Shown here piece after piece: positions 1-64,000 of a stretch of 64,000 nt of DNA; within the stretch, counting starts at the first letter, position 1, and the number at the start of each line of letters is the position of its first letter. Source of the stretch: a virus. The notes under the pieces were generated by a model that saw only the letters and a list, made by a program, of their open reading frames with translations, searched no databases and had not been told where the DNA came from. The stretch is taken from positions 1 through 64,000 of the IMG/VR virus record IMGVR_UViG_3300009183_000050; one strand, given 5' to 3'. Made by a program: the position numbers and the translations under genes.

Positions 1-474
1 GTTTGCAGCCCTATCAAAGAAAACAAGCTGTTTGAGACTTTCGTTCCATATCCTAACGGTGAATGGGAATATGGTTGGTGCATAGAGAATTGGGGAACCA
101 AGTGGGATGTAACCGATGGCGACTTCAATCTCGAAGAAGATAACAAGTCTGGTATGGGTTTCTTTGATACTGCATGGTCAGCTCCAATTGGTTTCTATGA
201 GAAACTGACCGAGCAGGGCTTTGATGTTGATGCTACCTATATCGAAACTGGAATGTGCTTTGCCGGTTCATGGTCAAGTGAAGGTGGTGAAGATCATTAT
301 GACTATGACTTCGAAGATGAGAACTGGCGTGAGAACATCTTTAATCCTGATGTTCTAGAGATGCTCGAAGGTGAATACGAAGCTTGGCTCGAATGGCGAC
401 AGGAAGATGAGGAATATGATGACGACACAGACGAAGGAGTTCCTGTCGAAGGAACCACAGAAGGCACTAAGTGA
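1..474 (+). CDS. YubB-type ferredoxin-like domain protein (5' end outside window)
   Basis: The frame is open from base 1, so the gene begins upstream and only the last 157 codons are present. The segment with a WCIENWGTKWDV-like stretch, then FDTAWSAPIGFYEKL and a following TGMCFAGSW stretch is the signature of the DUF1281/YubB ferredoxin-like family, small proteins carried by many plasmids and phages. Their role is not firmly known; single-stranded DNA-related or antirestriction functions have been suggested for neighbours, but nothing here shows it. The C-terminus is very acidic (Glu/Asp-rich from about residue 110) and overlaps the next gene. Function unassigned. Confidence 0.7.
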   Translation, partial: VCSPIKENKLFETFVPYPNGEWEYGWCIENWGTKWDVTDGDFNLEEDNKSGMGFFDTAWSAPIGFYEKLTEQGFDVDATYIETGMCFAGSWSSEGGEDHYDYDFEDENWRENIFNPDVLEMLEGEYEAWLEWRQEDEEYDDDTDEGVPVEGTTEGTK

Positions 475-652
475 TCTGAAAGATAGGTTGTATGAGCGGC
501 TGGAGTTCTGCCGCTCAATCACCGAATTAGAATATCCAGAGTGGTTGAATATCCATGACTATGCGTCTGGTCATTGGTTGGCTTTCCATAAGGCCGCATC
601 GAGCGATGTTAAGTGGCTTGAAGAAACTATCGATATGATAGAGAGGAGTTAA
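419..652 (+). CDS. Small hypothetical protein
   Basis: Encodes about 77 residues with the conserved-looking segment ERLEFCRSITELEYPEW and a terminal helix KWLEETIDMIER. Possible starts lie at 371, 407, 416 and 419. I prefer 419 because a GAGGA element sits about five bases before it; 371 has no ribosome site. The start lies inside the preceding gene (55-base overlap), as is common in this packed region. No family is recognised; the composition suggests a soluble helical protein. Confidence 0.55.
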   Translation: MTTQTKEFLSKEPQKALSDLKDRLYERLEFCRSITELEYPEWLNIHDYASGHWLAFHKAASSDVKWLEETIDMIERS

Positions 653-871
653 ATGATGGATGAAATCACCAAACTCAAACGAGAGAACAGGCGTTTGCAG
701 ATTTATCGTAAGTTAGCCCATGAGTTATGCGGTTACCGGCTGCGCGATGTTGAATATTACGTCATGGTGGTAAAGCAGGTTGTCGATTGGTATGAAGAAT
801 TATCTGATGAAGATATGGAAATCAAACTGAGAGATGATGTTCGTCTCACCAAAAAATCGACATGGTACTAA
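653..871 (+). CDS. Small hypothetical protein with helical N-terminus
   Basis: A 72-residue product starting directly after the previous stop, behind a strong GAGAGGAG ribosome site at 641-648. A second ATG at 656 has better spacing (about seven bases), so translation may begin there. The first 25 residues are charged with heptad-like leucines (ITKLKRENRRLQIYRKL), suggesting a short coiled coil. No recognised function. A promoter follows the stop, so this gene ends a transcription segment or is read through. Confidence 0.6.
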   Translation: MMDEITKLKRENRRLQIYRKLAHELCGYRLRDVEYYVMVVKQVVDWYEELSDEDMEIKLRDDVRLTKKSTWY

Positions 872-876
872 AATAG

Positions 877-904
877 TTGCCAAATCCTGTAAATGTGATA
901 GAAT
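877..904 (+). promoter_or_regulatory. sigma70-like promoter
   Basis: TTGCCA at 877-882 and TAGAAT at 899-904 with a 16-base spacer. The expected start of transcription is around 911, which coincides with the ATG of the next gene, so a leaderless message is possible. Confidence 0.55.
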
Positions 905-910
905 AGTTAG

Positions 911-1291
911 ATGTTGATTTACACACGGCAAAGTTCAGGTCGCAAAAAGCGGTCGAAGTCTAAACGCTTCCTACAGGCTCAGGTCGAGCACCAGAAGTTC
1001 CTTGAGTCTGTAGGCTTTTTTGGTAAACGCAAGAACGTAGATCGGTCATATAACATGCCTGATCTATCCGTAGAGAGTCGAGGTGCATCCACCTCTGACA
1101 ATCTTCATTTTGATGGTGGCTATAAGCGGTCGGTCGATGACTACAAGTGGAAACGTGATCGATCTGAGACTGTCGCTACAGCTAAAGAGATTGAACGTAA
1201 GAAAACAAAGACTGCACCTTTGTGGAATAAAGGTGGAATAATGTATATCACTGACAATGAAGATCCAACAACACTGGGGCGTAAGATATGA
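911..1291 (+). CDS. Basic hypothetical phage protein
   Basis: Encodes 126 residues; the first 25 are strongly basic (RKKRSKSKRF). The later part contains KNVDRSYNMPDL and the end motif GGIMYITDNEDPTTLGRKI, a pattern I recall from conserved hypothetical proteins of rhizobial and other alphaproteobacterial phages, without a known role. No Shine-Dalgarno element precedes the ATG, and the promoter -10 box ends only six bases upstream. The stop overlaps the next start by four bases (ATGA), indicating coupled translation with the phosphoesterase that follows. Confidence 0.65.
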   Translation: MLIYTRQSSGRKKRSKSKRFLQAQVEHQKFLESVGFFGKRKNVDRSYNMPDLSVESRGASTSDNLHFDGGYKRSVDDYKWKRDRSETVATAKEIERKKTKTAPLWNKGGIMYITDNEDPTTLGRKI

Positions 1292-1956
1292 AGCTTGGTA
1301 TTTTCTCTGATCTGCATCTGCATACGACGAATCCATATGAGTTTGAACCTGAAGATGGTGTGTTCTATATCAATGCAGGTGATGTGTCAGATAATATACA
1401 TATTCGACAAGCGTTCACGGAGAAGCATCAAAAATATATGTTCTCTGTGATGGGTAACCATGATTATTATCATGATACATTTCCAGAACATCCAGTTGAT
1501 TATATGAGTATGCGTCAAGTCGGTGATATCAAGATTGCAGGTGCGACTCTTTGGACTGATGTATCTAATCCTAGTGATTGGCTTGTCTATAAGAATGGTT
1601 TGATCGACACTACATATATCGATGGTATCACACCAGAGAATATGCAGGAGGCTCATGTAATGCATCGAGACTTCTTGTTTAACAGTGGTGCTGATATCAT
1701 TGTGAGTCACCACTGCCCCTCGGTGTTGTCTGTGGCCGGTCATTATAAAGATGATCCTTTGAATCCCGCATTTCACACCGACTACACAGATATGATACTA
1801 AATATGTCTAGTCCACCTAAGCTGTGGATTCACGGTCACACTCATGATGAATTTGACTATATGATCGGTAGCACTCGTGTTATCTGCCACCCTCGTGGTT
1901 ATCGTCATGAAAAACCGTGGTACATGGAATACAAACCTAAGATTGTGGAAATTTAA
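1288..1956 (+). CDS. Calcineurin-like metallophosphoesterase
   Basis: A 222-residue metallophosphoesterase. Metal-binding motifs are in order: SDLH (residues 7-10), GD (31-32), GNHDYYH (56-62), SHHCPS in the middle, and a C-terminal HGHTH. These ligate two divalent metals and hydrolyse phosphomono- or diesters. Small phage members of this family are common in T4-like genomes; the substrate cannot be told from sequence (nucleic acid ends or cyclic nucleotides are options). It is translationally coupled to the preceding gene and directly abuts a nucleotidase gene, suggesting a role in nucleotide or nucleic-acid turnover. Confidence 0.88.
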   Translation: MKLGIFSDLHLHTTNPYEFEPEDGVFYINAGDVSDNIHIRQAFTEKHQKYMFSVMGNHDYYHDTFPEHPVDYMSMRQVGDIKIAGATLWTDVSNPSDWLVYKNGLIDTTYIDGITPENMQEAHVMHRDFLFNSGADIIVSHHCPSVLSVAGHYKDDPLNPAFHTDYTDMILNMSSPPKLWIHGHTHDEFDYMIGSTRVICHPRGYRHEKPWYMEYKPKIVEI

Positions 1957-2421
1957 ATGCAAATATTCTTAGACTGTGATGGTGTTCTAGCAGACTTCAA
2001 GAAAGGTGCTACCAAAGTTCTTGGTATGGATCCTACGAAGTATGAAGAAAAACATGGCAAGAAAGAGTTCTGGAAGCAAATCTATGCCGCACCAGATTTC
2101 TATTACAACCTCGAACCAATGTCTGATGCACACGACTTGGTGAACGCGGTTAAGCACCTGAAGCCAACCATTCTTACAGGTCGACCGGTTGGTGCATGGT
2201 CGACTCAGCAAAAGATGAACTGGGGTAAGAAGTATTTTCCTGACCTGCCAATGATTGTTTGTCTCGCCAAAGATAAGAATACATATGGTAAGGCTGGTGA
2301 TATACTGATCGATGATACTGTGAAGTATGAACACCTCTGGGCTCAGATGGGTGGTATCTGGATTACTCACACTTCAGCCAGAAACACAATAGCAAAATTA
2401 AAAAAGATGAAGGTGATTTGA
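1957..2421 (+). CDS. HAD-family 5'(3')-deoxyribonucleotidase
   Basis: 154 residues beginning FLDCDGVLADF, the HAD motif I with the two catalytic aspartates, followed by ILTGRP (motif II Thr) and a late DILIDDTVK segment (motif III/IV acidic pair). This is the arrangement of the NT5C-like 5'(3')-deoxyribonucleotidases that dephosphorylate deoxynucleoside monophosphates; phages use them to trim nucleotide pools. Length fits the compact phage form. It starts immediately after the phosphoesterase stop, and its TGA overlaps the glutaredoxin ATG. Confidence 0.85.
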   Translation: MQIFLDCDGVLADFKKGATKVLGMDPTKYEEKHGKKEFWKQIYAAPDFYYNLEPMSDAHDLVNAVKHLKPTILTGRPVGAWSTQQKMNWGKKYFPDLPMIVCLAKDKNTYGKAGDILIDDTVKYEHLWAQMGGIWITHTSARNTIAKLKKMKVI

Positions 2422-2672
2422 TGTATACGATCTACACTAAAGAAAACTGTGACTGGTGTATCAAAGTTAAAGCTTTGATGAAAAGCCTCAGCATCCCATA
2501 TAAAGAATTGAAGCTGGATGAGGACTATAACAAAGAAGAGTTACAGGCTCGTCTACCCTTAAGTCTACCCTTAACGGTACCTCAAGTTTTCAAGTTTGGT
2601 AGCCGCATTGGTGGTTATGAAGACCTAGCCGCATACTTTGAGATGCATGGCGTTATGGGCGCACAGCAATAA
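2421..2672 (+). CDS. Glutaredoxin
   Basis: 83 residues with the dithiol active site CDWC (residues 9-12), the cis-Pro motif TVPQVF and a GGYEDL glutathione-binding end, all typical of glutaredoxins that reduce ribonucleotide reductase or other disulfides. I place the start at the ATG at 2421, overlapping the previous stop. An in-frame 12-base tandem duplication at 2551-2574 doubles the segment LPLS/LPLT just before TVPQVF, adding four residues next to the substrate groove. No ribonucleotide reductase gene is in the window. Confidence 0.92.
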   Translation: MYTIYTKENCDWCIKVKALMKSLSIPYKELKLDEDYNKEELQARLPLSLPLTVPQVFKFGSRIGGYEDLAAYFEMHGVMGAQQ

Positions 2673-2687
2673 GTTTCTTATAGGTGG

Positions 2688-2716
2688 TTGCAGGTTACAC
2701 CTAGATGTTGTATACT
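2688..2716 (+). promoter_or_regulatory. sigma70-like promoter
   Basis: TTGCAG at 2688-2693 and TATACT at 2711-2716 with an optimal 17-base spacer, 33 bases before the WYL_2-like gene. Expected start near 2723. Confidence 0.75.
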
Positions 2717-2748
2717 AACCTGTATTTTTATTATAAAGGTGATACACA

Positions 2749-3003
2749 ATGATGGATCGTTATAAACTGAAAGAAACCCTTGAGAGTGGTGTGGCTACTG
2801 TGACCTTCGAAAAGGTCGATGGTACTCTCCGCGAGATGCGTTGCACTCTTCAGTCTGATATGTTACCAAAGCAACTCTTGCGTGAAGAAGGTGATGCCTC
2901 TCAGCGCACAACTCCTGATACTGTTCTGGCTGTCTGGGACCTTGATCAAGGCGGTTGGCGGTCGTTCCGCGTTGACTCCGTTAAGAATGTGGTACTTGGA
3001 TGA
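2749..3003 (+). CDS. WYL_2 / Sm-like SH3 beta-barrel protein
   Basis: 84 residues with the pattern VTFEKVDGTLREMRCTL, then VWDLDQGGWRSFRVDSV. This matches the small phage and bacterial family annotated as WYL_2, Sm-like SH3 beta-barrel fold. Members are thought to bind nucleic acid or ligands, but the function is not established. It is the first gene behind its own promoter and overlaps the next gene by four bases (ATGA), so the two are probably co-translated. ATG codons occur at 2749 and 2752. Confidence 0.75.
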   Translation: MMDRYKLKETLESGVATVTFEKVDGTLREMRCTLQSDMLPKQLLREEGDASQRTTPDTVLAVWDLDQGGWRSFRVDSVKNVVLG

Positions 3004-3287
3004 GTGCTGATAATGGAGTCTATGTTTTACAGACTTACGGTCCTGAGTTCCGAGTGGCCTATGCCCTCGGAATTGATAACATCTACGGAAAGTTTAATGA
3101 TGACACTCTACATTGGGATCCTAATGAAGAGATGATTCACGCCTTCTTCGATGAATCTGTTGTTTTTACGAATGTGGATATGGCACTTGACTTTGCTGAA
3201 GAACTCAGTTATAATTATGATTATCTTGAATACGGAATATGTTTGATTTCCGATTTCTCCGATTTGAAGTTCAACAAGGAAGAGTAA
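3000..3287 (+). CDS. Conserved phage hypothetical protein (MSADNG family)
   Basis: 95 residues starting MSADNGVYVLQTYGPEFRVA, an N-terminus shared by a widespread family of unknown function in large phages. A central acidic block (about residues 37-60) and a NYDYLEYGICLI segment follow. Probably a soluble single-domain protein. It is translationally coupled to the WYL_2-like gene upstream. Confidence 0.7.
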   Translation: MSADNGVYVLQTYGPEFRVAYALGIDNIYGKFNDDTLHWDPNEEMIHAFFDESVVFTNVDMALDFAEELSYNYDYLEYGICLISDFSDLKFNKEE

Positions 3288-3288
3288 A

Positions 3289-4398
3289 GTGGCTAAAGCG
3301 GTTCAGAAGTCTCGTGGTAAGTTTCTTGATGAGAAATATCTTGGTTCAGAACCCGTTCTGATCGAAGGTTGCACACAGTTAGATTTGGCTAATGCCTATA
3401 ACTGGTATAACTATTTCTATAATTCCGAAGATGCCAAAGACTTCGCTCTTGCATATCTGAAGCAAATCAAATTCAATAAAGATAAGTTGAAGCGCCTTTC
3501 ACAGAATGAAAATTGGCACTTCAATTCTATTGGTTGGAGTTGCCGCATTCTTTCAAACAAAGGTCAGTTGCCTGACGGTGTTGAAACCGTCATGTTGCAA
3601 AAGGTTGATAAACTGTGTTCGAACAAGACTGAACAGGTTGATGATACACAAGTCGAACCGGTCAAGAACGTTGTATCGATTCAAGATCGTATTGCAAACA
3701 AAGCGGCCGACCTGATCGGCGATATCGAAGCTGAACTCGATAAGTTTCTGATCAACACCAAAGATACCTTCGAAGTTAAGAAGTGGTTCATTGCCAAGGG
3801 TATCAAACCACAAGTAGCCTCTAAGATTGCAGACTATTACAGGCCTCTATATGCTGAGGTGTTCGATGCTATGCAAGGTAAAGATGCACAACTGAAAGAA
3901 GCATATTCTCTCTGGAAAAAACCTGCTCTCAAGACATATCTCGAAACACTGAAAGAGATCATTGCACAGGCTGATTTCCAAGCTGAGATTGCCAAGGCTA
4001 CACGCAAGCCTCGTAAGAAGAAAGAAGTGCCTGCTTCGAAGGCTGTCGAGAAGTTACAATATCTCACTGCATTTGCCGAGATGGCTCTCACCAGCATCAA
4101 ACCTGTCGAGATCATTAAGAGTGAACAGCTATGGGTCTATAATGTGAAAACAAAAACGGTCACCGTCTATAATGCGATGGGGCCTGCTGGTCTAGGTGTT
4201 AAGGGGTCAACACTGATTGGTTTTGATGAAAAGACCTCTATTAGCAAACGTCTGCGTAAACCTTCGACACAGGTCAAACAGTTGATTGATGCTGGTAAGG
4301 TCAATCTCCGTAAATATATGGATTCTCTCACAACCACACCTAAACAAGCGACCGGCCGCATAAATAAGGATACGGTACTTGTAAGGGTGATTAAATGA
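3289..4398 (+). CDS. Conserved phage hypothetical protein, 369 aa
   Basis: GTG start one base after the preceding stop. The N-terminal part (TQLDLANAYNWYNYFYNSED... and NENWHFNSIGWSCRIL) resembles a conserved hypothetical protein of many T4-like phages; the middle is charged and helical (about residues 150-250, with a RKPRKKKE basic patch), and the C-terminal 100 residues look like a compact beta domain (KTKTVTVYNAMGPAGLGVKG). No enzymatic motif is seen. A CATAAATA octamer at 4359-4366, inside its 3' end, could serve the next gene. Function unknown. Confidence 0.65.
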   Translation: MAKAVQKSRGKFLDEKYLGSEPVLIEGCTQLDLANAYNWYNYFYNSEDAKDFALAYLKQIKFNKDKLKRLSQNENWHFNSIGWSCRILSNKGQLPDGVETVMLQKVDKLCSNKTEQVDDTQVEPVKNVVSIQDRIANKAADLIGDIEAELDKFLINTKDTFEVKKWFIAKGIKPQVASKIADYYRPLYAEVFDAMQGKDAQLKEAYSLWKKPALKTYLETLKEIIAQADFQAEIAKATRKPRKKKEVPASKAVEKLQYLTAFAEMALTSIKPVEIIKSEQLWVYNVKTKTVTVYNAMGPAGLGVKGSTLIGFDEKTSISKRLRKPSTQVKQLIDAGKVNLRKYMDSLTTTPKQATGRINKDTVLVRVIK

Positions 4399-4742
4399 AA
4401 AACATAGTCGAGTTTCCGAAGAATAAGATATTCCGTGATGCGCCTGTGAACATAGAACTTATAGAAAAAGCCAAAGAAAAAGCACTTGCCAGTTTTGCAG
4501 ATTCGGTCGTTGAAACGATGATCGATAATCTACTCGAAGGCCTCGATAACTTCGGCCTCGATACTCAAGAAGAAACATTCATCAAAGATTTCAGTCTGAC
4601 CGTTGATGCAATCCGTGCAACCGTATATCGTTCATTGGGTATTCCACACCAACTACATGAGTTCATCGATGATAACGTCAAGTTGATCAATCGTATAACA
4701 GGTGAGATAATAGACTCTGATGAGGTTGACAGTAAAGATTAA
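4395..4742 (+). CDS. Conserved phage hypothetical protein
   Basis: 115 residues, mainly helical and acidic, beginning MKNIVEFPKNKIF. The opening VEFPKNK motif and the long helix with ETMIDNLLEGLDNFGLD are familiar from small conserved proteins of T4-like phages without assigned role. It overlaps the previous stop by four bases. Its own 3' end contains the promoter for the RNase H gene. Confidence 0.65.
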   Translation: MKNIVEFPKNKIFRDAPVNIELIEKAKEKALASFADSVVETMIDNLLEGLDNFGLDTQEETFIKDFSLTVDAIRATVYRSLGIPHQLHEFIDDNVKLINRITGEIIDSDEVDSKD

Positions 4743-4754
4743 TTGCTATATAAT
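4726..4754 (+). promoter_or_regulatory. Consensus sigma70 promoter for RNase H operon
   Basis: TTGACA at 4726-4731 and TATAAT at 4749-4754 with a 17-base spacer: both hexamers are perfect consensus. It overlaps the 3' end of the preceding gene and lies 24 bases before the RNase H start. One of the strongest host-type promoters in the window. Confidence 0.9.
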
Positions 4755-4777
4755 AAGTATAGCATGAAGGAAACATT

Positions 4778-5632
4778 ATGACAATCTTGATCGATCTAAA
4801 TCAGGTACTTATATCTAACCTGATGCAACAGATTAACTCAAATCCAAAAGTGAAGTTAGATGAGAATCTGATCCGACATATGGTTCTGAATAGCTTGCGT
4901 TCATACTCTAGACAGTTTCGATCCAAGTATGGTGAGATTGTTGTAGCCTGTGATAGCAAGAAGTATTGGCGCCGTGACGTATTTCCATTCTATAAAGCTC
5001 ATCGCAAGAAAGATCGTGAGAAGTCTGAGTTTGACTGGCACTTGATCTTCGAAACTCTCAATAAGATTCGTGATGAACTGAAAGAGAACTTTCCATATCG
5101 TGTTATCGAAGTGGAAGGTGCTGAGGCCGATGATGTGATCGGTGTGTTGACGGCTCGTCTTGCACCACATCAAGAAATTCTCATTCTGTCCTCAGATAAG
5201 GACTTTGTTCAGCTTCAGAAATATCCTAACGTCTCGCAATACAGCCCGATACTCAAGCGGTTTGTAAAGACTGAAGATCCACAGCAATACATCCGTGAGC
5301 ATATCATTCGCGGTGATCGTGGTGATGGCATTCCAAACTTCCTGTCACCTGATAATACCTTTGTGGCTGGTGAGCGACAGAAGGTTATCAGCAAGAAGAA
5401 GTTGACTGAATGGATTGATGCCGATCCAAAAGAGTTCTGCACTACGGATATTATGATGCGTGGCTATAGGCGTAACCAGATGTTGGTAGATTTAGACTAT
5501 ATACCAGAAGAGATCAAGATACAAATCGCGGTCTTGTATGATAGCATCAAACCAGCTAACAAGCAAAAGATGCTAACATACTTCATTGAAAACAGGTTGA
5601 AAAACCTAATCGAGGTAATAGATGAGTTTTAA
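4778..5632 (+). CDS. rnh: RNase H / 5'-3' flap exonuclease (T4 Rnh-like)
   Basis: 284 residues, close to the 305 of T4 RNase H. The FEN-1/PIN-like fold is visible: ILIDLNQVL with the first aspartate, VACDSKKYWRRDVFPFYKAHR, EVEGAEADDVIGVL with the central acidic cluster, then ILSSDKDFVQL and the helix-turn region RGDRGDGIPN. In T4 this enzyme removes RNA primers from lagging-strand fragments. It has its own consensus promoter and a GAAGGAAA ribosome site, and is followed three bases later by a DUF6433-like gene. Confidence 0.9.
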   Translation: MTILIDLNQVLISNLMQQINSNPKVKLDENLIRHMVLNSLRSYSRQFRSKYGEIVVACDSKKYWRRDVFPFYKAHRKKDREKSEFDWHLIFETLNKIRDELKENFPYRVIEVEGAEADDVIGVLTARLAPHQEILILSSDKDFVQLQKYPNVSQYSPILKRFVKTEDPQQYIREHIIRGDRGDGIPNFLSPDNTFVAGERQKVISKKKLTEWIDADPKEFCTTDIMMRGYRRNQMLVDLDYIPEEIKIQIAVLYDSIKPANKQKMLTYFIENRLKNLIEVIDEF

Positions 5633-5634
5633 TC

Positions 5635-6069
5635 ATGTCAACTAAAAATTTATATGAAATCTTCGAAGAGTTTGAAAAAGCTGAGAGTGATTATGATAAG
5701 TTATGTGTCCTGCGATTCAACGAAAGCTGGGCACTGAAGAACGTCCTTCGAGGTGCCTTCGATCCAAACGTTCGATTTGTGATTGAACGTGTTCCATATT
5801 ACAAACCTTCCGATGCACCTATCGGGCTAAGTTACACTTCGATCACTCAAGAACTAGGTCGGGCATATCTCTTCGAGGATGGTAATCCGAGAGTAGAACC
5901 AACCTTAACATATGATAGAAAAGAAAAGCTTCTCATTCAGATTCTCGAATCATTAGAAAAGCGTGAGGCTGAAGTCTTTATGAACATGTTATTGAAAGAC
6001 CTGAGAGTGAAGAACTTGGATTATCGTATCGTAACAGAAGCTTTTCCAGATTTAATTCCTCTGCAATAG
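5635..6069 (+). CDS. DUF6433-like conserved T4-type phage protein
   Basis: 144 residues with the layout YEIFEEFEKAESDYDKLCVLR, then FDPNVRFVIERVPYYKPSDAP and KREAEVFMNMLLKDL. This architecture occurs in a conserved family of T4-like phages (cyanophage and others) annotated as DUF6433 and of unknown function. The position next to RNase H suggests a link with DNA metabolism, but that is inference. It starts three bases after the RNase H stop. Confidence 0.65.
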   Translation: MSTKNLYEIFEEFEKAESDYDKLCVLRFNESWALKNVLRGAFDPNVRFVIERVPYYKPSDAPIGLSYTSITQELGRAYLFEDGNPRVEPTLTYDRKEKLLIQILESLEKREAEVFMNMLLKDLRVKNLDYRIVTEAFPDLIPLQ

Positions 6070-6078
6070 GGTCAATAA

Positions 6079-6282
6079 ATGAAACCGGTAAAGGTGAATC
6101 CTCGTGAAGAAGATGACATTGAAGTCGATGACATTTTGGGTAACCGTCATGAGAGGTCGAGAAAAAAGAAAATACATCTCGTACCTGACGAACGTAGACG
6201 GCCCGTTAAAAACTGGACGAAAGTTTGGACGGATCATAGCACCGATTACGACGAAGTAGACGATTTCTTTCAAAAAGCCTAG
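6079..6282 (+). CDS. Small charged hypothetical protein
   Basis: 67 residues, extremely charged: an acidic opening (NPREEDDIEVDD), a basic middle (RHERSRKKK, ERRRP) and an acidic end (DYDEVDDFF). No hydrophobic core is evident, so it is probably disordered or works in a complex. A perfect 6-bp hairpin (CATGCA, loop TTCCG, TGCATG) follows at 6284-6300, without a T tract. Confidence 0.55.
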   Translation: MKPVKVNPREEDDIEVDDILGNRHERSRKKKIHLVPDERRRPVKNWTKVWTDHSTDYDEVDDFFQKA

Positions 6283-6283
6283 T

Positions 6284-6300
6284 CATGCATTCCGTGCATG
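6284..6300 (+). other. Small hairpin after gene
   Basis: CATGCA and TGCATG form a perfect 6-bp stem with a five-base loop directly after the stop. No run of T follows, so this is a weak candidate for termination or message-end protection. Confidence 0.3.
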
Positions 6301-6321
6301 GTTGATATGCGAAAATAATAC

Positions 6322-6350
6322 TTGACCTCCGTTCCTAACCGTGCTATATT
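6322..6350 (+). promoter_or_regulatory. sigma70-like promoter
   Basis: TTGACC at 6322-6327 and TATATT at 6345-6350, 17-base spacer. A GAGAACGGAG ribosome region and the ATG at 6382 follow. Confidence 0.8.
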
Positions 6351-6381
6351 TACAGCATAAGTTGAGAACGGAGATTTTGTT

Positions 6382-7002
6382 ATGAGCATCACTAAGACAA
6401 CCCACAGCTACCAAGGTAGCGAATCAGTTTCGACCGCCGTCACCTCTGCGGTTGGTACCACCCTCAAGGTCTACTATGACTATGTTCAGGTCATGTCCGA
6501 TGAATGGGCTTCTACCCTACATGCCAAGTATTGGGACGGCGAGTTCGTCAAGACTGAAATTTGGGTTGATTCCGCCACTGTGGATGCGACTCCAGAGGTT
6601 CTGGCCGCTGTAGAGAACTTCTATTACAAACATGCGGTCGAGGCTTTGGTCGAGCAAGCCAAAGCGGAAGCACTGGCCATCAAGACTGAATCCGTTGTGA
6701 AGGTCGTTGCTGGCCGCGACAACAAAGGCGTGTCTGGTAAGGTCGTGGTTCAGATTGAACGCCCGTATGGCATGGGTTACCGCTCGGTGCTAGCCACCAA
6801 GCTTGGGATTGCTACCAGTGAAGATAAGCATAATGTGGTTGCCAAGAATGGCAAAACCTACAGTAACTATAAGGACGTGGTATGGGCATGGGCGCGGAAC
6901 GTAGTTCTGGTGTCTCCTCCTGAGCCCGACCTTTCTGGAGTTGAGGAGATAGCCCGTGACAAGGCGAAACGGTCACTTAAAGAAGTCTATAAAGCGGCGT
7001 GA
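6382..7002 (+). CDS. Hypothetical protein with KOW-like segment
   Basis: 206 residues; first gene behind its own promoter. The middle contains VVKVVAGRDNKGVSGKVV, which fits the KOW pattern (VxVxxGrxKGxxGxV) found in ribosomal and transcription-elongation proteins. The C-terminal third is helical and basic (ARDKAKRSLKEVYKAA). The remainder matches no family I know. A KOW-like loop would suggest contact with RNA, ribosome or RNA polymerase, but one short motif is weak evidence. Confidence 0.6.
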   Translation: MSITKTTHSYQGSESVSTAVTSAVGTTLKVYYDYVQVMSDEWASTLHAKYWDGEFVKTEIWVDSATVDATPEVLAAVENFYYKHAVEALVEQAKAEALAIKTESVVKVVAGRDNKGVSGKVVVQIERPYGMGYRSVLATKLGIATSEDKHNVVAKNGKTYSNYKDVVWAWARNVVLVSPPEPDLSGVEEIARDKAKRSLKEVYKAA

Positions 7003-7003
7003 C

Positions 7004-7114
7004 ATGCTAGCCAAGGCGCTCTCCAATGGCGCCTTCCACCAACGGATTGTGAAGTCTAAGAAGCTTTACAAACGCAAGCACCACAATAGTGGCATTCCTG
7101 CAACATTAGACTAA
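7004..7114 (+). CDS. Small basic phage protein (36 aa)
   Basis: A 36-residue frame starting one base after the previous stop: MLAKALSNGAF, then HQRIVKSKKLYKRKHHN. Many large phages encode tiny proteins with a similar RxVKxKKxYxRK core, so this short frame is probably real although its ribosome site is weak. It is highly basic and could bind nucleic acid. The stop codon lies in the loop of a perfect 7-bp hairpin. Confidence 0.5.
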   Translation: MLAKALSNGAFHQRIVKSKKLYKRKHHNSGIPATLD

Positions 7115-7122
7115 GGTCTAAT
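7105..7122 (+). terminator. Hairpin at gene end, terminator-like
   Basis: ATTAGAC (7105-7111), loop TAAG, GTCTAAT (7116-7122): a perfect 7-bp stem enclosing the stop codon of the 36-residue gene. It is AT-rich with no immediate T run, so it may stabilise the message end more than stop transcription. Confidence 0.35.
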
Positions 7123-7142
7123 CTGAATTATGCCGATTTTGG

Positions 7143-7170
7143 TTGCAATCTTCCGTGGTTAGTGTATATT
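7143..7170 (+). promoter_or_regulatory. sigma70-like promoter
   Basis: TTGCAA at 7143-7148 and TATATT at 7165-7170 with a 16-base spacer, 34 bases before the next ATG, which has a GAGGAG ribosome site. Confidence 0.7.
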
Positions 7171-7204
7171 GTTCCTGTAAGTTAGTGATGAGGAGACATT
7201 CGAT

Positions 7205-7612
7205 ATGGCATTCATGAATCAAGAAAAGAAAGCGGCCCTTGCGCCTGCTATCAAAGCGGCCCTTAAAAAGTATGGTATTAAGGGTTCTCTCGCGGTTGAC
7301 AACTATTCGACTCTGGTGTTGAACATCAAGTCTGGTCCCATCGATTTCATTCAGAACTATAATGAGACCGTTGGTCAGCAACCTGGTGGTTTTCGTAACG
7401 GTAGCCCTGCTGCCAGTTGCATTCAGGTGAACCGTTACTGGTTCCGTGAACACTTCAGTGACAAGGCTAAGAACTTCTTGACCGAGGTCATTGAAGCCAT
7501 GATGAAAGGCAACCACAACAACAGTGATGCCAGTATCGACTATTTTGATGTTGGTTGGTATATCGATGTTAACATTGGTAAGTGGTCGAAACCATATATT
7601 TTGGAGCGTTGA
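7205..7612 (+). CDS. LPD29-like phage/plasmid protein
   Basis: 135 residues starting MAFMNQEKKAALAPAIKAAL, then KGSLAVDNYSTLVLNIKSG and a C-terminal DASIDYFDVGWYIDVNIG. Proteins with the same order (QEKKA, helix, SLxVxNxSTLxLxIxSGP, final YFDVGWY) are widespread on phages and plasmids; I recall a similar unit in large polyvalent proteins (LPD29). Function unknown. A promoter and GAGGAG ribosome site drive it, so it is probably expressed well early in infection. Confidence 0.65.
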   Translation: MAFMNQEKKAALAPAIKAALKKYGIKGSLAVDNYSTLVLNIKSGPIDFIQNYNETVGQQPGGFRNGSPAASCIQVNRYWFREHFSDKAKNFLTEVIEAMMKGNHNNSDASIDYFDVGWYIDVNIGKWSKPYILER

Positions 7613-7613
7613 T

Positions 7614-7787
7614 ATGAGTAAGATGAAAGACTATCTGTTGGATATCCAGGAGTTGGTGATCAAAGCGATGTTGTCTGGTGCTAAGACCGACAATGATCTT
7701 TTTGCCTTCGTTCAGATGTATATTCCTGAAGCTACTGAAGGCACCGTCAAATATGCCACACAACAAATCTTCAAAGAAAACGCTTGA
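7614..7787 (+). CDS. Small hypothetical protein
   Basis: 57 residues from the ATG at 7614, just after the preceding stop, with a TTGGAG ribosome site. The sequence KMKDYLLDIQELVIKAM and TEGTVKYATQQIF is helical and looks like a small winged or three-helix fold. No known family. The promoter of the next gene overlaps its 3' end. Confidence 0.55.
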   Translation: MSKMKDYLLDIQELVIKAMLSGAKTDNDLFAFVQMYIPEATEGTVKYATQQIFKENA

Positions 7788-7811
7788 CTTCTCCACGGAA
7801 TGATATATAAT
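7784..7811 (+). promoter_or_regulatory. sigma70-like promoter
   Basis: TTGACT at 7784-7789 and TATAAT at 7806-7811 with a 16-base spacer. Expected start near 7818, which argues against the ATG at 7825 and for the ATG at 7852 as the real start of the gene. Confidence 0.8.
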
Positions 7812-7851
7812 ATCCGTATAGTCAATGATACACACACAAAGGAAAATACAC

Positions 7852-8322
7852 ATGCCAATAGTCAAATCTTCGAACGGCGTTCGCCCTGAGTTCCGCGCTC
7901 TTGCGGCCATCAAACTTAATACACCAGTGACTCCAACCGAGATCAATGATTTTGTTGGAACTGGTGATTATGCCGCAAAATATATCTCCTTTCTTCGCCG
8001 TGATGGTTTCGTGTTCGATACCACCAAGGTCGAGCGTAAGATTGTGTCTTACACCTTGATCGCCGAGCCAGCCAATGCTGAGTATTTCCGCAATTTGCAA
8101 CCTAAGAGCAAGCCTGTCAAACAGGCCGTTGCCAAGGTTGGTCGGGTTCAGCCTTCGAAGCCTGTGACTGGTAAAGTTATTCGGTCTAAGCCTGTGTTCG
8201 ATATTGGGCGAGATGAAGTGTCCAAGACTTTTGGTTCGACCGGTGAGATCGCCTCGGCTTACTCGATTGATTCCGATTGGGACTCGATGGATAATGTTGA
8301 TGTTCGTGACTTCTTGCGTTGA
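7852..8322 (+). CDS. Hypothetical protein with winged-helix-like N-terminus
   Basis: 156 residues; ATG at 7852 chosen because AAAGGAAAA lies just upstream. Residues 12-65 read as a possible winged helix: a helix with RALAAIKLN, then TPTEINDFVG, a recognition-like helix DYAAKYISFLRRDGF, and a beta wing KIVSYTLI. The second half is basic (KPVKQAVAKVGR). A DNA-binding regulator is plausible for an early gene with its own promoter, but this is a fold guess from pattern only. Confidence 0.55.
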   Translation: MPIVKSSNGVRPEFRALAAIKLNTPVTPTEINDFVGTGDYAAKYISFLRRDGFVFDTTKVERKIVSYTLIAEPANAEYFRNLQPKSKPVKQAVAKVGRVQPSKPVTGKVIRSKPVFDIGRDEVSKTFGSTGEIASAYSIDSDWDSMDNVDVRDFLR

Positions 8323-8327
8323 GGTGA

Positions 8328-8531
8328 ATGATGATCGAAAATGATGCTATTCAAGACTATATCCCCTATATCCCATATAGAGATAAGAAATTTACGGATC
8401 TTCAAGAGCAAAATAAAAAACTAATCACCATGAACGCCGCTTTGATACATAGTTTAGAAATAAGAATCCGTGAAATGATCGTATTAGTGGAGCAGATGAA
8501 GGTACAACTACAGGTGGAGTTAGGTGAATGA
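8328..8531 (+). CDS. Small coiled-coil hypothetical protein
   Basis: 67 residues. The first 20 are irregular with a repeated PYIPY motif; residues 20-65 form a likely single coiled coil (LQEQNKKLITMNAALIHSL, then IRIREMIVLVEQMKVQLQ). ATG codons at 8328 and 8331 follow GAGGTG. It overlaps the next gene by four bases. No known family. Confidence 0.5.
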   Translation: MMIENDAIQDYIPYIPYRDKKFTDLQEQNKKLITMNAALIHSLEIRIREMIVLVEQMKVQLQVELGE

Positions 8532-8857
8532 GCTACTACCAACCTGACTGCTGGGTCGTGCTGAAATTGCCAGAGTGCTACAAGGTCCTCGCTGGGTGGT
8601 CAGGTGGGTATCTAGACGGCAGTGCATGGCGCTTGAACAGCGGCATCACTAGTGTCGAGAAGAATATTGACTGGAAAGACGATAAGCACTTTGTGTTCTA
8701 TGGGCATACAGGATCACAATACTGGTGCCGCCCCGAGACTTATGGGTTCAACGCCACGGCATTCGGCATCTATAACTCGCTGTGTGAGCAGGCACCGGGT
8801 ATGGTCGAGTTGATGAAGTCTGATACTGATTGGATGAACATGGAGTGGAAGATATGA
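8528..8857 (+). CDS. Hypothetical phage protein, 109 aa
   Basis: A Trp/Tyr-rich protein (SYYQPDCWVVLKLP, KVLAGWSGGYLDGSAWRL, FYGHTGSQYWCRPETYG). The pattern of a compact beta domain with conserved GGYLDGxxWRxxSGI recurs in small conserved hypotheticals of alphaproteobacterial phages as far as I recall. The function is not known. It is coupled to its neighbours by four-base overlaps on both sides. Confidence 0.6.
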   Translation: MSYYQPDCWVVLKLPECYKVLAGWSGGYLDGSAWRLNSGITSVEKNIDWKDDKHFVFYGHTGSQYWCRPETYGFNATAFGIYNSLCEQAPGMVELMKSDTDWMNMEWKI

Positions 8858-9162
8858 GTCAAGAAGATGATGACGTTGACGTATTAGAATACCTTGAGGA
8901 TGCATACTCGTTCTTGCAGGATCCTGCTATTGGTAAGGCTATCGACGAGATCAAGAAACTTCGCAAGGTTCGCAATGATCAGGCTAACATCCTTCGTCGC
9001 CTGACACCAGACAAGTTCCCTGATACATACTTCGTTCATTCAGGTCTAGGTGAGAAAGATAAGAATGGCATGCCTGAAAAATTGCTGGTATGCCCTGCAT
9101 ATGGAGTTGACTTCTCATACATATATGAGTATACTGGTAAAACAACTACAACGGAGTGGTGA
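8854..9162 (+). CDS. Small hypothetical protein, 102 aa
   Basis: Start placed at the ATG at 8854, which overlaps the previous TGA. The product opens very acidic (SQEDDDVDVLEYLEDAY), continues with a helix AIDEIKKLRKVRND, and ends in a beta-like region YFVHSGLGEKDKNGMPEKL. No recognised family. It directly precedes the membrane protein gene. Confidence 0.5.
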   Translation: MSQEDDDVDVLEYLEDAYSFLQDPAIGKAIDEIKKLRKVRNDQANILRRLTPDKFPDTYFVHSGLGEKDKNGMPEKLLVCPAYGVDFSYIYEYTGKTTTTEW

Positions 9163-9163
9163 T

Positions 9164-9868
9164 ATGCTGAATAATCCATGGATAGCTACAGAAACCAGCC
9201 CTTATCAATACTATGATGCGGGGCTTAGAAAATATCTATTATCTGTATTCAATTATATGACGATGGCACTAAGTATTAGTGGTATTGTCGCCTATGCGGT
9301 TGGAGTCAGCCCAGAACTGATGCAGGCCATATGGGGAAGCCCCCTCAAGTGGCTGGTGATGCTGGCACCTATCGGTATGGCACTCGCCATAGGGTTTCTT
9401 ATCAATGATATGAAAACTCACACAGCTAAACTATGCCTAGCTATATTTGCAGGCCTGATGGGACTAAGCCTTAGTAGCATCTTTGCCGTGTTCACCATGG
9501 CATCTATCTCTCAGGTATTTTTTATCAGTGCAGCCACATTTGGAACCACTGCAATATGGGGGTATACCACTAAACGTGACCTTAGTAATTTTGGTTCGTT
9601 TCTAATGATGGGATTGATCGGTATCGTGATTGCTGGATTGGTCAACATCTTTCTACAAAGTAGTGTATTGCAGATGGTATGTAGTGCATTAGGTGTAGTG
9701 ATCTTCGTTGGATTTACAGCTTATGATATGCAACAAATCAAACAAGCATATTATGAAACAGTCGGCGAAGAAAGAGAGAAGTCCGGAGTGATAGGTGCAT
9801 TGAATCTATATCTTGACTTTGTTAATATCTTTACAAGCCTATTGAATCTCATCGGAGACAGGAAATGA
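9164..9868 (+). CDS. Bax inhibitor-1 / YccA family membrane protein
   Basis: 234 residues from the ATG at 9164, with about seven hydrophobic segments, the usual topology of the BI-1/TMBIM family. The first region (YQYYDAGLRKYLLSVFNYM) and the late GFTAYDMQQIKQAY match the family; that aspartate-containing seventh segment forms the pH sensor in bacterial BsYetJ. Bacterial YccA modulates the membrane protease FtsH and protects stuck translocons, so a phage copy may steady the inner membrane or tune FtsH during infection (inference). It overlaps the next gene by four bases. Confidence 0.85.
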   Translation: MLNNPWIATETSPYQYYDAGLRKYLLSVFNYMTMALSISGIVAYAVGVSPELMQAIWGSPLKWLVMLAPIGMALAIGFLINDMKTHTAKLCLAIFAGLMGLSLSSIFAVFTMASISQVFFISAATFGTTAIWGYTTKRDLSNFGSFLMMGLIGIVIAGLVNIFLQSSVLQMVCSALGVVIFVGFTAYDMQQIKQAYYETVGEEREKSGVIGALNLYLDFVNIFTSLLNLIGDRK

Positions 9869-10431
9869 ATATCTTCTATCTTGATAATGACCCTCAGAAA
9901 TGTGCTGAATATATGGTCGATAAGCATGTGGTCAAGATGATCCTTGAGACTGCACAGCTTCTATCGACCGCTCACCGTGTCCTAGACGGAGTAGAGTCGG
10001 TTGAACAGAGGTGGGTTGACGGCTCATTGCCTGCTCGATACCGCAAGGTGAGGCGTTGGAAACTTTCGGATGAGCGTGAAGATGTTCTCTATCAAGCTAC
10101 TCATATGAACCACCCCTCCGCTGTCTGGTGCCGAGAGAACCACCAGAACTACACATGGTTGTTCAACCATTTCCTGTCACTTATCTCTGAGTATGGTTTT
10201 CGCTACGGTAAAGATCACAAGTGCATCGATATGGTCAATGAACTCTTTAATCCACCTAAGAACATTTCAAAGAAAGCCTTCACGCCTGTCACACCAGCCA
10301 TGGCAGCCGAGTATCTTGTATCGAAAGATTCGATTGAGAACTATCGAAACTATTATAAGCTAGGCAAAACTCACCTACATAAGTGGACGAAGAGAAATCC
10401 GCCTGATTGGTTGAACACTCAGGTTGCATAA
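9865..10431 (+). CDS. Conserved phage protein (MNIFYLDNDP family)
   Basis: 188 residues with a strongly conserved opening: NIFYLDNDPQKCAEYMVDKH, then VVKMILETAQLLSTAHR, HPSAVWCRENHQNYTWL and a C-terminal AAEYLVSKDSIENYRNYY. This family is present in many large phages and some bacteria. A relationship to pyrimidine-dimer glycosylase-like (Pyr_excise) proteins comes to mind, since both start MNIF/MRLW-DxDP with conserved His, but I cannot prove it. Function therefore left open. The final TAA is part of a CATAAATA octamer. Confidence 0.7.
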   Translation: MNIFYLDNDPQKCAEYMVDKHVVKMILETAQLLSTAHRVLDGVESVEQRWVDGSLPARYRKVRRWKLSDEREDVLYQATHMNHPSAVWCRENHQNYTWLFNHFLSLISEYGFRYGKDHKCIDMVNELFNPPKNISKKAFTPVTPAMAAEYLVSKDSIENYRNYYKLGKTHLHKWTKRNPPDWLNTQVA

Positions 10432-10434
10432 ATA
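10427..10434 (+). promoter_or_regulatory. Late-promoter-like octamer CATAAATA
   Basis: CATAAATA, matching the NATAAATA late motif of T4-like cyanophages, overlaps the stop codon of the preceding gene and lies 10 bases before the next ATG. The short distance makes it a weaker candidate than the perfect TATAAATA sites. Confidence 0.35.
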
Positions 10435-10443
10435 AGGTCAACA

Positions 10444-10707
10444 ATGCCAGTATATTCATTTGAGAATCCAAAGACAGGTGATGAGTATGAACTCACCATG
10501 TCCTATAATGAGCTAGAAGCATACCTCAAAGAACATCCTGAGGTTAACCAGACTTTTCGTATGAACTTAGTTGATCCAGTAGGTATCGGTGTTACCAAAC
10601 CACCAGCAGACTTCCAGAAGTATGTCTTGGGTAAGGTCAAAGCCTCTGCGCCTGGTGCCAACAAAGACGTATTCGAGAAGAGATGGCAAATAGCAAAAGA
10701 GATTTGA
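10444..10707 (+). CDS. FmdB-like small phage protein without zinc cysteines
   Basis: 87 residues: MPVYSFENPKTGDEYELTMS, then YLKEHPEVNQTF. The N-terminal plan equals that of FmdB-type zinc-ribbon proteins (MPxYxFxCxxCGxxFE), but the cysteines are replaced, as in the T4-like phage versions I know of. The C-terminus KYVLGKVKASAPGANKD is typical of those phage proteins. Function unknown. A terminator follows about 40 bases after the stop. Confidence 0.65.
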   Translation: MPVYSFENPKTGDEYELTMSYNELEAYLKEHPEVNQTFRMNLVDPVGIGVTKPPADFQKYVLGKVKASAPGANKDVFEKRWQIAKEI

Positions 10708-10745
10708 TTGAGTAAGATCAATTCAAAATATAGAAATCGAAATAC

Positions 10746-10785
10746 CAAAAGAAGGTGCACCGAAAGGTCGCCTTCTTTTGCTTTT
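10746..10785 (+). terminator. Rho-independent terminator
   Basis: CAAAAGAAGG (10746-10755) pairs perfectly with CCTTCTTTTG (10771-10780); the loop contains an inner ACC-GAAA-GGT stem; CTTTT follows. It separates the FmdB-like gene from phoH. Confidence 0.75.
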
Positions 10786-10797
10786 AAAGGAGCAACC

Positions 10798-11514
10798 ATG
10801 TCCAAGAAGCCTAAAAAGCCAATCAACACAAACACACAGCAACAGCACCGTCCAGTGAATCATTTTGAATTGAGAAGCATCAAACCTCTCACAGTTAACC
10901 AAGAGAACACCTTTGATGCATATCACGATGGTTACAATCTAATGTTACATGGTTATGCAGGCACAGGCAAAACATTCTGCGCTCTATATCTCGCATTGAA
11001 AGATATTCTATCCGGCCGTTCTGATGCGGAGAGAATCATCCTAATTCGTTCTGTGGTTCCATCTAGAGATATGGGTTTTCTTCCAGGTTCTATCAAAGAT
11101 AAGATCAAAGTCTATGAAGAACCATATAAAGAAATTTGTGATGATCTATTTGGTCGCGGAGATGGCTATGACATATTGAAGATGAAGAAACTGGTTGAGT
11201 TTACAACCACATCATTCCTTAGAGGTTTGACATTCAACAATGCCATTGTTATCGTGGATGAAACCAATAACATGCTCATGTCAGAACTGGATACAGTCAT
11301 GACCCGAATGGGCAATAACTCTCGTATCATCTTCTGTGGTGACTATCGTCAGACAGACCTGAACAAGCCTCATGAAAAAGAAGGCATCACACAGTTTATG
11401 AAGATTACCCATAAAATAAATAGTTTCAGACACATTGAGTTCCAGAAAGAGGATATCGTCCGCTCTGGAGTTGTCAAGGACTATATCATCCAGAAAACGG
11501 AAATGGGACTATGA
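10798..11514 (+). CDS. phoH: PhoH-like P-loop ATPase
   Basis: 238 residues from the ATG at 10798, which follows TAAAGGAG; an in-frame extension to 10708 would translate the terminator and is rejected. Walker A is GYAGTGKT; VIVDETNN is the Walker B region, and FCGDYRQTD a sensor motif, all as in PhoH. PhoH-like ATPases are common in marine and rhizobial phages; in bacteria some PhoH genes belong to the phosphate-starvation regulon, and PhoH-domain proteins unwind RNA. It overlaps the following gene by four bases. Confidence 0.92.
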   Translation: MSKKPKKPINTNTQQQHRPVNHFELRSIKPLTVNQENTFDAYHDGYNLMLHGYAGTGKTFCALYLALKDILSGRSDAERIILIRSVVPSRDMGFLPGSIKDKIKVYEEPYKEICDDLFGRGDGYDILKMKKLVEFTTTSFLRGLTFNNAIVIVDETNNMLMSELDTVMTRMGNNSRIIFCGDYRQTDLNKPHEKEGITQFMKITHKINSFRHIEFQKEDIVRSGVVKDYIIQKTEMGL

Positions 11515-12074
11515 AAAAATTCAAAGAATATATCAAAGAACAGGCGGATGACCCTATGCTGGCCTTCCGCAAGAAGAAGAAAAAGGAACACCTAGAAGAA
11601 GGTAATCCTCTCTCCCGTATGACTAAGCTTGATGCTGAAGGCCGTCATTCTATCGTCATGTCCGCTGAAAGACATAACTTGACACCTGATGAAAATGGTG
11701 CTAGAATGGCTGAGTTGAAGAAGCAATGGAAAGACCGTGGTTACGGATTTCGCAAGACTGAAGGCAAGTGGGATGAAGGTGGCGGAGTAGGCAGAGAGAA
11801 CTCCATCCATGTTTTTGCTAAAGGCTCTAAGAAAGAAGATAGTGCTGAACTGCTAAAACATGCGAAAGAACTTTCGACACACCACAACCAAGATGCTTTC
11901 ATTCATCGTTCACCGACCGGTAAAGGCACTGCGGTCTACACAGGCACAGAGAAGAAGGGTGAGAAGGTTAGCTACGGTAACACTGCTTATAATGCAAGAA
12001 ACCCATATGGTGAAACGCAATATAAGAAGAACAAGCCAGAAGCTAAGAGACCATCCTTTACGTTTAAGGAGTGA
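11511..12074 (+). CDS. Hypothetical protein, possible DUF3293-like fold
   Basis: 187 residues. It opens MKKFKEYIKEQADDP, a helical leader frequent in T4-like phage proteins. The middle GYGFRKTEGKWDEGG followed by ENSIHVFA resembles DUF3293-type proteins (xRKTxGxYxG..ExSxxV), a family of unknown function; the match rests on a short motif. The C-terminal third is basic and low in hydrophobics (YKKNKPEAKRPSF). Translationally coupled to phoH. Confidence 0.55.
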   Translation: MKKFKEYIKEQADDPMLAFRKKKKKEHLEEGNPLSRMTKLDAEGRHSIVMSAERHNLTPDENGARMAELKKQWKDRGYGFRKTEGKWDEGGGVGRENSIHVFAKGSKKEDSAELLKHAKELSTHHNQDAFIHRSPTGKGTAVYTGTEKKGEKVSYGNTAYNARNPYGETQYKKNKPEAKRPSFTFKE

Positions 12075-12076
12075 TT

Positions 12077-12262
12077 ATGAACATTGGTGATAAAGAATAT
12101 CGTGAGAAGCTAAAGCAATATTTTGAAGAGGTGGGTCCAAACACAGGCACTAACATGGCTGGTAAATGGGCTTGGCACATCACTCAAGAGAAAGCATTTC
12201 GTAAGACATTGAAAGAACGTAACATCGAGGTCGGCAAAGAGCATATAAAAAGCAACAACTAA
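12077..12262 (+). CDS. Small hypothetical protein, 61 aa
   Basis: Start placed at the ATG at 12077, seven bases after TTTAAGGAG; the in-frame GTG at 12071 overlaps the previous stop and is less likely. Charged and helical (DKEYREKLKQYFEEV), with a Trp pair in the middle (GKWAWHIT). The last base of its stop is the first base of the next gene. No family recognised. Confidence 0.5.
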   Translation: MNIGDKEYREKLKQYFEEVGPNTGTNMAGKWAWHITQEKAFRKTLKERNIEVGKEHIKSNN

Positions 12263-13017
12263 TGCAAAGATATAAAAGCGTATTCATATCTGATGTTCAC
12301 TTGGGCACCAGAGGTTCCAAGTCTGAACTTTTACTAGACTTCTTAAAAGATGTAGAATGCGAAAATCTCTTCTTAGTCGGCGATATCTTTGATGGTTGGC
12401 GACTAAAGAAAGGCTGGTATTGGCCTCAAGAACACTCAACTGTAATACAAAAGATCCTTCGTATGTCTCGCAAAGGTACGAAGGTCTTTTATATTCCTGG
12501 AAATCATGATGAGTTTATGAGACAGTTTCTAGAGCATTCATTTGGTGCTGTTGAACTGCATGATGAGATGATCTATGAAAGTGTTCTAGGTAAAAAGTAT
12601 ATCATCATTCATGGCGATAAGTTTGACTTCGTTACTATGAATATGTCTTGGCTCTCTCATATCGGTGATTGGGCTTATACTGGCTTACTAAACATAAACA
12701 CACTGGTACATAAGATACGTTCATACTTTAGACTACCTTATTGGTCATTATCAAAGTGGGCAAAGCAACGAGTTAAAGAAGCTGTCAACTTTATAGGTAA
12801 CTATGAACATTCTCTCACGCATTACGCTAGAATTAAACACGTTGATGGTATTATCTGCGGGCATATTCATTCGGCTAATATGGATATTATAAATGGTATA
12901 GAATATATGAATTGTGGTGATTGGGTTGAATCATGCACCGCATTGGTTGAACACTGTAATGGTCGATTTGAAATCATTCATTGGAGACAAAATGTCGAAA
13001 ATCCTGATTGTATCTGA
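12262..13017 (+). CDS. LpxH/PlcP-family calcineurin-like phosphoesterase
   Basis: 251 residues with the LpxH-family (COG2908) metal sites: SDVHLG (D11, H13), GDIFDGWR (40-47), GNHDEF (80-85), HGDKFD (117-122) and CGHIHSA near residue 196. Two readings are possible: a UDP-2,3-diacylglucosamine hydrolase of lipid A synthesis, or a PlcP-type phospholipase C, which in rhizobia and marine alphaproteobacteria belongs to this family and frees diacylglycerol from phospholipids under phosphate starvation. The overlap with a GT4 glycosyltransferase gene mirrors plcP-agt pairs and favours the second reading. Base composition matches its neighbours. Confidence 0.82.
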   Translation: MQRYKSVFISDVHLGTRGSKSELLLDFLKDVECENLFLVGDIFDGWRLKKGWYWPQEHSTVIQKILRMSRKGTKVFYIPGNHDEFMRQFLEHSFGAVELHDEMIYESVLGKKYIIIHGDKFDFVTMNMSWLSHIGDWAYTGLLNINTLVHKIRSYFRLPYWSLSKWAKQRVKEAVNFIGNYEHSLTHYARIKHVDGIICGHIHSANMDIINGIEYMNCGDWVESCTALVEHCNGRFEIIHWRQNVENPDCI

Positions 13018-13987
13018 TACATGGTCACCACATATCAACGGTGTGGTGACCACTCTCAAGAAGATAGAAGAGTATGCAAAGGGTGAGGTTGAATTTGTTA
13101 CACCACACTCATTCAAAACACACGCAAACCCATTCTATCCAGAACTCCGACTCGCCTTTCCCAATCAAAAAGAGATTCAAACAGTCGTCGATTCTATTCA
13201 ACCTGAGTTTATTCACATTGCAACCGAAGGTCCTATCGGTTATGCAATGCGTAAGTGGTGTGTGAGAAAAAAAGTTAAGTTTACTACTAGCTATCACACA
13301 AAGTTTCCTGAATACTTCAAAGCATACTTTAACATACCCACATGTATCACCTATCCATATTTCAAATGGTTTCATAATGCAGGTAAAGGTATATTTGTTG
13401 CAACCGAGTCGCTACGTCTTGACCTTGAGAAGAAAGGTTTCAAGAACTGCATGGCTTGGGCAAGAGGTGTTGATACGGAATTGTTTTGGGATTATGATAA
13501 CCAACCAAAAGCAGATCCTAAATTTGCGTTGTTTGTTGGTCGAGTATCTAAAGAGAAGAACATCGAGGCGTTTCTCAATCTCAAGTATAATGGTGTGAAG
13601 GTCGTTGTTGGTGATGGACCGCAACTCAAAGAACTCAAGAAAAAGTATCCTGATGTTCAATTCAAAGGTTCGATGACGGGTGAGTTTCTTGCATGGTATT
13701 ACCAGAATGCTGAAGTGTTTGTTTTCCCTAGCAAGTCAGATACCTTTGGTTTGGTTATGCTAGAAGCACTGGCCTGTGGAACACCTGTAGCCGCATATAA
13801 CGTAACGGGACCAAAAGATGTGATCATTCCATCTGTTGGCTGTGTTGATGATGACTTGCAAAAAGCACTTGACACAGCCGTCCATTGTGATAGAATGGTC
13901 TGTAGAAATTATGCGGAACGATTCAGTTGGAAGAAAGTGGTTGATATCTTTATCAAGAAAGTGAAATATGAAAACGTTCCGTCATAA
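12992..13987 (+). CDS. GT4-family glycosyltransferase (Agt/mannosyltransferase-like)
   Basis: 331 residues from the ATG at 12992, which has GGAGA just upstream; it overlaps the phosphoesterase gene by 26 bases. The N-terminal Rossmann half carries ILIVSDTWSPHINGVVTTL (acceptor side). The C-terminal donor half has FVGRVSKEKNIEAFL and the EX7E-type segment FPSKSDTFGLVMLEALACG, typical of retaining GT4 enzymes such as GDP-mannose-dependent mannosyltransferases and the Agrobacterium Agt glycolipid synthase. With the adjacent phosphoesterase it could convert diacylglycerol to a glycolipid; glycosylation of a phage part or host surface is the alternative. Confidence 0.85.
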   Translation: MSKILIVSDTWSPHINGVVTTLKKIEEYAKGEVEFVTPHSFKTHANPFYPELRLAFPNQKEIQTVVDSIQPEFIHIATEGPIGYAMRKWCVRKKVKFTTSYHTKFPEYFKAYFNIPTCITYPYFKWFHNAGKGIFVATESLRLDLEKKGFKNCMAWARGVDTELFWDYDNQPKADPKFALFVGRVSKEKNIEAFLNLKYNGVKVVVGDGPQLKELKKKYPDVQFKGSMTGEFLAWYYQNAEVFVFPSKSDTFGLVMLEALACGTPVAAYNVTGPKDVIIPSVGCVDDDLQKALDTAVHCDRMVCRNYAERFSWKKVVDIFIKKVKYENVPS

Positions 13988-14654
13988 GACAAACTTGGTC
14001 AAACTAGAACCGCTGCCAGACGAGATCATTGATGGTAAGCGGTTCTACACTGCACCAAGCGGTAACAAGCTACCCTCCGTCACCACCGTGCTAGGTCACT
14101 TCAAGAAGCAAAAACTTGTCGAGTGGCAGGACAAGGTCGGCTTAGAAGAAGCTGAACGTATCAAGACTCGTGCAAGCCTTCGTGGTACCAAATTTCATAA
14201 CATGATGGAAAAGTATCTGCTAAACGAAAGCAAGCGTATCATCTTTGAAGATGTTATGCCTGATATGAAACAGGCCTTCAATGATGCTAGACCATATATT
14301 GACAAGATCGACGAGATACATTATATTGAATCTCCATTGTATTCGGAGGCTCTCGGATTGGCTGGTCGAACCGATGTGATTGCCGAGTATGATGGTGTGC
14401 CTTCAATCATCGACTTCAAGACCTCGTTGAGGATTAAGAAAGAATCGTGGATCGAAAACTACTTTGAACAGGGAACAGCCTACTCACTAATGTATGAAGA
14501 ACTAACTGGTATCAAGATCGAACAGATTGTGATTATCATATCGGTTGATCATGAGGATAAACCTCAAGAGTTTATCAAGAACCGAAATGACTATGTTGAC
14601 TCACTGATGGATAAAATCGAAGCCTATAAAAAGGAACATTCTAATGTATATTGA
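13968..14654 (+). CDS. PD-(D/E)XK nuclease, Cas4/MGME1-like
   Basis: 228 residues. Nuclease motifs: an early SVTTVLGHF segment, RGTKFHNMMEKYL (conserved His region), LGLAGRTDVIAEYDGV with the first Asp, and SIIDFKTS with the D-x-K catalytic end. This is the layout of RecB-family exonucleases such as mitochondrial MGME1 that degrade single-stranded or flapped DNA. In a phage it probably serves recombination, repair or host DNA turnover. Overlaps genes on both sides by 20 and 11 bases. Confidence 0.82.
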   Translation: MKTFRHKTNLVKLEPLPDEIIDGKRFYTAPSGNKLPSVTTVLGHFKKQKLVEWQDKVGLEEAERIKTRASLRGTKFHNMMEKYLLNESKRIIFEDVMPDMKQAFNDARPYIDKIDEIHYIESPLYSEALGLAGRTDVIAEYDGVPSIIDFKTSLRIKKESWIENYFEQGTAYSLMYEELTGIKIEQIVIIISVDHEDKPQEFIKNRNDYVDSLMDKIEAYKKEHSNVY

Positions 14655-14835
14655 AATTTGGGCTATCCCTATCTTCGCATGTCTCTTCGGTTATTGTGCT
14701 TTGTGGAATAGAAAGCATGGTAAGATTGATGGCATTGAGTTAACGGTGAACTACCTATGTGATAGGGGTATCATCAAACTCCCCGGTGAGCAAGTCTTAG
14801 AGGGAATGGGCTTTCGAGTTAAAATTAAAGAGTGA
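14644..14835 (+). CDS. Small membrane protein, one N-terminal segment
   Basis: 63 residues beginning with a hydrophobic segment (IEIWAIPIFACLFGYCALW, residues 3-21), then a soluble basic tail. It could be a signal-anchored protein; no lipobox is visible. Unknown function. It is followed after seven bases by a second tiny membrane protein gene, so the two may act together. Confidence 0.55.
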   Translation: MYIEIWAIPIFACLFGYCALWNRKHGKIDGIELTVNYLCDRGIIKLPGEQVLEGMGFRVKIKE

Positions 14836-14842
14836 GATTATC

Positions 14843-15022
14843 ATGAATATGACTTGGAAATTGTTCAGTGGTTTTGTAATCGGGTTTCTGTTTCTTCCAC
14901 TGATAGTGATGCTTGACAAATATGTAGGACCTGGAGCAGGATCCATCGCTATTGCTATGCTTGGAATGGGTATCTGCGTAGCGGCCTGTGTTTGGTTGAT
15001 TGAAAAGATGAGTAAACTCTGA
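14843..15022 (+). CDS. Tiny two-segment membrane protein (59 aa)
   Basis: A 59-residue frame from ATG 14843: hydrophobic segment 1 at about residues 7-24 (LFSGFVIGFLFLPLIVML), a DKYVGPGAG turn, hydrophobic segment 2 at about 34-53, then EKMSKL. A class II holin-like hairpin is a possibility, but phage genomes hold many unrelated tiny membrane proteins and no endolysin is adjacent. Its TGA overlaps the region of the tmRNA promoter. Confidence 0.55.
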   Translation: MNMTWKLFSGFVIGFLFLPLIVMLDKYVGPGAGSIAIAMLGMGICVAACVWLIEKMSKL

Positions 15023-15024
15023 GG

Positions 15025-15055
15025 TTGCCAACAGAGGCCACTTGTGATATAAATA
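15025..15055 (+). promoter_or_regulatory. Promoter of the tmRNA gene
   Basis: TTGCCA at 15025-15030, 17-base spacer, TATAAA at 15048-15053. The -10 is at the same time a perfect T4-type late octamer, TATAAATA (15048-15055), so the RNA locus may be read both by host-type and by late polymerase. Expected start near 15060. Confidence 0.65.
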
Positions 15056-15127
15056 TAGATGCTAAGGTTGTTGATAATGACATAATATACGGAAGAGACC
15101 TCGGGGCAGTACCGAGCGGGTCCACCA

Positions 15128-15208
15128 TAGATACATAGAAGGTTGTTGACCTTTTAAGGCAGTTAGCTAATGCCACCTGAGTAGAAGTCTCGGCTATGTA
15201 TCTTTGAT
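15128..15208 (+). other. Spacer between tmRNA pieces
   Basis: Joins the CCA end of the acceptor piece to the 5' end of the coding piece in the precursor. AGATACATAG (15129-15138) and CTATGTATCT (15194-15203) form a perfect 10-bp stem. Inside it are two smaller hairpins, AAGGT/ACCTT and GGCA/TGCC. In alphaproteobacterial tmRNA such a spacer is removed during maturation. Confidence 0.75.
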
Positions 15209-15269
15209 GGGCCCGAAATAGAATCGATCTACGAGTAAAAGTCAGAGTAGACCAAGGCAAAACATAAAT

Positions 15270-15314
15270 GCAGCAAACGATAACTTTGCATTTGAGACAC
15301 GCCTAGCGGCTTAA
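15270..15314 (+). other. tmRNA proteolysis-tag reading frame
   Basis: GCA at 15270 is the likely resume codon; the frame gives AANDNFAFETRLAA, then TAA. AANDN at the start and LAA at the end are the hallmarks of alphaproteobacterial SsrA tags; the central FAFETR segment is phage-specific as far as I can tell. If resume is at 15273 the tag is one alanine shorter. Confidence 0.85.
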
Positions 15315-15362
15315 TCTCATTGGGTATGGGTTCCACCTCGAAACAGAACGGGCCCACTTTAT

Positions 15363-15433
15363 GTCGCTGTCGGTGTTGATGGGAAACACAGATCGATAAG
15401 ACTAGGACTTCCGTTCGAATCGGAACAGCGGCG
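15363..15433 (+). other. tRNA-like element lacking a credible anticodon arm
   Basis: GTCGCTG (15363-15369) pairs over seven bp with CAGCGGC (15426-15432; one G-U). The T arm is canonical: TTCCG, loop TTCGAAT, CGGAA. A D-like hairpin GTGTT/AACAC (15373-15377 with 15385-15389) has a GG-containing loop. The 17-19 bases left between D and T arms form no acceptable anticodon stem and give no loop with U33 and a paired stem. No CCA is encoded. It may be a decayed tRNA, or a structured end or processing signal for the tmRNA just upstream. Confidence 0.45.
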
Positions 15434-15461
15434 CTTTGACACACAAACACAGGAGACTATC

Positions 15462-15695
15462 ATGTCAAAAACACCATTCGAGATTCGTTTAGAACTCTTG
15501 AACCTCGCTAAAGATATCCTCACAGAAAAAGCATTCAATGAACGTAACCGTCTTGAACAAGATTGGTTTGCGAAGCGTGAAATTTGCACGAAAAACAATG
15601 ATTCTGTGCCTGCTTTTCCAAAGACGCCCACTATTGATGAGGATGAAATTGCACAACTTGCTAAGAAGCTGAACGACTTTGTATCCAACGGATAA
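15462..15695 (+). CDS. Conserved small T4-type phage protein
   Basis: 77 residues starting MSKTPFEIRLELLNLAKDIL, an N-terminus conserved in a small protein of marine and other T4-like phages next to replication and late-transcription genes. Helical throughout; the C-terminus has IDEDEIAQLAKKLNDFV. The function is unknown. A CAGGAG ribosome site precedes it. Confidence 0.7.
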   Translation: MSKTPFEIRLELLNLAKDILTEKAFNERNRLEQDWFAKREICTKNNDSVPAFPKTPTIDEDEIAQLAKKLNDFVSNG

Positions 15696-15702
15696 GGAGA
15701 TT

Positions 15703-15728
15703 GGGAGAGGTGAAAGCCTCTCCCTTTT
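15703..15728 (+). terminator. Terminator-like hairpin in the gp33 leader
   Basis: GGGAGAGG (15703-15710) pairs with CCTCTCCC (15717-15724) around the loop TGAAAG, followed by TTTT. It lies between a strong AAGGAG element (15694-15699) and the ATG at 15734, so it may attenuate transcription or, when folded, bring the ribosome site next to the start. Confidence 0.6.
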
Positions 15729-15733
15729 ACATC

Positions 15734-15967
15734 ATGGCAAATAAAGAAGAAATCACCAACTTTTCATTAGAGATCGAAGAACTTGTATGGGAAAAAGATA
15801 TTTCATATATGGAAGCTATCGTCTTGCACTGCGAACAAACAGGCCTTGAAATTGAACTAGCCGCCAAACTAATCTCTGGTGCGCTCAAGTCTAAGATCAA
15901 GCTTGAGGCTGAAGAACTGAACTTCTTACCTAAGTCTAATACTGCGAAACTTTCTATCTGGGGTTAA
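15734..15967 (+). CDS. 33: gp33-like late-promoter transcription accessory protein
   Basis: 77 residues from the ATG at 15734. The core DISYMEAIVLHCEQTGLEIE, followed by LAAKLISGALKSKIKLEAEE and the end LNFLPKSNTAKLSIW, is characteristic of the gp33 late-transcription coactivators of T4-like phages. In T4, gp33 bridges RNA polymerase and the sliding clamp at TATAAATA promoters. An in-frame GTG at 15710 with better spaced AAGGAG would add eight residues translated from the hairpin; both starts remain possible. Confidence 0.8.
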   Translation: MANKEEITNFSLEIEELVWEKDISYMEAIVLHCEQTGLEIELAAKLISGALKSKIKLEAEELNFLPKSNTAKLSIWG

Positions 15968-15970
15968 AAC

Positions 15971-16705
15971 ATGGCTGTAGATATTGACAACTTGATTCGA
16001 ACTAAAACTGTAGGTCCCGCCATATGGACTTCTACAGGTACAGGTGGTACACCTCCGAACACTGGTGTTGGTACATCACTAAACGGTATGAGTGGACATT
16101 ATCAGACCTATGATGACCCTATGAAACCTGCATCAGCGTTTAACTCTATGGAAGAATTTAACATTAAGCTGGTCAAAAGTCGAGCCAAAGAAATTTGTGC
16201 CGATCTCGACTTCACTAGACAGATGTTCAGAGGTATGCAACCAAGGTATACATTAGCTGGTGGTTGTTTTGCTTCTATGTTTCTCAACGAACGACCTAAA
16301 GACTATGATATCTTTTTTCTAGACTGTGATGAAAATATGGCTGTGGCAGAAAAACTCAACACAAATGAAATTAAATTTAGTGTAATAAGAACCAAAGAAC
16401 AACTAGACTATCTCAAGAACAAGAACATCACAGCAATCGTCGATCATAGTATTGGTGATATAGATTACCAATTCATCTTCACCAAGTATAGAACTCGTCA
16501 GGAGTTGATTGCTCACTTCGACTTCTTACATGCATGTGTTTCATATGTTCCACATGATGATAAACTTTATATCTCAAGATCCACATACGACTCGATAATG
16601 AGTAAGAAGCTGGTACCTAATCCAACAGCACCTTATCCTAGCACATGGCGTTTCGACAAATTCTTAAATAAAGGTTGGATTACCGATGAGACTTTCAGCC
16701 TTTGA
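15971..16705 (+). CDS. Nucleotidyltransferase-like protein
   Basis: 244 residues. The motif LAGGCFASMFLNERPKDYDIFF (G-G-x...x-D-x-D type) is the signature of polymerase-beta-superfamily nucleotidyltransferases; a third acidic position may lie in DHSIGDIDYQFIF. Similar proteins occur upstream of the helicase loader gene in T4-like phages of marine hosts. The substrate is unknown; tRNA-end or small-molecule nucleotidylation are possibilities. The N-terminal 35 residues are Gly/Thr-rich and probably disordered. Overlaps gene 59 by 20 bases. Confidence 0.65.
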   Translation: MAVDIDNLIRTKTVGPAIWTSTGTGGTPPNTGVGTSLNGMSGHYQTYDDPMKPASAFNSMEEFNIKLVKSRAKEICADLDFTRQMFRGMQPRYTLAGGCFASMFLNERPKDYDIFFLDCDENMAVAEKLNTNEIKFSVIRTKEQLDYLKNKNITAIVDHSIGDIDYQFIFTKYRTRQELIAHFDFLHACVSYVPHDDKLYISRSTYDSIMSKKLVPNPTAPYPSTWRFDKFLNKGWITDETFSL

Positions 16706-17363
16706 TACATTCTGCATGTTCATGGCTCTCAAGAACCACTTTACAACCGAGAGTTATGACTTTGTGAAATATAAAGGTAAGGTGAGGTTTACACAAGAAA
16801 CCTTCCTGTCTAATAAAGATAAATTGCACTATCAAAGACTCTCTAGGATTTGTGACGAGAACGATATGCACGATTATCTTATCGCCACATTCATTGCAGA
16901 TAAGAGATGGATCGGTCACTTTCTAGATGAAGAGGCTAAAGACCGCTTCACCGAGTATCGTAAGCGCAAGCAATCACTAGGATATATGTTTGGTAATGAA
17001 CTTGATAAGTTGTTCTTTATACAAGCACCTGAACTGGCTTTCAAGCCTACCGACAACTATGCTCTGCCTATTCGAATGTATATGCAGGGTGATATGTCAC
17101 TTGAAACCTTTGCACTGCTAAGTAAGTATCTAGGCCTCACAGAATCCTATGATGCTAAGTATGGAAAAGATGATATTGTTTGGGGTAGGATGAGTATGCT
17201 TATCAGAAAATTCACATCGTTCTTAGTGTGTGATGATAAGAAGATGAAATCCATTTTGAAGGATAAGATCAATGAAAACATTTCCAGAAAAGAACAAGAG
17301 CCGAGCCAAACGGCGTATATCGGAAGCCAAGAAGTTCAAAAAGGCCATGAAGGTTGCCGATGA
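16686..17363 (+). CDS. 59: gp59-like helicase loader
   Basis: 225 residues, against 217 in T4. The opening SAFDTFCMFMALKNHFTTES followed by YDFVKYKGKVR is diagnostic for the T4 gp59 family, which loads the gp41 helicase onto gp32-coated DNA at forks. The C-terminal domain has ALPIRMYMQGDMSLETFALL. The gene lies directly before gp32, its physical partner. It overlaps the previous gene by 20 bases and the following one by 92 bases, so its last 30 residues are encoded in doubly used DNA. Confidence 0.88.
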   Translation: MRLSAFDTFCMFMALKNHFTTESYDFVKYKGKVRFTQETFLSNKDKLHYQRLSRICDENDMHDYLIATFIADKRWIGHFLDEEAKDRFTEYRKRKQSLGYMFGNELDKLFFIQAPELAFKPTDNYALPIRMYMQGDMSLETFALLSKYLGLTESYDAKYGKDDIVWGRMSMLIRKFTSFLVCDDKKMKSILKDKINENISRKEQEPSQTAYIGSQEVQKGHEGCR

Positions 17364-17532
17364 TGTATTCCAATACACAAACAATGACGAATGGAAACTA
17401 GCATGGGTTCGTAGGCATGCCAACAACTTAAAAGCCTGCTCATGCTGGATGTGCTGTAACTCTAGAACCAATGGTGAGATTACGGTGCAAGAAAAGAAAT
17501 TTAAGGAAAGCCTTAAATGCGAAGCCGAATGA
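17272..17532 (+). CDS. Small Cys-rich basic protein
   Basis: 86 residues with a very basic N-terminus (KNKSRAKRRISEAKKFKKAM) and the core WVRRHANNLKACSCWMCCNS, a CxCxxC(C) knuckle that could bind zinc. Similar small proteins with RRxxNNxxxCSCxMCxNxR occur in phages and bacteria. It begins within gene 59 (92-base overlap, another frame). A nucleic-acid-binding role is likely from charge and cysteines but unproven. Confidence 0.65.
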   Translation: MKTFPEKNKSRAKRRISEAKKFKKAMKVADDVFQYTNNDEWKLAWVRRHANNLKACSCWMCCNSRTNGEITVQEKKFKESLKCEAE

Positions 17533-17543
17533 GGCTAAATAAC

Positions 17544-17572
17544 TTGACAGAACGAGAAAGTTCTGTTACTAT
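17544..17572 (+). promoter_or_regulatory. sigma70-like promoter for gp32
   Basis: TTGACA at 17544-17549 and TACTAT at 17567-17572, 17-base spacer; the expected start is near 17579 and the ATG is at 17608 after a CGGAGAA ribosome site. Fits the need for abundant early ssDNA-binding protein. Confidence 0.8.
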
Positions 17573-17607
17573 ACAACATATACACTGTAACATACGGAGA
17601 ACATACT

Positions 17608-18531
17608 ATGTCAAACTTTGCAACACTCAAGAAGTCCTCAAACTCCCTCGACCGTCTCACCAAAGAAATCGAAAAGCTGAACACACCTGCATCCTCAAAT
17701 GAGAGCAAGGGTGATGACCGCTTTTGGAAACTCGAACGTGATAAGTCAGGCAATGGTTCAGCGGTCATCCGCTTCCTGCCTACTCCTGCGGTAGATGGTG
17801 ATGATGGTCTGCCTTGGGTTCGTTATTTCGACCATGGATTCAAAGGCCCAACCGGTAAGTGGTATATCGAAAACTCTCTCACCTCTCTTGGTGATAAGAC
17901 AAAAGATCCACTCGGTGAGTTCAATTCATATCTCTGGAATCTTTCAGATGATGACAACTCGTGGTCTCGTAAGCAGGCCCGTGCCCAAAAGCGCCGCTTG
18001 CACTATGTTTCAAATATTATGGTCATCTCTGACCCTAAGCACCCCGAAAACGAAGGCAAAATCTTCCTCTATAAGTTCGGTAAGAAAATCTTTGATAAGA
18101 TCACTCTTGCAATGAACCCTGAGTTCGAAGGTGATAAGCCAGTCAATCCATTTGATTTATGGAAGGGTGCAAACTTCAAGCTTCGCATTCGGACTGTTGA
18201 TGGTTATCCAAACTATGATCAGTCATTGTTTGATGCTGTTAACCCATTGAATGATAATGATGATGAACTTGAGCGTGTTTGGAACAAAGAGTATTCTCTG
18301 AGGGAGTTTACTGATAGTGGTGCCTATAAGTCATATTCTCAACTCAAGGCTCGCCTTGATGAAATCTTGGCTGAAGATCGTGGCTATCAAGACTTCTGTG
18401 GTAATACTCGCCCTGCGGCACCTGTTGCGGCCCCAGTCGCTAAGGCGGTTGCAGCAAGTGAACCTTCATGGAATAATTCATCTACTGAAGATGATGACGA
18501 CCTTGAAGCCTTCCGTAAATTGGCGGTCTAA
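17608..18531 (+). CDS. 32: gp32 single-stranded DNA-binding protein
   Basis: 307 residues (T4: 301). The N-terminal basic LAST-like region (KKSSNSLDRLTKEIEKL) serves self-association; the OB-fold core runs from FWKLERDKSGNGSAVIRFLP through KHPENEGKIFLYKFGKKIFD; the C-terminus is acidic (TEDDDDLEAF), as needed for docking partners such as gp59. The T4 zinc ligands (His-Cys-Cys-Cys) are absent, as in several cyanophage versions. It has its own promoter and ends at a strong terminator. Confidence 0.92.
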   Translation: MSNFATLKKSSNSLDRLTKEIEKLNTPASSNESKGDDRFWKLERDKSGNGSAVIRFLPTPAVDGDDGLPWVRYFDHGFKGPTGKWYIENSLTSLGDKTKDPLGEFNSYLWNLSDDDNSWSRKQARAQKRRLHYVSNIMVISDPKHPENEGKIFLYKFGKKIFDKITLAMNPEFEGDKPVNPFDLWKGANFKLRIRTVDGYPNYDQSLFDAVNPLNDNDDELERVWNKEYSLREFTDSGAYKSYSQLKARLDEILAEDRGYQDFCGNTRPAAPVAAPVAKAVAASEPSWNNSSTEDDDDLEAFRKLAV

Positions 18532-18535
18532 GATT

Positions 18536-18562
18536 AAAGGGGACCTTCGGGTCCCTTTTTTT
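18536..18562 (+). terminator. Strong bidirectional terminator
   Basis: AAAGGGGACC, tetraloop TTCG, GGTCCC then seven T. It closes the gp32 transcription unit and separates it from the convergent minus-strand tail genes, whose last stop codon (18561-18563) touches the T tract. Confidence 0.92.
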
Positions 18563-20708
18563 ATGATACTGTTGCTGATGATGAGAAGTGATTGCCTGAT
18601 GCGGAATCACCAGAGATATCAAATCTAGCCCTTGACATAGCACGATGGAAGCTAGGGTCTTTGAACATGTTATCGGTCAGAGTTAAGGTTGTATCAAAAG
18701 AACTCATGCCGCTACTCTCTGGGATTGGCACTTGCGACTGTTTAAAGGTAGACTGCTGGTCTAGTGACAGTTCTTGGCCGCCATCATCTTCTTTTTTGGC
18801 ATTATTATTAGTGGCATTATTATCAACATTCTCTTTCTTGGCATTAGGATCAACTGAGACCTTGCCTGTATTTGGATCGTAGTTAGCAGATTCTTCTTTG
18901 GTATTCATGGTGAAGAGTGGTTTACTGTCTTTATCTACAACGACCGAGTTATCGTTCTTCATAGCACCAATTGGTAGTGCTTTAATCTCACCTTCATTGA
19001 CATTAGCCTCACCACCTTCAGCCATTGCGGGGATAGGTTCACCGGTTTGAGGTTCTGGTTGAGGCATGCCACGAGTATACAAATCTTGATATGCTCTCTT
19101 TGACATATGAACACCGTCTTGTGCATCGGCTGTCACAGATGAGTTGTCAACATATCTGAATCCATTGGTTCTAGCTGAATCACCTAATAGCTGATTAACA
19201 GTACCAACATTGCCTGACCATTGTTTACCATTCGATTGGTGCGGACCATGAATACTTACATTGAGACCGCGCTCTTCGGCAATCTGTTTGAGTTCCGCCA
19301 TTCTAGCTTCATAGGTTTTAGGATCTAGTCGATTGCTGGCCGCATCATTGGTACCAGCATAAAGTTGGACTGTAGAACCCTGTGGCACATTCTTTAATTG
19401 TTGAACCATTCTAGGGTCAGTAAACATTAGACCACCTTGAGCCACACTCGGTGTTTTATTTGATTGACCTACACCCACACCAATACTATCACCAGCGGTG
19501 TAAATGGTTTGACCTGTTGTTGCACGTTCTCTACTCTGAGGGTCAGTATTATTGTTTCTCTGAGTATATTCTTGTTTCTGACCCTCATTTCTTTGGATGG
19601 ATAGAGCCAGATTCTTCTCACGTTCTAGACCCATCTCACCTTTTCTCGCGGTGATTTGTTCCTGCGTAGGTTCAGCACCTGTTGGTATAATAGTGCCTTC
19701 CTGAACCGACATTTGTTTCAAATGGCCCATACGGTTTCTTACACCACCGGCCACATCTCTAGGTCTTTCGAAGTCACCTACAACCGTATTCATTCTTTGT
19801 TCGGTGGTGAGATTTTCATCGTTCAGGTCACGCCATGATTTACCGTAATGAGACTTCATTTCCCAAATAGCCGCTTTAGTCTGTTGAGCGACTGTCATCT
19901 CTTGTGGGTATTGACCAAACTGTTCTTTGATTCTTGCCGCACGAGTTTGATCCCACTGAGCAATACCATGAGCTTTCTGATTTGGATTACTACCAGAAGG
20001 ATCGGGGTGAACATCTTGAGGTACATGTAGACCTTCACCAGATAGGTTAGCAACTAGAATCTTAGCCGCACTATCAGATAGACCTTCTTGTCTGGCTGCC
20101 GCATAAGCCTCTTGCTGGTTCTGCTTTAACGTGCCACCTTTGGTGCCTGCTGTTCTATTCTTTAAATCTTCGGTAACTTCAGCTTCGGATATCTGTGTTC
20201 CTTTATATGATAACTTACCATCTTCACCTGTAATTTTTTCAATACCAGCCTTCTTCAAATCTTCAGGTGATAGCTTCTCTAAGAATTTCAATCGAGGATC
20301 GTCGGCGGAAACTTGACCATTTTTCAATTCTTCGTAAACTTTTTTCTGTTCATCGGAAAGATTTGCCAGTTTTTCTTTGGCGGCTACTGTTGAAGTTTTT
20401 TTACCTGTAGAAGGATCAAATTTAGATCCGGATTTATCCAACTGATCGACACTCATCTGTTGATTGGCTTCACGACGACTCAATGGTTTAAACTCATCAG
20501 ACATAACACTCTTCAGAGCCTTACCAACGTCAGGCAGTTTCTCTTGATAGTATCTTGGAAATAGACCAGGCAACTGAGAAGGATCTACATTCGCTAAGAT
20601 GTTTAGACCATCTTGTGATTGAGCTAGTCTCAGCCTCTCGGTAACGGACATTTTACCGAGCATAGTCTTATAATCTACAGATACCGTAGACAGTCTTTTA
20701 GTAGCCAT
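18561..20708 (-). CDS. Tail-associated lysozyme plus SGNH hydrolase protein
   Basis: 715 residues. Residues 1-190 are charged and helical with a baseplate-like opening. Residues 200-335 form a lysozyme/transglycosylase-like domain (AARQEGLSDSAAKILVANLS, candidate catalytic E225, then HGIAQWDQTRAARI). Residues 400-545 form an SGNH hydrolase: GDS motif TAGDSIGVG (S408), GTND (452-455), and the catalytic pair DGVH (531-534). The tail is Asn/Lys-rich. It could cut peptidoglycan and deacylate or deacetylate envelope polymers during injection. It is the last gene of the minus-strand hub block, suggesting that it replaces the lysozyme domain missing from the split gp5. Confidence 0.82.
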   Translation of the reverse strand: MATKRLSTVSVDYKTMLGKMSVTERLRLAQSQDGLNILANVDPSQLPGLFPRYYQEKLPDVGKALKSVMSDEFKPLSRREANQQMSVDQLDKSGSKFDPSTGKKTSTVAAKEKLANLSDEQKKVYEELKNGQVSADDPRLKFLEKLSPEDLKKAGIEKITGEDGKLSYKGTQISEAEVTEDLKNRTAGTKGGTLKQNQQEAYAAARQEGLSDSAAKILVANLSGEGLHVPQDVHPDPSGSNPNQKAHGIAQWDQTRAARIKEQFGQYPQEMTVAQQTKAAIWEMKSHYGKSWRDLNDENLTTEQRMNTVVGDFERPRDVAGGVRNRMGHLKQMSVQEGTIIPTGAEPTQEQITARKGEMGLEREKNLALSIQRNEGQKQEYTQRNNNTDPQSRERATTGQTIYTAGDSIGVGVGQSNKTPSVAQGGLMFTDPRMVQQLKNVPQGSTVQLYAGTNDAASNRLDPKTYEARMAELKQIAEERGLNVSIHGPHQSNGKQWSGNVGTVNQLLGDSARTNGFRYVDNSSVTADAQDGVHMSKRAYQDLYTRGMPQPEPQTGEPIPAMAEGGEANVNEGEIKALPIGAMKNDNSVVVDKDSKPLFTMNTKEESANYDPNTGKVSVDPNAKKENVDNNATNNNAKKEDDGGQELSLDQQSTFKQSQVPIPESSGMSSFDTTLTLTDNMFKDPSFHRAMSRARFDISGDSASGNHFSSSATVS

Positions 20709-20908
20709 TAGTTTCTCTTATTCTGTTTGATTGAGGCTTGATCACGCATTTGTTGTTCTACCTGTGCTATATGTGCCTTCAGAAGGCTTATATAGATATA
20801 TCTTTCCCATGGTATCATGTTTTCCAAGTCTGAAAGACTATATTTGTGGTGGTGCATCAATGCGAAGTTGGTCTTATAATAAGATTCCAAATTCTCGTAA
20901 CCAAGCAT
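20708..20908 (-). CDS. gp51-like hub assembly ORF (possible frameshift extension of gp26)
   Basis: 66 residues: YYKTNFALMHHHKYSLSDLE, then NMIPWERYIYISLLKAHIAQ. The pattern of a short helical protein with LxxMIPWERxIYIxLL directly behind gp26 is common in T4-like phages, where T4 has the hub-assembly factor gp51. Its ATG overlaps the gp26 stop (TAATG) and is in the -1 frame of gp26; an eight-T run lies just before the stop. It can be made separately or as a gp26 extension. Its last base overlaps the lysozyme gene start. Confidence 0.7.
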   Translation of the reverse strand: MLGYENLESYYKTNFALMHHHKYSLSDLENMIPWERYIYISLLKAHIAQVEQQMRDQASIKQNKRN

Positions 20909-21633
20909 TAGTAAAAAAAACTTTCGAAATCCGAGTATTCGATAGAGTGATTATAACCACACTTACCACATATCTTTTCTAGATTGACGGCAAAATATGG
21001 GAAGTTTGAAGTGAAACTCTCCAGCTTCTTATAGTTCTCTTCAGTTAGATTCTCGACGAACTCTCTCAAATCTTCTTTGGTGTAGTCTTTGGTTGAATAG
21101 ACCTTCTCACCCTTGACAATCTGATCGATACAGTTAACGATGACATTGATCTTACGCTCAAGCGGATTACCCTTTGCATCAATCACCTTTAAGATAGAAT
21201 AGCTAGGGTATTTCATCTTGACAGAGACCTTACCACCTAATTCAAACACCATTGGTGTATCTGGTTTAATGATCTCTGCATTGGAGATATCAATCTCCGC
21301 ATTAAATTCGTGATTACATGTAACACCTGTCTCAGGTACCACATGTTTACAGGCGAAACCAATCTCAACCGATTCTGATATAGACTTGGCCCTCAATGCA
21401 ATGAACAAGTAATCAATATCAAAGAACGGCAGCTTATCTATATCCACATCACCTTCAATTACACAGTTACTAATGATCTGCTTGGTTGTTCTGATGATCT
21501 CGTTAATGTCATTAGATTCTGCTGCCATTAACAGTAGTTTTTCTTCTTTAACCAGAAAAGGTCTAATCGTGATCTCTTTTCCGCTAGATGGTATTCTCAA
21601 CTCATAGGTAGGTACATCGACCGTAGGTAGCAT
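20908..21633 (-). CDS. 26: gp26-like baseplate hub subunit
   Basis: 241 residues. The start TYELRIPSSGKEITIRPFLV followed by KEEKLLLMA, and the middle LPFFDIDYLFIALRAKS, are typical of the T4 baseplate hub family of gp26 (T4_baseplate). It carries cysteine/histidine pairs (FACKH, TCNHEF) and a late CGKCGYNH, so a bound zinc is likely. In T4 gp26 works in central-hub assembly around the tape measure protein. An RBS-like GAGAGG lies upstream on the minus strand. Confidence 0.82.
   Translation of the reverse strand: MLPTVDVPTYELRIPSSGKEITIRPFLVKEEKLLLMAAESNDINEIIRTTKQIISNCVIEGDVDIDKLPFFDIDYLFIALRAKSISESVEIGFACKHVVPETGVTCNHEFNAEIDISNAEIIKPDTPMVFELGGKVSVKMKYPSYSILKVIDAKGNPLERKINVIVNCIDQIVKGEKVYSTKDYTKEDLREFVENLTEENYKKLESFTSNFPYFAVNLEKICGKCGYNHSIEYSDFESFFY
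20914..20920 (-). promoter_or_regulatory. Candidate -1 ribosomal slippery heptamer
   Basis: On the minus strand gp26 ends AGT TTT TTT TAC TAA. T-TTT-TTT fits X-XXY-YYZ in the gp26 frame. A -1 slip continues TTA CTA ATG and enters the downstream 66-residue frame, giving a fusion. Confidence 0.55.
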
Positions 21634-21662
21634 TATAAATCAACCTCTCATTAAAAAACGTA

Positions 21663-22304
21663 TTAAACGTATTTGTTATAGTATGTTACGATATCAGGTA
21701 CATTTATGGGACCGCCACTAGCCAACTTATTGGTCGAGTCATCCATGCGAGGCCTGACCCATTTGTTATATGTGAATGTGATACCGAGTCTAAGGAACTG
21801 GTCATCTGCCCATGTTAATTGCTGTGGGTTAACTAGCACTGGAAATGCATCCAGTAGTGAGAACTGATAGTTAACTTTATTATCATCACCATACTGAAAT
21901 ATCTGAATCTCACATGAGTATTGGTCACGATAGCTAAAGTCATATGTAGTGGTTGGATTGATGAGGTTCATCCAGTCATCAAAGAACTTACGCTCAGGTG
22001 ACTCAGCGCGACACAGAAAGGTCAGCGTCATATCTTCGTATGAGGTCTGAAAAGGCACCTTGAAATTGCTACCGTAGTAGCGGACATCCATTGTATTCAG
22101 ACCACGACCTGGATATTCAGCCGCCTCACACAGATATATAAGGTCTCTTATGATATCACCATATTGGGCTAAGTATGAACTGGATGGTATAATACGAACA
22201 GCAAATTTACATGACTTAGCCAAGCCACCAAATTTTTCAGAAACAGACTTGAAGTCAAGCATGTTGAAATCTTTATGCACATTTACAAAATTAAATATTG
22301 CCAT
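21663..22304 (-). CDS. Tail-tube-like protein (gp19/gp54 class)
   Basis: 213 residues. LAKSCKFAVRIIPSS, DLIYLCEAAEYPGRG, FKVPFQTSYEDMTLTFLCR, and later LLDAFPVLVNPQQLTWADDQ are typical of the T4-like tube fold shared by gp19 and the tube initiators gp48 and gp54. Its place beside hub genes, away from the sheath region, favours a hub-proximal tube initiator (gp54-like) over the main tube protein, but I cannot separate the two by eye. Confidence 0.75.
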   Translation of the reverse strand: MAIFNFVNVHKDFNMLDFKSVSEKFGGLAKSCKFAVRIIPSSSYLAQYGDIIRDLIYLCEAAEYPGRGLNTMDVRYYGSNFKVPFQTSYEDMTLTFLCRAESPERKFFDDWMNLINPTTTYDFSYRDQYSCEIQIFQYGDDNKVNYQFSLLDAFPVLVNPQQLTWADDQFLRLGITFTYNKWVRPRMDDSTNKLASGGPINVPDIVTYYNKYV

Positions 22305-22316
22305 TTGTTTTAACCT

Positions 22317-22823
22317 TTATTTCCTATAAACAAATTGTGCTACAGGTAGATTGATAGCTTTTTCCCACTCTTCTGGTAGCACCTCAATAAACTTACTATA
22401 GCAATGGTCAAACAGATAACGCTTGATGCATGGTCGAGTGGTATTGGACAGTTTCTTGGTTGATTGAAGAAGGTCATAGGTCAGATTCAATACAGTGGAT
22501 CTGTCAAACATAGCATTATTTGAGAATTTTGACAGACGCCCTAACAACCATGATCTTTCACTCTCAGCTAGATAGTGTAGATTCAATCCTAAGAAACCAT
22601 TACCATATCTCTCAATAGGGAATACCAAAGGAAAGTTATCATATACTGGTAGCTTATCCTTATACTTCGGATCATATGCAAAGAAATACATCTTACCAAT
22701 AACGGTGTGATCACGACCACGAGTATCGTTATGGATAATGTTCTTTCTATAGCCAGCCGCAGAGCGAGCCTTGTCTATAAACCAGTCAGTAGATTCTTTT
22801 GTTTTTTGCGTTTTTGTAGCCAT
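22317..22823 (-). CDS. Conserved T4-type structural/assembly protein
   Basis: 168 residues with KMYFFAYDPKYKDKLPVYDN, then FPLVFPIERYGNGFLGLNLH and a C-terminal EEWEKAINLPVAQF. This combination is strongly conserved in T4-like phages of marine and soil bacteria and usually lies by the gp4-like head completion gene. I know no experimental function; virion or assembly protein is the likely class. The N-terminus (about 15 residues) is Lys/Thr-rich. Confidence 0.65.
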   Translation of the reverse strand: MATKTQKTKESTDWFIDKARSAAGYRKNIIHNDTRGRDHTVIGKMYFFAYDPKYKDKLPVYDNFPLVFPIERYGNGFLGLNLHYLAESERSWLLGRLSKFSNNAMFDRSTVLNLTYDLLQSTKKLSNTTRPCIKRYLFDHCYSKFIEVLPEEWEKAINLPVAQFVYRK

Positions 22824-22830
22824 AATCTAT

Positions 22831-23277
22831 TTATTTAATCCCTAGATGGTCTTCCGTGATAATTGCAAATTCCCAGCCTCTATTCTCACAAAAATCTCTA
22901 GCATACTGCCACTTAGCTTGGTTCACAGCCCATGTAGTGACCTCTGTGATATATCGCCTGGTTTTATTGGCCTGCACTTTAGGTTCTTTGGTCTGTGCCT
23001 TTGGTTTGACCTCAATGACGACAGTCTTGATACCACCATCTGGCTTACGCATCTTAGCCACAAAGTCAGGGAAGTATCTATGCTTCATACCATCAACTGG
23101 TGAGATATAAGGCACGATTAATTCTTCGCTAGACCACTCAAGGACGTTAGCGTTTTCATCTAAATATCTCATGACCCTAAGTTCCCATGTTGATCGCCAG
23201 ATGATATTCATCGGATCACCATTGTATTTGGCTGGATTCTTTGGGCTGAATCTTCCTTTGTATGCTTTGTGTGCCAT
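22831..23277 (-). CDS. 4: gp4 (gp50/65-type) head completion nuclease-like protein
   Basis: 148 residues, close to T4 gp4 (150). NIIWRSTWELRVMRYLDENA, VPYISPVDGMKHRYFPDFVA and TVVIEVKPKAQT give the TnsA/restriction-like fold with E...D...ExK residues. In T4 gp4 completes heads, perhaps trimming packaged DNA ends. It is the first gene of the minus-strand block; its ATG overlaps a plus-strand late promoter octamer, so divergent transcription starts here. Confidence 0.85.
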   Translation of the reverse strand: MAHKAYKGRFSPKNPAKYNGDPMNIIWRSTWELRVMRYLDENANVLEWSSEELIVPYISPVDGMKHRYFPDFVAKMRKPDGGIKTVVIEVKPKAQTKEPKVQANKTRRYITEVTTWAVNQAKWQYARDFCENRGWEFAIITEDHLGIK

Positions 23278-23284
23278 ATAAATA
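23277..23284 (+). promoter_or_regulatory. T4-type late promoter TATAAATA
   Basis: A perfect late octamer 33 bases before the gp48 ATG, with a second AT-rich -10-like TATAAT at 23287-23292. It begins the plus-strand baseplate operon and overlaps the first base of the divergent gp4 gene. Confidence 0.75.
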
Positions 23285-23316
23285 TGTATAATACGAGAAA
23301 AGGATAAATCCCTTCA

Positions 23317-24411
23317 ATGCTTATTTTAGATGCTTTAGAAGAATATGCTCGATCTGGTCAGGTTCCATTGCCAACCGCTGAGATGGCTGGTAATAACGTA
23401 GCACCAAACCTTAGTTCACCAATCTTAGGTAGATCCAACCAGTATGATTTTGAGTACCGTGTATTCCCAAGCGATCTTGGTACTGATGCAAACAAACACT
23501 ATGTGGTGTTCAATATCAATGTACCAATTCATTCTACAGGACCTAATAAAGGTAAACCTAAAAATGGATCATATGATACGGCCGACTTCACATCTATAAA
23601 AACAACAGGTGATTTTTCTAAGGTCGATCAATTAAGAGGTGCTAGTTTTTTTTCTAACCTTGGTGCCGATGGCGCCAACGCCAATGTACCGAGATACACT
23701 ATGCGTATTGCAGAATCTATTGCAATGCACATGCCAACACCTTTAACATTCACATCAACCAATATATATGAAGATATTTCATTGACACAATTTGCTGCCG
23801 GCACTGGTAAATTTGCAGCTAGTCTGGTTGGTAAAGCGATGATTGAAGGTGGCAACGCAAGAAAAGTGTTTGATCGGTTTGGTAATGTTATTTCTGCTAG
23901 TGGTGACCTTCTTGGTTCCGCATTGAAATTGGGTGGTAATCCAATCAATCCTCGTATCGAAGTTCTATTTGCTAATACATTACAGAGACAGTTTGCATTC
24001 GAATTTCTAATGGCTCCTCGCACAGAAGAAGAGTCATATGTGATGGACAGAATCATCCGCACATTCAAATTTCACTCGGCACCGGCTATTAATCAGGCGA
24101 ATCTAGGAGATGTTGATTTTTTAGACTCGGCACCCGGTAGTTTCGAGGGTCTTATTGCTGAGTTCGGCAAGTATCTCATTCCTTTCTATGTACCTCCAGC
24201 AGAATTTGATATTACATTCTTCAATAATGGTGTAGAAAACGATAGAATACCGCGCATCAATACATGCGTCTTAGAAAGAATTGAAGTGGATTATGCACCG
24301 CAGGGTATGTATGCGACCTTCAGTAATGGTTATCCAGTAGCCTGCCGTCTATCCATGTCATTCAGAGAAACCGAAGTTGTTCATAAACAGCGCGTTGCAC
24401 AGGGCTTCTAA
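23317..24411 (+). CDS. 48: gp48-like tail tube cap / baseplate protein
   Basis: 364 residues, the same length as T4 gp48. It opens LILDALEEYARSGQVPLP; the C-terminal half contains the tube-like segment VLFANTLQRQFAFEFLMAPR and PQGMYATFSNGYPVACRLSM, as in gp48/gp54 where a tube-like domain ends the sheath-tube initiation complex. It starts the plus-strand late operon and overlaps gp53 by one base. Confidence 0.8.
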   Translation: MLILDALEEYARSGQVPLPTAEMAGNNVAPNLSSPILGRSNQYDFEYRVFPSDLGTDANKHYVVFNINVPIHSTGPNKGKPKNGSYDTADFTSIKTTGDFSKVDQLRGASFFSNLGADGANANVPRYTMRIAESIAMHMPTPLTFTSTNIYEDISLTQFAAGTGKFAASLVGKAMIEGGNARKVFDRFGNVISASGDLLGSALKLGGNPINPRIEVLFANTLQRQFAFEFLMAPRTEEESYVMDRIIRTFKFHSAPAINQANLGDVDFLDSAPGSFEGLIAEFGKYLIPFYVPPAEFDITFFNNGVENDRIPRINTCVLERIEVDYAPQGMYATFSNGYPVACRLSMSFRETEVVHKQRVAQGF

Positions 24412-25349
24412 TGTCTAATTTTTTTGATAAGTTCCCAAAAATACCATATAACATCTCAGGTGATAAGCTTGGTAATTATCAGGCTGTCACCAATATTATG
24501 TTCCGTTTTGGATTTCTTCGAGATGTTATTAATAATGTGTCTGCATATGAAAGCTATGAGATTCAAGAAGGTGATACACCCGAAATCTTGGCTCACAAGT
24601 ATTATGGAGGATCTGAAGCCTACTGGCTCATTCTCTATGCTAATGACATATATGACCCACAATATGACTGGCCACTAGACCGCAGAAGCTTTGTTAATTA
24701 CATCGAAAGTAAATATGGTTCAACAGCCAATGCACATGCTCAGATACATCATTATGAAAAGGTTGTTGGTCGTCAGGTAGAAAACACACAAGAGTTCTTC
24801 TTTGATAAGTATGAGATTGATTATACACCTGTGACTATTACAATCATTGATGTGGCCACATATACTGGTGCATTAGATCCTAATGATATTGTATATCAGA
24901 GTGCAGATCGAACCTATGCAAATTCATCTTTCACCGGCAAGATTGTAAACTTCTCAGGCTCGAACAATATCATGTTCTTAGCCAATACAGTTGGTAATTA
25001 CTTAGTTGCATTGCCTACATATAACTATACAAAGGCTGGTTCACCGGCGGCTAATGTTTCATCTCTAGGGTTCACATCTAACGAAGTATTATACCCAGAC
25101 CCCGATGTTCCTCACGATTTCTATGTCAATCTACCAGCCACACCAACCTCTACTGATTATACGCTAGATGGTAAGACAATCACCGAAGTCATTGGTCGCC
25201 GTGCTATAAGTTGCTATGACTATGAGAATGAAAGAAATGAGGCTAAGCGTAGTATTAAACTTATTCATAAACAGTATCTAGGTCCAATTATGTCCGAATT
25301 TGGTAAACTTACTAATTCTATTCCAGGTTATTTAAGAAGGTTGAAGTAA
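24411..25349 (+). CDS. 53: gp53-like baseplate wedge subunit with LysM-like N-terminus
   Basis: 312 residues, longer than T4 gp53 (196). The N-terminal 110 residues are the conserved unit: NIMFRFGFLRDVINNVSAYE, then IQEGDTPEILAHKYYGGSEA and YWLILYANDIYDPQYDWPL, a LysM-like fold that binds the wedge. The extension to about 290 is beta-rich and phage-specific; the last part (IKLIHKQYLGPIMSEFGKL) returns to conserved sequence. In T4 gp53 joins adjacent wedges around the hub. Confidence 0.85.
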   Translation: MSNFFDKFPKIPYNISGDKLGNYQAVTNIMFRFGFLRDVINNVSAYESYEIQEGDTPEILAHKYYGGSEAYWLILYANDIYDPQYDWPLDRRSFVNYIESKYGSTANAHAQIHHYEKVVGRQVENTQEFFFDKYEIDYTPVTITIIDVATYTGALDPNDIVYQSADRTYANSSFTGKIVNFSGSNNIMFLANTVGNYLVALPTYNYTKAGSPAANVSSLGFTSNEVLYPDPDVPHDFYVNLPATPTSTDYTLDGKTITEVIGRRAISCYDYENERNEAKRSIKLIHKQYLGPIMSEFGKLTNSIPGYLRRLK

Positions 25350-26582
25350 TTGGCAGGCTTAACTGAACCCACCAACTGGAATGAGGTAATGGCTCATTGT
25401 GGCATCGAGATTACCGGTGCCACTGAAGCAGAAATGGAAGACCTCAGCGTTGTCGAAGTCATGCTGGGTGAGAGTCTATTAACTCCAGGGTTACAGACCT
25501 CGGTGAGAGTGCAAAGCTACACACAGAATTTGCGTGTTAAGAACTATGATAACTTTAAGAAGTCTGATTTATCGATATCGATAAAGAGGCCTATTCTAGA
25601 GCGTTACAATTTCATAGATACTATTGATGTTATACAGACTGTTTATCGTGTTGATAAACGTAGGTTGATCAGTAATACTACAGAAGAATTTACTATTCGT
25701 GCATGTGACCCTTCGTTGCTTAATGATGCTGAAACACTGGTGTCCAAGTCATGGAAATGCACCACACCATCAGAGATTGTTCAACATGTATTGGGATCAT
25801 GCGTAGGGGCCACTAACCCTGATATTGAATTTTCAGATCCGGCCAGAGATTATATCGCAGAGAATATCCATCCGTTTCAGGTTATTCAACAGCAGGCTAA
25901 TTATGCTCTAGCAGATGGTTATGATCCATCATTCTTGCATTATATGACATATGAAAACTACGGTACGCATCACTTCAGGTCATTATCAAGCCTTTGCTCA
26001 GGTAACCCTATCGCTACATTTATCTATAACGAAACTGGTTCAACCTATCAGAATCCGCACTCAGCACTCACATATAATTTCCCATGCGATTTTGATATCT
26101 TAGCTGATATCCTTAACGGTGTCGATGCATCTGGCCGTAATATCAGCACCGTAGCACTGTTTGACCCTAATCTCAAAGCGTTCAGTTTGATGGGTGACAC
26201 CACATTTGGATGCGGTAATGGTGCTGGCGTATTCAGATATGCTATTACCAATCAAAACTCAGCAATGAGTATGGATGCCTGCCCCGATTATGCAAAAGAA
26301 TACCTGCTAAAGAGGCAGGCTAGAATGGGCCTACTAGAGAAAGATCGCATCGCACTACGCTTGGTTGTACCATTCAATGCATCACTCCATGCTGGCAAGA
26401 TCATCCGTTTCGAGATATATAATAAAGACCAGTTACTACAAGGAAATGGTGGTGATGAGACATATAATTATGGTTCAGGCGATTATCTAATATTAAATAT
26501 GTTTCATCATTATACGGCTGGTGGTTATGCAACAACTGTAATGGATTGTGTATCGACCAATATTGGATTTACTGGGTTATAA
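25350..26582 (+). CDS. 27: gp27-like baseplate hub protein
   Basis: 410 residues (T4: 391). Domain style fits gp27/gpD hub trimers: paired beta-barrels at the start (VVEVMLGESLLTPGLQTSVR), IRACDPSLLNDAE, then the middle FQVIQQQANYALADGYDPSF and HYMTYENYGTHHFRS typical of T4 gp27. Start is a TTG right after the gp53 stop, with TTGAAG upstream; the next in-frame ATG is 13 codons inside, so the TTG start is uncertain. Confidence 0.85.
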   Translation: MAGLTEPTNWNEVMAHCGIEITGATEAEMEDLSVVEVMLGESLLTPGLQTSVRVQSYTQNLRVKNYDNFKKSDLSISIKRPILERYNFIDTIDVIQTVYRVDKRRLISNTTEEFTIRACDPSLLNDAETLVSKSWKCTTPSEIVQHVLGSCVGATNPDIEFSDPARDYIAENIHPFQVIQQQANYALADGYDPSFLHYMTYENYGTHHFRSLSSLCSGNPIATFIYNETGSTYQNPHSALTYNFPCDFDILADILNGVDASGRNISTVALFDPNLKAFSLMGDTTFGCGNGAGVFRYAITNQNSAMSMDACPDYAKEYLLKRQARMGLLEKDRIALRLVVPFNASLHAGKIIRFEIYNKDQLLQGNGGDETYNYGSGDYLILNMFHHYTAGGYATTVMDCVSTNIGFTGL

Positions 26583-26593
26583 GGGAGTAGAAT

Positions 26594-27811
26594 ATGTTAC
26601 CAAGAAGTTCAGCGAGTAGTTCACAGGTATATGGTATCGTTGTTGGTGGTCATGATAATGATCCTGCTGGTGATGAATCAGGCAATCTTCGTGTTTATTT
26701 TCCCGGAATACATGGTAGAGATGTTAATGTTCAGCACTTGAATTTCAGCCCACGATTGATGAGCCCAACTAAGTCAACTCAGCAAGAATTTCCAGGTGGT
26801 CTAGACCCCGGTACTCTAGTTGTGGCTATGAAAGACACTGGTTCCAACTATTGCCAGATCATCGGTGTGGCTAATGATACCAACCTCAGCGAGAATCAGA
26901 TTGCTGGTAATACAGACTTATTACAGTTTGTTCGTATGTTTCTCAGCACCAATATTAATGTTCGCATACCTCCGACCATTCAAGAAACTATGGTGGGTGG
27001 TGTTAGAGTTCGTAAGGCTGTAGAAAAAGGTCAGTTGCATAATCATAATCTATTGCAGGGTTTGCCAACTCACGGTGCATTATATCCAATGTCTGGCTCG
27101 GTGCTACCTCGTGTGTCTGGTGTTAATACCGCACAGACTGGTTTTGATAGCCTCATGTCAGGCGATATTCTTGGTGCAATTCCAGGTGTATTCATGACAC
27201 TAGGTAAGATGTTCAGCATCTTACAGTCAACAGGTGCATTGAGAAACCTGAAGGTATCGAGAGAAGTTGGTCTAGCATTAGGTAGTATTAGCCTGCTTAT
27301 TCAGCAAGTTGAGACGATGGAGAAGGCTGGCTTCAATGTTGGTGGTCGTGTGCATCAAGATACATATCTTAGCAATGCCACGCAGTTACTATCACAAGCT
27401 CAAACCGTATCGGATATCACACGTTCACTAAGCAGACTACAGAATGATAGAACATTATTTGGCCACAGTAATCTAAAAAATGGTATCAAATCTCAGAATA
27501 CTCATTATGGAAGCAGTAAAGTGTCGATATCACCTACTGGTTCTATTATGCGCTACTTACCACCTCAGACTAGACAGGCTATCAGTGCTGGTTTCCAAGT
27601 TCTATCATTGATTAATAGTGTATATCCAGGTCAGAAGATATTTGGTGATTCGGCCGCTAAGATATACAGGATGATCAACAGGCTTACACCATTATCTCTA
27701 GCCTTTCTGTTATTCAATCTAGCAAGGCAGAATGTTGGACCTCAGGCTATCCGACACGGAACTATTAATACTATCACCAATACGGGTGGAAACCCGTTTC
27801 TAATACCATAA
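26594..27811 (+). CDS. 5: gp5-like hub protein, OB-fold part without lysozyme
   Basis: 405 residues. The first 90 are the gp5/VgrG-type OB-fold: VYGIVVGGHDNDPAGDESGN, then LRVYFPGIHG and the LDPGTLVVAMKDTGSNYCQI segment. No lysozyme motif (T4 gp5 has E-D-T catalytic residues in an inserted domain) is visible in the following 300 residues, which are helical and Gly/Ser-rich. It probably sits under gp27 as the hub plug and holds the separate needle protein encoded next. Confidence 0.72.
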   Translation: MLPRSSASSSQVYGIVVGGHDNDPAGDESGNLRVYFPGIHGRDVNVQHLNFSPRLMSPTKSTQQEFPGGLDPGTLVVAMKDTGSNYCQIIGVANDTNLSENQIAGNTDLLQFVRMFLSTNINVRIPPTIQETMVGGVRVRKAVEKGQLHNHNLLQGLPTHGALYPMSGSVLPRVSGVNTAQTGFDSLMSGDILGAIPGVFMTLGKMFSILQSTGALRNLKVSREVGLALGSISLLIQQVETMEKAGFNVGGRVHQDTYLSNATQLLSQAQTVSDITRSLSRLQNDRTLFGHSNLKNGIKSQNTHYGSSKVSISPTGSIMRYLPPQTRQAISAGFQVLSLINSVYPGQKIFGDSAAKIYRMINRLTPLSLAFLLFNLARQNVGPQAIRHGTINTITNTGGNPFLIP

Positions 27812-27820
27812 AGGTTTATA

Positions 27821-29023
27821 ATGGCTACTGAGAGTGAAATTGCACAGGTAAAAGAGTATTACGGCAATCAGGCTGAAGCTGGTACCTATCAGCTTGATGG
27901 TAAAAACATTGAATATGGTGGGCCATCCGCTCAACCAACCGCAGATAGCACCGCTGAAGATATAGATAAGAAAACCACACCAGATTCATGGGATGGCCCT
28001 GAAGATGCTCGTTCGATGGAAGGTGCTGGTCAATACCCTAATTATTATTCACATAAGACCCGTTCTGGTCATCTCTTTATGATGGATGATAGTAATGGTG
28101 CAGAGCATGTCACAGTGCAACACCGCACCGGTTCTATGATACAATTTGGTCCTGACGGTAAAGTTAATATCACCTCACATAATGGTCAGTATAATATTGT
28201 TTTTGGTGAGAATCGTATGCTAGTCACAGGCGCACATGATATTACCGTTAATGGTGATGCCTCACTCAGAGTTGATGGTGATTATAATGTGGCTGTTCAA
28301 GGTGATGTTAATTTCTCAGCGCAAGGTGATATAAACTTCACCTCTAAGAATGTCAATACAGTCGCTCGTGGTAATATCGATATCTCAGCTATCAACAGAA
28401 GCGAGAAAGTATCAGGTTCTATTACACAGCAGGCTCAGGGTGCTATGAGTATTCTAGCCGAGACTGGTATGACTATTGGTGCAACCACTGGTGGTGTCGC
28501 CATAATGGCAGGGACGATGATTGGTATGGTTGCTAAGGCTGGTGCCATCATGATGAAAGCACTGGCCTCTATTAGTATGAAAACCGAAGGTTACTTCTCT
28601 AGTGAAGCTAAAGGTGCAACCTCTATTGAATCTATAGGTGCCGTTATTATCAATTCTGGTGCTGAAACTTCTATTGGCGCACTAGGTGCAGTAGCGATTG
28701 AAGCAGTCGGTGTAGTGTCCGTTTCATGTGAAGGTGCTATTGGTATCGAGGCATCAGGTGCTGTAGATATTCTGGCTGGTGGTATAGCTTCTTTCGGAGC
28801 CGAAGGTGTGGTCAATATCGATTCGGGTGCGGCCTTAAATCTATGGGGAACTCCAATATTACAGAATGTGGCTCCCGCCACAATAGGACCTATCTATATA
28901 CCAGCTTTACCTTCTATACCAGCATTAGACCCACTGGTAGCTTTCGTTCACTTGCCTGCACCACCTGCTATCCCGGATCCAGAAACAGTCTTATCGGCCG
29001 CTGGTAAGTTCGGTCGAAACTAA
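27821..29023 (+). CDS. gp5 C-terminal-like needle, beta-helix spike
   Basis: 400 residues. After a short N-terminal region and a YYSHKTRSGHLFMMDDSNGA stretch (VgrG/gp5 core end), residues 95-330 are repeated short beta strands with NG/DG turns (IQFGPDGKVNITSHNGQYN, VNGDASLRVDGDYNVAVQGD), then Gly/Ala-rich strands, as in the triple-stranded needle of T4 gp5. The C-terminus is Pro-rich (APPAIPDPE) and could bind a PAAR-like tip. So T4 gp5 is split over two genes here. Confidence 0.75.
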   Translation: MATESEIAQVKEYYGNQAEAGTYQLDGKNIEYGGPSAQPTADSTAEDIDKKTTPDSWDGPEDARSMEGAGQYPNYYSHKTRSGHLFMMDDSNGAEHVTVQHRTGSMIQFGPDGKVNITSHNGQYNIVFGENRMLVTGAHDITVNGDASLRVDGDYNVAVQGDVNFSAQGDINFTSKNVNTVARGNIDISAINRSEKVSGSITQQAQGAMSILAETGMTIGATTGGVAIMAGTMIGMVAKAGAIMMKALASISMKTEGYFSSEAKGATSIESIGAVIINSGAETSIGALGAVAIEAVGVVSVSCEGAIGIEASGAVDILAGGIASFGAEGVVNIDSGAALNLWGTPILQNVAPATIGPIYIPALPSIPALDPLVAFVHLPAPPAIPDPETVLSAAGKFGRN

Positions 29024-29050
29024 CCTCTAACAGGTAATCTAAATAATCAT

Positions 29051-29449
29051 ATGGCAATCACAGCAAGAAAATACAATTACTCTGATCTGGATCTAGACTT
29101 CATCGCACACCCTGCCACAGGTGATGTGGTTCGTAAGTTTGGTCAAGATGCTATCAAGCGTTCACTTCGTAATCTTGTTCTTACAAACTTCTATGAGAAA
29201 CCATTTAGACCTGGTATTGGTTCAAATGTAACCAAGCTATTGTTCGAGAATGCTACACCGATTGTATCTAATCTTATTTCCGATGCTATCAGAAACATAG
29301 CTATGAACTATGAACCTCGTATCGATATTCAGCAGGTATCAGTGAAGTTTAGTGATGCCGAAAATGGCTATAATGTCTCAATCGTTTTCGTCATACTTAA
29401 TAGAAATGAACCAGTAAATATAAACCTTTTCTTAGAGAGAATCCGTTGA
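29051..29449 (+). CDS. 25: gp25-like baseplate wedge protein
   Basis: 132 residues, exactly the T4 gp25 length. YNYSDLDLDFIAHPATGDVV, LRNLVLTNFYEKPFRPGIGS and the C-terminal VSIVFVILNRNEP identify the GPW_gp25 family. In contractile machines gp25 nucleates sheath polymerisation and joins gp6 and gp53. Two bases separate it from gp6. Confidence 0.95.
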   Translation: MAITARKYNYSDLDLDFIAHPATGDVVRKFGQDAIKRSLRNLVLTNFYEKPFRPGIGSNVTKLLFENATPIVSNLISDAIRNIAMNYEPRIDIQQVSVKFSDAENGYNVSIVFVILNRNEPVNINLFLERIR

Positions 29450-29450
29450 T

Positions 29451-31529
29451 ATGACTACAGCAAACACAGCACTCAGAGTCACAGAACTGGACTTTGATTC
29501 AATCAAGAACAACCTCAAGACCTATCTAAGAAGCCAGACAGAGTTTCAGGACTTTGACTTTGAAGGTTCTGGTATGGGCGTATTGCTGGATATCCTAGCC
29601 TATAATACACATTATATGGGCTACTATCTCAATATGACAGCCAATGAAATGTTTCTTGATACCGCACAGCTTCGTGGTTCGGTTCTCTCTCATGCTAAGA
29701 TGATCAATTATATTCCTACAAGTCGCCGTGGTGCGAAGGCTGTGGTCAATATTCAGGTCACACCTTCAATCACAGAAGATAGATTAACCAATACAATTAC
29801 CATACCAAAATATAAGAAGTTTATCGGCAGTGATATCGACGGTCAGAACTATGGTTTCGTTACACTATCAGCAAACGTTGCATCAAAAAGTTCAAACACA
29901 TTCATCTTCAGCAATGTAGCCATCTATCAGGGTGATGTTGTTACACGACAGTTCATCATGGATCCAGGCAATACAAAAAGATCATTCCCCTTACCATCTG
30001 CTAACATTGATACTAGCACACTTACTGTAACAGTTCAAGAGTCAACATCAAATACATTCACATCAGAGTATTTCATTGTAAATGATATCACTAGCATCAC
30101 ATCAAATGCTGAAGTATACTTCATCGAAGAAAATCAAGATTTAAACTATACCATATATTTTGGTGATGACGTTATCGGTAAGAAACCTAAGAATGGTAGC
30201 GTCATCACCGCTACATATCTAGATACAATCGGCGAGAGAAGCAATAACATCTCTAAGTTTGTGGCCAGCGGCGGTATTGCACAATATACTGATAATGTTT
30301 CTATCACCTCTATTCAGTCATCATTTGGTGGTAGAGAGAAAGAGACAATCGAGCAGGTTAAATTCCGCGCACCATATTACTTTGCAACACAGAATCGTGC
30401 GGTTACCGCTGATGACTATGCGGCTATTCTCACCAAAGACTATCAGAATATTGATTCGGTATCTGTATGGGGCGGTGAGCAGAATGATCCACCTGTATAT
30501 GGTAAGGTCTATATCTCACTCAAGATGAAGAATAACTTCTATCTAACTAATATCGAAAAAGAAACCATCAAGCAAGAGTTGATCAATACCAGAAACGTCT
30601 TGACAGTTACACCCGAGATTGTCGATCCAGATTATACATTCATTCTTGTCAATGGTAATGTTTATTATAATCCAGCACTGACAACGGCCAGTGTCGATAC
30701 TATCCGCCAGTTTGTTGTTGCATCGGTTGTCGATTATGAAGCGGCTGAATTGAACCGTTTTAACTCTACATTTAGAAAGTCGAAACTACAGAACTATGTG
30801 GAGGCGGCTGAGAAATCTATTACAGGTTCAGAAATCAGAGTGTATCTACAAAAGAGAATAGTTATTGATCCTACCATTACAACAAACTATTATATCCAGA
30901 CAAAGGTACCTATTAAGAGGGGTGATCTTGTCATATCTCGTATCTCGTCATTCCCACAGGTTAATGTGTATGATGCCAGTAGTGTTCTTCGCCCAGTATT
31001 CTTCGAAGAAGTTCCGGAAGTTCTAACAGGTTTAGATTCGATTACTGTTAAAACAACTGGTCAAAGTTATAGATCAGTACCAACTGTTACCATTATTGGT
31101 GATGGGTCAGATGCTACGGCAGTGGCTAAGGTGGTTGGTGGTCGTGTTACAGGTATTGTTATCACAAACCCTGGAACAAACTATACCAGAGCCGCCATAA
31201 GTATTACTGGTGGTAATGGTTCTGGTGCATCAGCCACATCTATTCTACAATCAAAAACAGGTAGACTTAGAACATATTATAATAAGAATACTGGTGAAAA
31301 GATCATTGTAAATGGAAATGCTGGTTTGATCAACTATGACACAGGTCTTATTCAGCTTACTGCACTAAACACAACTGGTACAGTCACTAACGATCTATAT
31401 GATACTAATGTATTAACATTCAATATTCCTATTGATAGAGAAGTTATTTCACCGTTGAGAAATCGTATTCTGTCAATCGACCAGAATAATCCATTCAGCG
31501 TTCAATTACAAGTCGTACCTGAAGCATAA
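29451..31529 (+). CDS. 6: gp6-like baseplate wedge protein (baseplate J family)
   Basis: 692 residues (T4: 660). The family start is TELDFDSIKNNLKTYLRSQT followed by EFQDFDFEGSGMGVLLDILA and MGYYLNMTANEMFLDTAQLR; baseplate_J segments GEQNDPPVYGKVYISLKMK lie in the middle. The last 150 residues carry a Gly-rich beta unit (VGGRVTGIVITNPGTNYTRA) also found in the two following genes. gp6 dimers form the iris of the baseplate that opens at infection. Confidence 0.93.
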   Translation: MTTANTALRVTELDFDSIKNNLKTYLRSQTEFQDFDFEGSGMGVLLDILAYNTHYMGYYLNMTANEMFLDTAQLRGSVLSHAKMINYIPTSRRGAKAVVNIQVTPSITEDRLTNTITIPKYKKFIGSDIDGQNYGFVTLSANVASKSSNTFIFSNVAIYQGDVVTRQFIMDPGNTKRSFPLPSANIDTSTLTVTVQESTSNTFTSEYFIVNDITSITSNAEVYFIEENQDLNYTIYFGDDVIGKKPKNGSVITATYLDTIGERSNNISKFVASGGIAQYTDNVSITSIQSSFGGREKETIEQVKFRAPYYFATQNRAVTADDYAAILTKDYQNIDSVSVWGGEQNDPPVYGKVYISLKMKNNFYLTNIEKETIKQELINTRNVLTVTPEIVDPDYTFILVNGNVYYNPALTTASVDTIRQFVVASVVDYEAAELNRFNSTFRKSKLQNYVEAAEKSITGSEIRVYLQKRIVIDPTITTNYYIQTKVPIKRGDLVISRISSFPQVNVYDASSVLRPVFFEEVPEVLTGLDSITVKTTGQSYRSVPTVTIIGDGSDATAVAKVVGGRVTGIVITNPGTNYTRAAISITGGNGSGASATSILQSKTGRLRTYYNKNTGEKIIVNGNAGLINYDTGLIQLTALNTTGTVTNDLYDTNVLTFNIPIDREVISPLRNRILSIDQNNPFSVQLQVVPEA

Positions 31530-31532
31530 AAA

Positions 31533-34136
31533 ATGACAGCAGCCAATACACGCATATCAAATCTCATTAGTAGTCAGGTACCGTTTTATGTTAGAAACGA
31601 TCACCCGAACTTTATCCGTTTCTTAGAGTCATACTATGAATATCTAGAACAAGAGAACAAAGACCTTGATACACTCAAGAGTATGCGTGAATACTCGGAT
31701 ATTGATACAACACGAGATGATTTTCTAAACAAATTCTATAATAACTTTATGAAATTGTTTCCTGATGGTACAGTTGTCGATAAGACTCTTGTCCTGAAAC
31801 ATATCAAAGAGTTCTATCAGTCTAGAGGTTCAGCTAAGTCCGTTAAGTTCTTACTTCGTATTCTCTATAACCAAGAGATTGAAGATATCTATCTACCAAA
31901 GCAAGATATTCTTAGAGCCTCTGATGGTAAATGGCATATCGAGAAAGTATTGCTGTTAGGTGATGTTCAGGTCAATAACATATCTAATTCGATGGCCTCA
32001 ACGATTAATTACTTCGTGGCCAACCGAGTTGTAGGTCAAACATCAAACGCATTTGCTATTGTTGAAAAAGCATCATCATACTATAACCGTGACTTTCTAA
32101 TCAATGAACTTTCTATCTCAAACAAATATAGAAACTTCGATGGCGGTGAGAAAATCTATTGCTTCTTTGAAGAGAATGGCCAACAGAAATTTCTCTCAGC
32201 TAACCTATTCTCTGGATTTATCGACACTGTTAGTGTAATCTATGGTGGCACCGGCTATTCGGTTGGTGATAATGTTGTCATCGAAAGCAATACAGGCTCA
32301 GGTGGTCTTATCGTTGTCGATACAGTAATGACAGGTAACGTTAAGACGATATATCCTGATGTTAATCCTGAATTGCGTGGTGCAGGCTTTCAAGTCAATC
32401 AACAGATATTGTTTACTGGCGGTAGCGGTGGCTTCGGTGCTAATGCTCGTATCTCAGCCGTATTAGCGGATTCATCTGTTCATCCTAATTCATATGTTAT
32501 GATCGCATCTGTTATCTCAGATGAGGTCAATACACGCATCGGAAATACTATTATCTCATATGAAACTTTTGCATATCAAAACCTAGCTACTCAATATATT
32601 CGATCATCAAATCTAACGATTGGCACAGGCACAGGCAATTCTGTTAACGTAATCAATCTCAGCGCACAGAAAGCTAACTCAAATACATTCTTTGAAACAT
32701 ATGATAGTTTGAATGTCAATGGTGTTATTGTGTTGGTTACATCATCCAATACAATCGCCAATACGATTACAGTAAGACCTGGTCTCACCGGTAATTTAAT
32801 AGCCAATTCTTTCATTGTTATTAAGAAAGCTAATGATTACACCACTATCGCTAATGCGGTTGTGAGTTATGTCTATGCTAATACTGGCCCTATGGATCAA
32901 TTACAGCTAGTAGCACATGGCGATTATTATCTGACCACTCCAGTAACTTCAGTTGTAGCCAATACACGAATTAGATCACTTGGTGTATTAGGTAGAATGA
33001 AGATTCATAATGGTGGTACCGGATATGCGGTTGGTGATACGATTACCTTCACTAATGTTCCATTTGGTTATGGAACTGGGGCGGCCGCCAATGTTACGAG
33101 TGTGGCTGCAAACGGTATGATTCGACAGGTTAGATTTAAACCTGTCACAGGTCAGATCACCGGTGGTTCTGGTTATGAGATGAACTTCTTACCTCTGGCT
33201 AGTGTAACATCCGCTAATGGTAATGGCGCCAACATTATGGTGACAACACTACTAGGTCAAGGTGAATCTATATCAACCATCATGAATAAAGCTGGCACAT
33301 TGATGACACTAGCTGTTGTGGCATCCGGATCTGGATATGATACAATACCGACTTTGAATCTATCTAATAGCGGTGACGGTACCGCTCAGGCGGCCGCCAC
33401 AATAATCAAGGGTGAATATAATTACCCCGGTCGTTACCTCAATGATGATGGCCATATATCTGGTTATAACTTCATTGAGGATAGAGATTATTATCAGTCC
33501 TTCTCATATGTTGTTAAGTCTCGCCAGTCCGTAGATTCATATCGTCAAGCACTTAATCAGCTTGTTCATCCATCAGGTATGAAGCTATTTGCCGAATATC
33601 TATATGATAATACTGGAGACAATAATAACGTCTCTATCCAGTCGTCCAATGGTATATACAACCAGTCAACACGCAGTGGTAAATATGTGGCGACAAGTAA
33701 TGCCAATGGTATCACAATCGTGGTTAATGCCGACTCTAATACAATCAATTTGACCTCATTATCGAACGTATATATCGAGTTTGTTACAGGTGATATGGTT
33801 AACTTGAGCAATGCAATCTATAGAGCGAATGTCATTAATACCACCTCATTCAGCGTCTATAGGGCGAATGTTCGAACAGGTACCGTAAGAGCTAACTCAG
33901 GTAATGGTAACACATTCTCACTAATGGGTACCGGAACAAACTTCAAGTCTGATCTAGCTGTTGGTGATGTGATCAAGATTGGTGGTTGGTCTAATACATT
34001 CTATGTTGGTGTTTTATCGAACGCCAGCAATCTGTATGTTACAGATACATTACCTCCATACATCACAGGTAATACATATGGTAGAGTTTACACTCCTTCG
34101 AACAGTAGCGGTACAATCTACTTTACCAGCATATAA
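31533..34136 (+). CDS. 7: gp7-like baseplate wedge protein
   Basis: 867 residues. The N-terminal 140 residues (QVPFYVRNDHPNFIRFLESY, then YEYLEQENKDLDTL and FYQSRGSAKSVKFLLRILYN) are conserved in T4-like phages of marine bacteria in the place of gp7 between gp6 and gp8. The body holds several copies of a Gly-rich beta unit (YGGTGYSVGDNVVIESNTGS, HNGGTGYAVGDTITFTNVPF, SGSGYDTIPTLNLS). T4 gp7 is 1032 residues and multi-domain, so identity rests on position and N-terminus. The stop codon lies within a TATAAATA octamer. Confidence 0.72.
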   Translation: MTAANTRISNLISSQVPFYVRNDHPNFIRFLESYYEYLEQENKDLDTLKSMREYSDIDTTRDDFLNKFYNNFMKLFPDGTVVDKTLVLKHIKEFYQSRGSAKSVKFLLRILYNQEIEDIYLPKQDILRASDGKWHIEKVLLLGDVQVNNISNSMASTINYFVANRVVGQTSNAFAIVEKASSYYNRDFLINELSISNKYRNFDGGEKIYCFFEENGQQKFLSANLFSGFIDTVSVIYGGTGYSVGDNVVIESNTGSGGLIVVDTVMTGNVKTIYPDVNPELRGAGFQVNQQILFTGGSGGFGANARISAVLADSSVHPNSYVMIASVISDEVNTRIGNTIISYETFAYQNLATQYIRSSNLTIGTGTGNSVNVINLSAQKANSNTFFETYDSLNVNGVIVLVTSSNTIANTITVRPGLTGNLIANSFIVIKKANDYTTIANAVVSYVYANTGPMDQLQLVAHGDYYLTTPVTSVVANTRIRSLGVLGRMKIHNGGTGYAVGDTITFTNVPFGYGTGAAANVTSVAANGMIRQVRFKPVTGQITGGSGYEMNFLPLASVTSANGNGANIMVTTLLGQGESISTIMNKAGTLMTLAVVASGSGYDTIPTLNLSNSGDGTAQAAATIIKGEYNYPGRYLNDDGHISGYNFIEDRDYYQSFSYVVKSRQSVDSYRQALNQLVHPSGMKLFAEYLYDNTGDNNNVSIQSSNGIYNQSTRSGKYVATSNANGITIVVNADSNTINLTSLSNVYIEFVTGDMVNLSNAIYRANVINTTSFSVYRANVRTGTVRANSGNGNTFSLMGTGTNFKSDLAVGDVIKIGGWSNTFYVGVLSNASNLYVTDTLPPYITGNTYGRVYTPSNSSGTIYFTSI

Positions 34137-34139
34137 ATA
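34132..34139 (+). promoter_or_regulatory. T4-type late promoter TATAAATA
   Basis: Perfect octamer containing the TAA stop of the gp7-like gene, 24 bases before the gp8 ATG. Confidence 0.75.
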
Positions 34140-34162
34140 TAATGGAATAATAGGATATAAAA

Positions 34163-35494
34163 ATGCCGTCCATCTTTACTGAAAATCTTCGTGTCTATAA
34201 TGCTGAACAGTTCAAACAGTCAATCTCTGATGTGGGACCGACTAATATCTATTTGACATTTGGTAGAACTAGACCTTGGGATAATGAGAGTGTTCCACCT
34301 CAGGCCAACTCATCTGTTGAAGGGTTCAATGATGTATGGAGAAACATGATCGGTGCAAAACTGGTCACAGGTAATGATGTTCGCCATGCTATTCCTAGAC
34401 GCGATTGGACCTCAGGTACAACTTATGCTATGTATGATAACGAAGAACAGGTTGGATATCTATTTTCTGATAATGTATCTTTTTTCGTTGTCACATCGGA
34501 TTGGAATGTATACAAGTGTCTGATGAATAACTATGGTAAACCATCGACGGTCATGCCAACTCAGACCATTCTGAACTCACCTGTTAAAGAATCTGATGGT
34601 TATATTTGGAAGTATATGTATACTGTTGCGGCTGAAGAAAGACTTAGATTTACAACCAGTGCATATATTCCTGTTAGAACACTGGTCAATAATAACAACT
34701 CGATGCAGTGGAGAGTCCAACAAGCCGCAAGAGAAGGCACTATTGATGTTGTAGAGGTGATCAGCGGTGGTTCTGGTTACATGAATGCTAATACGATCAT
34801 TGTCACTATTACTGGTGATGGTCTCGGCGCTCAAGCATTTGCTAGTATCAATACTATATCAAATACAGTTAATACTGTTACAATCACAAATCCAGGTACC
34901 AATTATACATATGGTTTCGTTGATATTGTTGATTCAGGAACAGGAGCTAATGCTATTGCTAAACCTCGCATTCCTCCTCCAGGTGGTCATGGTAGTGACC
35001 CTATGAGAGAATTAGGTGGTTCATATATCATTATCAATCCGAGAATCATTAGAACTGAAGATGGTCAGTTACCTGTCACGAACGAGTTCAGACAGATTTC
35101 TATCTTGCAAGACCCTCATGAAAGAGTTGCAGATAACGTAGCTAATTCTCTAGTCTATACACAGACAACTAGAATGATCCTAAGTACCGGTTCAGTGGAC
35201 TATTACCATGATGAAACGGTCTATCAAGGTTCATCTCTAGCTGAAGCATTATTTACAGGTATCGTATGTGCATGGGATGCTCCAAATAATTTCATTCAAT
35301 TAACAAATACAACAGGAACTCCGGCAGCGGACGTTCTTGTTGGTGCTAATAGTGCGGCAGCCCGATTCGTCGAATCTATTACAGATAAAGAACTAAAAGA
35401 CTACTCAGGTCATCTACTATATACCGATAATATCAGTCCTATCACTCGTGCAAACGATCAGACCGAGGACTTTAAGATCGTATTGAAATTCTAA
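34163..35494 (+). CDS. 8: gp8-like baseplate wedge protein
   Basis: 443 residues (T4 gp8: 334). FTENLRVYNAEQFKQSISD, NIYLTFGRTRPWDNE and the later ESDGYIWKYMYTVAAEER match the T4-like gp8 family (Phage-Gp8), whose dimer joins gp7 and gp10 in the wedge. A Gly-rich beta unit (ISGGSGYMNANTIIVTITGD) is inserted at about residues 195-265, like those in gp6 and gp7 here, which explains the extra length. Confidence 0.88.
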   Translation: MPSIFTENLRVYNAEQFKQSISDVGPTNIYLTFGRTRPWDNESVPPQANSSVEGFNDVWRNMIGAKLVTGNDVRHAIPRRDWTSGTTYAMYDNEEQVGYLFSDNVSFFVVTSDWNVYKCLMNNYGKPSTVMPTQTILNSPVKESDGYIWKYMYTVAAEERLRFTTSAYIPVRTLVNNNNSMQWRVQQAAREGTIDVVEVISGGSGYMNANTIIVTITGDGLGAQAFASINTISNTVNTVTITNPGTNYTYGFVDIVDSGTGANAIAKPRIPPPGGHGSDPMRELGGSYIIINPRIIRTEDGQLPVTNEFRQISILQDPHERVADNVANSLVYTQTTRMILSTGSVDYYHDETVYQGSSLAEALFTGIVCAWDAPNNFIQLTNTTGTPAADVLVGANSAAARFVESITDKELKDYSGHLLYTDNISPITRANDQTEDFKIVLKF

Positions 35495-35511
35495 AAAGGA
35501 ACGATAAGAAA

Positions 35512-38500
35512 ATGGTTGATCCAGTATTAACAGCCGCACAGAACGCCTCTGGGAACACTACGAATCTAGGAAACACGGGGTTAACGACTAACTTTAACGT
35601 CACACCCTATTATGATGATTATGATCCCAATGATCAGTATTATAGAATCTTGTATAAACCAGGATTTGCAGTGCAGGCTCGTGAACTCACTCAGATGCAA
35701 TCAATGTTGCAGAGCCAAATCTATAGAATGGGTCGGCATGTATTCAAAGATGGTACTATTGTTCTTCCAGGTGGTTTTCGCGTTCGCACCAATGCTGGTG
35801 AGAAAAAAGGTGAACCCATCGACTATGTTAAGATTAAGACAACGAATGCTTCAAACGTTTCTGTGAATGTTAATGATCTTGTTGGTTCAACGCTTACTGG
35901 TGCAACCAGCAATATTAAAGCCTATGTTATTGATGTGGCCGATAGCGATGGTACAACACAAAATACAAAGACAGTCTACGTCAGCTATATGAGTGCGTCA
36001 TCCGTTGATTCAAATGTTCGCACATTTCTTGCTGGAGAAACTCTAACAAGTGCAAATAATGGTGGTGCTATTGTTCTCGATAGTGATCCTGTAGCCAACA
36101 CAGGATATGCTGGTTGGTTCCAGATTCAAGAAGGTGTTTACTTTGCTAAAGAACATTTCATCTATTTCCCAACTCAGTCGGTGGTTCTTGACCGCTACAA
36201 TCCTAATCCAACCTGTAAGGTTGGCTTCATTGTATCAGAAGAAATTGTCAACTATAACCAAGATTCAAATCTTCTTGACCCCGCTCTTGAAGCATCTAAC
36301 TATTCTGCCCCAGGTGCTGACCGATTTAAACTTGCATCAACACTTAGCGTTCTAAGTATTGATGATGCAGCCGGTCTACCAGATTTCGTGACATTGTTTA
36401 CCATTAAAGATGGTATTATGCAAATATCTCGTGAAAAGACTGATTATAACATACTTGGTGATGCTATTGCTGAAAGAACCTATAATGAGTCAGGCGATTA
36501 TGTTGTTCGCGGACTTAACGTTCAGGTTCAAGAGCATGATCGTGTAGAATCTCCTGTCAATAACCAAGGGAGATATGCTAACGGTAACAATCAACTTCTT
36601 ATTGTTAACGTAGATCCGGGTATTGGCTATGTTAAAGGTTATCAGATCAGCAACCAAGACATTGTTTCTATCGAAGTTGAAAAACCTACAGAATATAACA
36701 ATGTCGCATCTCAGATCACATCAACTTCGATGGGTCAATATCTAAGAGTTAATGAAGCTGTCGGTTCATGGCAACTCGATCAAGGTGCTAGAGTTAACTT
36801 TTATGATGTGGTTCAGAAAAGAATCACTAATAATGATGTGACAACAGGTCAAAAATGGTCAGTTGGTGCCCAGACTGGTAACCTTATCGGTTCCGCTGTC
36901 GTTAACTCTGTCCAGTATACGGGTTCAGGCACCCTTGGCTATGACGCTCAATATGATATCTTCTTATCAGATATCAAGATGATCGGCGCTAATAGCACAG
37001 CAAACATTCGAAGCCTGTATTATGATAACACTCCACACTCAGATGTTGGTGCTGACGTTGTTGGTGCAAGTAATTCAACATCAAATACTACGCTCAGAGG
37101 TCTTGATCAAGCAGCATTACTTTATTATGTAGGATCAAACTCTGTAAAAACTGCTAGAGATATTAATGGTAATCCTACTACAATCTATAACTTCAATAGA
37201 ACTGACGGTATTGCGGCGGCTCTGACATTCAGCACAAGCGGTACAACAACTATCACTCTTTCGGGCAACACAACTTCCCAGATTCCATATGGAACTGTAG
37301 CGTCATTGTCACAGGCCGATAAGACACAAGATTTCTTAGTGACACTGAATCAGACCTTTAATATTGGACCTCTCTGGTCAGCAACTATAACATCAAACGG
37401 TACAAGATATCTAACTAGTGCTAATGCTAACTTCACTAGAATGAATGTCGGTGATAAGATCGAACTTGCAGGAAACCCAAATACATGGTATATCTCAGCT
37501 ATCTCTGATGATAATCATATCATGGTATCAAACACAGTTCCTTCATATGCTTCAGGCAATCTTGCTTTCAAAGCCTACAAGACCGGCGACATTATCAATA
37601 TGTCAGGTAAAGGTGTGCTTGTTGGTACTGAAAGAAATATTGCCGCAACACCGACTAGCCTCGCATTTGATCTGAAAGAAACTTTCCCATCAACTGTAGC
37701 GGCCACAATCACATATCAGATTGCATCAAAACAGTCTACAGAAGTTGCTAAAATCTTGAAACCAAACCGCTTCGTCAAGATTAACTGCTCAACGGCAGGT
37801 ACATCTGGACCATTCTCTCTTGGTTTTGCTGATGTGTATCGGATTCGTAATGTTATTAAGAAAACTGGTTCAGCACCGAGTTCACTATCTGATGGTACAA
37901 ACGTAACTAGATACTTCACTCTCGACAATGGTCAGAAAGATACTTTCTATGATATTGCCAAGCTGAAGAAATTTAATGGCTACACTCTCGGCGCCACAGA
38001 CTTCTTGCTAATCGAACTCGATTACTTCGAACCAAGTTTCTCAGGTCGTGCAGGTTTCTTCACTGTAGATTCATATCCAATTCAGGATAATGATGCTAAT
38101 AGTTCAAATTCAACTATCAGAACCGAAAATATTCCACTATACATCTCACCAACTACTGGTCAGAAGTATGACTTGCGTAATAACATCGACTTCAGACCTA
38201 TTAAGGCTGCAACTGCTACCGATACAACTGTTGTCGCTTCTGCTACAATCAATCCATCATCTAACTCATCTACATATAGCTTCGGCGCAAGTGGTCTAAA
38301 ATTCCCTGTGCCTTCAACCGAAGTTATCTATGATTACTCATACTATCTCGGTAGAAAAGATGTTGTTATAGGCACAAAAAATAATAGATTTGCTGTTGTT
38401 AAAGGTGCATCATCAGCGACTCCATTGATTCCAGAAACATCCGATAACAATATGATTCTTGCGGTTATCAATGTTCCTCCATATCCAACTGTATCACCAA

Positions 38501-41500
38501 CATATGGTAATAATCTTGGTAGAAGAGACCTTGCCTGTTCTGTTCAGAAGGCCTCAAATCGTAGATATACCATGCGTGATATTGGTGTTCTAGAAAATAG
38601 AATCAAAAACCTTGAGTATTATACAGGGTTAACGATGCTTGAAAAAGATGCATTGAATCTGAAGATCACTGACGATGCGGGTAATGATCGTTTCAAAAAC
38701 GGTATCTTCTTAGACACATTTAAGGACACCTCGCTCTCTGCTAAAGGTGCGAATCCAGATTTTAGAATTGTTGTTGATCCTAATGAATTGAGCCTTGTGC
38801 CTCTATATGTTCAAGAATCATGGAAGCACGAATATCTTTCAGGCTCTACAACTGGTACGGCTGTTGCTGTTAATAATAATATCATAACCTTTGCATATAC
38901 AGAAACTTCACAGTTCGTGCAACCAAAAGTTACTGATCATAGATTGCTTGAAAGAGGTACGTTCCTTTATAGAGGAGCATTAAATATTCTTCCAAATCAA
39001 GATATGTGGATTGATACGACTTATGCTCCTGATGAAATAGTTAAAATTGAAGCAAATAACTCCGGACTAAGTATCAGTGTAGGCAATTCAGCAAACGGCT
39101 GGACTGATGATAAAGACGCACAGGTCACTAAGAGTCTTCTGAATACCGACTGGGAATCTTGGAAACAACACATTACTGGTTATAAGCTCTATAAAGGTGA
39201 AGGCGCTTCTAAGGTTCTTTATGGAACGTATGCAAATGAAGAAGAGGCTAGGGACGCTGCCGCTACTTGGACAACAAAACAAAATCAAGGTTCGGCCACA
39301 CTCGAAACACTTTATTATAATGATAGAATTGGCACAAGCTACTACGCCAACTATAGCACAGATGATGCCGCCGGCTCATATAAGATGATCTCAAGCACGA
39401 AGATTCCATATATTAGACCTCAGACACTCTATGTTATAGGTGTAGGTCTGAAACCTTATAGTAAAGTCAAAGTATTCTTTGATGGCGTTAGCGTATCTGC
39501 TTATTGCAGGCCTTTGACCTACAAACAATTCGCGGTGCTTGCGGCCGGTTATTCGCCTATTGTAGGTGAATATTATGGAAGTCTTGGTGATCCGCTAATT
39601 GTTGATGATATTGGAAGAACTTTCTTTGAGTTCCATCTCACACAGGATGGTCCTCGTTTTAGAACTGGCGAAAGACGACTGTATGTTCTCGATGGTGATC
39701 AGATTGATCCTCAGCAAATCTCAGCCGAACTCGATGCATCTACAACCGCATCCGGTATCTTCGTTGCTGATGGTACTGCTCAGACATTACAGAGAACAGT
39801 CTATTCAACGTCAGGTTATGAAAGAACATATGGACCTGCATATGACAGGGCAAAAGAAGAATCTTCATATGCGGTTATGCCTAATACATGGACACCACCA
39901 CCCAAGCATGGTCACTGTTGCTTCAATCCAGAAGCTAAGGTTCTCATGGCTGACAAGACATGGAAAGCTATCCAAGATATTGTAGAAGGTGAAAAAGTTC
40001 TTGGTGATAATGGTCAGGTCAATACTGTTCAGAAGGTTAATGCACCTCGTATCGAAGATAGAAAACTGATCAAATTTGAAGGTATTGATGGTACCACATT
40101 CTTCTCAACCGATGATCACTTGTTTATGACCGACAAAGGTTGGAAAACATGGGATATTGAGGCTGTTAAGAAGTCTTATGATGATGGATTCAAGATCGAT
40201 TATGTGTTCTTGGAAAATGACAACAAGACATGCAGCATCGACCATAATGACAAACTGAAAGTTATTAAACCTGAAACTCTATCTTATGACTTCGTTCCTT
40301 ATGAAGGTGAGATAGGTATGCATGGTTATACCTCAGAAGATTTGGTCTATGACTTGACTCTTGACGGTAATATGACCTATATCGTTGAAGGTTATGTCGT
40401 TCATAACTGTTGCGTAGCATATGTTGTGTTCATCAAAGCACCTGATGAAGAAGAAGGTATATTCGTAACAAGTATGGATGTATTCATACATTCCAAATCT
40501 ACAACAAGAGGCCTATGGTTTGAAATCAGGGAAGTTGATAAGGGTGGAGGTATTACACCTACAACAATTCCAGGAAGTTCGGTACACTATGAGAATGCAG
40601 ATATCGTCGTTTCACCAAACGGTAAAGATAGCCCAATGCATGTTGTGTTCCCAAGACCAGTATTCTTGTTCAAGGACACCAACTATGCATTTATCGTCCA
40701 TTCCGATAGCCCAAGCCCGCTTGACGTTGATCCTGACACTTCAATCTGGATCTCTAGACTTGGTGAGACTGATATTAACACTGGTCAGAAGGTATCTGAT
40801 AGGCAAGCTACAGGTACATTCTATCAGACACTCAATAACCGCTCATGGGATCTAATTGATGGTCTAGACTTGACCTGCAACATCTATAGAGCCGTGTTCC
40901 CGAAAGATACTACAGCCAACTTCATCATTGGTAATGAACCAGTCGAAAAGTTCTTCATGGCCAATGCTTCTACTTCACTGAGTGGTAAAGTTGGTAGCTG
41001 GTTTACAACAGGTGATACTCTGACTGTAACTGGTGCTAACGGAACTATCGCTCTAACAGATAGAGTTCAAGGCAATACCTCAGTAGCTAATGCTAACGGT
41101 AATGTCGTAAATGTTATTAGTGCGACACAGTTTGCTGTATCTAAAACAAGATATCAGATTGGTGAGAAAGTAAACATCTACTATTCATCAAATAGCACAT
41201 ACAAGTGTTCTGCTACTGTTACAGCCATCTCAAACAGTTCAGCTAAGTTGTCTTACTATAATGAATCGGCCTCTAGTATCTACGGTGAGTTTAAAAATTC
41301 TACTGGCGGATTCAAAGTAGGTTCTGTGATTAGTGATATGATAGAAGGTACTACATATAGTGCCCAAGTAACTACTATTGATGATTATGCATATGGCGCC
41401 TTCAGTTATGAGCCAACTGTTCTCGACTTTGTTAAGACAAATATAAAATATGAAATGAGAACATATGCTAACGGTTCAACCTCAGTAGGCAGCTATAATT

Positions 41501-42147
41501 ATATCAGCCCTTCTGATACAACATATCTCTCTGATGAAAGGTCACTCTATAGCAGAACAAATGAATTGATCAATATTGGTGGTAACAAGTCAAACCAAAT
41601 CAGAGTGACTCTTATCACAAACTCTGAATATGTTTCACCCGTATATGACCTAGATACTTCACATACAATTTTCTTAGATAGTCAGATTAACTCAGACTAC
41701 TCAGGTGAAGATGGAAAATCTGGTGGTAATGCCATCAATAAATACATCTCACAGATTGTAACTCTTGCTGATGGTCAAGATGCGGAAGACCTGAAGGTCT
41801 ATCTGACAGCATATAGACCACCAAATACAGATGTTAAGGTCTATGTCAAGTTGCTTCATGCAAGTGATACCGATCCTTTCGACCAGAAATACTGGATTGA
41901 AATGACCAAAAATGGTACTGGCGAGTCATTATATTCATCTATCTCCGATAGAAATAACTTCAGAGAGTTTGTATATAACTTACCAACCTCAGTAATGGTC
42001 GGACCTGATGGGCAATCTCAATATACTAGCAATGGTATAGCGTTTAACGGCTACAAACAGTTCGCTGTTAAAGTTGTATTGCTTGGCGACAACTCAGCCG
42101 TCTATCCAAGAGTTGCTGATTTGAGATGTATCGCGGTACAGATGTAA
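35512..42147 (+). CDS. DUF4815-type giant baseplate/fibre-base protein containing an intein
   Basis: 2211 residues as translated; about 2048 after intein removal. The N-terminus NFNVTPYYDDYDPNDQYYRI and the following LYKPGFAVQARELTQMQSML are diagnostic of the DUF4815 baseplate proteins found in T4-like phages of marine hosts, where they replace gp9/gp10 and carry the fibres. Many repeated beta units follow. The stretch before and after the intein (KHGHC and CCVAYVVFIK) corresponds to the position of the conserved DPLAQTF-type motif, and GIFVTSMDVFIHSKS with LFKDTNYAFIVHSDSPS continues that domain. The C-terminus ends in a jelly-roll-like region (GYKQFAVKVVLLGDN). Mini-intein at residues 1470-1632. 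Confidence 0.85.
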   Translation: MVDPVLTAAQNASGNTTNLGNTGLTTNFNVTPYYDDYDPNDQYYRILYKPGFAVQARELTQMQSMLQSQIYRMGRHVFKDGTIVLPGGFRVRTNAGEKKGEPIDYVKIKTTNASNVSVNVNDLVGSTLTGATSNIKAYVIDVADSDGTTQNTKTVYVSYMSASSVDSNVRTFLAGETLTSANNGGAIVLDSDPVANTGYAGWFQIQEGVYFAKEHFIYFPTQSVVLDRYNPNPTCKVGFIVSEEIVNYNQDSNLLDPALEASNYSAPGADRFKLASTLSVLSIDDAAGLPDFVTLFTIKDGIMQISREKTDYNILGDAIAERTYNESGDYVVRGLNVQVQEHDRVESPVNNQGRYANGNNQLLIVNVDPGIGYVKGYQISNQDIVSIEVEKPTEYNNVASQITSTSMGQYLRVNEAVGSWQLDQGARVNFYDVVQKRITNNDVTTGQKWSVGAQTGNLIGSAVVNSVQYTGSGTLGYDAQYDIFLSDIKMIGANSTANIRSLYYDNTPHSDVGADVVGASNSTSNTTLRGLDQAALLYYVGSNSVKTARDINGNPTTIYNFNRTDGIAAALTFSTSGTTTITLSGNTTSQIPYGTVASLSQADKTQDFLVTLNQTFNIGPLWSATITSNGTRYLTSANANFTRMNVGDKIELAGNPNTWYISAISDDNHIMVSNTVPSYASGNLAFKAYKTGDIINMSGKGVLVGTERNIAATPTSLAFDLKETFPSTVAATITYQIASKQSTEVAKILKPNRFVKINCSTAGTSGPFSLGFADVYRIRNVIKKTGSAPSSLSDGTNVTRYFTLDNGQKDTFYDIAKLKKFNGYTLGATDFLLIELDYFEPSFSGRAGFFTVDSYPIQDNDANSSNSTIRTENIPLYISPTTGQKYDLRNNIDFRPIKAATATDTTVVASATINPSSNSSTYSFGASGLKFPVPSTEVIYDYSYYLGRKDVVIGTKNNRFAVVKGASSATPLIPETSDNNMILAVINVPPYPTVSPTYGNNLGRRDLACSVQKASNRRYTMRDIGVLENRIKNLEYYTGLTMLEKDALNLKITDDAGNDRFKNGIFLDTFKDTSLSAKGANPDFRIVVDPNELSLVPLYVQESWKHEYLSGSTTGTAVAVNNNIITFAYTETSQFVQPKVTDHRLLERGTFLYRGALNILPNQDMWIDTTYAPDEIVKIEANNSGLSISVGNSANGWTDDKDAQVTKSLLNTDWESWKQHITGYKLYKGEGASKVLYGTYANEEEARDAAATWTTKQNQGSATLETLYYNDRIGTSYYANYSTDDAAGSYKMISSTKIPYIRPQTLYVIGVGLKPYSKVKVFFDGVSVSAYCRPLTYKQFAVLAAGYSPIVGEYYGSLGDPLIVDDIGRTFFEFHLTQDGPRFRTGERRLYVLDGDQIDPQQISAELDASTTASGIFVADGTAQTLQRTVYSTSGYERTYGPAYDRAKEESSYAVMPNTWTPPPKHGHCCFNPEAKVLMADKTWKAIQDIVEGEKVLGDNGQVNTVQKVNAPRIEDRKLIKFEGIDGTTFFSTDDHLFMTDKGWKTWDIEAVKKSYDDGFKIDYVFLENDNKTCSIDHNDKLKVIKPETLSYDFVPYEGEIGMHGYTSEDLVYDLTLDGNMTYIVEGYVVHNCCVAYVVFIKAPDEEEGIFVTSMDVFIHSKSTTRGLWFEIREVDKGGGITPTTIPGSSVHYENADIVVSPNGKDSPMHVVFPRPVFLFKDTNYAFIVHSDSPSPLDVDPDTSIWISRLGETDINTGQKVSDRQATGTFYQTLNNRSWDLIDGLDLTCNIYRAVFPKDTTANFIIGNEPVEKFFMANASTSLSGKVGSWFTTGDTLTVTGANGTIALTDRVQGNTSVANANGNVVNVISATQFAVSKTRYQIGEKVNIYYSSNSTYKCSATVTAISNSSAKLSYYNESASSIYGEFKNSTGGFKVGSVISDMIEGTTYSAQVTTIDDYAYGAFSYEPTVLDFVKTNIKYEMRTYANGSTSVGSYNYISPSDTTYLSDERSLYSRTNELINIGGNKSNQIRVTLITNSEYVSPVYDLDTSHTIFLDSQINSDYSGEDGKSGGNAINKYISQIVTLADGQDAEDLKVYLTAYRPPNTDVKVYVKLLHASDTDPFDQKYWIEMTKNGTGESLYSSISDRNNFREFVYNLPTSVMVGPDGQSQYTSNGIAFNGYKQFAVKVVLLGDNSAVYPRVADLRCIAVQM
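39919..40407 (+). other. Mini-intein (Hint domain, no endonuclease)
   Basis: In-frame block of about 163 residues in the giant baseplate protein. Block A: CFNPEAKVLMADKTWKAI with first residue Cys. Block B: TTFFSTDDHLFMTDKGW with the conserved His. Block F/G: LVYDLTLDGNMTYIVEGYVV, ending HN and followed by Cys+1. The central part is about 95 residues without LAGLIDADG or HNH motifs. Because CC occurs at both junctions the exact first residue may be 39916 or 39919. All residues required for protein splicing are present. Confidence 0.88.
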
Positions 42148-42156
42148 GGTGTGATT

Positions 42157-42354
42157 ATGAGTATTAAGACTGATGTTCCTGGTGTCTATAAAGATGGTGA
42201 GGGAGTTCTTATAAATAAAGATAACGAAGCCCTTCGCGCTTATAGACACCAGAAAATGCAACGAAATAAGTATGTTGAGATTGAAGAAGAGGTGAAGGTC
42301 ATCAAAAGTGACCTTCACGAGATAAAAGAACTTCTAAAAGGATTGATAAAGTAA
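42157..42354 (+). CDS. Small conserved T4-type phage protein
   Basis: 65 residues from ATG 42157 (AAGGTG at 42146-42151 upstream; the in-frame GTG at 42151 is part of that element). SIKTDVPGVYKDGEGVLINK followed by DNEALRAYRHQKMQ is conserved behind the baseplate genes in T4-like phages; the C-terminus is a coiled coil (EIEEEVKVIKSDLHEIKELL). The function is unknown. A structural linker or fibre-related factor is plausible from position. Confidence 0.7.
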   Translation: MSIKTDVPGVYKDGEGVLINKDNEALRAYRHQKMQRNKYVEIEEEVKVIKSDLHEIKELLKGLIK

Positions 42355-42999
42355 ATGGCAATCGCAAATGTAACGCTTAATGATACGTTCGATGAGTGGA
42401 GAACGAAAACTAACCAGCTTATCAATATCTATGATGAGACAAATCTTCTTGCGAGATCGTCATACAATGCTACCAATCTGTCTGTTGCAACAGCGGCTAA
42501 TATTGCGGCTAACATTCTCGTAACAAACACTATCTATACAAATATTATCTATACTGCTACGAATACAGCACTACCAATCGTTCTAACATCTAATACACTA
42601 CTGATTGCTACGATTGGTTCTTATGTCAATACAGCGGCTAACAACTTCCTATCTAACTCGAACCTAGGGCTTGCATGGCGTGGTGCCAATACCGCTCAGA
42701 CAGTTGCTAATCTAGCATTTGATAAGGCCAACACCGCAGGTCTCATCGCTAACCTAGCCTATGACAAAGCTAACACAGGCGGAGGTGGTGGAGGTGGTGT
42801 TGGTGGTTACTTCGTAGGTAATGATGGTCGTGTTGGTGCGGCTAATACGGTCAATAACATCTTCACTATTACAACACCATATCTAAACACTAATGTATAC
42901 TTCTCAACTGCTGAAAACTCATTCGCTGTTGGTCCTATCTATTTGAATGCGAATGCTTCAATCACAATCAATACTGGCGCCAGAGTCGTTATTATCTAA
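42355..42999 (+). CDS. Tail fibre protein, attachment-type
   Basis: 214 residues starting directly after the previous stop. VTLNDTFDEWRTKTNQLINI is a conserved opening of fibre proteins in T4-like phages. The middle has Asn/Ala heptad-like repeats (NTALPIVLTSNT, AYDKANTGG), then a poly-Gly hinge (residues 141-148), then a short C-terminal beta domain (VYFSTAENSFAVGPIYLNAN) ending in ITINTGARVVII. That ending (polar strand then hydrophobic VVI) recurs in several fibre genes here and may be a trimer cap. Confidence 0.75.
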   Translation: MAIANVTLNDTFDEWRTKTNQLINIYDETNLLARSSYNATNLSVATAANIAANILVTNTIYTNIIYTATNTALPIVLTSNTLLIATIGSYVNTAANNFLSNSNLGLAWRGANTAQTVANLAFDKANTAGLIANLAYDKANTGGGGGGGVGGYFVGNDGRVGAANTVNNIFTITTPYLNTNVYFSTAENSFAVGPIYLNANASITINTGARVVII

Positions 43000-43016
43000 A
43001 GAGGTTATAGAAACAA

Positions 43017-43796
43017 ATGTCAATTTTAAGAGTAGATAGTTTACAACTCAATGCCGCAGGCAATGCTGGTGTTTCTATATCAAATACTTGGAATGTATCG
43101 ATTAGTGCAGGCGGTCTAGAAGGTCTAGTTGTTCAGACAACTGGTGATGTTGTTGTTAATAACCGACTGATCATCAAAGCATCAGGTCTTAACTATGCTG
43201 TCAACACAGCTATCGAAAGCGCATTCAGCACAGCAAACACAGCACTATCTGTAGCCAGCAACTCTGGTGCAACTATTGCTATTGCGGCTTTTAACCAAGC
43301 AAACGTAGCATCTGCATCAAACCCTGTGGCGAATGCTGCATATACTCAAGCCAATGCGGCTTATGCTCAGGCTAACCTTGGCGGTAACAAACTCGGTGTT
43401 TCAGGTTTCTTCAACTTCAATGATGTTGAGCTTGGTGAAAACGTAAACATTTGGTCTAAGAACTTCACAGTAAGCATTGTATCAGCCAACAATGGTTCAG
43501 GTAACATCACAGCAAACGCTCATACATTTGTTGTCAATGATGTGGTTCAGTTCACCTCAACAGGCGGTACACCAGCTAACGTTAATACGAATGCTAACTA
43601 CTACATCGTAACATCTACCTCCAATGTCATTCAAGTGTCATCGACAAGAGCAGGTTCAACACTAAATCTACAGAACATTGGTTCAGGAACAATCGTAATC
43701 TACAAACCAGTCAATGCTTCTGCTGTAGGTCCAGTTTCACTCGCTAACGGATTTACTATCAATGTGGCCACTGGCTCCACACTAGCTGTATTGTAA
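43017..43796 (+). CDS. Tail fibre protein
   Basis: 259 residues starting SILRVDSLQLNAAGNAGVSI. Residues 75-125 contain Asn/Ala repeats (AFNQANVASA, AAYTQANAAYAQANLGG), then FNFNDVELGENVNIWSKNFT and a C-terminal beta module ending ASAVGPVSLANGFTINVATGSTLAVL with ATG-free turn patterns like the preceding gene's end. No receptor specificity can be inferred. Part of the fibre array; 17 bases from its neighbour. Confidence 0.7.
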   Translation: MSILRVDSLQLNAAGNAGVSISNTWNVSISAGGLEGLVVQTTGDVVVNNRLIIKASGLNYAVNTAIESAFSTANTALSVASNSGATIAIAAFNQANVASASNPVANAAYTQANAAYAQANLGGNKLGVSGFFNFNDVELGENVNIWSKNFTVSIVSANNGSGNITANAHTFVVNDVVQFTSTGGTPANVNTNANYYIVTSTSNVIQVSSTRAGSTLNLQNIGSGTIVIYKPVNASAVGPVSLANGFTINVATGSTLAVL

Positions 43797-43805
43797 GAGG
43801 ATTAA

Positions 43806-44198
43806 ATGAGTACCTTTAAAGTAGACGTATTACAAAGCAGAAGTGGTGGAGCTACCACATTTACTGGTCAATATACAGCAAAAGCATGGGTAAACCTTAA
43901 TGCTTCATCAGGAACACCTACCGCTCGTTCTAGTGGAAATGTTACCAGTTTAACCGATAATGGTGTTGGAGATTTTACTACAAATTTCACAAACGCACTT
44001 TCAAGCGCAAATTATTCTGTGTCAGGATCTGCTAGTGTTTTTTCCGTTGGGGCTGGCGGGGCTACTGTTGTGGAAATATATGATGCGGCAGGAGGAGGGA
44101 CTAACCCTACTACGACTACCCTTCGGATTTATGTTCATCGTAGCGGTGTAAGTGCTGTAGACCAAACATATGTTTGTGTTAACATTATAGAAAATTAA
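43806..44198 (+). CDS. Small fibre/adhesin protein with AWVN-type module
   Basis: 130 residues: start STFKVDVLQSRSGGATTFTG, then a module KAWVNLNASSGTPTARSSGN, VGDFTTNFTNALSSANYSVS, and a C-terminal RIYVHRSGVSAVDQTYVCVN. The same module follows in the next gene and ends the 564-residue fibre gene. It is typical of short C-terminal receptor-binding domains in prophage and marine phage fibres. Confidence 0.7.
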   Translation: MSTFKVDVLQSRSGGATTFTGQYTAKAWVNLNASSGTPTARSSGNVTSLTDNGVGDFTTNFTNALSSANYSVSGSASVFSVGAGGATVVEIYDAAGGGTNPTTTTLRIYVHRSGVSAVDQTYVCVNIIEN

Positions 44199-44207
44199 GG
44201 AACCGTT

Positions 44208-44597
44208 ATGTCTACATTCAAAGCAGATTACATCATCGCAAGACAGGAAGAAATAGCTGGTAACACCAGCTCTATTCCAGTGAAAACCGTTGTCAATGGT
44301 ACAGCAAAAGCATGGGTAAACTTTAACGGAACTGGTACGATTGCGATTAGATCGAGTTTCAATACTTCAAGTATTACAGATGGTGGTGTTGGTATATACA
44401 CATCAAACTTCACAAACGCATTGAGTGATGCTAACTTTTGCCCAAGTGGTTCTGCCGGAGTGCCAGCAGGGTCAATAGGACAATTTCAGACTTACTGGGT
44501 AGCACCCACCGCATCGACTTGTAGTGCTTCTAGTCGCAACAATGCCGGTTCGTTTGCGGATTTTGATTATGTTGCCTTGTTGATTATGTATCGCTAA
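44208..44597 (+). CDS. Small fibre/adhesin protein, paralogue of the previous
   Basis: 129 residues: STFKADYIIARQEEIAGNTS, then KAWVNFNGTGTIAIRSSFNT, VGIYTSNFTNALSDANFCPS and a YVALLIMYR end. It is clearly paralogous to the preceding protein in the first 90 residues, with a different tip, suggesting duplication and divergence of a receptor-binding module. Its stop is inside an AATAAATA octamer. Confidence 0.7.
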   Translation: MSTFKADYIIARQEEIAGNTSSIPVKTVVNGTAKAWVNFNGTGTIAIRSSFNTSSITDGGVGIYTSNFTNALSDANFCPSGSAGVPAGSIGQFQTYWVAPTASTCSASSRNNAGSFADFDYVALLIMYR

Positions 44598-44603
44598 TAA
44601 ATA
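44596..44603 (+). promoter_or_regulatory. Late-promoter-like octamer AATAAATA
   Basis: Overlaps the TAA stop of the small adhesin gene and lies 25 bases before the tailspike ATG. Matches NATAAATA, one mismatch to TATAAATA. Confidence 0.5.
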
Positions 44604-44627
44604 TAAGAAAGATTCAGGAGTAAGTTA

Positions 44628-46265
44628 ATGTCAATTACAATTAGTGGTTCATCAGGTATCGTAGGTGCAAACGGAAGTGCAATCGCACCAGCCTTAACTG
44701 GTGGTGATTTTGATAGTGGCATTTTCTTTCCAAATCCAAATACAGTGGCCTTTTCAGCAGGTGGTACTGAAGTGTTTCGGGCGAATACTGGCGGGCTTTT
44801 TTCATCAACGACTGGTCTAATAGTTGGTGCCTCAACCAGTGTTATAGCCGATTATTTTAACGGTACAGGCTCTCAGACAGCATTCACACTTTCTGGAAAT
44901 CCAGCAACTAAAAACAACACAAGCGTGTATATTAGTGGCGTGTATCAGGCTAAGTCAACATACAGCCTAAGCACAACAACATTGACCTTCTCGACAGCAC
45001 CTCCTTCTGGCACATCTAACATTGAGGTTGTGTGGAATCTACCGCTTTCTATTGGCACACCTAGCGATGGCACAATAACAGACGCAAAGATCAATTCTTC
45101 TAGTAAACTTTACAATCGAGTTAATGATATTATTAGCGTTAAAGATTACGGTGCTACGGGTGATGGAAGCACAGATGATTCTGTTGCTATTCAAAACGCT
45201 ATTAACGCAGCCGCAAATAAATGCTTGCACTTTCCTGCTGGAATTTATTTTTGTGGAACAGCATCGTTTTCAATTACATCGCCAATTGAAATTAAAGGTG
45301 TTGGCGGTCCAGCTTCATGTAAATTAGTCAGAAGTTCAAATTCTTTTGGCAATTCATTATTTTATGCAACTAATGTTACTGGCGTTAACATCCGTGATAT
45401 ATGGTGTCATTATTCAAATGCTGCAACTGTTGTAAGCGCAGATCATGCAGCCATTCAAACATACACTTGTAACAATGTTCTTATTGAAAACGTATGGGTT
45501 ACTGGCCTTTGGTATGTTGGCATTGAAATAAGCAATTGCACAAAATCTGTAGTCAATAAATGCTCAGTTCGCGGTGTCCATAATCGCGCAATATATTGCT
45601 ACCAAGCCTGTAAAGACACTATTTTTTCCAATAACCATATAGATGGCGCAATTTATGGTGGTTCAACAAAGACAACAAGTTACGGAATAAATGTCAATCC
45701 AGCTTTAATAGGTACTATAAATAACATAGTAATATCAGATAATACAATTCGTAATACAGTTTCTCAAGGAATTTCTACTGCTGAACAAACTTATGGAATA
45801 ACTATTGTTGGCAATTCAATATCTGATGTTGGCACTTCTCATGGTATTCTTGTGCAAAAAGCTAATGGTTTTTCTACTACTCAAGTAATAGTGGTTGGTA
45901 ACAACGTAAGTGGATGTGGGCAATATGGAATTTATTTGACCGAAAGTTATTACGTTACTTGCACTGGAAACGTATCACAAGGAAACACATTAGCAGGAAT
46001 AGCTGGTAATTTTATTCAAAATTCTGTAATAAGCGGGAATATATTAGATGGTAATGGTGGAGATGGAATTTATTTAGGTAATAATTCTAATCGCAACATA
46101 GTTACTAGCAATATGTGTGTTGTGAATGTAGGTTATGGGTTAAAAATAGATGGAGCTACTAGTTTTTACACTAGATATAATGATAACTATTTTTACACAA
46201 ACACTGCTGGATCAGTTTCCGATACAGGAACAGGTTCTAGTGCCGGAACAAATCTAACAGTTTAA
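44628..46265 (+). CDS. Tailspike with pectate-lyase-type beta-helix
   Basis: 545 residues. The N-terminal 175 form a virion-attachment and neck region. ISVKDYGATGDGSTDDSVAI followed by QNAINAAANKCLHFPAGIYF is the classic start of pectate-lyase-3/tailspike beta-helices; residues 180-520 consist of N-rich turns (ISDNTIRNTVSQGIS, VVGNNVSGCGQYGIYLTESY). Such spikes bind and cut surface polysaccharide. The DNA here is more AT-rich and uses other codons than its neighbours, suggesting recent exchange. The catalytic residues cannot be assigned from sequence. Confidence 0.85.
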   Translation: MSITISGSSGIVGANGSAIAPALTGGDFDSGIFFPNPNTVAFSAGGTEVFRANTGGLFSSTTGLIVGASTSVIADYFNGTGSQTAFTLSGNPATKNNTSVYISGVYQAKSTYSLSTTTLTFSTAPPSGTSNIEVVWNLPLSIGTPSDGTITDAKINSSSKLYNRVNDIISVKDYGATGDGSTDDSVAIQNAINAAANKCLHFPAGIYFCGTASFSITSPIEIKGVGGPASCKLVRSSNSFGNSLFYATNVTGVNIRDIWCHYSNAATVVSADHAAIQTYTCNNVLIENVWVTGLWYVGIEISNCTKSVVNKCSVRGVHNRAIYCYQACKDTIFSNNHIDGAIYGGSTKTTSYGINVNPALIGTINNIVISDNTIRNTVSQGISTAEQTYGITIVGNSISDVGTSHGILVQKANGFSTTQVIVVGNNVSGCGQYGIYLTESYYVTCTGNVSQGNTLAGIAGNFIQNSVISGNILDGNGGDGIYLGNNSNRNIVTSNMCVVNVGYGLKIDGATSFYTRYNDNYFYTNTAGSVSDTGTGSSAGTNLTV

Positions 46266-46277
46266 AAGGAATATGCT

Positions 46278-46622
46278 ATGTTCGCTCTTGTAAAAGATCA
46301 AAAGATATTAGCGGTTGAGCATAGTGAACTTGCTCTTGCCCCTGAGATAGAACTTCATGGCGGAAAAATACTTCCTGTAATTCAATTTGTTCCACCGACT
46401 GATCATATTGCAGATGGTTCTGCTTGGTACGAATTATCAGGTGATACAGTCTATCAAAAAGCAAACTCAGTTTTTGCATTTTCCAATTATGCAGAAGCAA
46501 GAAAATTAGCATATCCCCCAATCACTGATTATATAGACGGCATTGTGAAAAATGATACGGCGCAAATAGCTGCGTATATATCTGCATGTTTAGAAGTGAA
46601 AGTTAAATATCCTAAATCTTAA
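46278..46622 (+). CDS. Tailspike-associated small protein, chaperone-like
   Basis: 114 residues: FALVKDQKILAVEHSELALA, then KILPVIQFVPPTDHIADGSA and a helical C-terminus. Small genes of this plan directly behind fibre or spike genes often encode assembly chaperones or caps. No definite family. It shares AT-rich composition with the spike upstream and may have moved with it. Confidence 0.5.
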   Translation: MFALVKDQKILAVEHSELALAPEIELHGGKILPVIQFVPPTDHIADGSAWYELSGDTVYQKANSVFAFSNYAEARKLAYPPITDYIDGIVKNDTAQIAAYISACLEVKVKYPKS

Positions 46623-46644
46623 TTTTGCACTGGAGGCTAAGTAA

Positions 46645-47736
46645 ATGGCACTGACACAAGTAACCAACTCAATGCTAGCCTTTGATGGTGGCCCTCTTGG
46701 TATGCGCAACCGCATCATCAATGGGAACATGGCAATTGATCAGCGCAATGCTGGGGCGCAGATTACAGCGGCTAATTTGACCAGCAGCACATATATGGTT
46801 GATCGCTGGCAGTATTTTTCGTCTCAAGCTGCAAAATTTACCGCGCAGCAAAACGCTGGAGCTGTAACAACGGCGGTAGGTTTTCCAAACTATCTTGGAA
46901 TGACGGTTGCATCCGCAGTCACTGTTGGCGCAACTGATTATTTTTCCATTAGTCAACCAGTCGAAGGGTTTAACTTTGCAGATTTCGCATGGGGAACGGC
47001 AAGCGCAAAAACCGTAACTCTTTCATTTGTTGTTTATAGCTCTTTGACAGGAACTTTTGGCGGCACTTTAAAAAATTCTGCCGGAACAAGGTCTTATCCA
47101 TTTACATATTCAATCCCGTCTGCAAACACTTGGACAACAATATCAGTAACAGTTGCAGGGGACACAAGCGGCACATGGGTAGGGGCAACCAATGGGATCG
47201 GATGTTATGTTCAATTTGGTCTTGGGGTTGGTTCAACTTACAGTGGCACGGCGGGTGCTTGGGCGGCAACAAACTATGTATCAGCCACTGGCGCAGTCTC
47301 CGTAGTCGGCACTGCAAGCGCAACATTCTACATCACAGGCGTTCAGCTTGAAGTTGGCTCTGTTGCTACCCCATTTGAACGCAGACAGTATGGTCATGAA
47401 ATCACTTTGTGTCAAAGATATTATCAAAAAAGTTACAATATTGATGTGGCCCCAGGTACGGCAGGTGCTGCTGGAGCCATAGGTAGTATATTAAATTCAG
47501 GAGGAGCTGGATATACAACCGCTCATCTTAAAGTGCCTATGCGAACAACTCCAACAACAGTAACAATATATAATGGATCGTTTACAGGTTCAACCGGAAC
47601 GTGGACGGACGGTGGAGCCGGAGCTCCCGCGACCAGCGCAAATCTTACTGGTGCAAGTAACATTGTATTTTATACAACTGGTGGTGCCGGATCATCAACA
47701 GTATTTGGCCATTTCACAGCAGCCGCGGAGCTTTAA
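46645..47736 (+). CDS. Tail fibre / carbohydrate-binding-like protein
   Basis: 363 residues. GMRNRIINGNMAIDQRNAG followed by YMVDRWQYFSS is the start of a frequent phage/prophage fibre type; the N-terminal 240 residues look like a carbohydrate-binding beta-sandwich that ends in FYITGVQLEVGSVATPFERR, a well-known closing motif. The last 110 residues are a variable tip with Thr/Gly repeats. A receptor-binding role is probable. Its composition (many Ala/Gln, varied codons) fits recent import. Confidence 0.8.
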   Translation: MALTQVTNSMLAFDGGPLGMRNRIINGNMAIDQRNAGAQITAANLTSSTYMVDRWQYFSSQAAKFTAQQNAGAVTTAVGFPNYLGMTVASAVTVGATDYFSISQPVEGFNFADFAWGTASAKTVTLSFVVYSSLTGTFGGTLKNSAGTRSYPFTYSIPSANTWTTISVTVAGDTSGTWVGATNGIGCYVQFGLGVGSTYSGTAGAWAATNYVSATGAVSVVGTASATFYITGVQLEVGSVATPFERRQYGHEITLCQRYYQKSYNIDVAPGTAGAAGAIGSILNSGGAGYTTAHLKVPMRTTPTTVTIYNGSFTGSTGTWTDGGAGAPATSANLTGASNIVFYTTGGAGSSTVFGHFTAAAEL

Positions 47737-47738
47737 TT

Positions 47739-47918
47739 ATGTATTCAAATGCAAAATATATTAAAACGATGGGTCAAAATGTAGTCATTGAAGTTCAGTT
47801 TAATAACGACATTATTTGCGTTCCTATATATGATGAAAATCCTGTTTATCAAGAGATTATGCAACTTGTTGAAGAAGGCAAACTTACAATCGCACCAGCC
47901 GATGAGGTATCTAACTAA
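47739..47918 (+). CDS. Tiny fibre-linked protein (59 aa)
   Basis: A 59-residue frame three bases after the previous stop: MYSNAKYIKTMGQNVVIEVQ, then CVPIYDENPVYQEIMQLVEE and IAPADEVSN. The plan (short beta strand followed by ENPxYQEIMxxVEEGKLTIAPAD) is common in small proteins beside tail fibres in marine and other phages. The TAA overlaps the next ATG (TAATG). Function unknown; a fibre chaperone or linker is suggested by position. Confidence 0.65.
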   Translation: MYSNAKYIKTMGQNVVIEVQFNNDIICVPIYDENPVYQEIMQLVEEGKLTIAPADEVSN

Positions 47919-48466
47919 TGTCCACGATCAGAACACAATTTGTAGGTCCTCTAACAGGTAACACAACACCGATTGGTGCTGTTTCTCCGACATTGATGGA
48001 TGCACAGGCATCTACTAGTGGAACAGCTATCAACTTTACAAGCGTCATTCCTACTTGGGCAAAACGAGTTACAATAGCGTTTAACGGTGTATCCACAAGT
48101 AGCACAAATAATCTTATTGTTCAATTAGGCGTAGCTGGCACCTATGTAATTACAGGTTATTCCGCACAAACCACTGGTATTGCAAGTTCAGTTGGGGCAA
48201 CATCTTCTTCAACCGTTGGCTTTCCCATTTATCACAATGTCGCAACATACGCTTGGTCTGGCGTTATTACATTGCAAAATGTTTCTAGTAACATTTGGGT
48301 AGCATCAGGTATTCTTGGTAACGCGACTACCACTCCACTTTCTGCAATGACCTCTGGGGTTATATCATTAGCGGGTGCTTTGGATAGTGTCCGTGTAATT
48401 GCTAGCGCAACAGGATCGCCATCAGATACTTTTGATGCCGGCTCTATCTCTGTAATGTATGAATAA
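47918..48466 (+). CDS. Tail fibre tip / adhesin protein
   Basis: 182 residues: STIRTQFVGPLTGNTTPIGA, then a beta-rich globular part (WAKRVTIAFNGVSTSSTNNL, IYHNVATYAWSGVITLQNVS) ending VRVIASATGSPSDTFDAGSI with SVMYE. This end pattern is typical of phage fibre tip domains (DTFDAGxxxxxYE). It is translationally coupled with the 59-residue gene. Confidence 0.7.
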   Translation: MSTIRTQFVGPLTGNTTPIGAVSPTLMDAQASTSGTAINFTSVIPTWAKRVTIAFNGVSTSSTNNLIVQLGVAGTYVITGYSAQTTGIASSVGATSSSTVGFPIYHNVATYAWSGVITLQNVSSNIWVASGILGNATTTPLSAMTSGVISLAGALDSVRVIASATGSPSDTFDAGSISVMYE

Positions 48467-48480
48467 AAAGGGTATATATT

Positions 48481-48969
48481 ATGAATCTACTAGATAGATT
48501 AATGTGGGCTTCTGAGAACCTAGAACCAGTTCAGACAAAGTATAGGATCGTCTATGAAGATCCATCTTTCCCTGATGAAGTCGCTAAGGTTGTTGTAGCA
48601 TCTGGTGAATGGTTAGCATGTGCTTTGCATGGCGGACTACTCCCACCAGTCGAGTCATATCATAACATGACTCTTGAATTGGTCACAGATACAGGTGAGA
48701 AGATCGTCTGCAATTACTTAGAAGCACAGCAACATCGACTAGATCATAAGATTGTTGGTGAGAGAGTTCTTAATGACCCCTGCAATACAGATGAACCATT
48801 GGGACCTATGACTGAAGAAGAAGCGATTGAGTATCTTCTGATGAAAGATGTTCCAACCAGAGTATGGTCATCTGATTATAAATACAATAGAACGTTGTTT
48901 AAGATTTGCACAATAGAACAACTACCACAGACAAGAAATTATCGGAACGCTTGGAAGCTGGCGGCATAA
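48481..48969 (+). CDS. Hypothetical fibre-locus protein with RNYRNAW end
   Basis: 162 residues: an N-terminal helix DRLMWASENLEPVQTKYRIV, a beta middle, then a helix TEEEAIEYLLMKDVPTRVW, and the C-terminal motif TRNYRNAWKLAA. That last motif recurs as RKFRDAWTL and FFDAWRL in two neighbouring genes, linking all three to one fibre-assembly-related family. Role unknown; a chaperone for the adjacent fibre is the likeliest. Confidence 0.55.
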   Translation: MNLLDRLMWASENLEPVQTKYRIVYEDPSFPDEVAKVVVASGEWLACALHGGLLPPVESYHNMTLELVTDTGEKIVCNYLEAQQHRLDHKIVGERVLNDPCNTDEPLGPMTEEEAIEYLLMKDVPTRVWSSDYKYNRTLFKICTIEQLPQTRNYRNAWKLAA

Positions 48970-49048
48970 TGCATATAAGTTGGCTGCCAAAACTTATCAT
49001 GGTGAATATGCAAGTTTTTAAAAGCATACAGATTAAGGATAAAAGAAC

Positions 49049-49399
49049 ATGACTACCTACATTCAGGTAAACGGGCAAACGGTAGACGCATCAGCGGTTA
49101 CAGTCCCAGCAAATAGAAAATTCAGAGATGCTTGGACCTTGTCAGGTGATGTTATCTCTATTGATGTTGATAAAGCAAAAGACATTTGGAAAGACAAGAT
49201 GAGAGCGGCTAGAGCCGAAAGACTCGTTGCTCTCGATGCACAGTTCTTCCTTGCTCTCGAAAATAGTGATGATGTAAAGAAGGCTGAGATTACAACTAAG
49301 AAACAACTTCTTAGAAACGTAACAGAATTGCCTGAGCTTCTTAATGCAACGACAGTGGAAGAAATCGAAGCCGTTTGGCCATCATACCTGAACGCATAA
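49049..49399 (+). CDS. Fibre-associated protein, tail-assembly-chaperone-like
   Basis: 116 residues: a beta start (YIQVNGQTVDASAVTVPANR), the motif KFRDAWTLSGDVISIDVDKA, then a long helix KDIWKDKMRAARAERLVALD, and an end typical of small phage tail proteins (LNATTVEEIEAVWPSYL). Similar proteins follow fibre genes in many myophages and resemble the C-terminal part of tail-fibre assembly proteins. 80 bases of non-coding DNA precede it. Confidence 0.65.
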   Translation: MTTYIQVNGQTVDASAVTVPANRKFRDAWTLSGDVISIDVDKAKDIWKDKMRAARAERLVALDAQFFLALENSDDVKKAEITTKKQLLRNVTELPELLNATTVEEIEAVWPSYLNA

Positions 49400-49409
49400 G
49401 GATCAGTCA

Positions 49410-51104
49410 ATGTCAACCCTAAGCGTTAATAAGATTACCGATCTTACAGACTTCACATTCCCACCTACGACGACACTTAGTTTGGTCGGTTTTAATGCCA
49501 GTGGTACCATTAACACGGCTAATTTAAATATCACAAGTACCAGTGGTCGTATCACTGGTGACTTCGGTAATGCGACAAATGCTAACCGTGTTATATTCCA
49601 AAATAGCACGGTTAATGGTGGTTCGCGTGTCAGCGTTATGCCAAATGGCACAGCATCAAGCTCAGGTTTTGAGGCATACAGCGGGCCAAGCACCGATCCT
49701 AATAATGCTTCTATTGCCGTAATGGCGGCGCAAGGAACAACAGATGCTCGTTTTTCGTCAACTATTTCTGGCACAGGCACATATCTGCCTATGACCTTCT
49801 ACACTGGCGGGTCAGAGCGTGTGCGTATTGACACCAGCGGCAACGTGGGAATTGGCACCCTCTCTCCAACCTATGCCTTAGATGTCTATAGATCAGCGGC
49901 CGCTGTTAAACGCATTTATTCTGACACATCGGCAACTTCAATTATTGCAAACTATTCCACCGATACCGTTGGTGGGATAGCGGCATTTTATAAATACCGG
50001 GGTACTAATGCAGCACCAACAACGGTTGTAAACGGAGATATTGCAAGTCGGGTTGTATCTTATGGATACGATGGAACATCGCTTGGGCAAGTTGCTGAAA
50101 TTCGGTCAAACTTAGATGCTACGGTTGGCACTGGTAGCACTGCTGGACGGTTAACATTTTACACCACATCAAGTGGATCTAACACTGTTACTGAGCGTAT
50201 GCGCATTGATTCCAGCGGTAATATGGGTATTGGAATGACTCCATCTCTTCCTCTAGATATTACGGCGACAACGGGAAATATACGTTTAACCTCTTCAACA
50301 GGCACAAATTACGCTCAATTACAAACCATCAACGGAAGTGGTACGGCTCGTTTTGGCGTAGAGGGTTCTGGTGGAGGTAGTATTACTGCAAATTCTACTG
50401 CGTATTCCGCTGTAGTAAACCAAGCAGGCGCATATAGTTTGCACTTTGGTACAAATAATACTGTTCGTGCAACCATCGACTCCAGCGGTAATATGGGTAT
50501 TGGAACAAATTCGTTAGGTGCAGGATACAGAGTTTCGATTGTTGGTTCTGCCGCATCATCTGTACCGCTTTATCTGCATTCTGATGCAACTAATGGATAT
50601 GTGTATTCTCCAAATCCTCTAGTTATTGGATCTACTGGTGCATATACACTTAGTTTAGTAACTAATAATACCACAAAATTCTTAATTGGTTCCGCAGGCC
50701 AGCTAGGTATTGGTGGCGCAACATATGGTACATCAGGTCAGGTTCTAACCTCTGGTGGTGCAAGTGCCGCTCCTACATGGTCAACCGTTTCTGCCGGATC
50801 AAGTGCAAAAGCATGGGCGCGTTGGGATGGTGCAAGTGGAACCAGAACATCATCTTATAACGTAAGTTCGATCACACGAAGTAGTGCCGGTCAGTATATT
50901 GTAAACTTCACCACGGCGATGGCAGATGCTAACTATGCTCCAATTATGTCATGTGCGGGCGATTCCACTGTGTATAATGGGTATGGAGTTTTTCCAGGTA
51001 TGACTTCTGCTCCAACCACTACTAGCTTTGCTATGTGGACTAAATCTTATAATGGGACGGCTACTGATCCCGCCAGTGTTCAAATTGCAGTATTTGGGAA
51101 TTAA
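49410..51104 (+). CDS. Tail fibre with repeated DSSGNMGIGT units
   Basis: 564 residues: the start STLSVNKITDLTDFTFPPTT resembles the first residues of other fibre genes here. The shaft contains repeats of the type RVRIDTSGNVGIGTLSPTYA, RMRIDSSGNMGIGMTPSLPL and TIDSSGNMGIGTNSLGAGYR, a well-known phage fibre unit. The last 100 residues are the AWxxW module (KAWARWDGASGTRTSSYNVS, FTTAMADANYAPI), shared with the 130- and 129-residue genes. A receptor-binding fibre is the likely function. Confidence 0.78.
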   Translation: MSTLSVNKITDLTDFTFPPTTTLSLVGFNASGTINTANLNITSTSGRITGDFGNATNANRVIFQNSTVNGGSRVSVMPNGTASSSGFEAYSGPSTDPNNASIAVMAAQGTTDARFSSTISGTGTYLPMTFYTGGSERVRIDTSGNVGIGTLSPTYALDVYRSAAAVKRIYSDTSATSIIANYSTDTVGGIAAFYKYRGTNAAPTTVVNGDIASRVVSYGYDGTSLGQVAEIRSNLDATVGTGSTAGRLTFYTTSSGSNTVTERMRIDSSGNMGIGMTPSLPLDITATTGNIRLTSSTGTNYAQLQTINGSGTARFGVEGSGGGSITANSTAYSAVVNQAGAYSLHFGTNNTVRATIDSSGNMGIGTNSLGAGYRVSIVGSAASSVPLYLHSDATNGYVYSPNPLVIGSTGAYTLSLVTNNTTKFLIGSAGQLGIGGATYGTSGQVLTSGGASAAPTWSTVSAGSSAKAWARWDGASGTRTSSYNVSSITRSSAGQYIVNFTTAMADANYAPIMSCAGDSTVYNGYGVFPGMTSAPTTTSFAMWTKSYNGTATDPASVQIAVFGN

Positions 51105-51107
51105 AAC

Positions 51108-51500
51108 ATGACACAAGTTATTATATACACCAATGAAAATGGCAATGTCTCGGTTTGCTATCCGACCGGCGAGTTACCGATTGAAGATGTATTGACAAAA
51201 GATTGCCCAGAAGACGCGATCATTATCGATGCCGACACTTTGCCACAGAGCGATAATGATTTCTTCGATGCTTGGCGACTAATCAATGGTGTAGTTGTTG
51301 TTGATCTTGAGGCGGCAAAAAATATACTGTTTGATAAGTTGAATGCACTTGCAAAAATGACGGTTGATCAACGCAACATGAATAAGGCCATCGGTATAGA
51401 AAACGTAGTGTCCGATGCTGACTTTATCGCCAGCCTGACCGCTAAACGCGCCGCTATTGCGGATGCTACATCGACTGCCGAACTTCGCACTATACTATAA
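51108..51500 (+). CDS. Fibre-associated protein, paralogue of the 116-aa protein
   Basis: 130 residues: NENGNVSVCYPTGELPIEDV, then FDAWRLINGVVVVDLEAAKN and a helical C-terminus with ATSTAELRTIL. The DAWRL, VDLEAAK and terminal TxAEL pattern equals that of the 116-residue gene 49049-49399. One copy follows each long fibre gene, so they probably act as fibre-specific chaperones. The stop codon is part of a perfect TATAAATA octamer. Confidence 0.65.
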   Translation: MTQVIIYTNENGNVSVCYPTGELPIEDVLTKDCPEDAIIIDADTLPQSDNDFFDAWRLINGVVVVDLEAAKNILFDKLNALAKMTVDQRNMNKAIGIENVVSDADFIASLTAKRAAIADATSTAELRTIL

Positions 51501-51503
51501 ATA
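51496..51503 (+). promoter_or_regulatory. T4-type late promoter TATAAATA
   Basis: Perfect octamer containing the TAA stop of the chaperone-like gene, 21 bases before the next ATG; starts the unit with the collagen-like protein. Confidence 0.7.
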
Positions 51504-51523
51504 TATAAAAATCAGGTAATCTA

Positions 51524-51862
51524 ATGGCATCATATGTAGAACTTTATGTAGATCAAGGCACAAACTTCAAGAACGTCATCTATATTACAGATGACTTGAC
51601 GAACGCCTATGTCAATATCTCTGGTTATGTCATAAAGAGTCAAATTCGCCGTTCATATTACTCAGCAAATACTTCAGCCAATATTAATTGCCAGATTACC
51701 GATGCCGCTAACGGAGAGATCACTCTAACACTAGCACCAGGCGTCACATCAAACATCAGAGCTGGTCGATATCTATTCGACGTTACTGCAACAGATTCAA
51801 ATCAATTTTCTTCTAGGATACTTGAAGGTCTCATAACACTTACGCCAAGGGTTACAGTATAA
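51524..51862 (+). CDS. Conserved small tail-associated protein
   Basis: 112 residues: SYVELYVDQGTNFKNVIYIT, then YVIKSQIRRSYYSANTSANI and a C-terminal RYLFDVTATDSNQFSSRILE. This order (YxLxIDQGxxF..., AQxRRSYxS, GRYxYDVxx) is conserved in small proteins of T4-like phage fibre regions. Probably a beta-sandwich virion protein at the fibre base. It is directly followed by another such gene. Confidence 0.65.
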   Translation: MASYVELYVDQGTNFKNVIYITDDLTNAYVNISGYVIKSQIRRSYYSANTSANINCQITDAANGEITLTLAPGVTSNIRAGRYLFDVTATDSNQFSSRILEGLITLTPRVTV

Positions 51863-52183
51863 ATGAGAATAGTCTTAGGTTCTGAAGCAAATAGACTACA
51901 GATTAGAACTGTTACAACCAGACCTGAAACTCCGGTTACATATCTCTATGGTCTGTATGATGTTGACTTTGATAGATTTGCATTATCTAACGGGCAAATA
52001 CTCATATATAATACAGAGAGTGAAAAGTGGAATGCGGTTGACAGATTTGTGGCAGCCAGTTTACCACCAGATGAACCGCACTATGGTGATATATGGTATT
52101 ATACCGTAGAAAACAAACTGCTCATGTGGGTTACAGATGGTGTTGGTGAGTTCTGGTTTGACTTTTTACCTCCCATAGAATAA
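51863..52183 (+). CDS. Small tail-associated protein
   Basis: 106 residues starting immediately after the previous stop, with no spacer. RLQIRTVTTRPETPVTYLYG, GQILIYNTESEKWNAVDRFV and PHYGDIWYYTVENKLLMWVT resemble the short domains (YNxxxxKW, GDIWYxxxxxxLxMWV) that join fibre shafts to tips in marine T4-like phages. Function inferred from position and pattern only. Confidence 0.6.
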   Translation: MRIVLGSEANRLQIRTVTTRPETPVTYLYGLYDVDFDRFALSNGQILIYNTESEKWNAVDRFVAASLPPDEPHYGDIWYYTVENKLLMWVTDGVGEFWFDFLPPIE

Positions 52184-52196
52184 GAGTGCGTATTAA

Positions 52197-55100
52197 ATGG
52201 CTTTTCCTTCCCCCGCGACAAACGGTCAAAGATATGATGACGGTAAATATATTTACCAATACAATTCTACGCTCAAAAGTTGGTCAAAAGTAACCGCTTC
52301 AAATCCTACACCTCTAGGAAACACAACAAACGTTGTCTTTGCGTCTACGAATGCTGTTTTTGCGGCAGCCAATACAACAGCTAACACTCTAAACACAACT
52401 TCTAATACTGTAAACTCAGTATATCGTACCGCTAACAATACGGCTAACACTCTCAATACAGCCTTCAATGCGGTCAATTCTTCTTTCAGTGCCGCCAACA
52501 GTGCGGCTAACACCGCTAACGCCGCCTACAATACAACAAATTCAGTATACACACTAGCAAATACGGTGAATGCGGCGGCTATCAATGCTTCTAGAACCGC
52601 AAACCTTTCTTATGGTGCGGCTAATGCCGCTACAACTCTAGCCACAAACGCTGCTAACGCCGCATCAGCCGCATATACCACATCAAACCTATCCTATGCA
52701 GCCGCCAATACAGCGGCTGCTCTAGGTCGTGATGCGGCCAATGTTGCGGCGGCAGCTTTTACCAGCACAAATCTTGCAATTTCATCCGCCAGTTCAGCCG
52801 GCAATACCGCGGTCTCAGCCTTTGCGGCAACCAATGCATCTTTTAGCACAGCGAATACCGCTAGTGCTACGGCCGCAGCCGCTTTTGGTGTTACAAACGC
52901 ATCATACACAGCAGCCAATACAGCGGCCGCTGTTGGTCGTGATGCGGCTAATGTGGCCTCAGCGGCATATACTACAACAAATCTATCATATGCGGCCGCC
53001 AATACAGCGGCAGCCGTTGGTCGTGATGCCGCAAATACGGCTGGTCTAGCCTATGGTGGTGCTAACTCTGCTTATAGTGCCGCCAATACATCTGCAAACA
53101 TAGCCGTTGCATCATATAATACTTCAAACTTAGCATTCAATAAAGCTAATGCGGCTAATGTTCTAGCTAATGCTGCATATGCGGCCGCTAATACTAAACT
53201 ATCACTGACAGGCGGCACGGTTACAGGTGATGTTAATATCATCGGCAGTTTATTTCTTTATGGCAATACATTTGTGGCCGATGTTACAACACTTCGTGTC
53301 GATGATCCTCTCATCTATCTTGCAGGTAATAATTACTCAGCCGATATTGTTGATATCGGTTTTATCGCAAACTATGTCAATGCGAATAGCGTAAACGTCC
53401 ATACAGGTCTTGTCAGATATCATACCAACAAAGAATATTATCTATTTCAAGAATATCCTACTGAACCATTAAACAATCAGGTTGATGTTACAGCCAACGG
53501 CTTTACACTAGCCGTTCTTAATGCTGATATTATCACTAGCAACTTGACACTTGCGGGGTATAACGCCGCCGCAAAGATTGCATCTATTGAGCAATCAGCA
53601 GGTTCGGGTACCGCCTCTATCATCTTTAGCAATATTACACCTAGCGTACCTGATTCTCAGCAGCCTTGGTTCAATCCGGTAGCGAATGTATTATACGTTT
53701 ACAATAGTTCTAATAACATAAACACATATGTTGCTGTCTCTGGTGCTACAGGTGCCACAGGACCTGGAGGTGGTGCAACTGGCGCCACTGGTATCGCAGG
53801 ACCTTCTGGTGCTACTGGACCTGACGGTAAAGGTGGTGTTCCATCATATAGACAAGTTTTCACTGGTGCAGGTACCGATACATATGGTCCTTTGATCAGA
53901 ACTGCCAACTCACCTAATAATATCATCGTATCGGTTAGTGGTTCTGTAAAATTACCATTTAATGATTATAACTTAGCGACTGTAGCAAATAATCAATACA
54001 TTCTCTTCAGCGGTCCTGTAGCAAGTGGCCAGATTCAGGTTATGTATTTTGATGGTGCCGCAGCCGGTCCTGCAGGTTCAACTGGGCCAATCGGTCCAAC
54101 AGGGCTAAGAGGCCTGCAAGGCATACAAGGTATTACAGGATCTCAAGGTCCTTCTGGGCCATCTGGTGCAACTGGTCCCGCAGGCGGCCCATCAGGAGCA
54201 ACTGGTTCTACAGGACCAGCAGGAACTCCGGGTGCAACCGGTCCTGCTGGCGGACCTACTGGTTCTACAGGCGCAACAGGCTTACTTGGCTCTACTGGTT
54301 CAACAGGACCTCAAGGCACAACAGGCATCATGGGTGCAACCGGTCCCGCAGGCGGACCAACAGGAGCAACCGGCGTAACAGGACCAGCAGGTCCATCAGG
54401 AGCAACTGGTCCCGCTGGTGGTCCCACTGGTGCAACAGGAGCATCCGGTGCTACGGGTTCTCTCGGTCCATCTGGACCGCTAGGTCTTAGCGGCGGAACA
54501 GGACCTCAAGGTCCTTCTGGACCTACCGGTGCCACTGGTGCGACCGGAATACAAGGCACAACAGGTGCTACTGGCGCCACAGGTGCTAACGGCGCCACAG
54601 GTGCTACCGGTGCAACCGGTGCAACTGGTCTACAAGGTACCACCGGTGCAACTGGTGCCAATTCTATAGTTCCAGGTCCTACTGGTGCAACAGGCATTCA
54701 AGGCACAACAGGACCGCAAGGTGTAATAGGTGCCAGTGGTGCAACTGGCCCCGCTGGCGGTCCTACTGGCGCAACAGGTATAACTGGTTCTACAGGTATT
54801 CAAGGTGCGACCGGCGCAACCGGTCTACAAGGAACAACAGGTGCTACTGGTGCAGCCTCAACGATTGCTGGTCCAACAGGTATAACAGGGCCCACAGGTA
54901 TAACCGGCTTAACAGGCCCAACAGGCCCAACTGGCGCAACAGGTGCTGCCGGTCAATCGATTCAAATTACAGGTGTTGTTGCTAATCAGGCCTCGCTTCC
55001 ATCAGCCGCTGGTGTTCCTAACTTTGCTGGTTATCTAACGGCAGATACAGGCAATCTATATGTTTCAAATGGTACAACATCAGGCGGTAGTGTTGGTAAT

Positions 55101-56066
55101 GGCTGGACTAATCTTGGTGTAGTTCGTGGTCCAACTGGACCAACAGGTATTCAAGGTACAACGGGCCCTCAGGGAACAACAGGTGCTACAGGTGCCGGCG
55201 GTGTTCCAATCGGTAGAAACTCATGGGGCTATCCAGACGTTGATGGTACGGTGAATCAGTTCATATTGACACCACCAGCAGGCATTGTAAGCCCAACTGA
55301 TGTTTCAGTTATTGTATATGTAAACGGTCTAGTTATACCTCCAACAGGCATCTTGGTCGATTCAGTAAACTATAGCAACTCATACTCAATTATTGCCGGA
55401 TATCTTGTATTCACATATCCACCTTCAGCAGGTTCATATGTTGAACTTGTCTGGTTCAGTGGAGGTCCTGCTGGTGCGACTGGTGCTGTAGGACCAACAG
55501 GCATACAAGGAACAACTGGACCTCAAGGTGTCCAAGGTGCTACAGGTTCTCTTGGTGCATCTGGTGCAACAGGACCACAAGGAACAACTGGACCTCAAGG
55601 TTCTACAGGACCTCAAGGTGCAACTGGTATAGGCGCAACTGGCGCAACCGGTCCTCTAGGTCCTACAGGTGCTACAGGACCTCTTGCTTGGTCATACGCA
55701 TATGTCACATTCAGACAAACAGGTACAATTACTACAACTCCAATTCCTGCGGTAGTAAGATGGTATCCTATTCAAAATGTATGGATCGATATGGTCGACG
55801 CCTATTCATCAACACCAGCCGGCGGCAATACAGGTCTCTCATTTAAGCTATATAAATATACAGCATCAAGTAATGCATATGCAGATTTACCAACAGGCAC
55901 AGGTAGTAATTTGATCACCATTTCAACTGGTTCGAACAGATCAACGCCAATTACTCTTAGCGGTAATGGAATCTATACAACAGCTAACGACTACTTACAG
56001 TTCTCGATTGAATCTGGTACAGGATCAGATGTTGGGCTAAGAGTCAGATATCATATAACAGGATAA
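52197..56066 (+). CDS. Collagen-like giant fibre protein
   Basis: 1289 residues. Residues 1-40 ([20 protein letters not shown]) form a short virion-type domain. Residues 45-330 are Ala/Asn-rich repeats ([18 protein letters not shown]), probably a long coiled-coil-like stalk. Residues 330-500 form a globular beta domain ([38 protein letters not shown]). Residues about 514-1165 are mostly collagen-like G-X-Y triplets ([10 protein letters not shown] types), broken by two globular inserts near 545-620 and 920-1100. A C-terminal beta domain ([13 protein letters not shown]) closes it. Phage collagen repeats form extended trimers; here it is probably a side or tail fibre. Confidence 0.85.
52690..53040 (+). 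repeat. Imperfect direct repeats in the fibre stalk
   Basis: Three copies of a unit reading GCCAATACAGCGGC then GGTCGTGATGC (near 52703, 52914 and 52998) encode ANTAAAxGRDAAN. They belong to the Ala/Asn stalk of the collagen-like protein. Confidence 0.7.
53737..55690 (+). repeat. Collagen-type triplet repeats
   Basis: Codon-level repeats of GGT GCA ACT/ACA GGx (Gly-Ala-Thr-Gly) and GGA CCT CAA, encoding G-X-Y triplets with Thr and Pro dominant; interrupted by two globular inserts. Such DNA is prone to slippage and length change. Confidence 0.85.
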
Positions 56067-56081
56067 TCGGAGTTAATTTAA

Positions 56082-57566
56082 ATGGCTAGTAGAACGAATG
56101 TAAGCACAAATCTAGATTATGTATCATGGAGCGCCGGCGATAGTGGTATTGCCATTTTTGCTCAGGTTCATGCATCATTGCTCGCCCATGGTTGGACACA
56201 ATCTTCATCAACTAACGGCACTGCCGGAAATACTTTTGATCCAACATATGCATCACCAAGCGCAATCGACTATAGACGAGTGTATCAGGCAGCATTGACT
56301 ACTACAAATGCTACCACTAATCCAGCAGGTCCTTTCTACGGATCTGGTCTTACAACTAAGTATGTTATGGTCAGAATATTCAAAACTACTCCTGATGCTA
56401 CCGCAGTTTATGCATGGCAGTCACAGACCAATGTGTGGTATATTCAAATAATCCCATTCATCTCTTGGAATAGTGGAACAGATGTTGGCACCACTCAGAC
56501 TGGTGCAATTCTTACTTCTACAAATGGTTTGAATGGTATTTATGATCAATCTAATCCTAATAATGTTAATGGCCCAAGCGGCGGCGGTGGAATATTTGCA
56601 CAATATCCAAACACTTGGATCAGCACTACCGTTAGTGGTTTCTTGTACATAGCAGTTTCTGCTAAGTGGATTTGCATGTGGCCCTACTTTTTGAATAGCA
56701 CAGTATTCAATGGACCAAGAAATGGTGTTCTTTTGTATGGTGAAATTGCAGAAGATTTTGCTTCTTACACAGGTGTAGCTCCGGTATTTGTAACCACTAT
56801 GCAAAGATTGGCTTCATGTTGTGGTGGCCCTAATGACCCAACATCATATGTGAATGGTAGCCAAAGTTATGCAGCTATGCCAATGGGCCCTCAGTTTTTG
56901 ATGCCAGCTACTCCAGCCTCTACAACCGGATATACCGGAATATCTAATACTATCAGAAGTGGTTATCAGGCCATGGGGACCACAAAGGTTATGCTAGGGC
57001 ATTATGGATGGTATGGATGGGAAGGTGCAAACTGGAATCTTGACGCCAGTGGTAGCTATATCTATCAATCTTATTATAATAGTCCGCAATATTTTGGTGC
57101 ATGCCCAGTACCTATGATTACTGCTATCTATAATAATTCATATGGTTCAGGTAAGCACGGAATATCACAACAAAATGATCCTGTAGCCGGTGTATACAAC
57201 CGACAAACTTATCGTCCTTCTAGAGCAGAAGCTCTAGGGCAAAAAGCACTAAACACTACCAACCTTAAAGGTATCGAATTGATATTTGGTGGAGGTGGTT
57301 TTGGTAGTAACTACACAGGTTATGCAGCTAACCCGTATCCTATGTATTGGGTACTTGGTAGAGCATTTGGTCTTAAATGGGTTGGTCAAGTAACAGGAGC
57401 TACAACCCTTGACACCGTTTCAATGACAGTTGATGCTAATGGTTTCTATGTTAGAACTGGAGGAACTGCTACGGATCATATTCTTATAGGATTTGCACCA
57501 ATTGGTGGTCTTGTATGTGAAGCTCCGGCCACTTCTGCTGATCTATTCTTTGCGCTTCCTAAGTAA
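56082..57566 (+). CDS. Virion-type protein of unknown function, 494 aa
   Basis: The start (SRTNVSTNLDYVSWSAGDSG, then FAQVHASLLAHGWTQ) resembles a type of tail-region protein in large phages whose role is unknown. The body is rich in Tyr, Asn, Gly and Trp (MGHYGW-type segments such as LGHYGWYGWEGANWNLDASG), consistent with a beta-rich surface domain. A CCGG motif (ASCCGGPND) is notable in an otherwise Cys-poor protein. No enzymatic signature is seen. Probably a fibre or adhesin part. Confidence 0.65.
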   Translation: MASRTNVSTNLDYVSWSAGDSGIAIFAQVHASLLAHGWTQSSSTNGTAGNTFDPTYASPSAIDYRRVYQAALTTTNATTNPAGPFYGSGLTTKYVMVRIFKTTPDATAVYAWQSQTNVWYIQIIPFISWNSGTDVGTTQTGAILTSTNGLNGIYDQSNPNNVNGPSGGGGIFAQYPNTWISTTVSGFLYIAVSAKWICMWPYFLNSTVFNGPRNGVLLYGEIAEDFASYTGVAPVFVTTMQRLASCCGGPNDPTSYVNGSQSYAAMPMGPQFLMPATPASTTGYTGISNTIRSGYQAMGTTKVMLGHYGWYGWEGANWNLDASGSYIYQSYYNSPQYFGACPVPMITAIYNNSYGSGKHGISQQNDPVAGVYNRQTYRPSRAEALGQKALNTTNLKGIELIFGGGGFGSNYTGYAANPYPMYWVLGRAFGLKWVGQVTGATTLDTVSMTVDANGFYVRTGGTATDHILIGFAPIGGLVCEAPATSADLFFALPK

Positions 57567-57584
57567 TAGAAAAGAAAAACTCAT

Positions 57585-57947
57585 ATGGCTGAGGCGAATA
57601 ATACAATAGGTTCTGGTCGAGGAGATAGTGAATCTGGATTTACTATTTCTTCCACCAACTTCTCTTCTTCATTAGGAGCGAGTAGCACGGCTGTCGCCAA
57701 TAATGAATTTATCGTTCTGGTACTAACTACTCCTCCATCTACTAGAGGAGATAGTGAATCTGGATTTATTATCTCCAATACCAACTTCTCATCTTCATTT
57801 GGTGCAAGTAGCACGGCTGTCACCAATAATGAATTTGTTATTTTCTTTTCAGGAAATGCTCCTATCGCTCGTGGTGATATAGTCGCAGTTGACTACGGCG
57901 GTCTTAAAGCAACTCAAACAACATCTTACCAATTAGTTGAAGGATAA
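57585..57947 (+). CDS. Fibre-locus protein with internal tandem duplication
   Basis: 120 residues. A unit of about 45 residues occurs twice: RGDSESGFTISSTNFSSSLG and RGDSESGFIISNTNFSSSFG, each followed by ASSTAVxNNEF. The C-terminus is GDIVAVDYGGLKATQ. Probably a small beta protein of the virion surface. The DNA copies are about 85 percent alike by eye, showing a fairly recent duplication. Confidence 0.6.
   Translation: MAEANNTIGSGRGDSESGFTISSTNFSSSLGASSTAVANNEFIVLVLTTPPSTRGDSESGFIISNTNFSSSFGASSTAVTNNEFVIFFSGNAPIARGDIVAVDYGGLKATQTTSYQLVEG
57605..57840 (+). repeat. Tandem duplication inside the 120-aa gene
   Basis: Two in-frame copies start near 57620 and 57749 with GGAGATAGTGAATCTGGATT; spacing is about 129 bases (43 codons). 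Both contain AGTAGCACGGCTGTC. Confidence 0.75.
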
Positions 57948-57950
57948 ACA

Positions 57951-58310
57951 ATGTCTACAAATTATGATGATCTAGCTCTGTTTCACGATCCACTTGATAT
58001 GTGGTATTTTACTGGTGTGACCAATATGGAAGCCGCATTACAATACATGTATTCCCATGCACAGGGAAGCTTTACTCATTCTGCTATCTTTACGCCTAAT
58101 GAAGATGGTGTAGGAGCAAGAGCGGATGAACAAACTGTATGGTTTATGTTTGTTGATCACGATCTTCCTACTGAATACTTCACAAAATATGAATTGACAG
58201 CGGATGGTCTGGCCACAAGAGATGCGATGAGAGCCGAAAAAGCAGCCGCTATTCAAGCTTCGATTGATGCGTTGCAGAACTTGCCGCCGATTGCAAATAC
58301 TAGTAACTGA
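57951..58310 (+). CDS. Hypothetical fibre-locus protein, 119 aa
   Basis: STNYDDLALFHDPLDMWYFT, then ALQYMYSHAQGSFTHSAIFT, with a helical C-terminus (RDAMRAEKAAAIQASIDALQ). No family recognised. The final helix followed by LPPIANTSN resembles the end of the chaperone-like proteins of this locus. It lies between a fibre-type gene and the glycosyltransferase fusion. Confidence 0.5.
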   Translation: MSTNYDDLALFHDPLDMWYFTGVTNMEAALQYMYSHAQGSFTHSAIFTPNEDGVGARADEQTVWFMFVDHDLPTEYFTKYELTADGLATRDAMRAEKAAAIQASIDALQNLPPIANTSN

Positions 58311-58337
58311 CATTCTGCTAACTGAAAGAATTATATT

Positions 58338-60014
58338 ATGAGATTTCATGTCTTGGGGTTACCTCACACGGTAACAAATAAAGAATATTCTGCATGTGCC
58401 TATACTCAGAAGATTGTCAAGTTTGGTAAGATGATGAAAGCCCGTGGGCATACAATCATCCACTACGGTCATGAAGATAGTGTGTTAGATTGTGATGAGC
58501 ATGTTACAGTTCTTACGAACAATGACCTAGAAATCTCATATGGTAATCATGATTGGAGAAAGAACTTCTTCAAGTTTGCCATGGAAGATCATGCGTATCA
58601 GACGTTCTTTAAGAATGCAATCGTAGAAGTTGGCACCAGAAAACAACCAAATGATTTTATCTTGCCATTCTGGGGTCAAGGTGTAAGACCTGTTACTGAT
58701 GCTCATCTCGATCTTATCTGTGTAGAACCTGGAATTGGTTATGCAGATGGTCATTGGGCAAGATTTAGAATCTATGAGTCATATACCATGCACGCCGCTG
58801 TTAACGGTCTTGACAAAGTTAGATCATGCACACAAGACTGGTATCACTCAGTAATACCGAACTACTTTGATCTAGATGACTTCGAGTATAGCGAACAGAA
58901 GGATGATTACTTCCTGTATCTTGGCCGAGTCTATGAAGGCAAGGGTGTTCATGTCGCAGTCGAGATGACCAAGAAACTAGGCAAAAAATTGATCATTGCA
59001 GGTCAAGGTAGTCTTGCTGATATGGGTTATACAGAACCACCTGAGCATGTAACTGAAGTTGGTTATGCAGATTTTGAACTTCGCAAGAAGCTAATGTCAA
59101 GAGCGCAAGCACTGTTTATCGGTAGCACATATGGCGAACCATTTGGTGGTGTTCAGATCGAAGCAATGCTCTCTGGAACACCTGTCATTTCTACTGATTG
59201 GGGTGCATTCTCTGAGTTCAATGTCAACGGTTATACAGGCTATCGTTGCAGAACATTTGATGATTTCTTAGAGGCTGGTCGTAACATTCACCTGATCTCA
59301 CCTAAGAATTGTAGAACATGGGGTGAAAACTTTTCACTTGAAAAAGTTGGTTCTATGTATGAGAAATACTTTCAAGATGTTCTGAATGTCTATACAGGTA
59401 ATGGTTGGTATGAAGAAGGTAACGGCAATATAGATTGGCTGACCAAGAAGTTGCCAAACCATGAAGTTACCGATAAGTTTGATTATGAACTTATTGAACG
59501 AGAAGAGAAACCTTTCTTCAATAGACTAGCTTCTTGGGTAGCCGGAGAAATCAGACCTACTCAGGCGATAGATTTAGGTTGTGGACCTGGAATGTTTGTT
59601 CACTCTCTTAGAGATAATGATATCAGCGCATATGGTATTGATACAGATAATATTGTTTCAGGTAGATTGCACTTACAGCAAAAAAGTTTGTTTGAGAGAA
59701 ACCTTGGTCGATATGATCTCGTCTCATGTATCGAGGTTGCTGAACATATTGAAACTGATATGAATAATCAGATAGTAGATGCGGTCTATGACTATATCGA
59801 AAACCAAGGTAAACTGATTTGGTCGGCTGCAAGACCAGGTCAAGGCGGTGTCAATCATATCAACTGCCAGACAAAAGAATATTGGTCTGACAAGTTTATC
59901 GAGCGTGGCCTAACCAGAAACTATGAACTTGAGCAAGAACTAGAAAGTTACCTTAAAGAAGGTGTCTATATGGGATGGTTCATGAACAACTTTATGATTT
60001 TTGATAGGCAATAA
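58338..60014 (+). CDS. Fused GT4 glycosyltransferase and SAM methyltransferase
   Basis: 558 residues. N-terminal half: RFHVLGLPHTVTNKEYSACA, then FLYLGRVYEGKGVHVAVEMT and the donor-site segment YGEPFGGVQIEAMLSGTPVI (E-x7-E type), a GT4 glycosyltransferase. C-terminal half from about residue 400: AIDLGCGPGMFVHSL (SAM motif I), then GIDTD and LVSCIEVAEHIE, a class I methyltransferase of the UbiG/COQ3-like type. Such fusions usually build or cap glycans. Inside a fibre cluster it may modify fibre proteins or the host surface. It is followed by a perfect late promoter. Confidence 0.85.
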   Translation: MRFHVLGLPHTVTNKEYSACAYTQKIVKFGKMMKARGHTIIHYGHEDSVLDCDEHVTVLTNNDLEISYGNHDWRKNFFKFAMEDHAYQTFFKNAIVEVGTRKQPNDFILPFWGQGVRPVTDAHLDLICVEPGIGYADGHWARFRIYESYTMHAAVNGLDKVRSCTQDWYHSVIPNYFDLDDFEYSEQKDDYFLYLGRVYEGKGVHVAVEMTKKLGKKLIIAGQGSLADMGYTEPPEHVTEVGYADFELRKKLMSRAQALFIGSTYGEPFGGVQIEAMLSGTPVISTDWGAFSEFNVNGYTGYRCRTFDDFLEAGRNIHLISPKNCRTWGENFSLEKVGSMYEKYFQDVLNVYTGNGWYEEGNGNIDWLTKKLPNHEVTDKFDYELIEREEKPFFNRLASWVAGEIRPTQAIDLGCGPGMFVHSLRDNDISAYGIDTDNIVSGRLHLQQKSLFERNLGRYDLVSCIEVAEHIETDMNNQIVDAVYDYIENQGKLIWSAARPGQGGVNHINCQTKEYWSDKFIERGLTRNYELEQELESYLKEGVYMGWFMNNFMIFDRQ

Positions 60015-60018
60015 GTTG

Positions 60019-60026
60019 TATAAATA
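60019..60026 (+). promoter_or_regulatory. T4-type late promoter TATAAATA
   Basis: Perfect octamer five bases after the glycosyltransferase-methyltransferase stop and 32 bases before the next ATG. Confidence 0.75.
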
Positions 60027-60057
60027 TGAAAAGAAGAGTTTTAAGGATTTGTAACAA

Positions 60058-60459
60058 ATGTCAATTCTACAAGTAGCAAACGTTCATTTCGAATCAACTG
60101 GCTCAAACAGGATCGATTATGTTGCGGGCAATAGTCTGCTTCGAATCGTTGCTACTGGCGGTGTTTCTATTCCTGCTGGTACCACAGCGCAGAGACCTAC
60201 AGCTAATGTCACCGGTACATTTCGCTATAACACAGATATTGCAGACTTCGAAATCTATACTGATACTGTGACAGACTGGAAGAAAATCTCAGGTGCTCGT
60301 GGTGGTTCAACCGATAAAATCTTCTGGGAAAACGGAACCAATGTGACTGCTAACTATGCTATTTCAACTGGTTATAATGCTGGTACATTCGGTCCTATCA
60401 CAATCAACAACAATGTCGCAGTAACGATTCCAGATGGTTCGTCATGGACAGTAGCATAA
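60058..60459 (+). CDS. Tail fibre protein with intramolecular-type repeats
   Basis: 133 residues: SILQVANVHFESTGSNRIDY, then GTTAQRPTANVTGTFRYNTD and a C-terminal NNNVAVTIPDGSSWTVA. The second motif (AQRPxxxxxGxxRYNTD) is a widely used phage fibre element; the end is like other fibre genes of the array. Probably a small fibre subunit. Its stop is in a CATAAATA octamer. Confidence 0.7.
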   Translation: MSILQVANVHFESTGSNRIDYVAGNSLLRIVATGGVSIPAGTTAQRPTANVTGTFRYNTDIADFEIYTDTVTDWKKISGARGGSTDKIFWENGTNVTANYAISTGYNAGTFGPITINNNVAVTIPDGSSWTVA

Positions 60460-60462
60460 ATA
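60455..60462 (+). promoter_or_regulatory. Late-promoter-like octamer CATAAATA
   Basis: Overlaps the TAA stop of the 133-residue gene, 26 bases before the next ATG. Fits NATAAATA. Confidence 0.5.
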
Positions 60463-60487
60463 ATTTTAAGAATAGAGAGAGAAATTA

Positions 60488-61606
60488 ATGGCTGCTTCAA
60501 TCAAACTCATTTCACCTGCTGGAGGTTCGGTCACTCTCTCTGTGCCTATGACCGTAGATAACATATCATATGATATTGGCGGTGGTGTTTCTGCTAATGG
60601 AATGAATATCACTGGCAGTGCAAGCATCACTGGTAGTGCAAACATCTCAGGTAATTTGAATGTCAGCAGTAATCTTGTTGTTATAGGATCAGCTAATGTT
60701 GCCAATCTATCAGTAATAGGTACCTCTAATGTTGGTAATCTTGTTGTTAGAAGCACCGCCAACATCACAACTGCTAATATTGTTACAGCTAATATTACAG
60801 CCGCAACTATTACGGTAGCCAATGTTACTGCCGCAACTATTACTATGGCCAATGTTACTGCGGCTAGTATAGCCAACGTAAGTATTCCTAATGGTGGTTT
60901 AACTGTCGGCGGTACAAACATTACCGGTTCTGCTGGTAGCGGTTTTACTAATATGGCGGTCGCAACAACCACTGCGGCTTCAAACTCCACAGGCAGTTCG
61001 CTCGTTTGGAACAGCACAGGCTCACTGACATGGACTGTGCCAACTGGTATTACTACAGCTAAAGTCACTGTTATCGGCGGTGGCGGTGGTGGCGGTGGTT
61101 CTGGTGGTGTCGCAGGAGGCGGCGGTGGGTCCGGCGGGTCCTCTATTAGAGTTATTACGGGTCTTACCCCCGGTGGAACTGTCGCTGTAACTGTAGGTGC
61201 CGGCGGAACCGGCGGCGCGGCCGCCAGTGGGACGGGAGGAACTGGCGGTTCTTCTTCCTTCGGTGCTTATGCTACCGCAACAGGTGGCGCCGGTGGCGTG
61301 TATGCTGCCGCCGGCGGTGCTGGAGGAACTGGGGCCAGTGGAAATTTAAATGTTTCTGGTGGACCTGGAGGCCCTATTGTATATCTTGGTACCGCACCTG
61401 CGGTTTATATTGGTGGTTCCGGCGGGAATACAATTCTTGGCGGCGGGGGTAGAGGCGGCGCCGCGTCTGACGCAACCTATCAGGTCGGCTTGGTGGGCGC
61501 ATCAAACACCGGTGGAGGTGGAGGTGGAGCAGGATTTAATACTACTTTATCCGGAACTGTCGTTGGTTATGCCGGCGGAACGGGCGTTGTAATTATTGAA
61601 TGGTAA
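60488..61606 (+). CDS. Tail fibre with glycine-rich tip domain
   Basis: 372 residues. The N-terminal part repeats short strands (ITGSASITGSANISGNLNVS, TANITAATITVANVTAATIT), a beta-helical or triple-stranded shaft. From about residue 185 (SLTWTVPTGITTAKVTVIGG) there is a Gly-rich domain with poly-Gly runs (GGGGGGGGSGG) and GGAGG loops, ending GGTGVVIIEW. This is the common phage glycine-rich adhesin fold also used in gp38-type adhesins. Its GC content is locally high (61.06-61.5 kb) and unlike its surroundings. Confidence 0.82.
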   Translation: MAASIKLISPAGGSVTLSVPMTVDNISYDIGGGVSANGMNITGSASITGSANISGNLNVSSNLVVIGSANVANLSVIGTSNVGNLVVRSTANITTANIVTANITAATITVANVTAATITMANVTAASIANVSIPNGGLTVGGTNITGSAGSGFTNMAVATTTAASNSTGSSLVWNSTGSLTWTVPTGITTAKVTVIGGGGGGGGSGGVAGGGGGSGGSSIRVITGLTPGGTVAVTVGAGGTGGAAASGTGGTGGSSSFGAYATATGGAGGVYAAAGGAGGTGASGNLNVSGGPGGPIVYLGTAPAVYIGGSGGNTILGGGGRGGAASDATYQVGLVGASNTGGGGGGAGFNTTLSGTVVGYAGGTGVVIIEW

Positions 61607-61612
61607 AGTAAA

Positions 61613-61834
61613 ATGAAAAAAGCATTAATTTCTCCAAATGAACAAGTCTATTCTTATGATAATACGTTGCTCGGCGAGCGTGTTGCAGAAGTAAGAGATA
61701 CATCTTTTGAAGTTGCAGGTCCATTGTTCTGGGTCGATTGCACTGATGATGTATTAGCAGATCAATACTATTGGTCGGGTTCAGAATGTATATCGATTCC
61801 TGTACCACCATCAGCTAACACAGCCAATGTTTGA
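61613..61834 (+). CDS. Small fibre-linked protein, 73 aa
   Basis: KKALISPNEQVYSYDNTLLG, then VAEVRDTSFEVAGPLFWVDC. This order (ALISPxExVxxYD, RVAxVxxxxFxVAxPLxWxxC) is known from small proteins that follow fibre genes in marine and other phages, with no established function; a chaperone or fibre-end protein is likely. It starts seven bases after the Gly-rich fibre stop. Confidence 0.65.
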   Translation: MKKALISPNEQVYSYDNTLLGERVAEVRDTSFEVAGPLFWVDCTDDVLADQYYWSGSECISIPVPPSANTANV

Positions 61835-61865
61835 TAACTCAGTAAATATCGTAAAAGGATAAGAG

Positions 61866-62432
61866 ATGACTGGTACGTTAAAGACCGCATATATTCAAAA
61901 CCCATCCGCGTCTGATAGAAACATCAGTCTCTTTGCGAATAACAACGCATCCTTTGCGAACAATATCACTGTGGCTAATAACGTAACAGTCAGCGGCAAT
62001 ATCACTGTCAGTAACATCTCTTTTACAGGCACAATCACAGGTAACATCACCGGTGCATTATCTAACGCACTATCAGGAACAACTACTGCAAATAACTTGG
62101 TTGTTTCTGGCGCCGCATATCAGGCGATTGACAGTCTCACAGACAACACCACAATTCAGATTGATATGAGTCTAGGTAACAACTTCAACGTTACACTAGG
62201 TGGTAACCGCACACTAGGTACTCCAACAAATCTAAATCCAGGTCAGTCTGGTATTATCTACGTCTCACAAGATGCTACAGGTTCTAGAACCCTAGCCTAT
62301 GCATCATGCTGGAGATTCCCATTAGCCACCGCACCAACGCTTTCAACTACCGCCAATACAGTCGATGCTCTAGCATACTCAGTCAGAACAACATCCAATA
62401 TTACGGTTCAATTCATTCAGAATATAGGTTGA
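61866..62432 (+). CDS. Tail fibre protein
   Basis: 188 residues: TGTLKTAYIQNPSASDRNIS, then strand repeats (NITVANNVTVSGNITVSNIS) and a C-terminal globular unit with LGNNFNVTLGGNRTLGTPTN and GIIYVSQDATGSRTLAYASC, the well-known phage fibre end module (LxxNxxxTLxxNxTLxxPxN...GQSGxIxxxQ...R). Probably the end of a short fibre. Confidence 0.75.
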   Translation: MTGTLKTAYIQNPSASDRNISLFANNNASFANNITVANNVTVSGNITVSNISFTGTITGNITGALSNALSGTTTANNLVVSGAAYQAIDSLTDNTTIQIDMSLGNNFNVTLGGNRTLGTPTNLNPGQSGIIYVSQDATGSRTLAYASCWRFPLATAPTLSTTANTVDALAYSVRTTSNITVQFIQNIG

Positions 62433-62435
62433 TTT

Positions 62436-64000
62436 ATGACTCTTCCTGTTGAAATTAACCCATTATTAGCATCATCTAGCAGTTACACGATTGCTCGTAG
62501 CGTTCGTCTACGTTCATCCAATAGCGCAAATCTGACGAGAACTCCAATCACAACAAGCGGTACAGCAAATTGGACATTTAGTTGTTGGGTTAAACGCGGA
62601 ACTCTAGGTGTTTTACAGTATATATTTTCTGCCGGAGTATCATCAGTTAATCAAGCATCGTTGTTCTTTGATAGTTCTGATAGATTAAATCTATATGCAA
62701 TGGATACAAGCATACTTCGCACCAATCTTGTCACAACTCAAGTATTTCGTGACCCGTCTGCATGGTATCATATTGTTGCTGTCTATGATGAGACCAACGC
62801 AACAAGTTCTGAAAGAGCGAGATTATATGTAAACGGTCAAAGGATAACAGCACTTTCTACAGCAACATATTCGGCCGGCGGCGCCGGCACTTATATAAAT
62901 TCAGCTAATATACATATGATAGGTAGATATATAGTCACCGCAACAAATTATTTTGATGGTTATCTAGCTGAAATCAATTCTATTAGTGGTACAGCACTAA
63001 CACCATCTAGCTTTGGCTACACAGACACCAATGGTATCTGGCAATCTAAATCCTATACAGGCATATATGGAACGAATGGGTTTTACCTGAATTTCTCAGA
63101 TAACTCGGCGGCAACAGAGGCCGCTCTCGGTAAAGACAGTTCAGGTAATAGTAACAACTGGACACTGGCAAACATCTCAGTGACAGCCGGTATTACATAT
63201 GATAGTATGCTCGATAGCCCAACTGTAAACTATGCAACATGGAATCCAATTAATCATGATGCTGGAACAGGAACACCAGTAGTAGCCAGAAGCTTGACTG
63301 ATGGAAATTTAGGTCTTGCATATGATGCTACCAGCTGGTCTGGATATCGATCAACCTTTGGTATGAGAAGCGGTAAATGGTATATGGAAGTTAACTGCTC
63401 GGCAGGCGGAGGAGGTTTCAATACAGCTTTACAAATTATAGATGCCTCACAGGCTACAGGATCCGCTCTCATTGTTGGAATTTCTCCAACTGCTGGTTCA
63501 AATATATTAGCTATCGCCTTAGATGTTGATAATTCAACCTTTAGCACATATAGGAATAATACACTCATATCAAGTGGCACTATCGTACCCTCTTCGTCAT
63601 ATCCAGAATATATGTTTAGATTGACTAATGGTAATGGTGTGAATACTTTCGCAAACTTTGGCCAGCGGCCGTTTACATATACACCACCAGCAGGATATAA
63701 TGCGGTGAACAGTAGTAATCTATCTACACCAACCATTAACAATGGTGCAAGTCATATGGCGGCAAGCACATATACGGGAAATGGCACAACTCAGTCTATT
63801 GTAAACAACGGCAACAATGCAAGCTCGACCTCGATTAGACCTGACTTCGTTTGGATTAAAAATAGATCATCAGCTTTACACCATTATCTTAATGACTCTG
63901 TGCGTGGTGTGTATAAAACATTGTATTCGAGCTTAACATCTGCTGAATATGATGGAACATCATTTAATGATGGTGTTAGTGCATTTAACAACAATGGATT
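62436..64000 (+). CDS. LamG/concanavalin-like lectin fibre protein (3' end outside window)
   Basis: Open from the ATG at 62436 to the window edge: at least 521 residues. SVRLRSSNSANLTRTPITTS, NWTFSCWVKRGTLG and YLAEINSISGTALTPSSF form a LamG/concanavalin A-like lectin domain (about residues 20-200). Further on, SGKWYMEVNCSAGGGGF and later FANFGQRPFTYTPPAGYNAV mark a SPRY-like second domain, and GASHMAASTYTGNGTTQ starts a third. This plan is common in giant sugar-binding proteins of marine phages. Probably a receptor-binding virion protein. Confidence 0.82.
   Translation, partial: MTLPVEINPLLASSSSYTIARSVRLRSSNSANLTRTPITTSGTANWTFSCWVKRGTLGVLQYIFSAGVSSVNQASLFFDSSDRLNLYAMDTSILRTNLVTTQVFRDPSAWYHIVAVYDETNATSSERARLYVNGQRITALSTATYSAGGAGTYINSANIHMIGRYIVTATNYFDGYLAEINSISGTALTPSSFGYTDTNGIWQSKSYTGIYGTNGFYLNFSDNSAATEAALGKDSSGNSNNWTLANISVTAGITYDSMLDSPTVNYATWNPINHDAGTGTPVVARSLTDGNLGLAYDATSWSGYRSTFGMRSGKWYMEVNCSAGGGGFNTALQIIDASQATGSALIVGISPTAGSNILAIALDVDNSTFSTYRNNTLISSGTIVPSSSYPEYMFRLTNGNGVNTFANFGQRPFTYTPPAGYNAVNSSNLSTPTINNGASHMAASTYTGNGTTQSIVNNGNNASSTSIRPDFVWIKNRSSALHHYLNDSVRGVYKTLYSSLTSAEYDGTSFNDGVSAFNNNG

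Follow-up and report, generated by a model that had tools for sequence, protein, structure and literature searches.

A circularly permuted two-piece tmRNA gene with a phage-type PK2 and no PK1 in a T4-like virus

We analyzed a window of 64,000 nucleotides, positions 1 to 64,000 of virus record IMGVR_UViG_3300009183_000050, which is 140,865 bp long. A circularly permuted tmRNA gene lies there among T4-like genes for PhoH, exonuclease, gp33, gp59, gp32, and a baseplate hub protein; the gp32 of the record is closest to that of cyanophage-type myoviruses, at ~50% identity. The features of the locus are as follows.

13968..14654, + strand: exonuclease gene, upstream synteny marker (phrog_298, 5.8e-69)
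15025..15055, + strand: candidate sigma70-like promoter, TTGCCA, 17 nt, TATAAATA, read from the sequence
15066..15127, + strand: acceptor (3') piece, from the RF04321 and RF01849 alignments and the sequence; contains the 5' strand of H2; 5' end approximate
15100-15116, + strand: T arm, CTCGG GGCAGTA CCGAG, from the sequence
15117-15123, + strand: acceptor strand CGGGTCC, followed by ACCA at 15124-15127, from the sequence
15128..15208, + strand: spacer, predicted from fold and sequence to be removed on maturation
15209..15269, + strand: 5' end of the coding piece, with GGGCCCG, the tRNA-like 5' part, the 3' strand of H2, and an A-rich linker without PK1
15270-15314, + strand: tag reading frame AANDNFAFETRLAA, GCA...TAA, with the stop TAA at 15312-15314
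15320..15359, + strand: phage-type PK2, with S2 GGGT (15322-15325) pairing with ACCT, S1 TGGGTTC pairing with GGGCCCA, and the A-rich loop GAAACAGAA
15363..15432, + strand: degenerate tRNA adjoining the tmRNA and not part of it, with acceptor GTCGCTG/CAGCGGC (7 bp) and T arm TTCCG-TTCGAAT-CGGAA
15701..15967, + strand: gene for gp33, late-transcription coactivator, downstream synteny marker (PF16805, 1.5e-21)

The Rfam model of alphaproteobacterial tmRNA (RF01849, alpha_tmRNA) matched positions 15021-15358 with 91.9 bits (E 1.1e-23), and the permuted model (RF04321, tmRNA_permuted) matched 15066-15314 with 79.5 bits, both above the Rfam gathering scores of 50 and 47, respectively. The initial annotation had read the locus as a permuted two-piece tmRNA of alphaproteobacterial type in a T4-like phage and had named a search with RF01849 as the check; the two matches bear this reading out, and the T arm, the acceptor strand with ACCA, the 10-bp spacer stem, and GGGCCCG all lie where it had placed them. 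The absence of PK1, the phage-type PK2, the candidate promoter, and the adjoining degenerate tRNA go beyond that annotation. The acceptor piece precedes the coding piece, whose GGGCCCG (15209-15215) pairs 7/7 with the acceptor strand, G3.U70 wobble included; A73 is present and CCA is encoded. G3.U70 and A73 are alanine identity elements. H2 is short and irregular, and the spacer is closed by a perfect 10-bp stem (15129-15138/15194-15203) and folds with -28.7 kcal/mol (z -2.67). The RF01849 score is far lower than those of most bacterial tmRNAs (160-318 bits), and ARAGORN called no tmRNA at the locus, so standard annotation would overlook it. The match is not a chance one, since 32 of the 43 viral records that hold the neighboring exonuclease gene also have a tmRNA. 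As judged from sequence and covariance models, the gene is thus confirmed as a complete, circularly permuted, alphaproteobacterial-type two-piece tmRNA of a T4-like virus.

UAAAU stands immediately 5' of the first GCA and may be compared with UAGUC in Escherichia coli. This suggests that the resume codon is at 15270, with both alanines encoded and AANDNFAFETRLAA as the encoded tag. The frame at 15270-15314 joins an alanine resume codon to a hydrophobic tag end. Among phage tmRNAs, an LAA end was read in 103 of 107 by a parser that required alanine at the tag end, and the tag centers vary freely, giving 67 distinct tags. U70 lies opposite G3 in all 80 phage tmRNAs compared, with a parser that demanded G at position 3 and left position 70 free. 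Conserved LAA ends around a variable center point to ordinary degradation rather than redirected proteolysis, and conservation of U70 and LAA together is the pattern that would be expected from selection on alanine charging and proteolysis.

The order exonuclease, tmRNA, gp33, gp59 is that of the T4-like locus of phage Melnitz, in which the tmRNA is an annotated gene, and the gp33 is 43% identical to the product of the Melnitz gene downstream of ssrA. A 77-amino-acid open reading frame at 15462-15695 was considered as gp33 and rejected; the next one is gp33. The adjoining degenerate tRNA has no anticodon stem, and its T-arm 21-mer is identical to that of intact phage tRNA-Met genes; it is absent from the matching place in two relatives (L004 and L007), and the rest of the genome has 17 tRNA genes. 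In most of the 11 of 43 records in which the exonuclease gene is found without a tmRNA, the contig ends soon after the exonuclease, and other genes occupy the place in L006 (1.4 kb) and L038 (0.9 kb). In a published count (Buchholz et al. 2022, PMC9004378), unique two-piece tmRNAs of phages numbered 53, of which 50 were marine or aquatic. With the 32 of 43 records found here, this means that two-piece phage tmRNA is known and common at this locus; the impression in the initial annotation that a permuted form in a T4-like phage is rare does not hold, as such forms have already been described from T4-like pelagimyophages and methylophages (PMC9004378). Searches of the literature on phage-encoded tmRNA, and on tmRNA with homing endonucleases, returned nothing closer than that study.

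Several other loci were noted. Two of them, L118 (105-1100) and L161 (near 7281-8529), share a three-part arrangement: first an intact tmRNA whose tag differs, next an open reading frame on the opposite strand, and last the remnant of a second tmRNA, consisting of a tag end and a phage-type PK2. The frame between them carries NUMOD3 in L118 and homing-endonuclease-like repeat motifs in L161, and the arrangement would fit insertion of an endonuclease element into the tmRNA gene, with a new 3' end brought along. Unannotated permuted tmRNA genes were seen in the isolate phages Phosso (L002), DSS3P8, Cp1R7A-A1, and RcSimone-Hastad (L316, L317, L318); that of Phosso is absent from its annotation, and ARAGORN finds none there. 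Two bacterial genomes have a second, low-scoring alpha tmRNA, perhaps on a mobile element (L255, G345:C1:824236-824610; L257, G258:C110:74216-74577), with 163-166 bits versus 307-309 for the other gene.

Downstream of the tag, PK2 has an S1 of 7 bp and an S2 of 4 bp around GAAACAGAA. Among phage tmRNAs, the H-type topology was seen in 105 of 107, against 3% of shuffles; for bacterial ones the figures are 70 of 74 and 5%. A simple stem-loop, as in the minimum-free-energy fold, was rejected in favor of the pseudoknot because S1 and S2 are kept through sequence changes across types. Where the motif was located, the loop is GAAACAGAA in 22 of 22 phage tmRNAs, a set not chosen by PK2, and GCAACAGAA in 68 of 68 bacterial ones; the bacterial loop C is found in three phages of other groups, DSS3P8, Cp1R7A-A1, and RcSimone-Hastad. 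By these comparisons, the predicted phage PK2 is the bacterial pseudoknot fold with a sequence of its own.

Over the final 40 bases of the coding piece, the window and the Sinorhizobium jumbo phage Phosso agree at every position (40/40). A PK2 26-mer common to the window and this unrelated phage occurs in 21 viral contigs and has no match in 84,980 prokaryote genomes, and of the 21 stretches of genome matched by a similar, looser 19-mer, not one is a tmRNA; an origin of the gene from a host genome was rejected on these grounds. A looser PK2 pattern matched at least 119 viral stretches, with the qualification that phage loci were gathered partly via the PK2 sequence, which biases PK2-type counts and leaves the loop comparison and the tree columns unaffected. 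A second, free-standing phage-type PK2 lies directly 3' of a small protein gene after the tmRNA in L081 (reverse strand, near 10749), and in L117 and L170 the tag and PK2 stand directly behind a strong sigma70-like promoter, without an acceptor piece or a tRNA-like 5' part. These three cases were too few to support PK2 as a free-standing element with a separate function. Two bacterial tmRNAs (L281, L312) have a PK2 near the phage type (CCACCTAGCAACAGAACGG) in which loop C differs; they are possible relatives of a donor.

Two-piece tmRNAs typically have PK1 between H2 and the resume codon (PMC3985003). The 5' piece of the window's tmRNA, counted to the GCA at 15273, is 64 nt long, versus a minimum of 80 nt in 71 bacterial tmRNAs, and a search of its linker for a pseudoknot or hairpin found neither. 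Phage 5' pieces fall into two groups, of 56-71 and 76-96 nt. Altogether, 17 phage tmRNAs (the window's and 16 others) have no PK1, all with intact tags, whereas this state was seen in 0 of 71 bacterial tmRNAs. For most members of the short group, the same search found neither structure, and weak pairings are possible in the linkers of a few (e.g., L090, L092, L004). The A-rich linker of the PK1-less forms runs from the end of H2 to the resume codon. In a further phage group, with tags such as ANDNDVAFALAA, a TGGCA-AAG-TGCCA hairpin dominates the PK1 region. PK1 is not obligate, as seen in plastid tmRNAs with fewer or no pseudoknots, and we know of no assay of a natural PK1-less two-piece tmRNA. 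E. coli PK1 can be replaced with activity kept (PMC2481249), so its absence need not disable the phage RNA, and by analogy the PK1-less phage tmRNAs look like a natural counterpart of these replacements. The tmRNA database paper lists 79 phage sequences (PMC11915505), and the available portion of that paper makes no mention of PK1.

In a phylogenetic tree, a branch with 99/94 support separates 82 of 83 phage tmRNAs, Phosso and Melnitz included, from the 63 bacterial tmRNAs; the sole phage exception, Mesorhizobium phage Cp1R7A-A1, is among the bacteria. The tree is unrooted and was built from 113 columns of the tRNA-like domain and the conserved tag ends, with PK1 and PK2 excluded. Since the columns are few, the bacterial rows number 63, the base composition differs between the phage and bacterial groups, and a root is absent, a single origin of the phage tmRNAs is only suggested. 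We can see in these genes, tentatively and with about as much doubt as belief, an old phage-borne two-piece lineage apart from the sampled alphaproteobacterial tmRNAs, traded between unrelated phages with a phage-specific PK2, part of it working without PK1. If this is true, the natural PK1-less tmRNAs show how little pseudoknot scaffold trans-translation needs.

Upstream of the gene, the candidate promoter has a layout that recurs in relatives: at least 10 of 12 matches to TTGACA-16/18-TATAAT were found upstream of 38 of 80 phage tmRNAs, with ~3.5 expected from shuffles, and ATAAATA in relatives clusters 68-80 nt 5' of the acceptor end. A stock promoter scan did not list the candidate at 15025..15055 because it requires T as the final -10 base. 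Reading TATAAATA at 15048 as a T4 late promoter was less favored, as the sigma70-like layout fits the relatives better; within the window, ATAAATA occurs about as often as expected (18 observed, 18.6 expected).

No phage SmpB (PF01668) was found in the 140.9-kb record, which is possibly incomplete, or in the records of 15 relatives, some of them fragments. SmpB would have to come from the host, and the phage genes found do not make up a complete trans-translation system.

From the sequence comparisons, it is likely that the gene gives a functional two-piece tmRNA for ordinary trans-translation with host factors, rescuing ribosomes during infection. T4-like infection leaves many mRNAs cleaved and without a stop codon. 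Host tRNA-processing enzymes would cut the precursor and the two pieces would pair, host AlaRS would charge the acceptor, and host SmpB would deliver the tmRNA to stalled ribosomes. The extra supply may free ribosomes stalled on cut mRNA for phage translation, and the LAA-ending tag would direct the incomplete products to ClpXP-type proteolysis. The gene probably belongs to a phage-borne lineage passed between phages, and its branch has lost PK1, so that the resume codon would be reached via a short A-rich single strand right after H2. The Rfam matches, U70 (80/80), LAA ends (103/107), PK2 (105/107), the Melnitz gene order, the enriched promoter, and the 99/94 branch argue for this reading, while the low RF01849 score of 91.9 and the short, irregular H2 count against it. 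We found no function tests of phage two-piece tmRNAs in the literature.

Loss of PK1 could also weaken the template step, as would suit a decoy or inhibitor that, by drawing SmpB and AlaRS away from host tmRNA, weakens host trans-translation. However, such an RNA needs neither a complete LAA tag nor PK2, both of which are kept at the frequencies given above, and we consider this role improbable. Equally improbable is an accessory or selfish locus, maintained chiefly as a target of recombination or homing and making a product that does little for the phage. The second tag-end and PK2 fragments behind an intact tmRNA in L118 and L161, with a frame between them that in L118 carries the homing endonuclease motif NUMOD3, would fit it, as would the mixture of a bacterial-looking PK1 and a phage-type PK2 in Phosso; but the tmRNA of the window has no endonuclease gene next to it, conservation is seen in functional residues and promoter, and such fragments are few among >100 loci. 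That the gene is a decaying relic, with PK1 loss as part of the decay, is very unlikely despite the lower covariance score, the missing PK1, the adjoining degenerate tRNA, and the silence of ARAGORN, because the 7/7 acceptor with G3.U70, T stem, CCA, tag frame, and PK2 are all intact and the PK1-less state appears stable, being shared by 17 phage tmRNAs with intact tags. Possible as they are, these three readings account less well for conservation of the tag and PK2 than a functional tmRNA does.

The phage genes form a comparison set with the same locus, a similar promoter, and LAA ends, in which PK1 is present, replaced by a hairpin, or gone; this opens the role of PK1, and the question of why phages have a tmRNA, to direct testing. 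With the PK2 signature, phage tmRNAs missing from annotations can also be detected, that of Phosso being one.

Among known systems, the one-piece and tag-less tmRNAs of mycobacteriophages (e.g., DS6A) are also phage-encoded, whereas that of the window is permuted and has a tag frame. Melnitz ssrA (Methylophilales phage, EXVC044M) and related pelagimyophage tmRNAs are, like that of the window, two-piece, permuted, of alphaproteobacterial type, and in T4-like phages (PMC9004378). Melnitz shares the order exonuclease-tmRNA-gp33-gp59, its exonuclease being the PDDEXK nuclease upstream of ssrA, and has a promoter of the same layout (TTGACA-17-TATAAATA) and an A in the PK2 loop, as in the window. 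It differs in PK2 sequence and tag, in having a PK1-like fold in an 82-nt 5' piece, compared with a PK1-less 64-nt piece in the window, and in a predicted glutamine riboswitch at the tmRNA (PMC9004378), none being found by Rfam in the window. Alphaproteobacterial chromosomal tmRNAs (RF01849) have the same permuted order, T loop type, ANDN tag start, LAA end, and H-type PK2; in contrast to them, the window's gene has no PK1, the loop GAAACAGAA instead of GCAACAGAA, and a short segment between tag and PK2. Phosso (PV764938.1) is a phage of 469 kb from another group; its tmRNA (L002, 2350-3039) matches the window at 40/40 bases over the PK2 end but has a spacer of 410 nt and retains a bacterial-like PK1.
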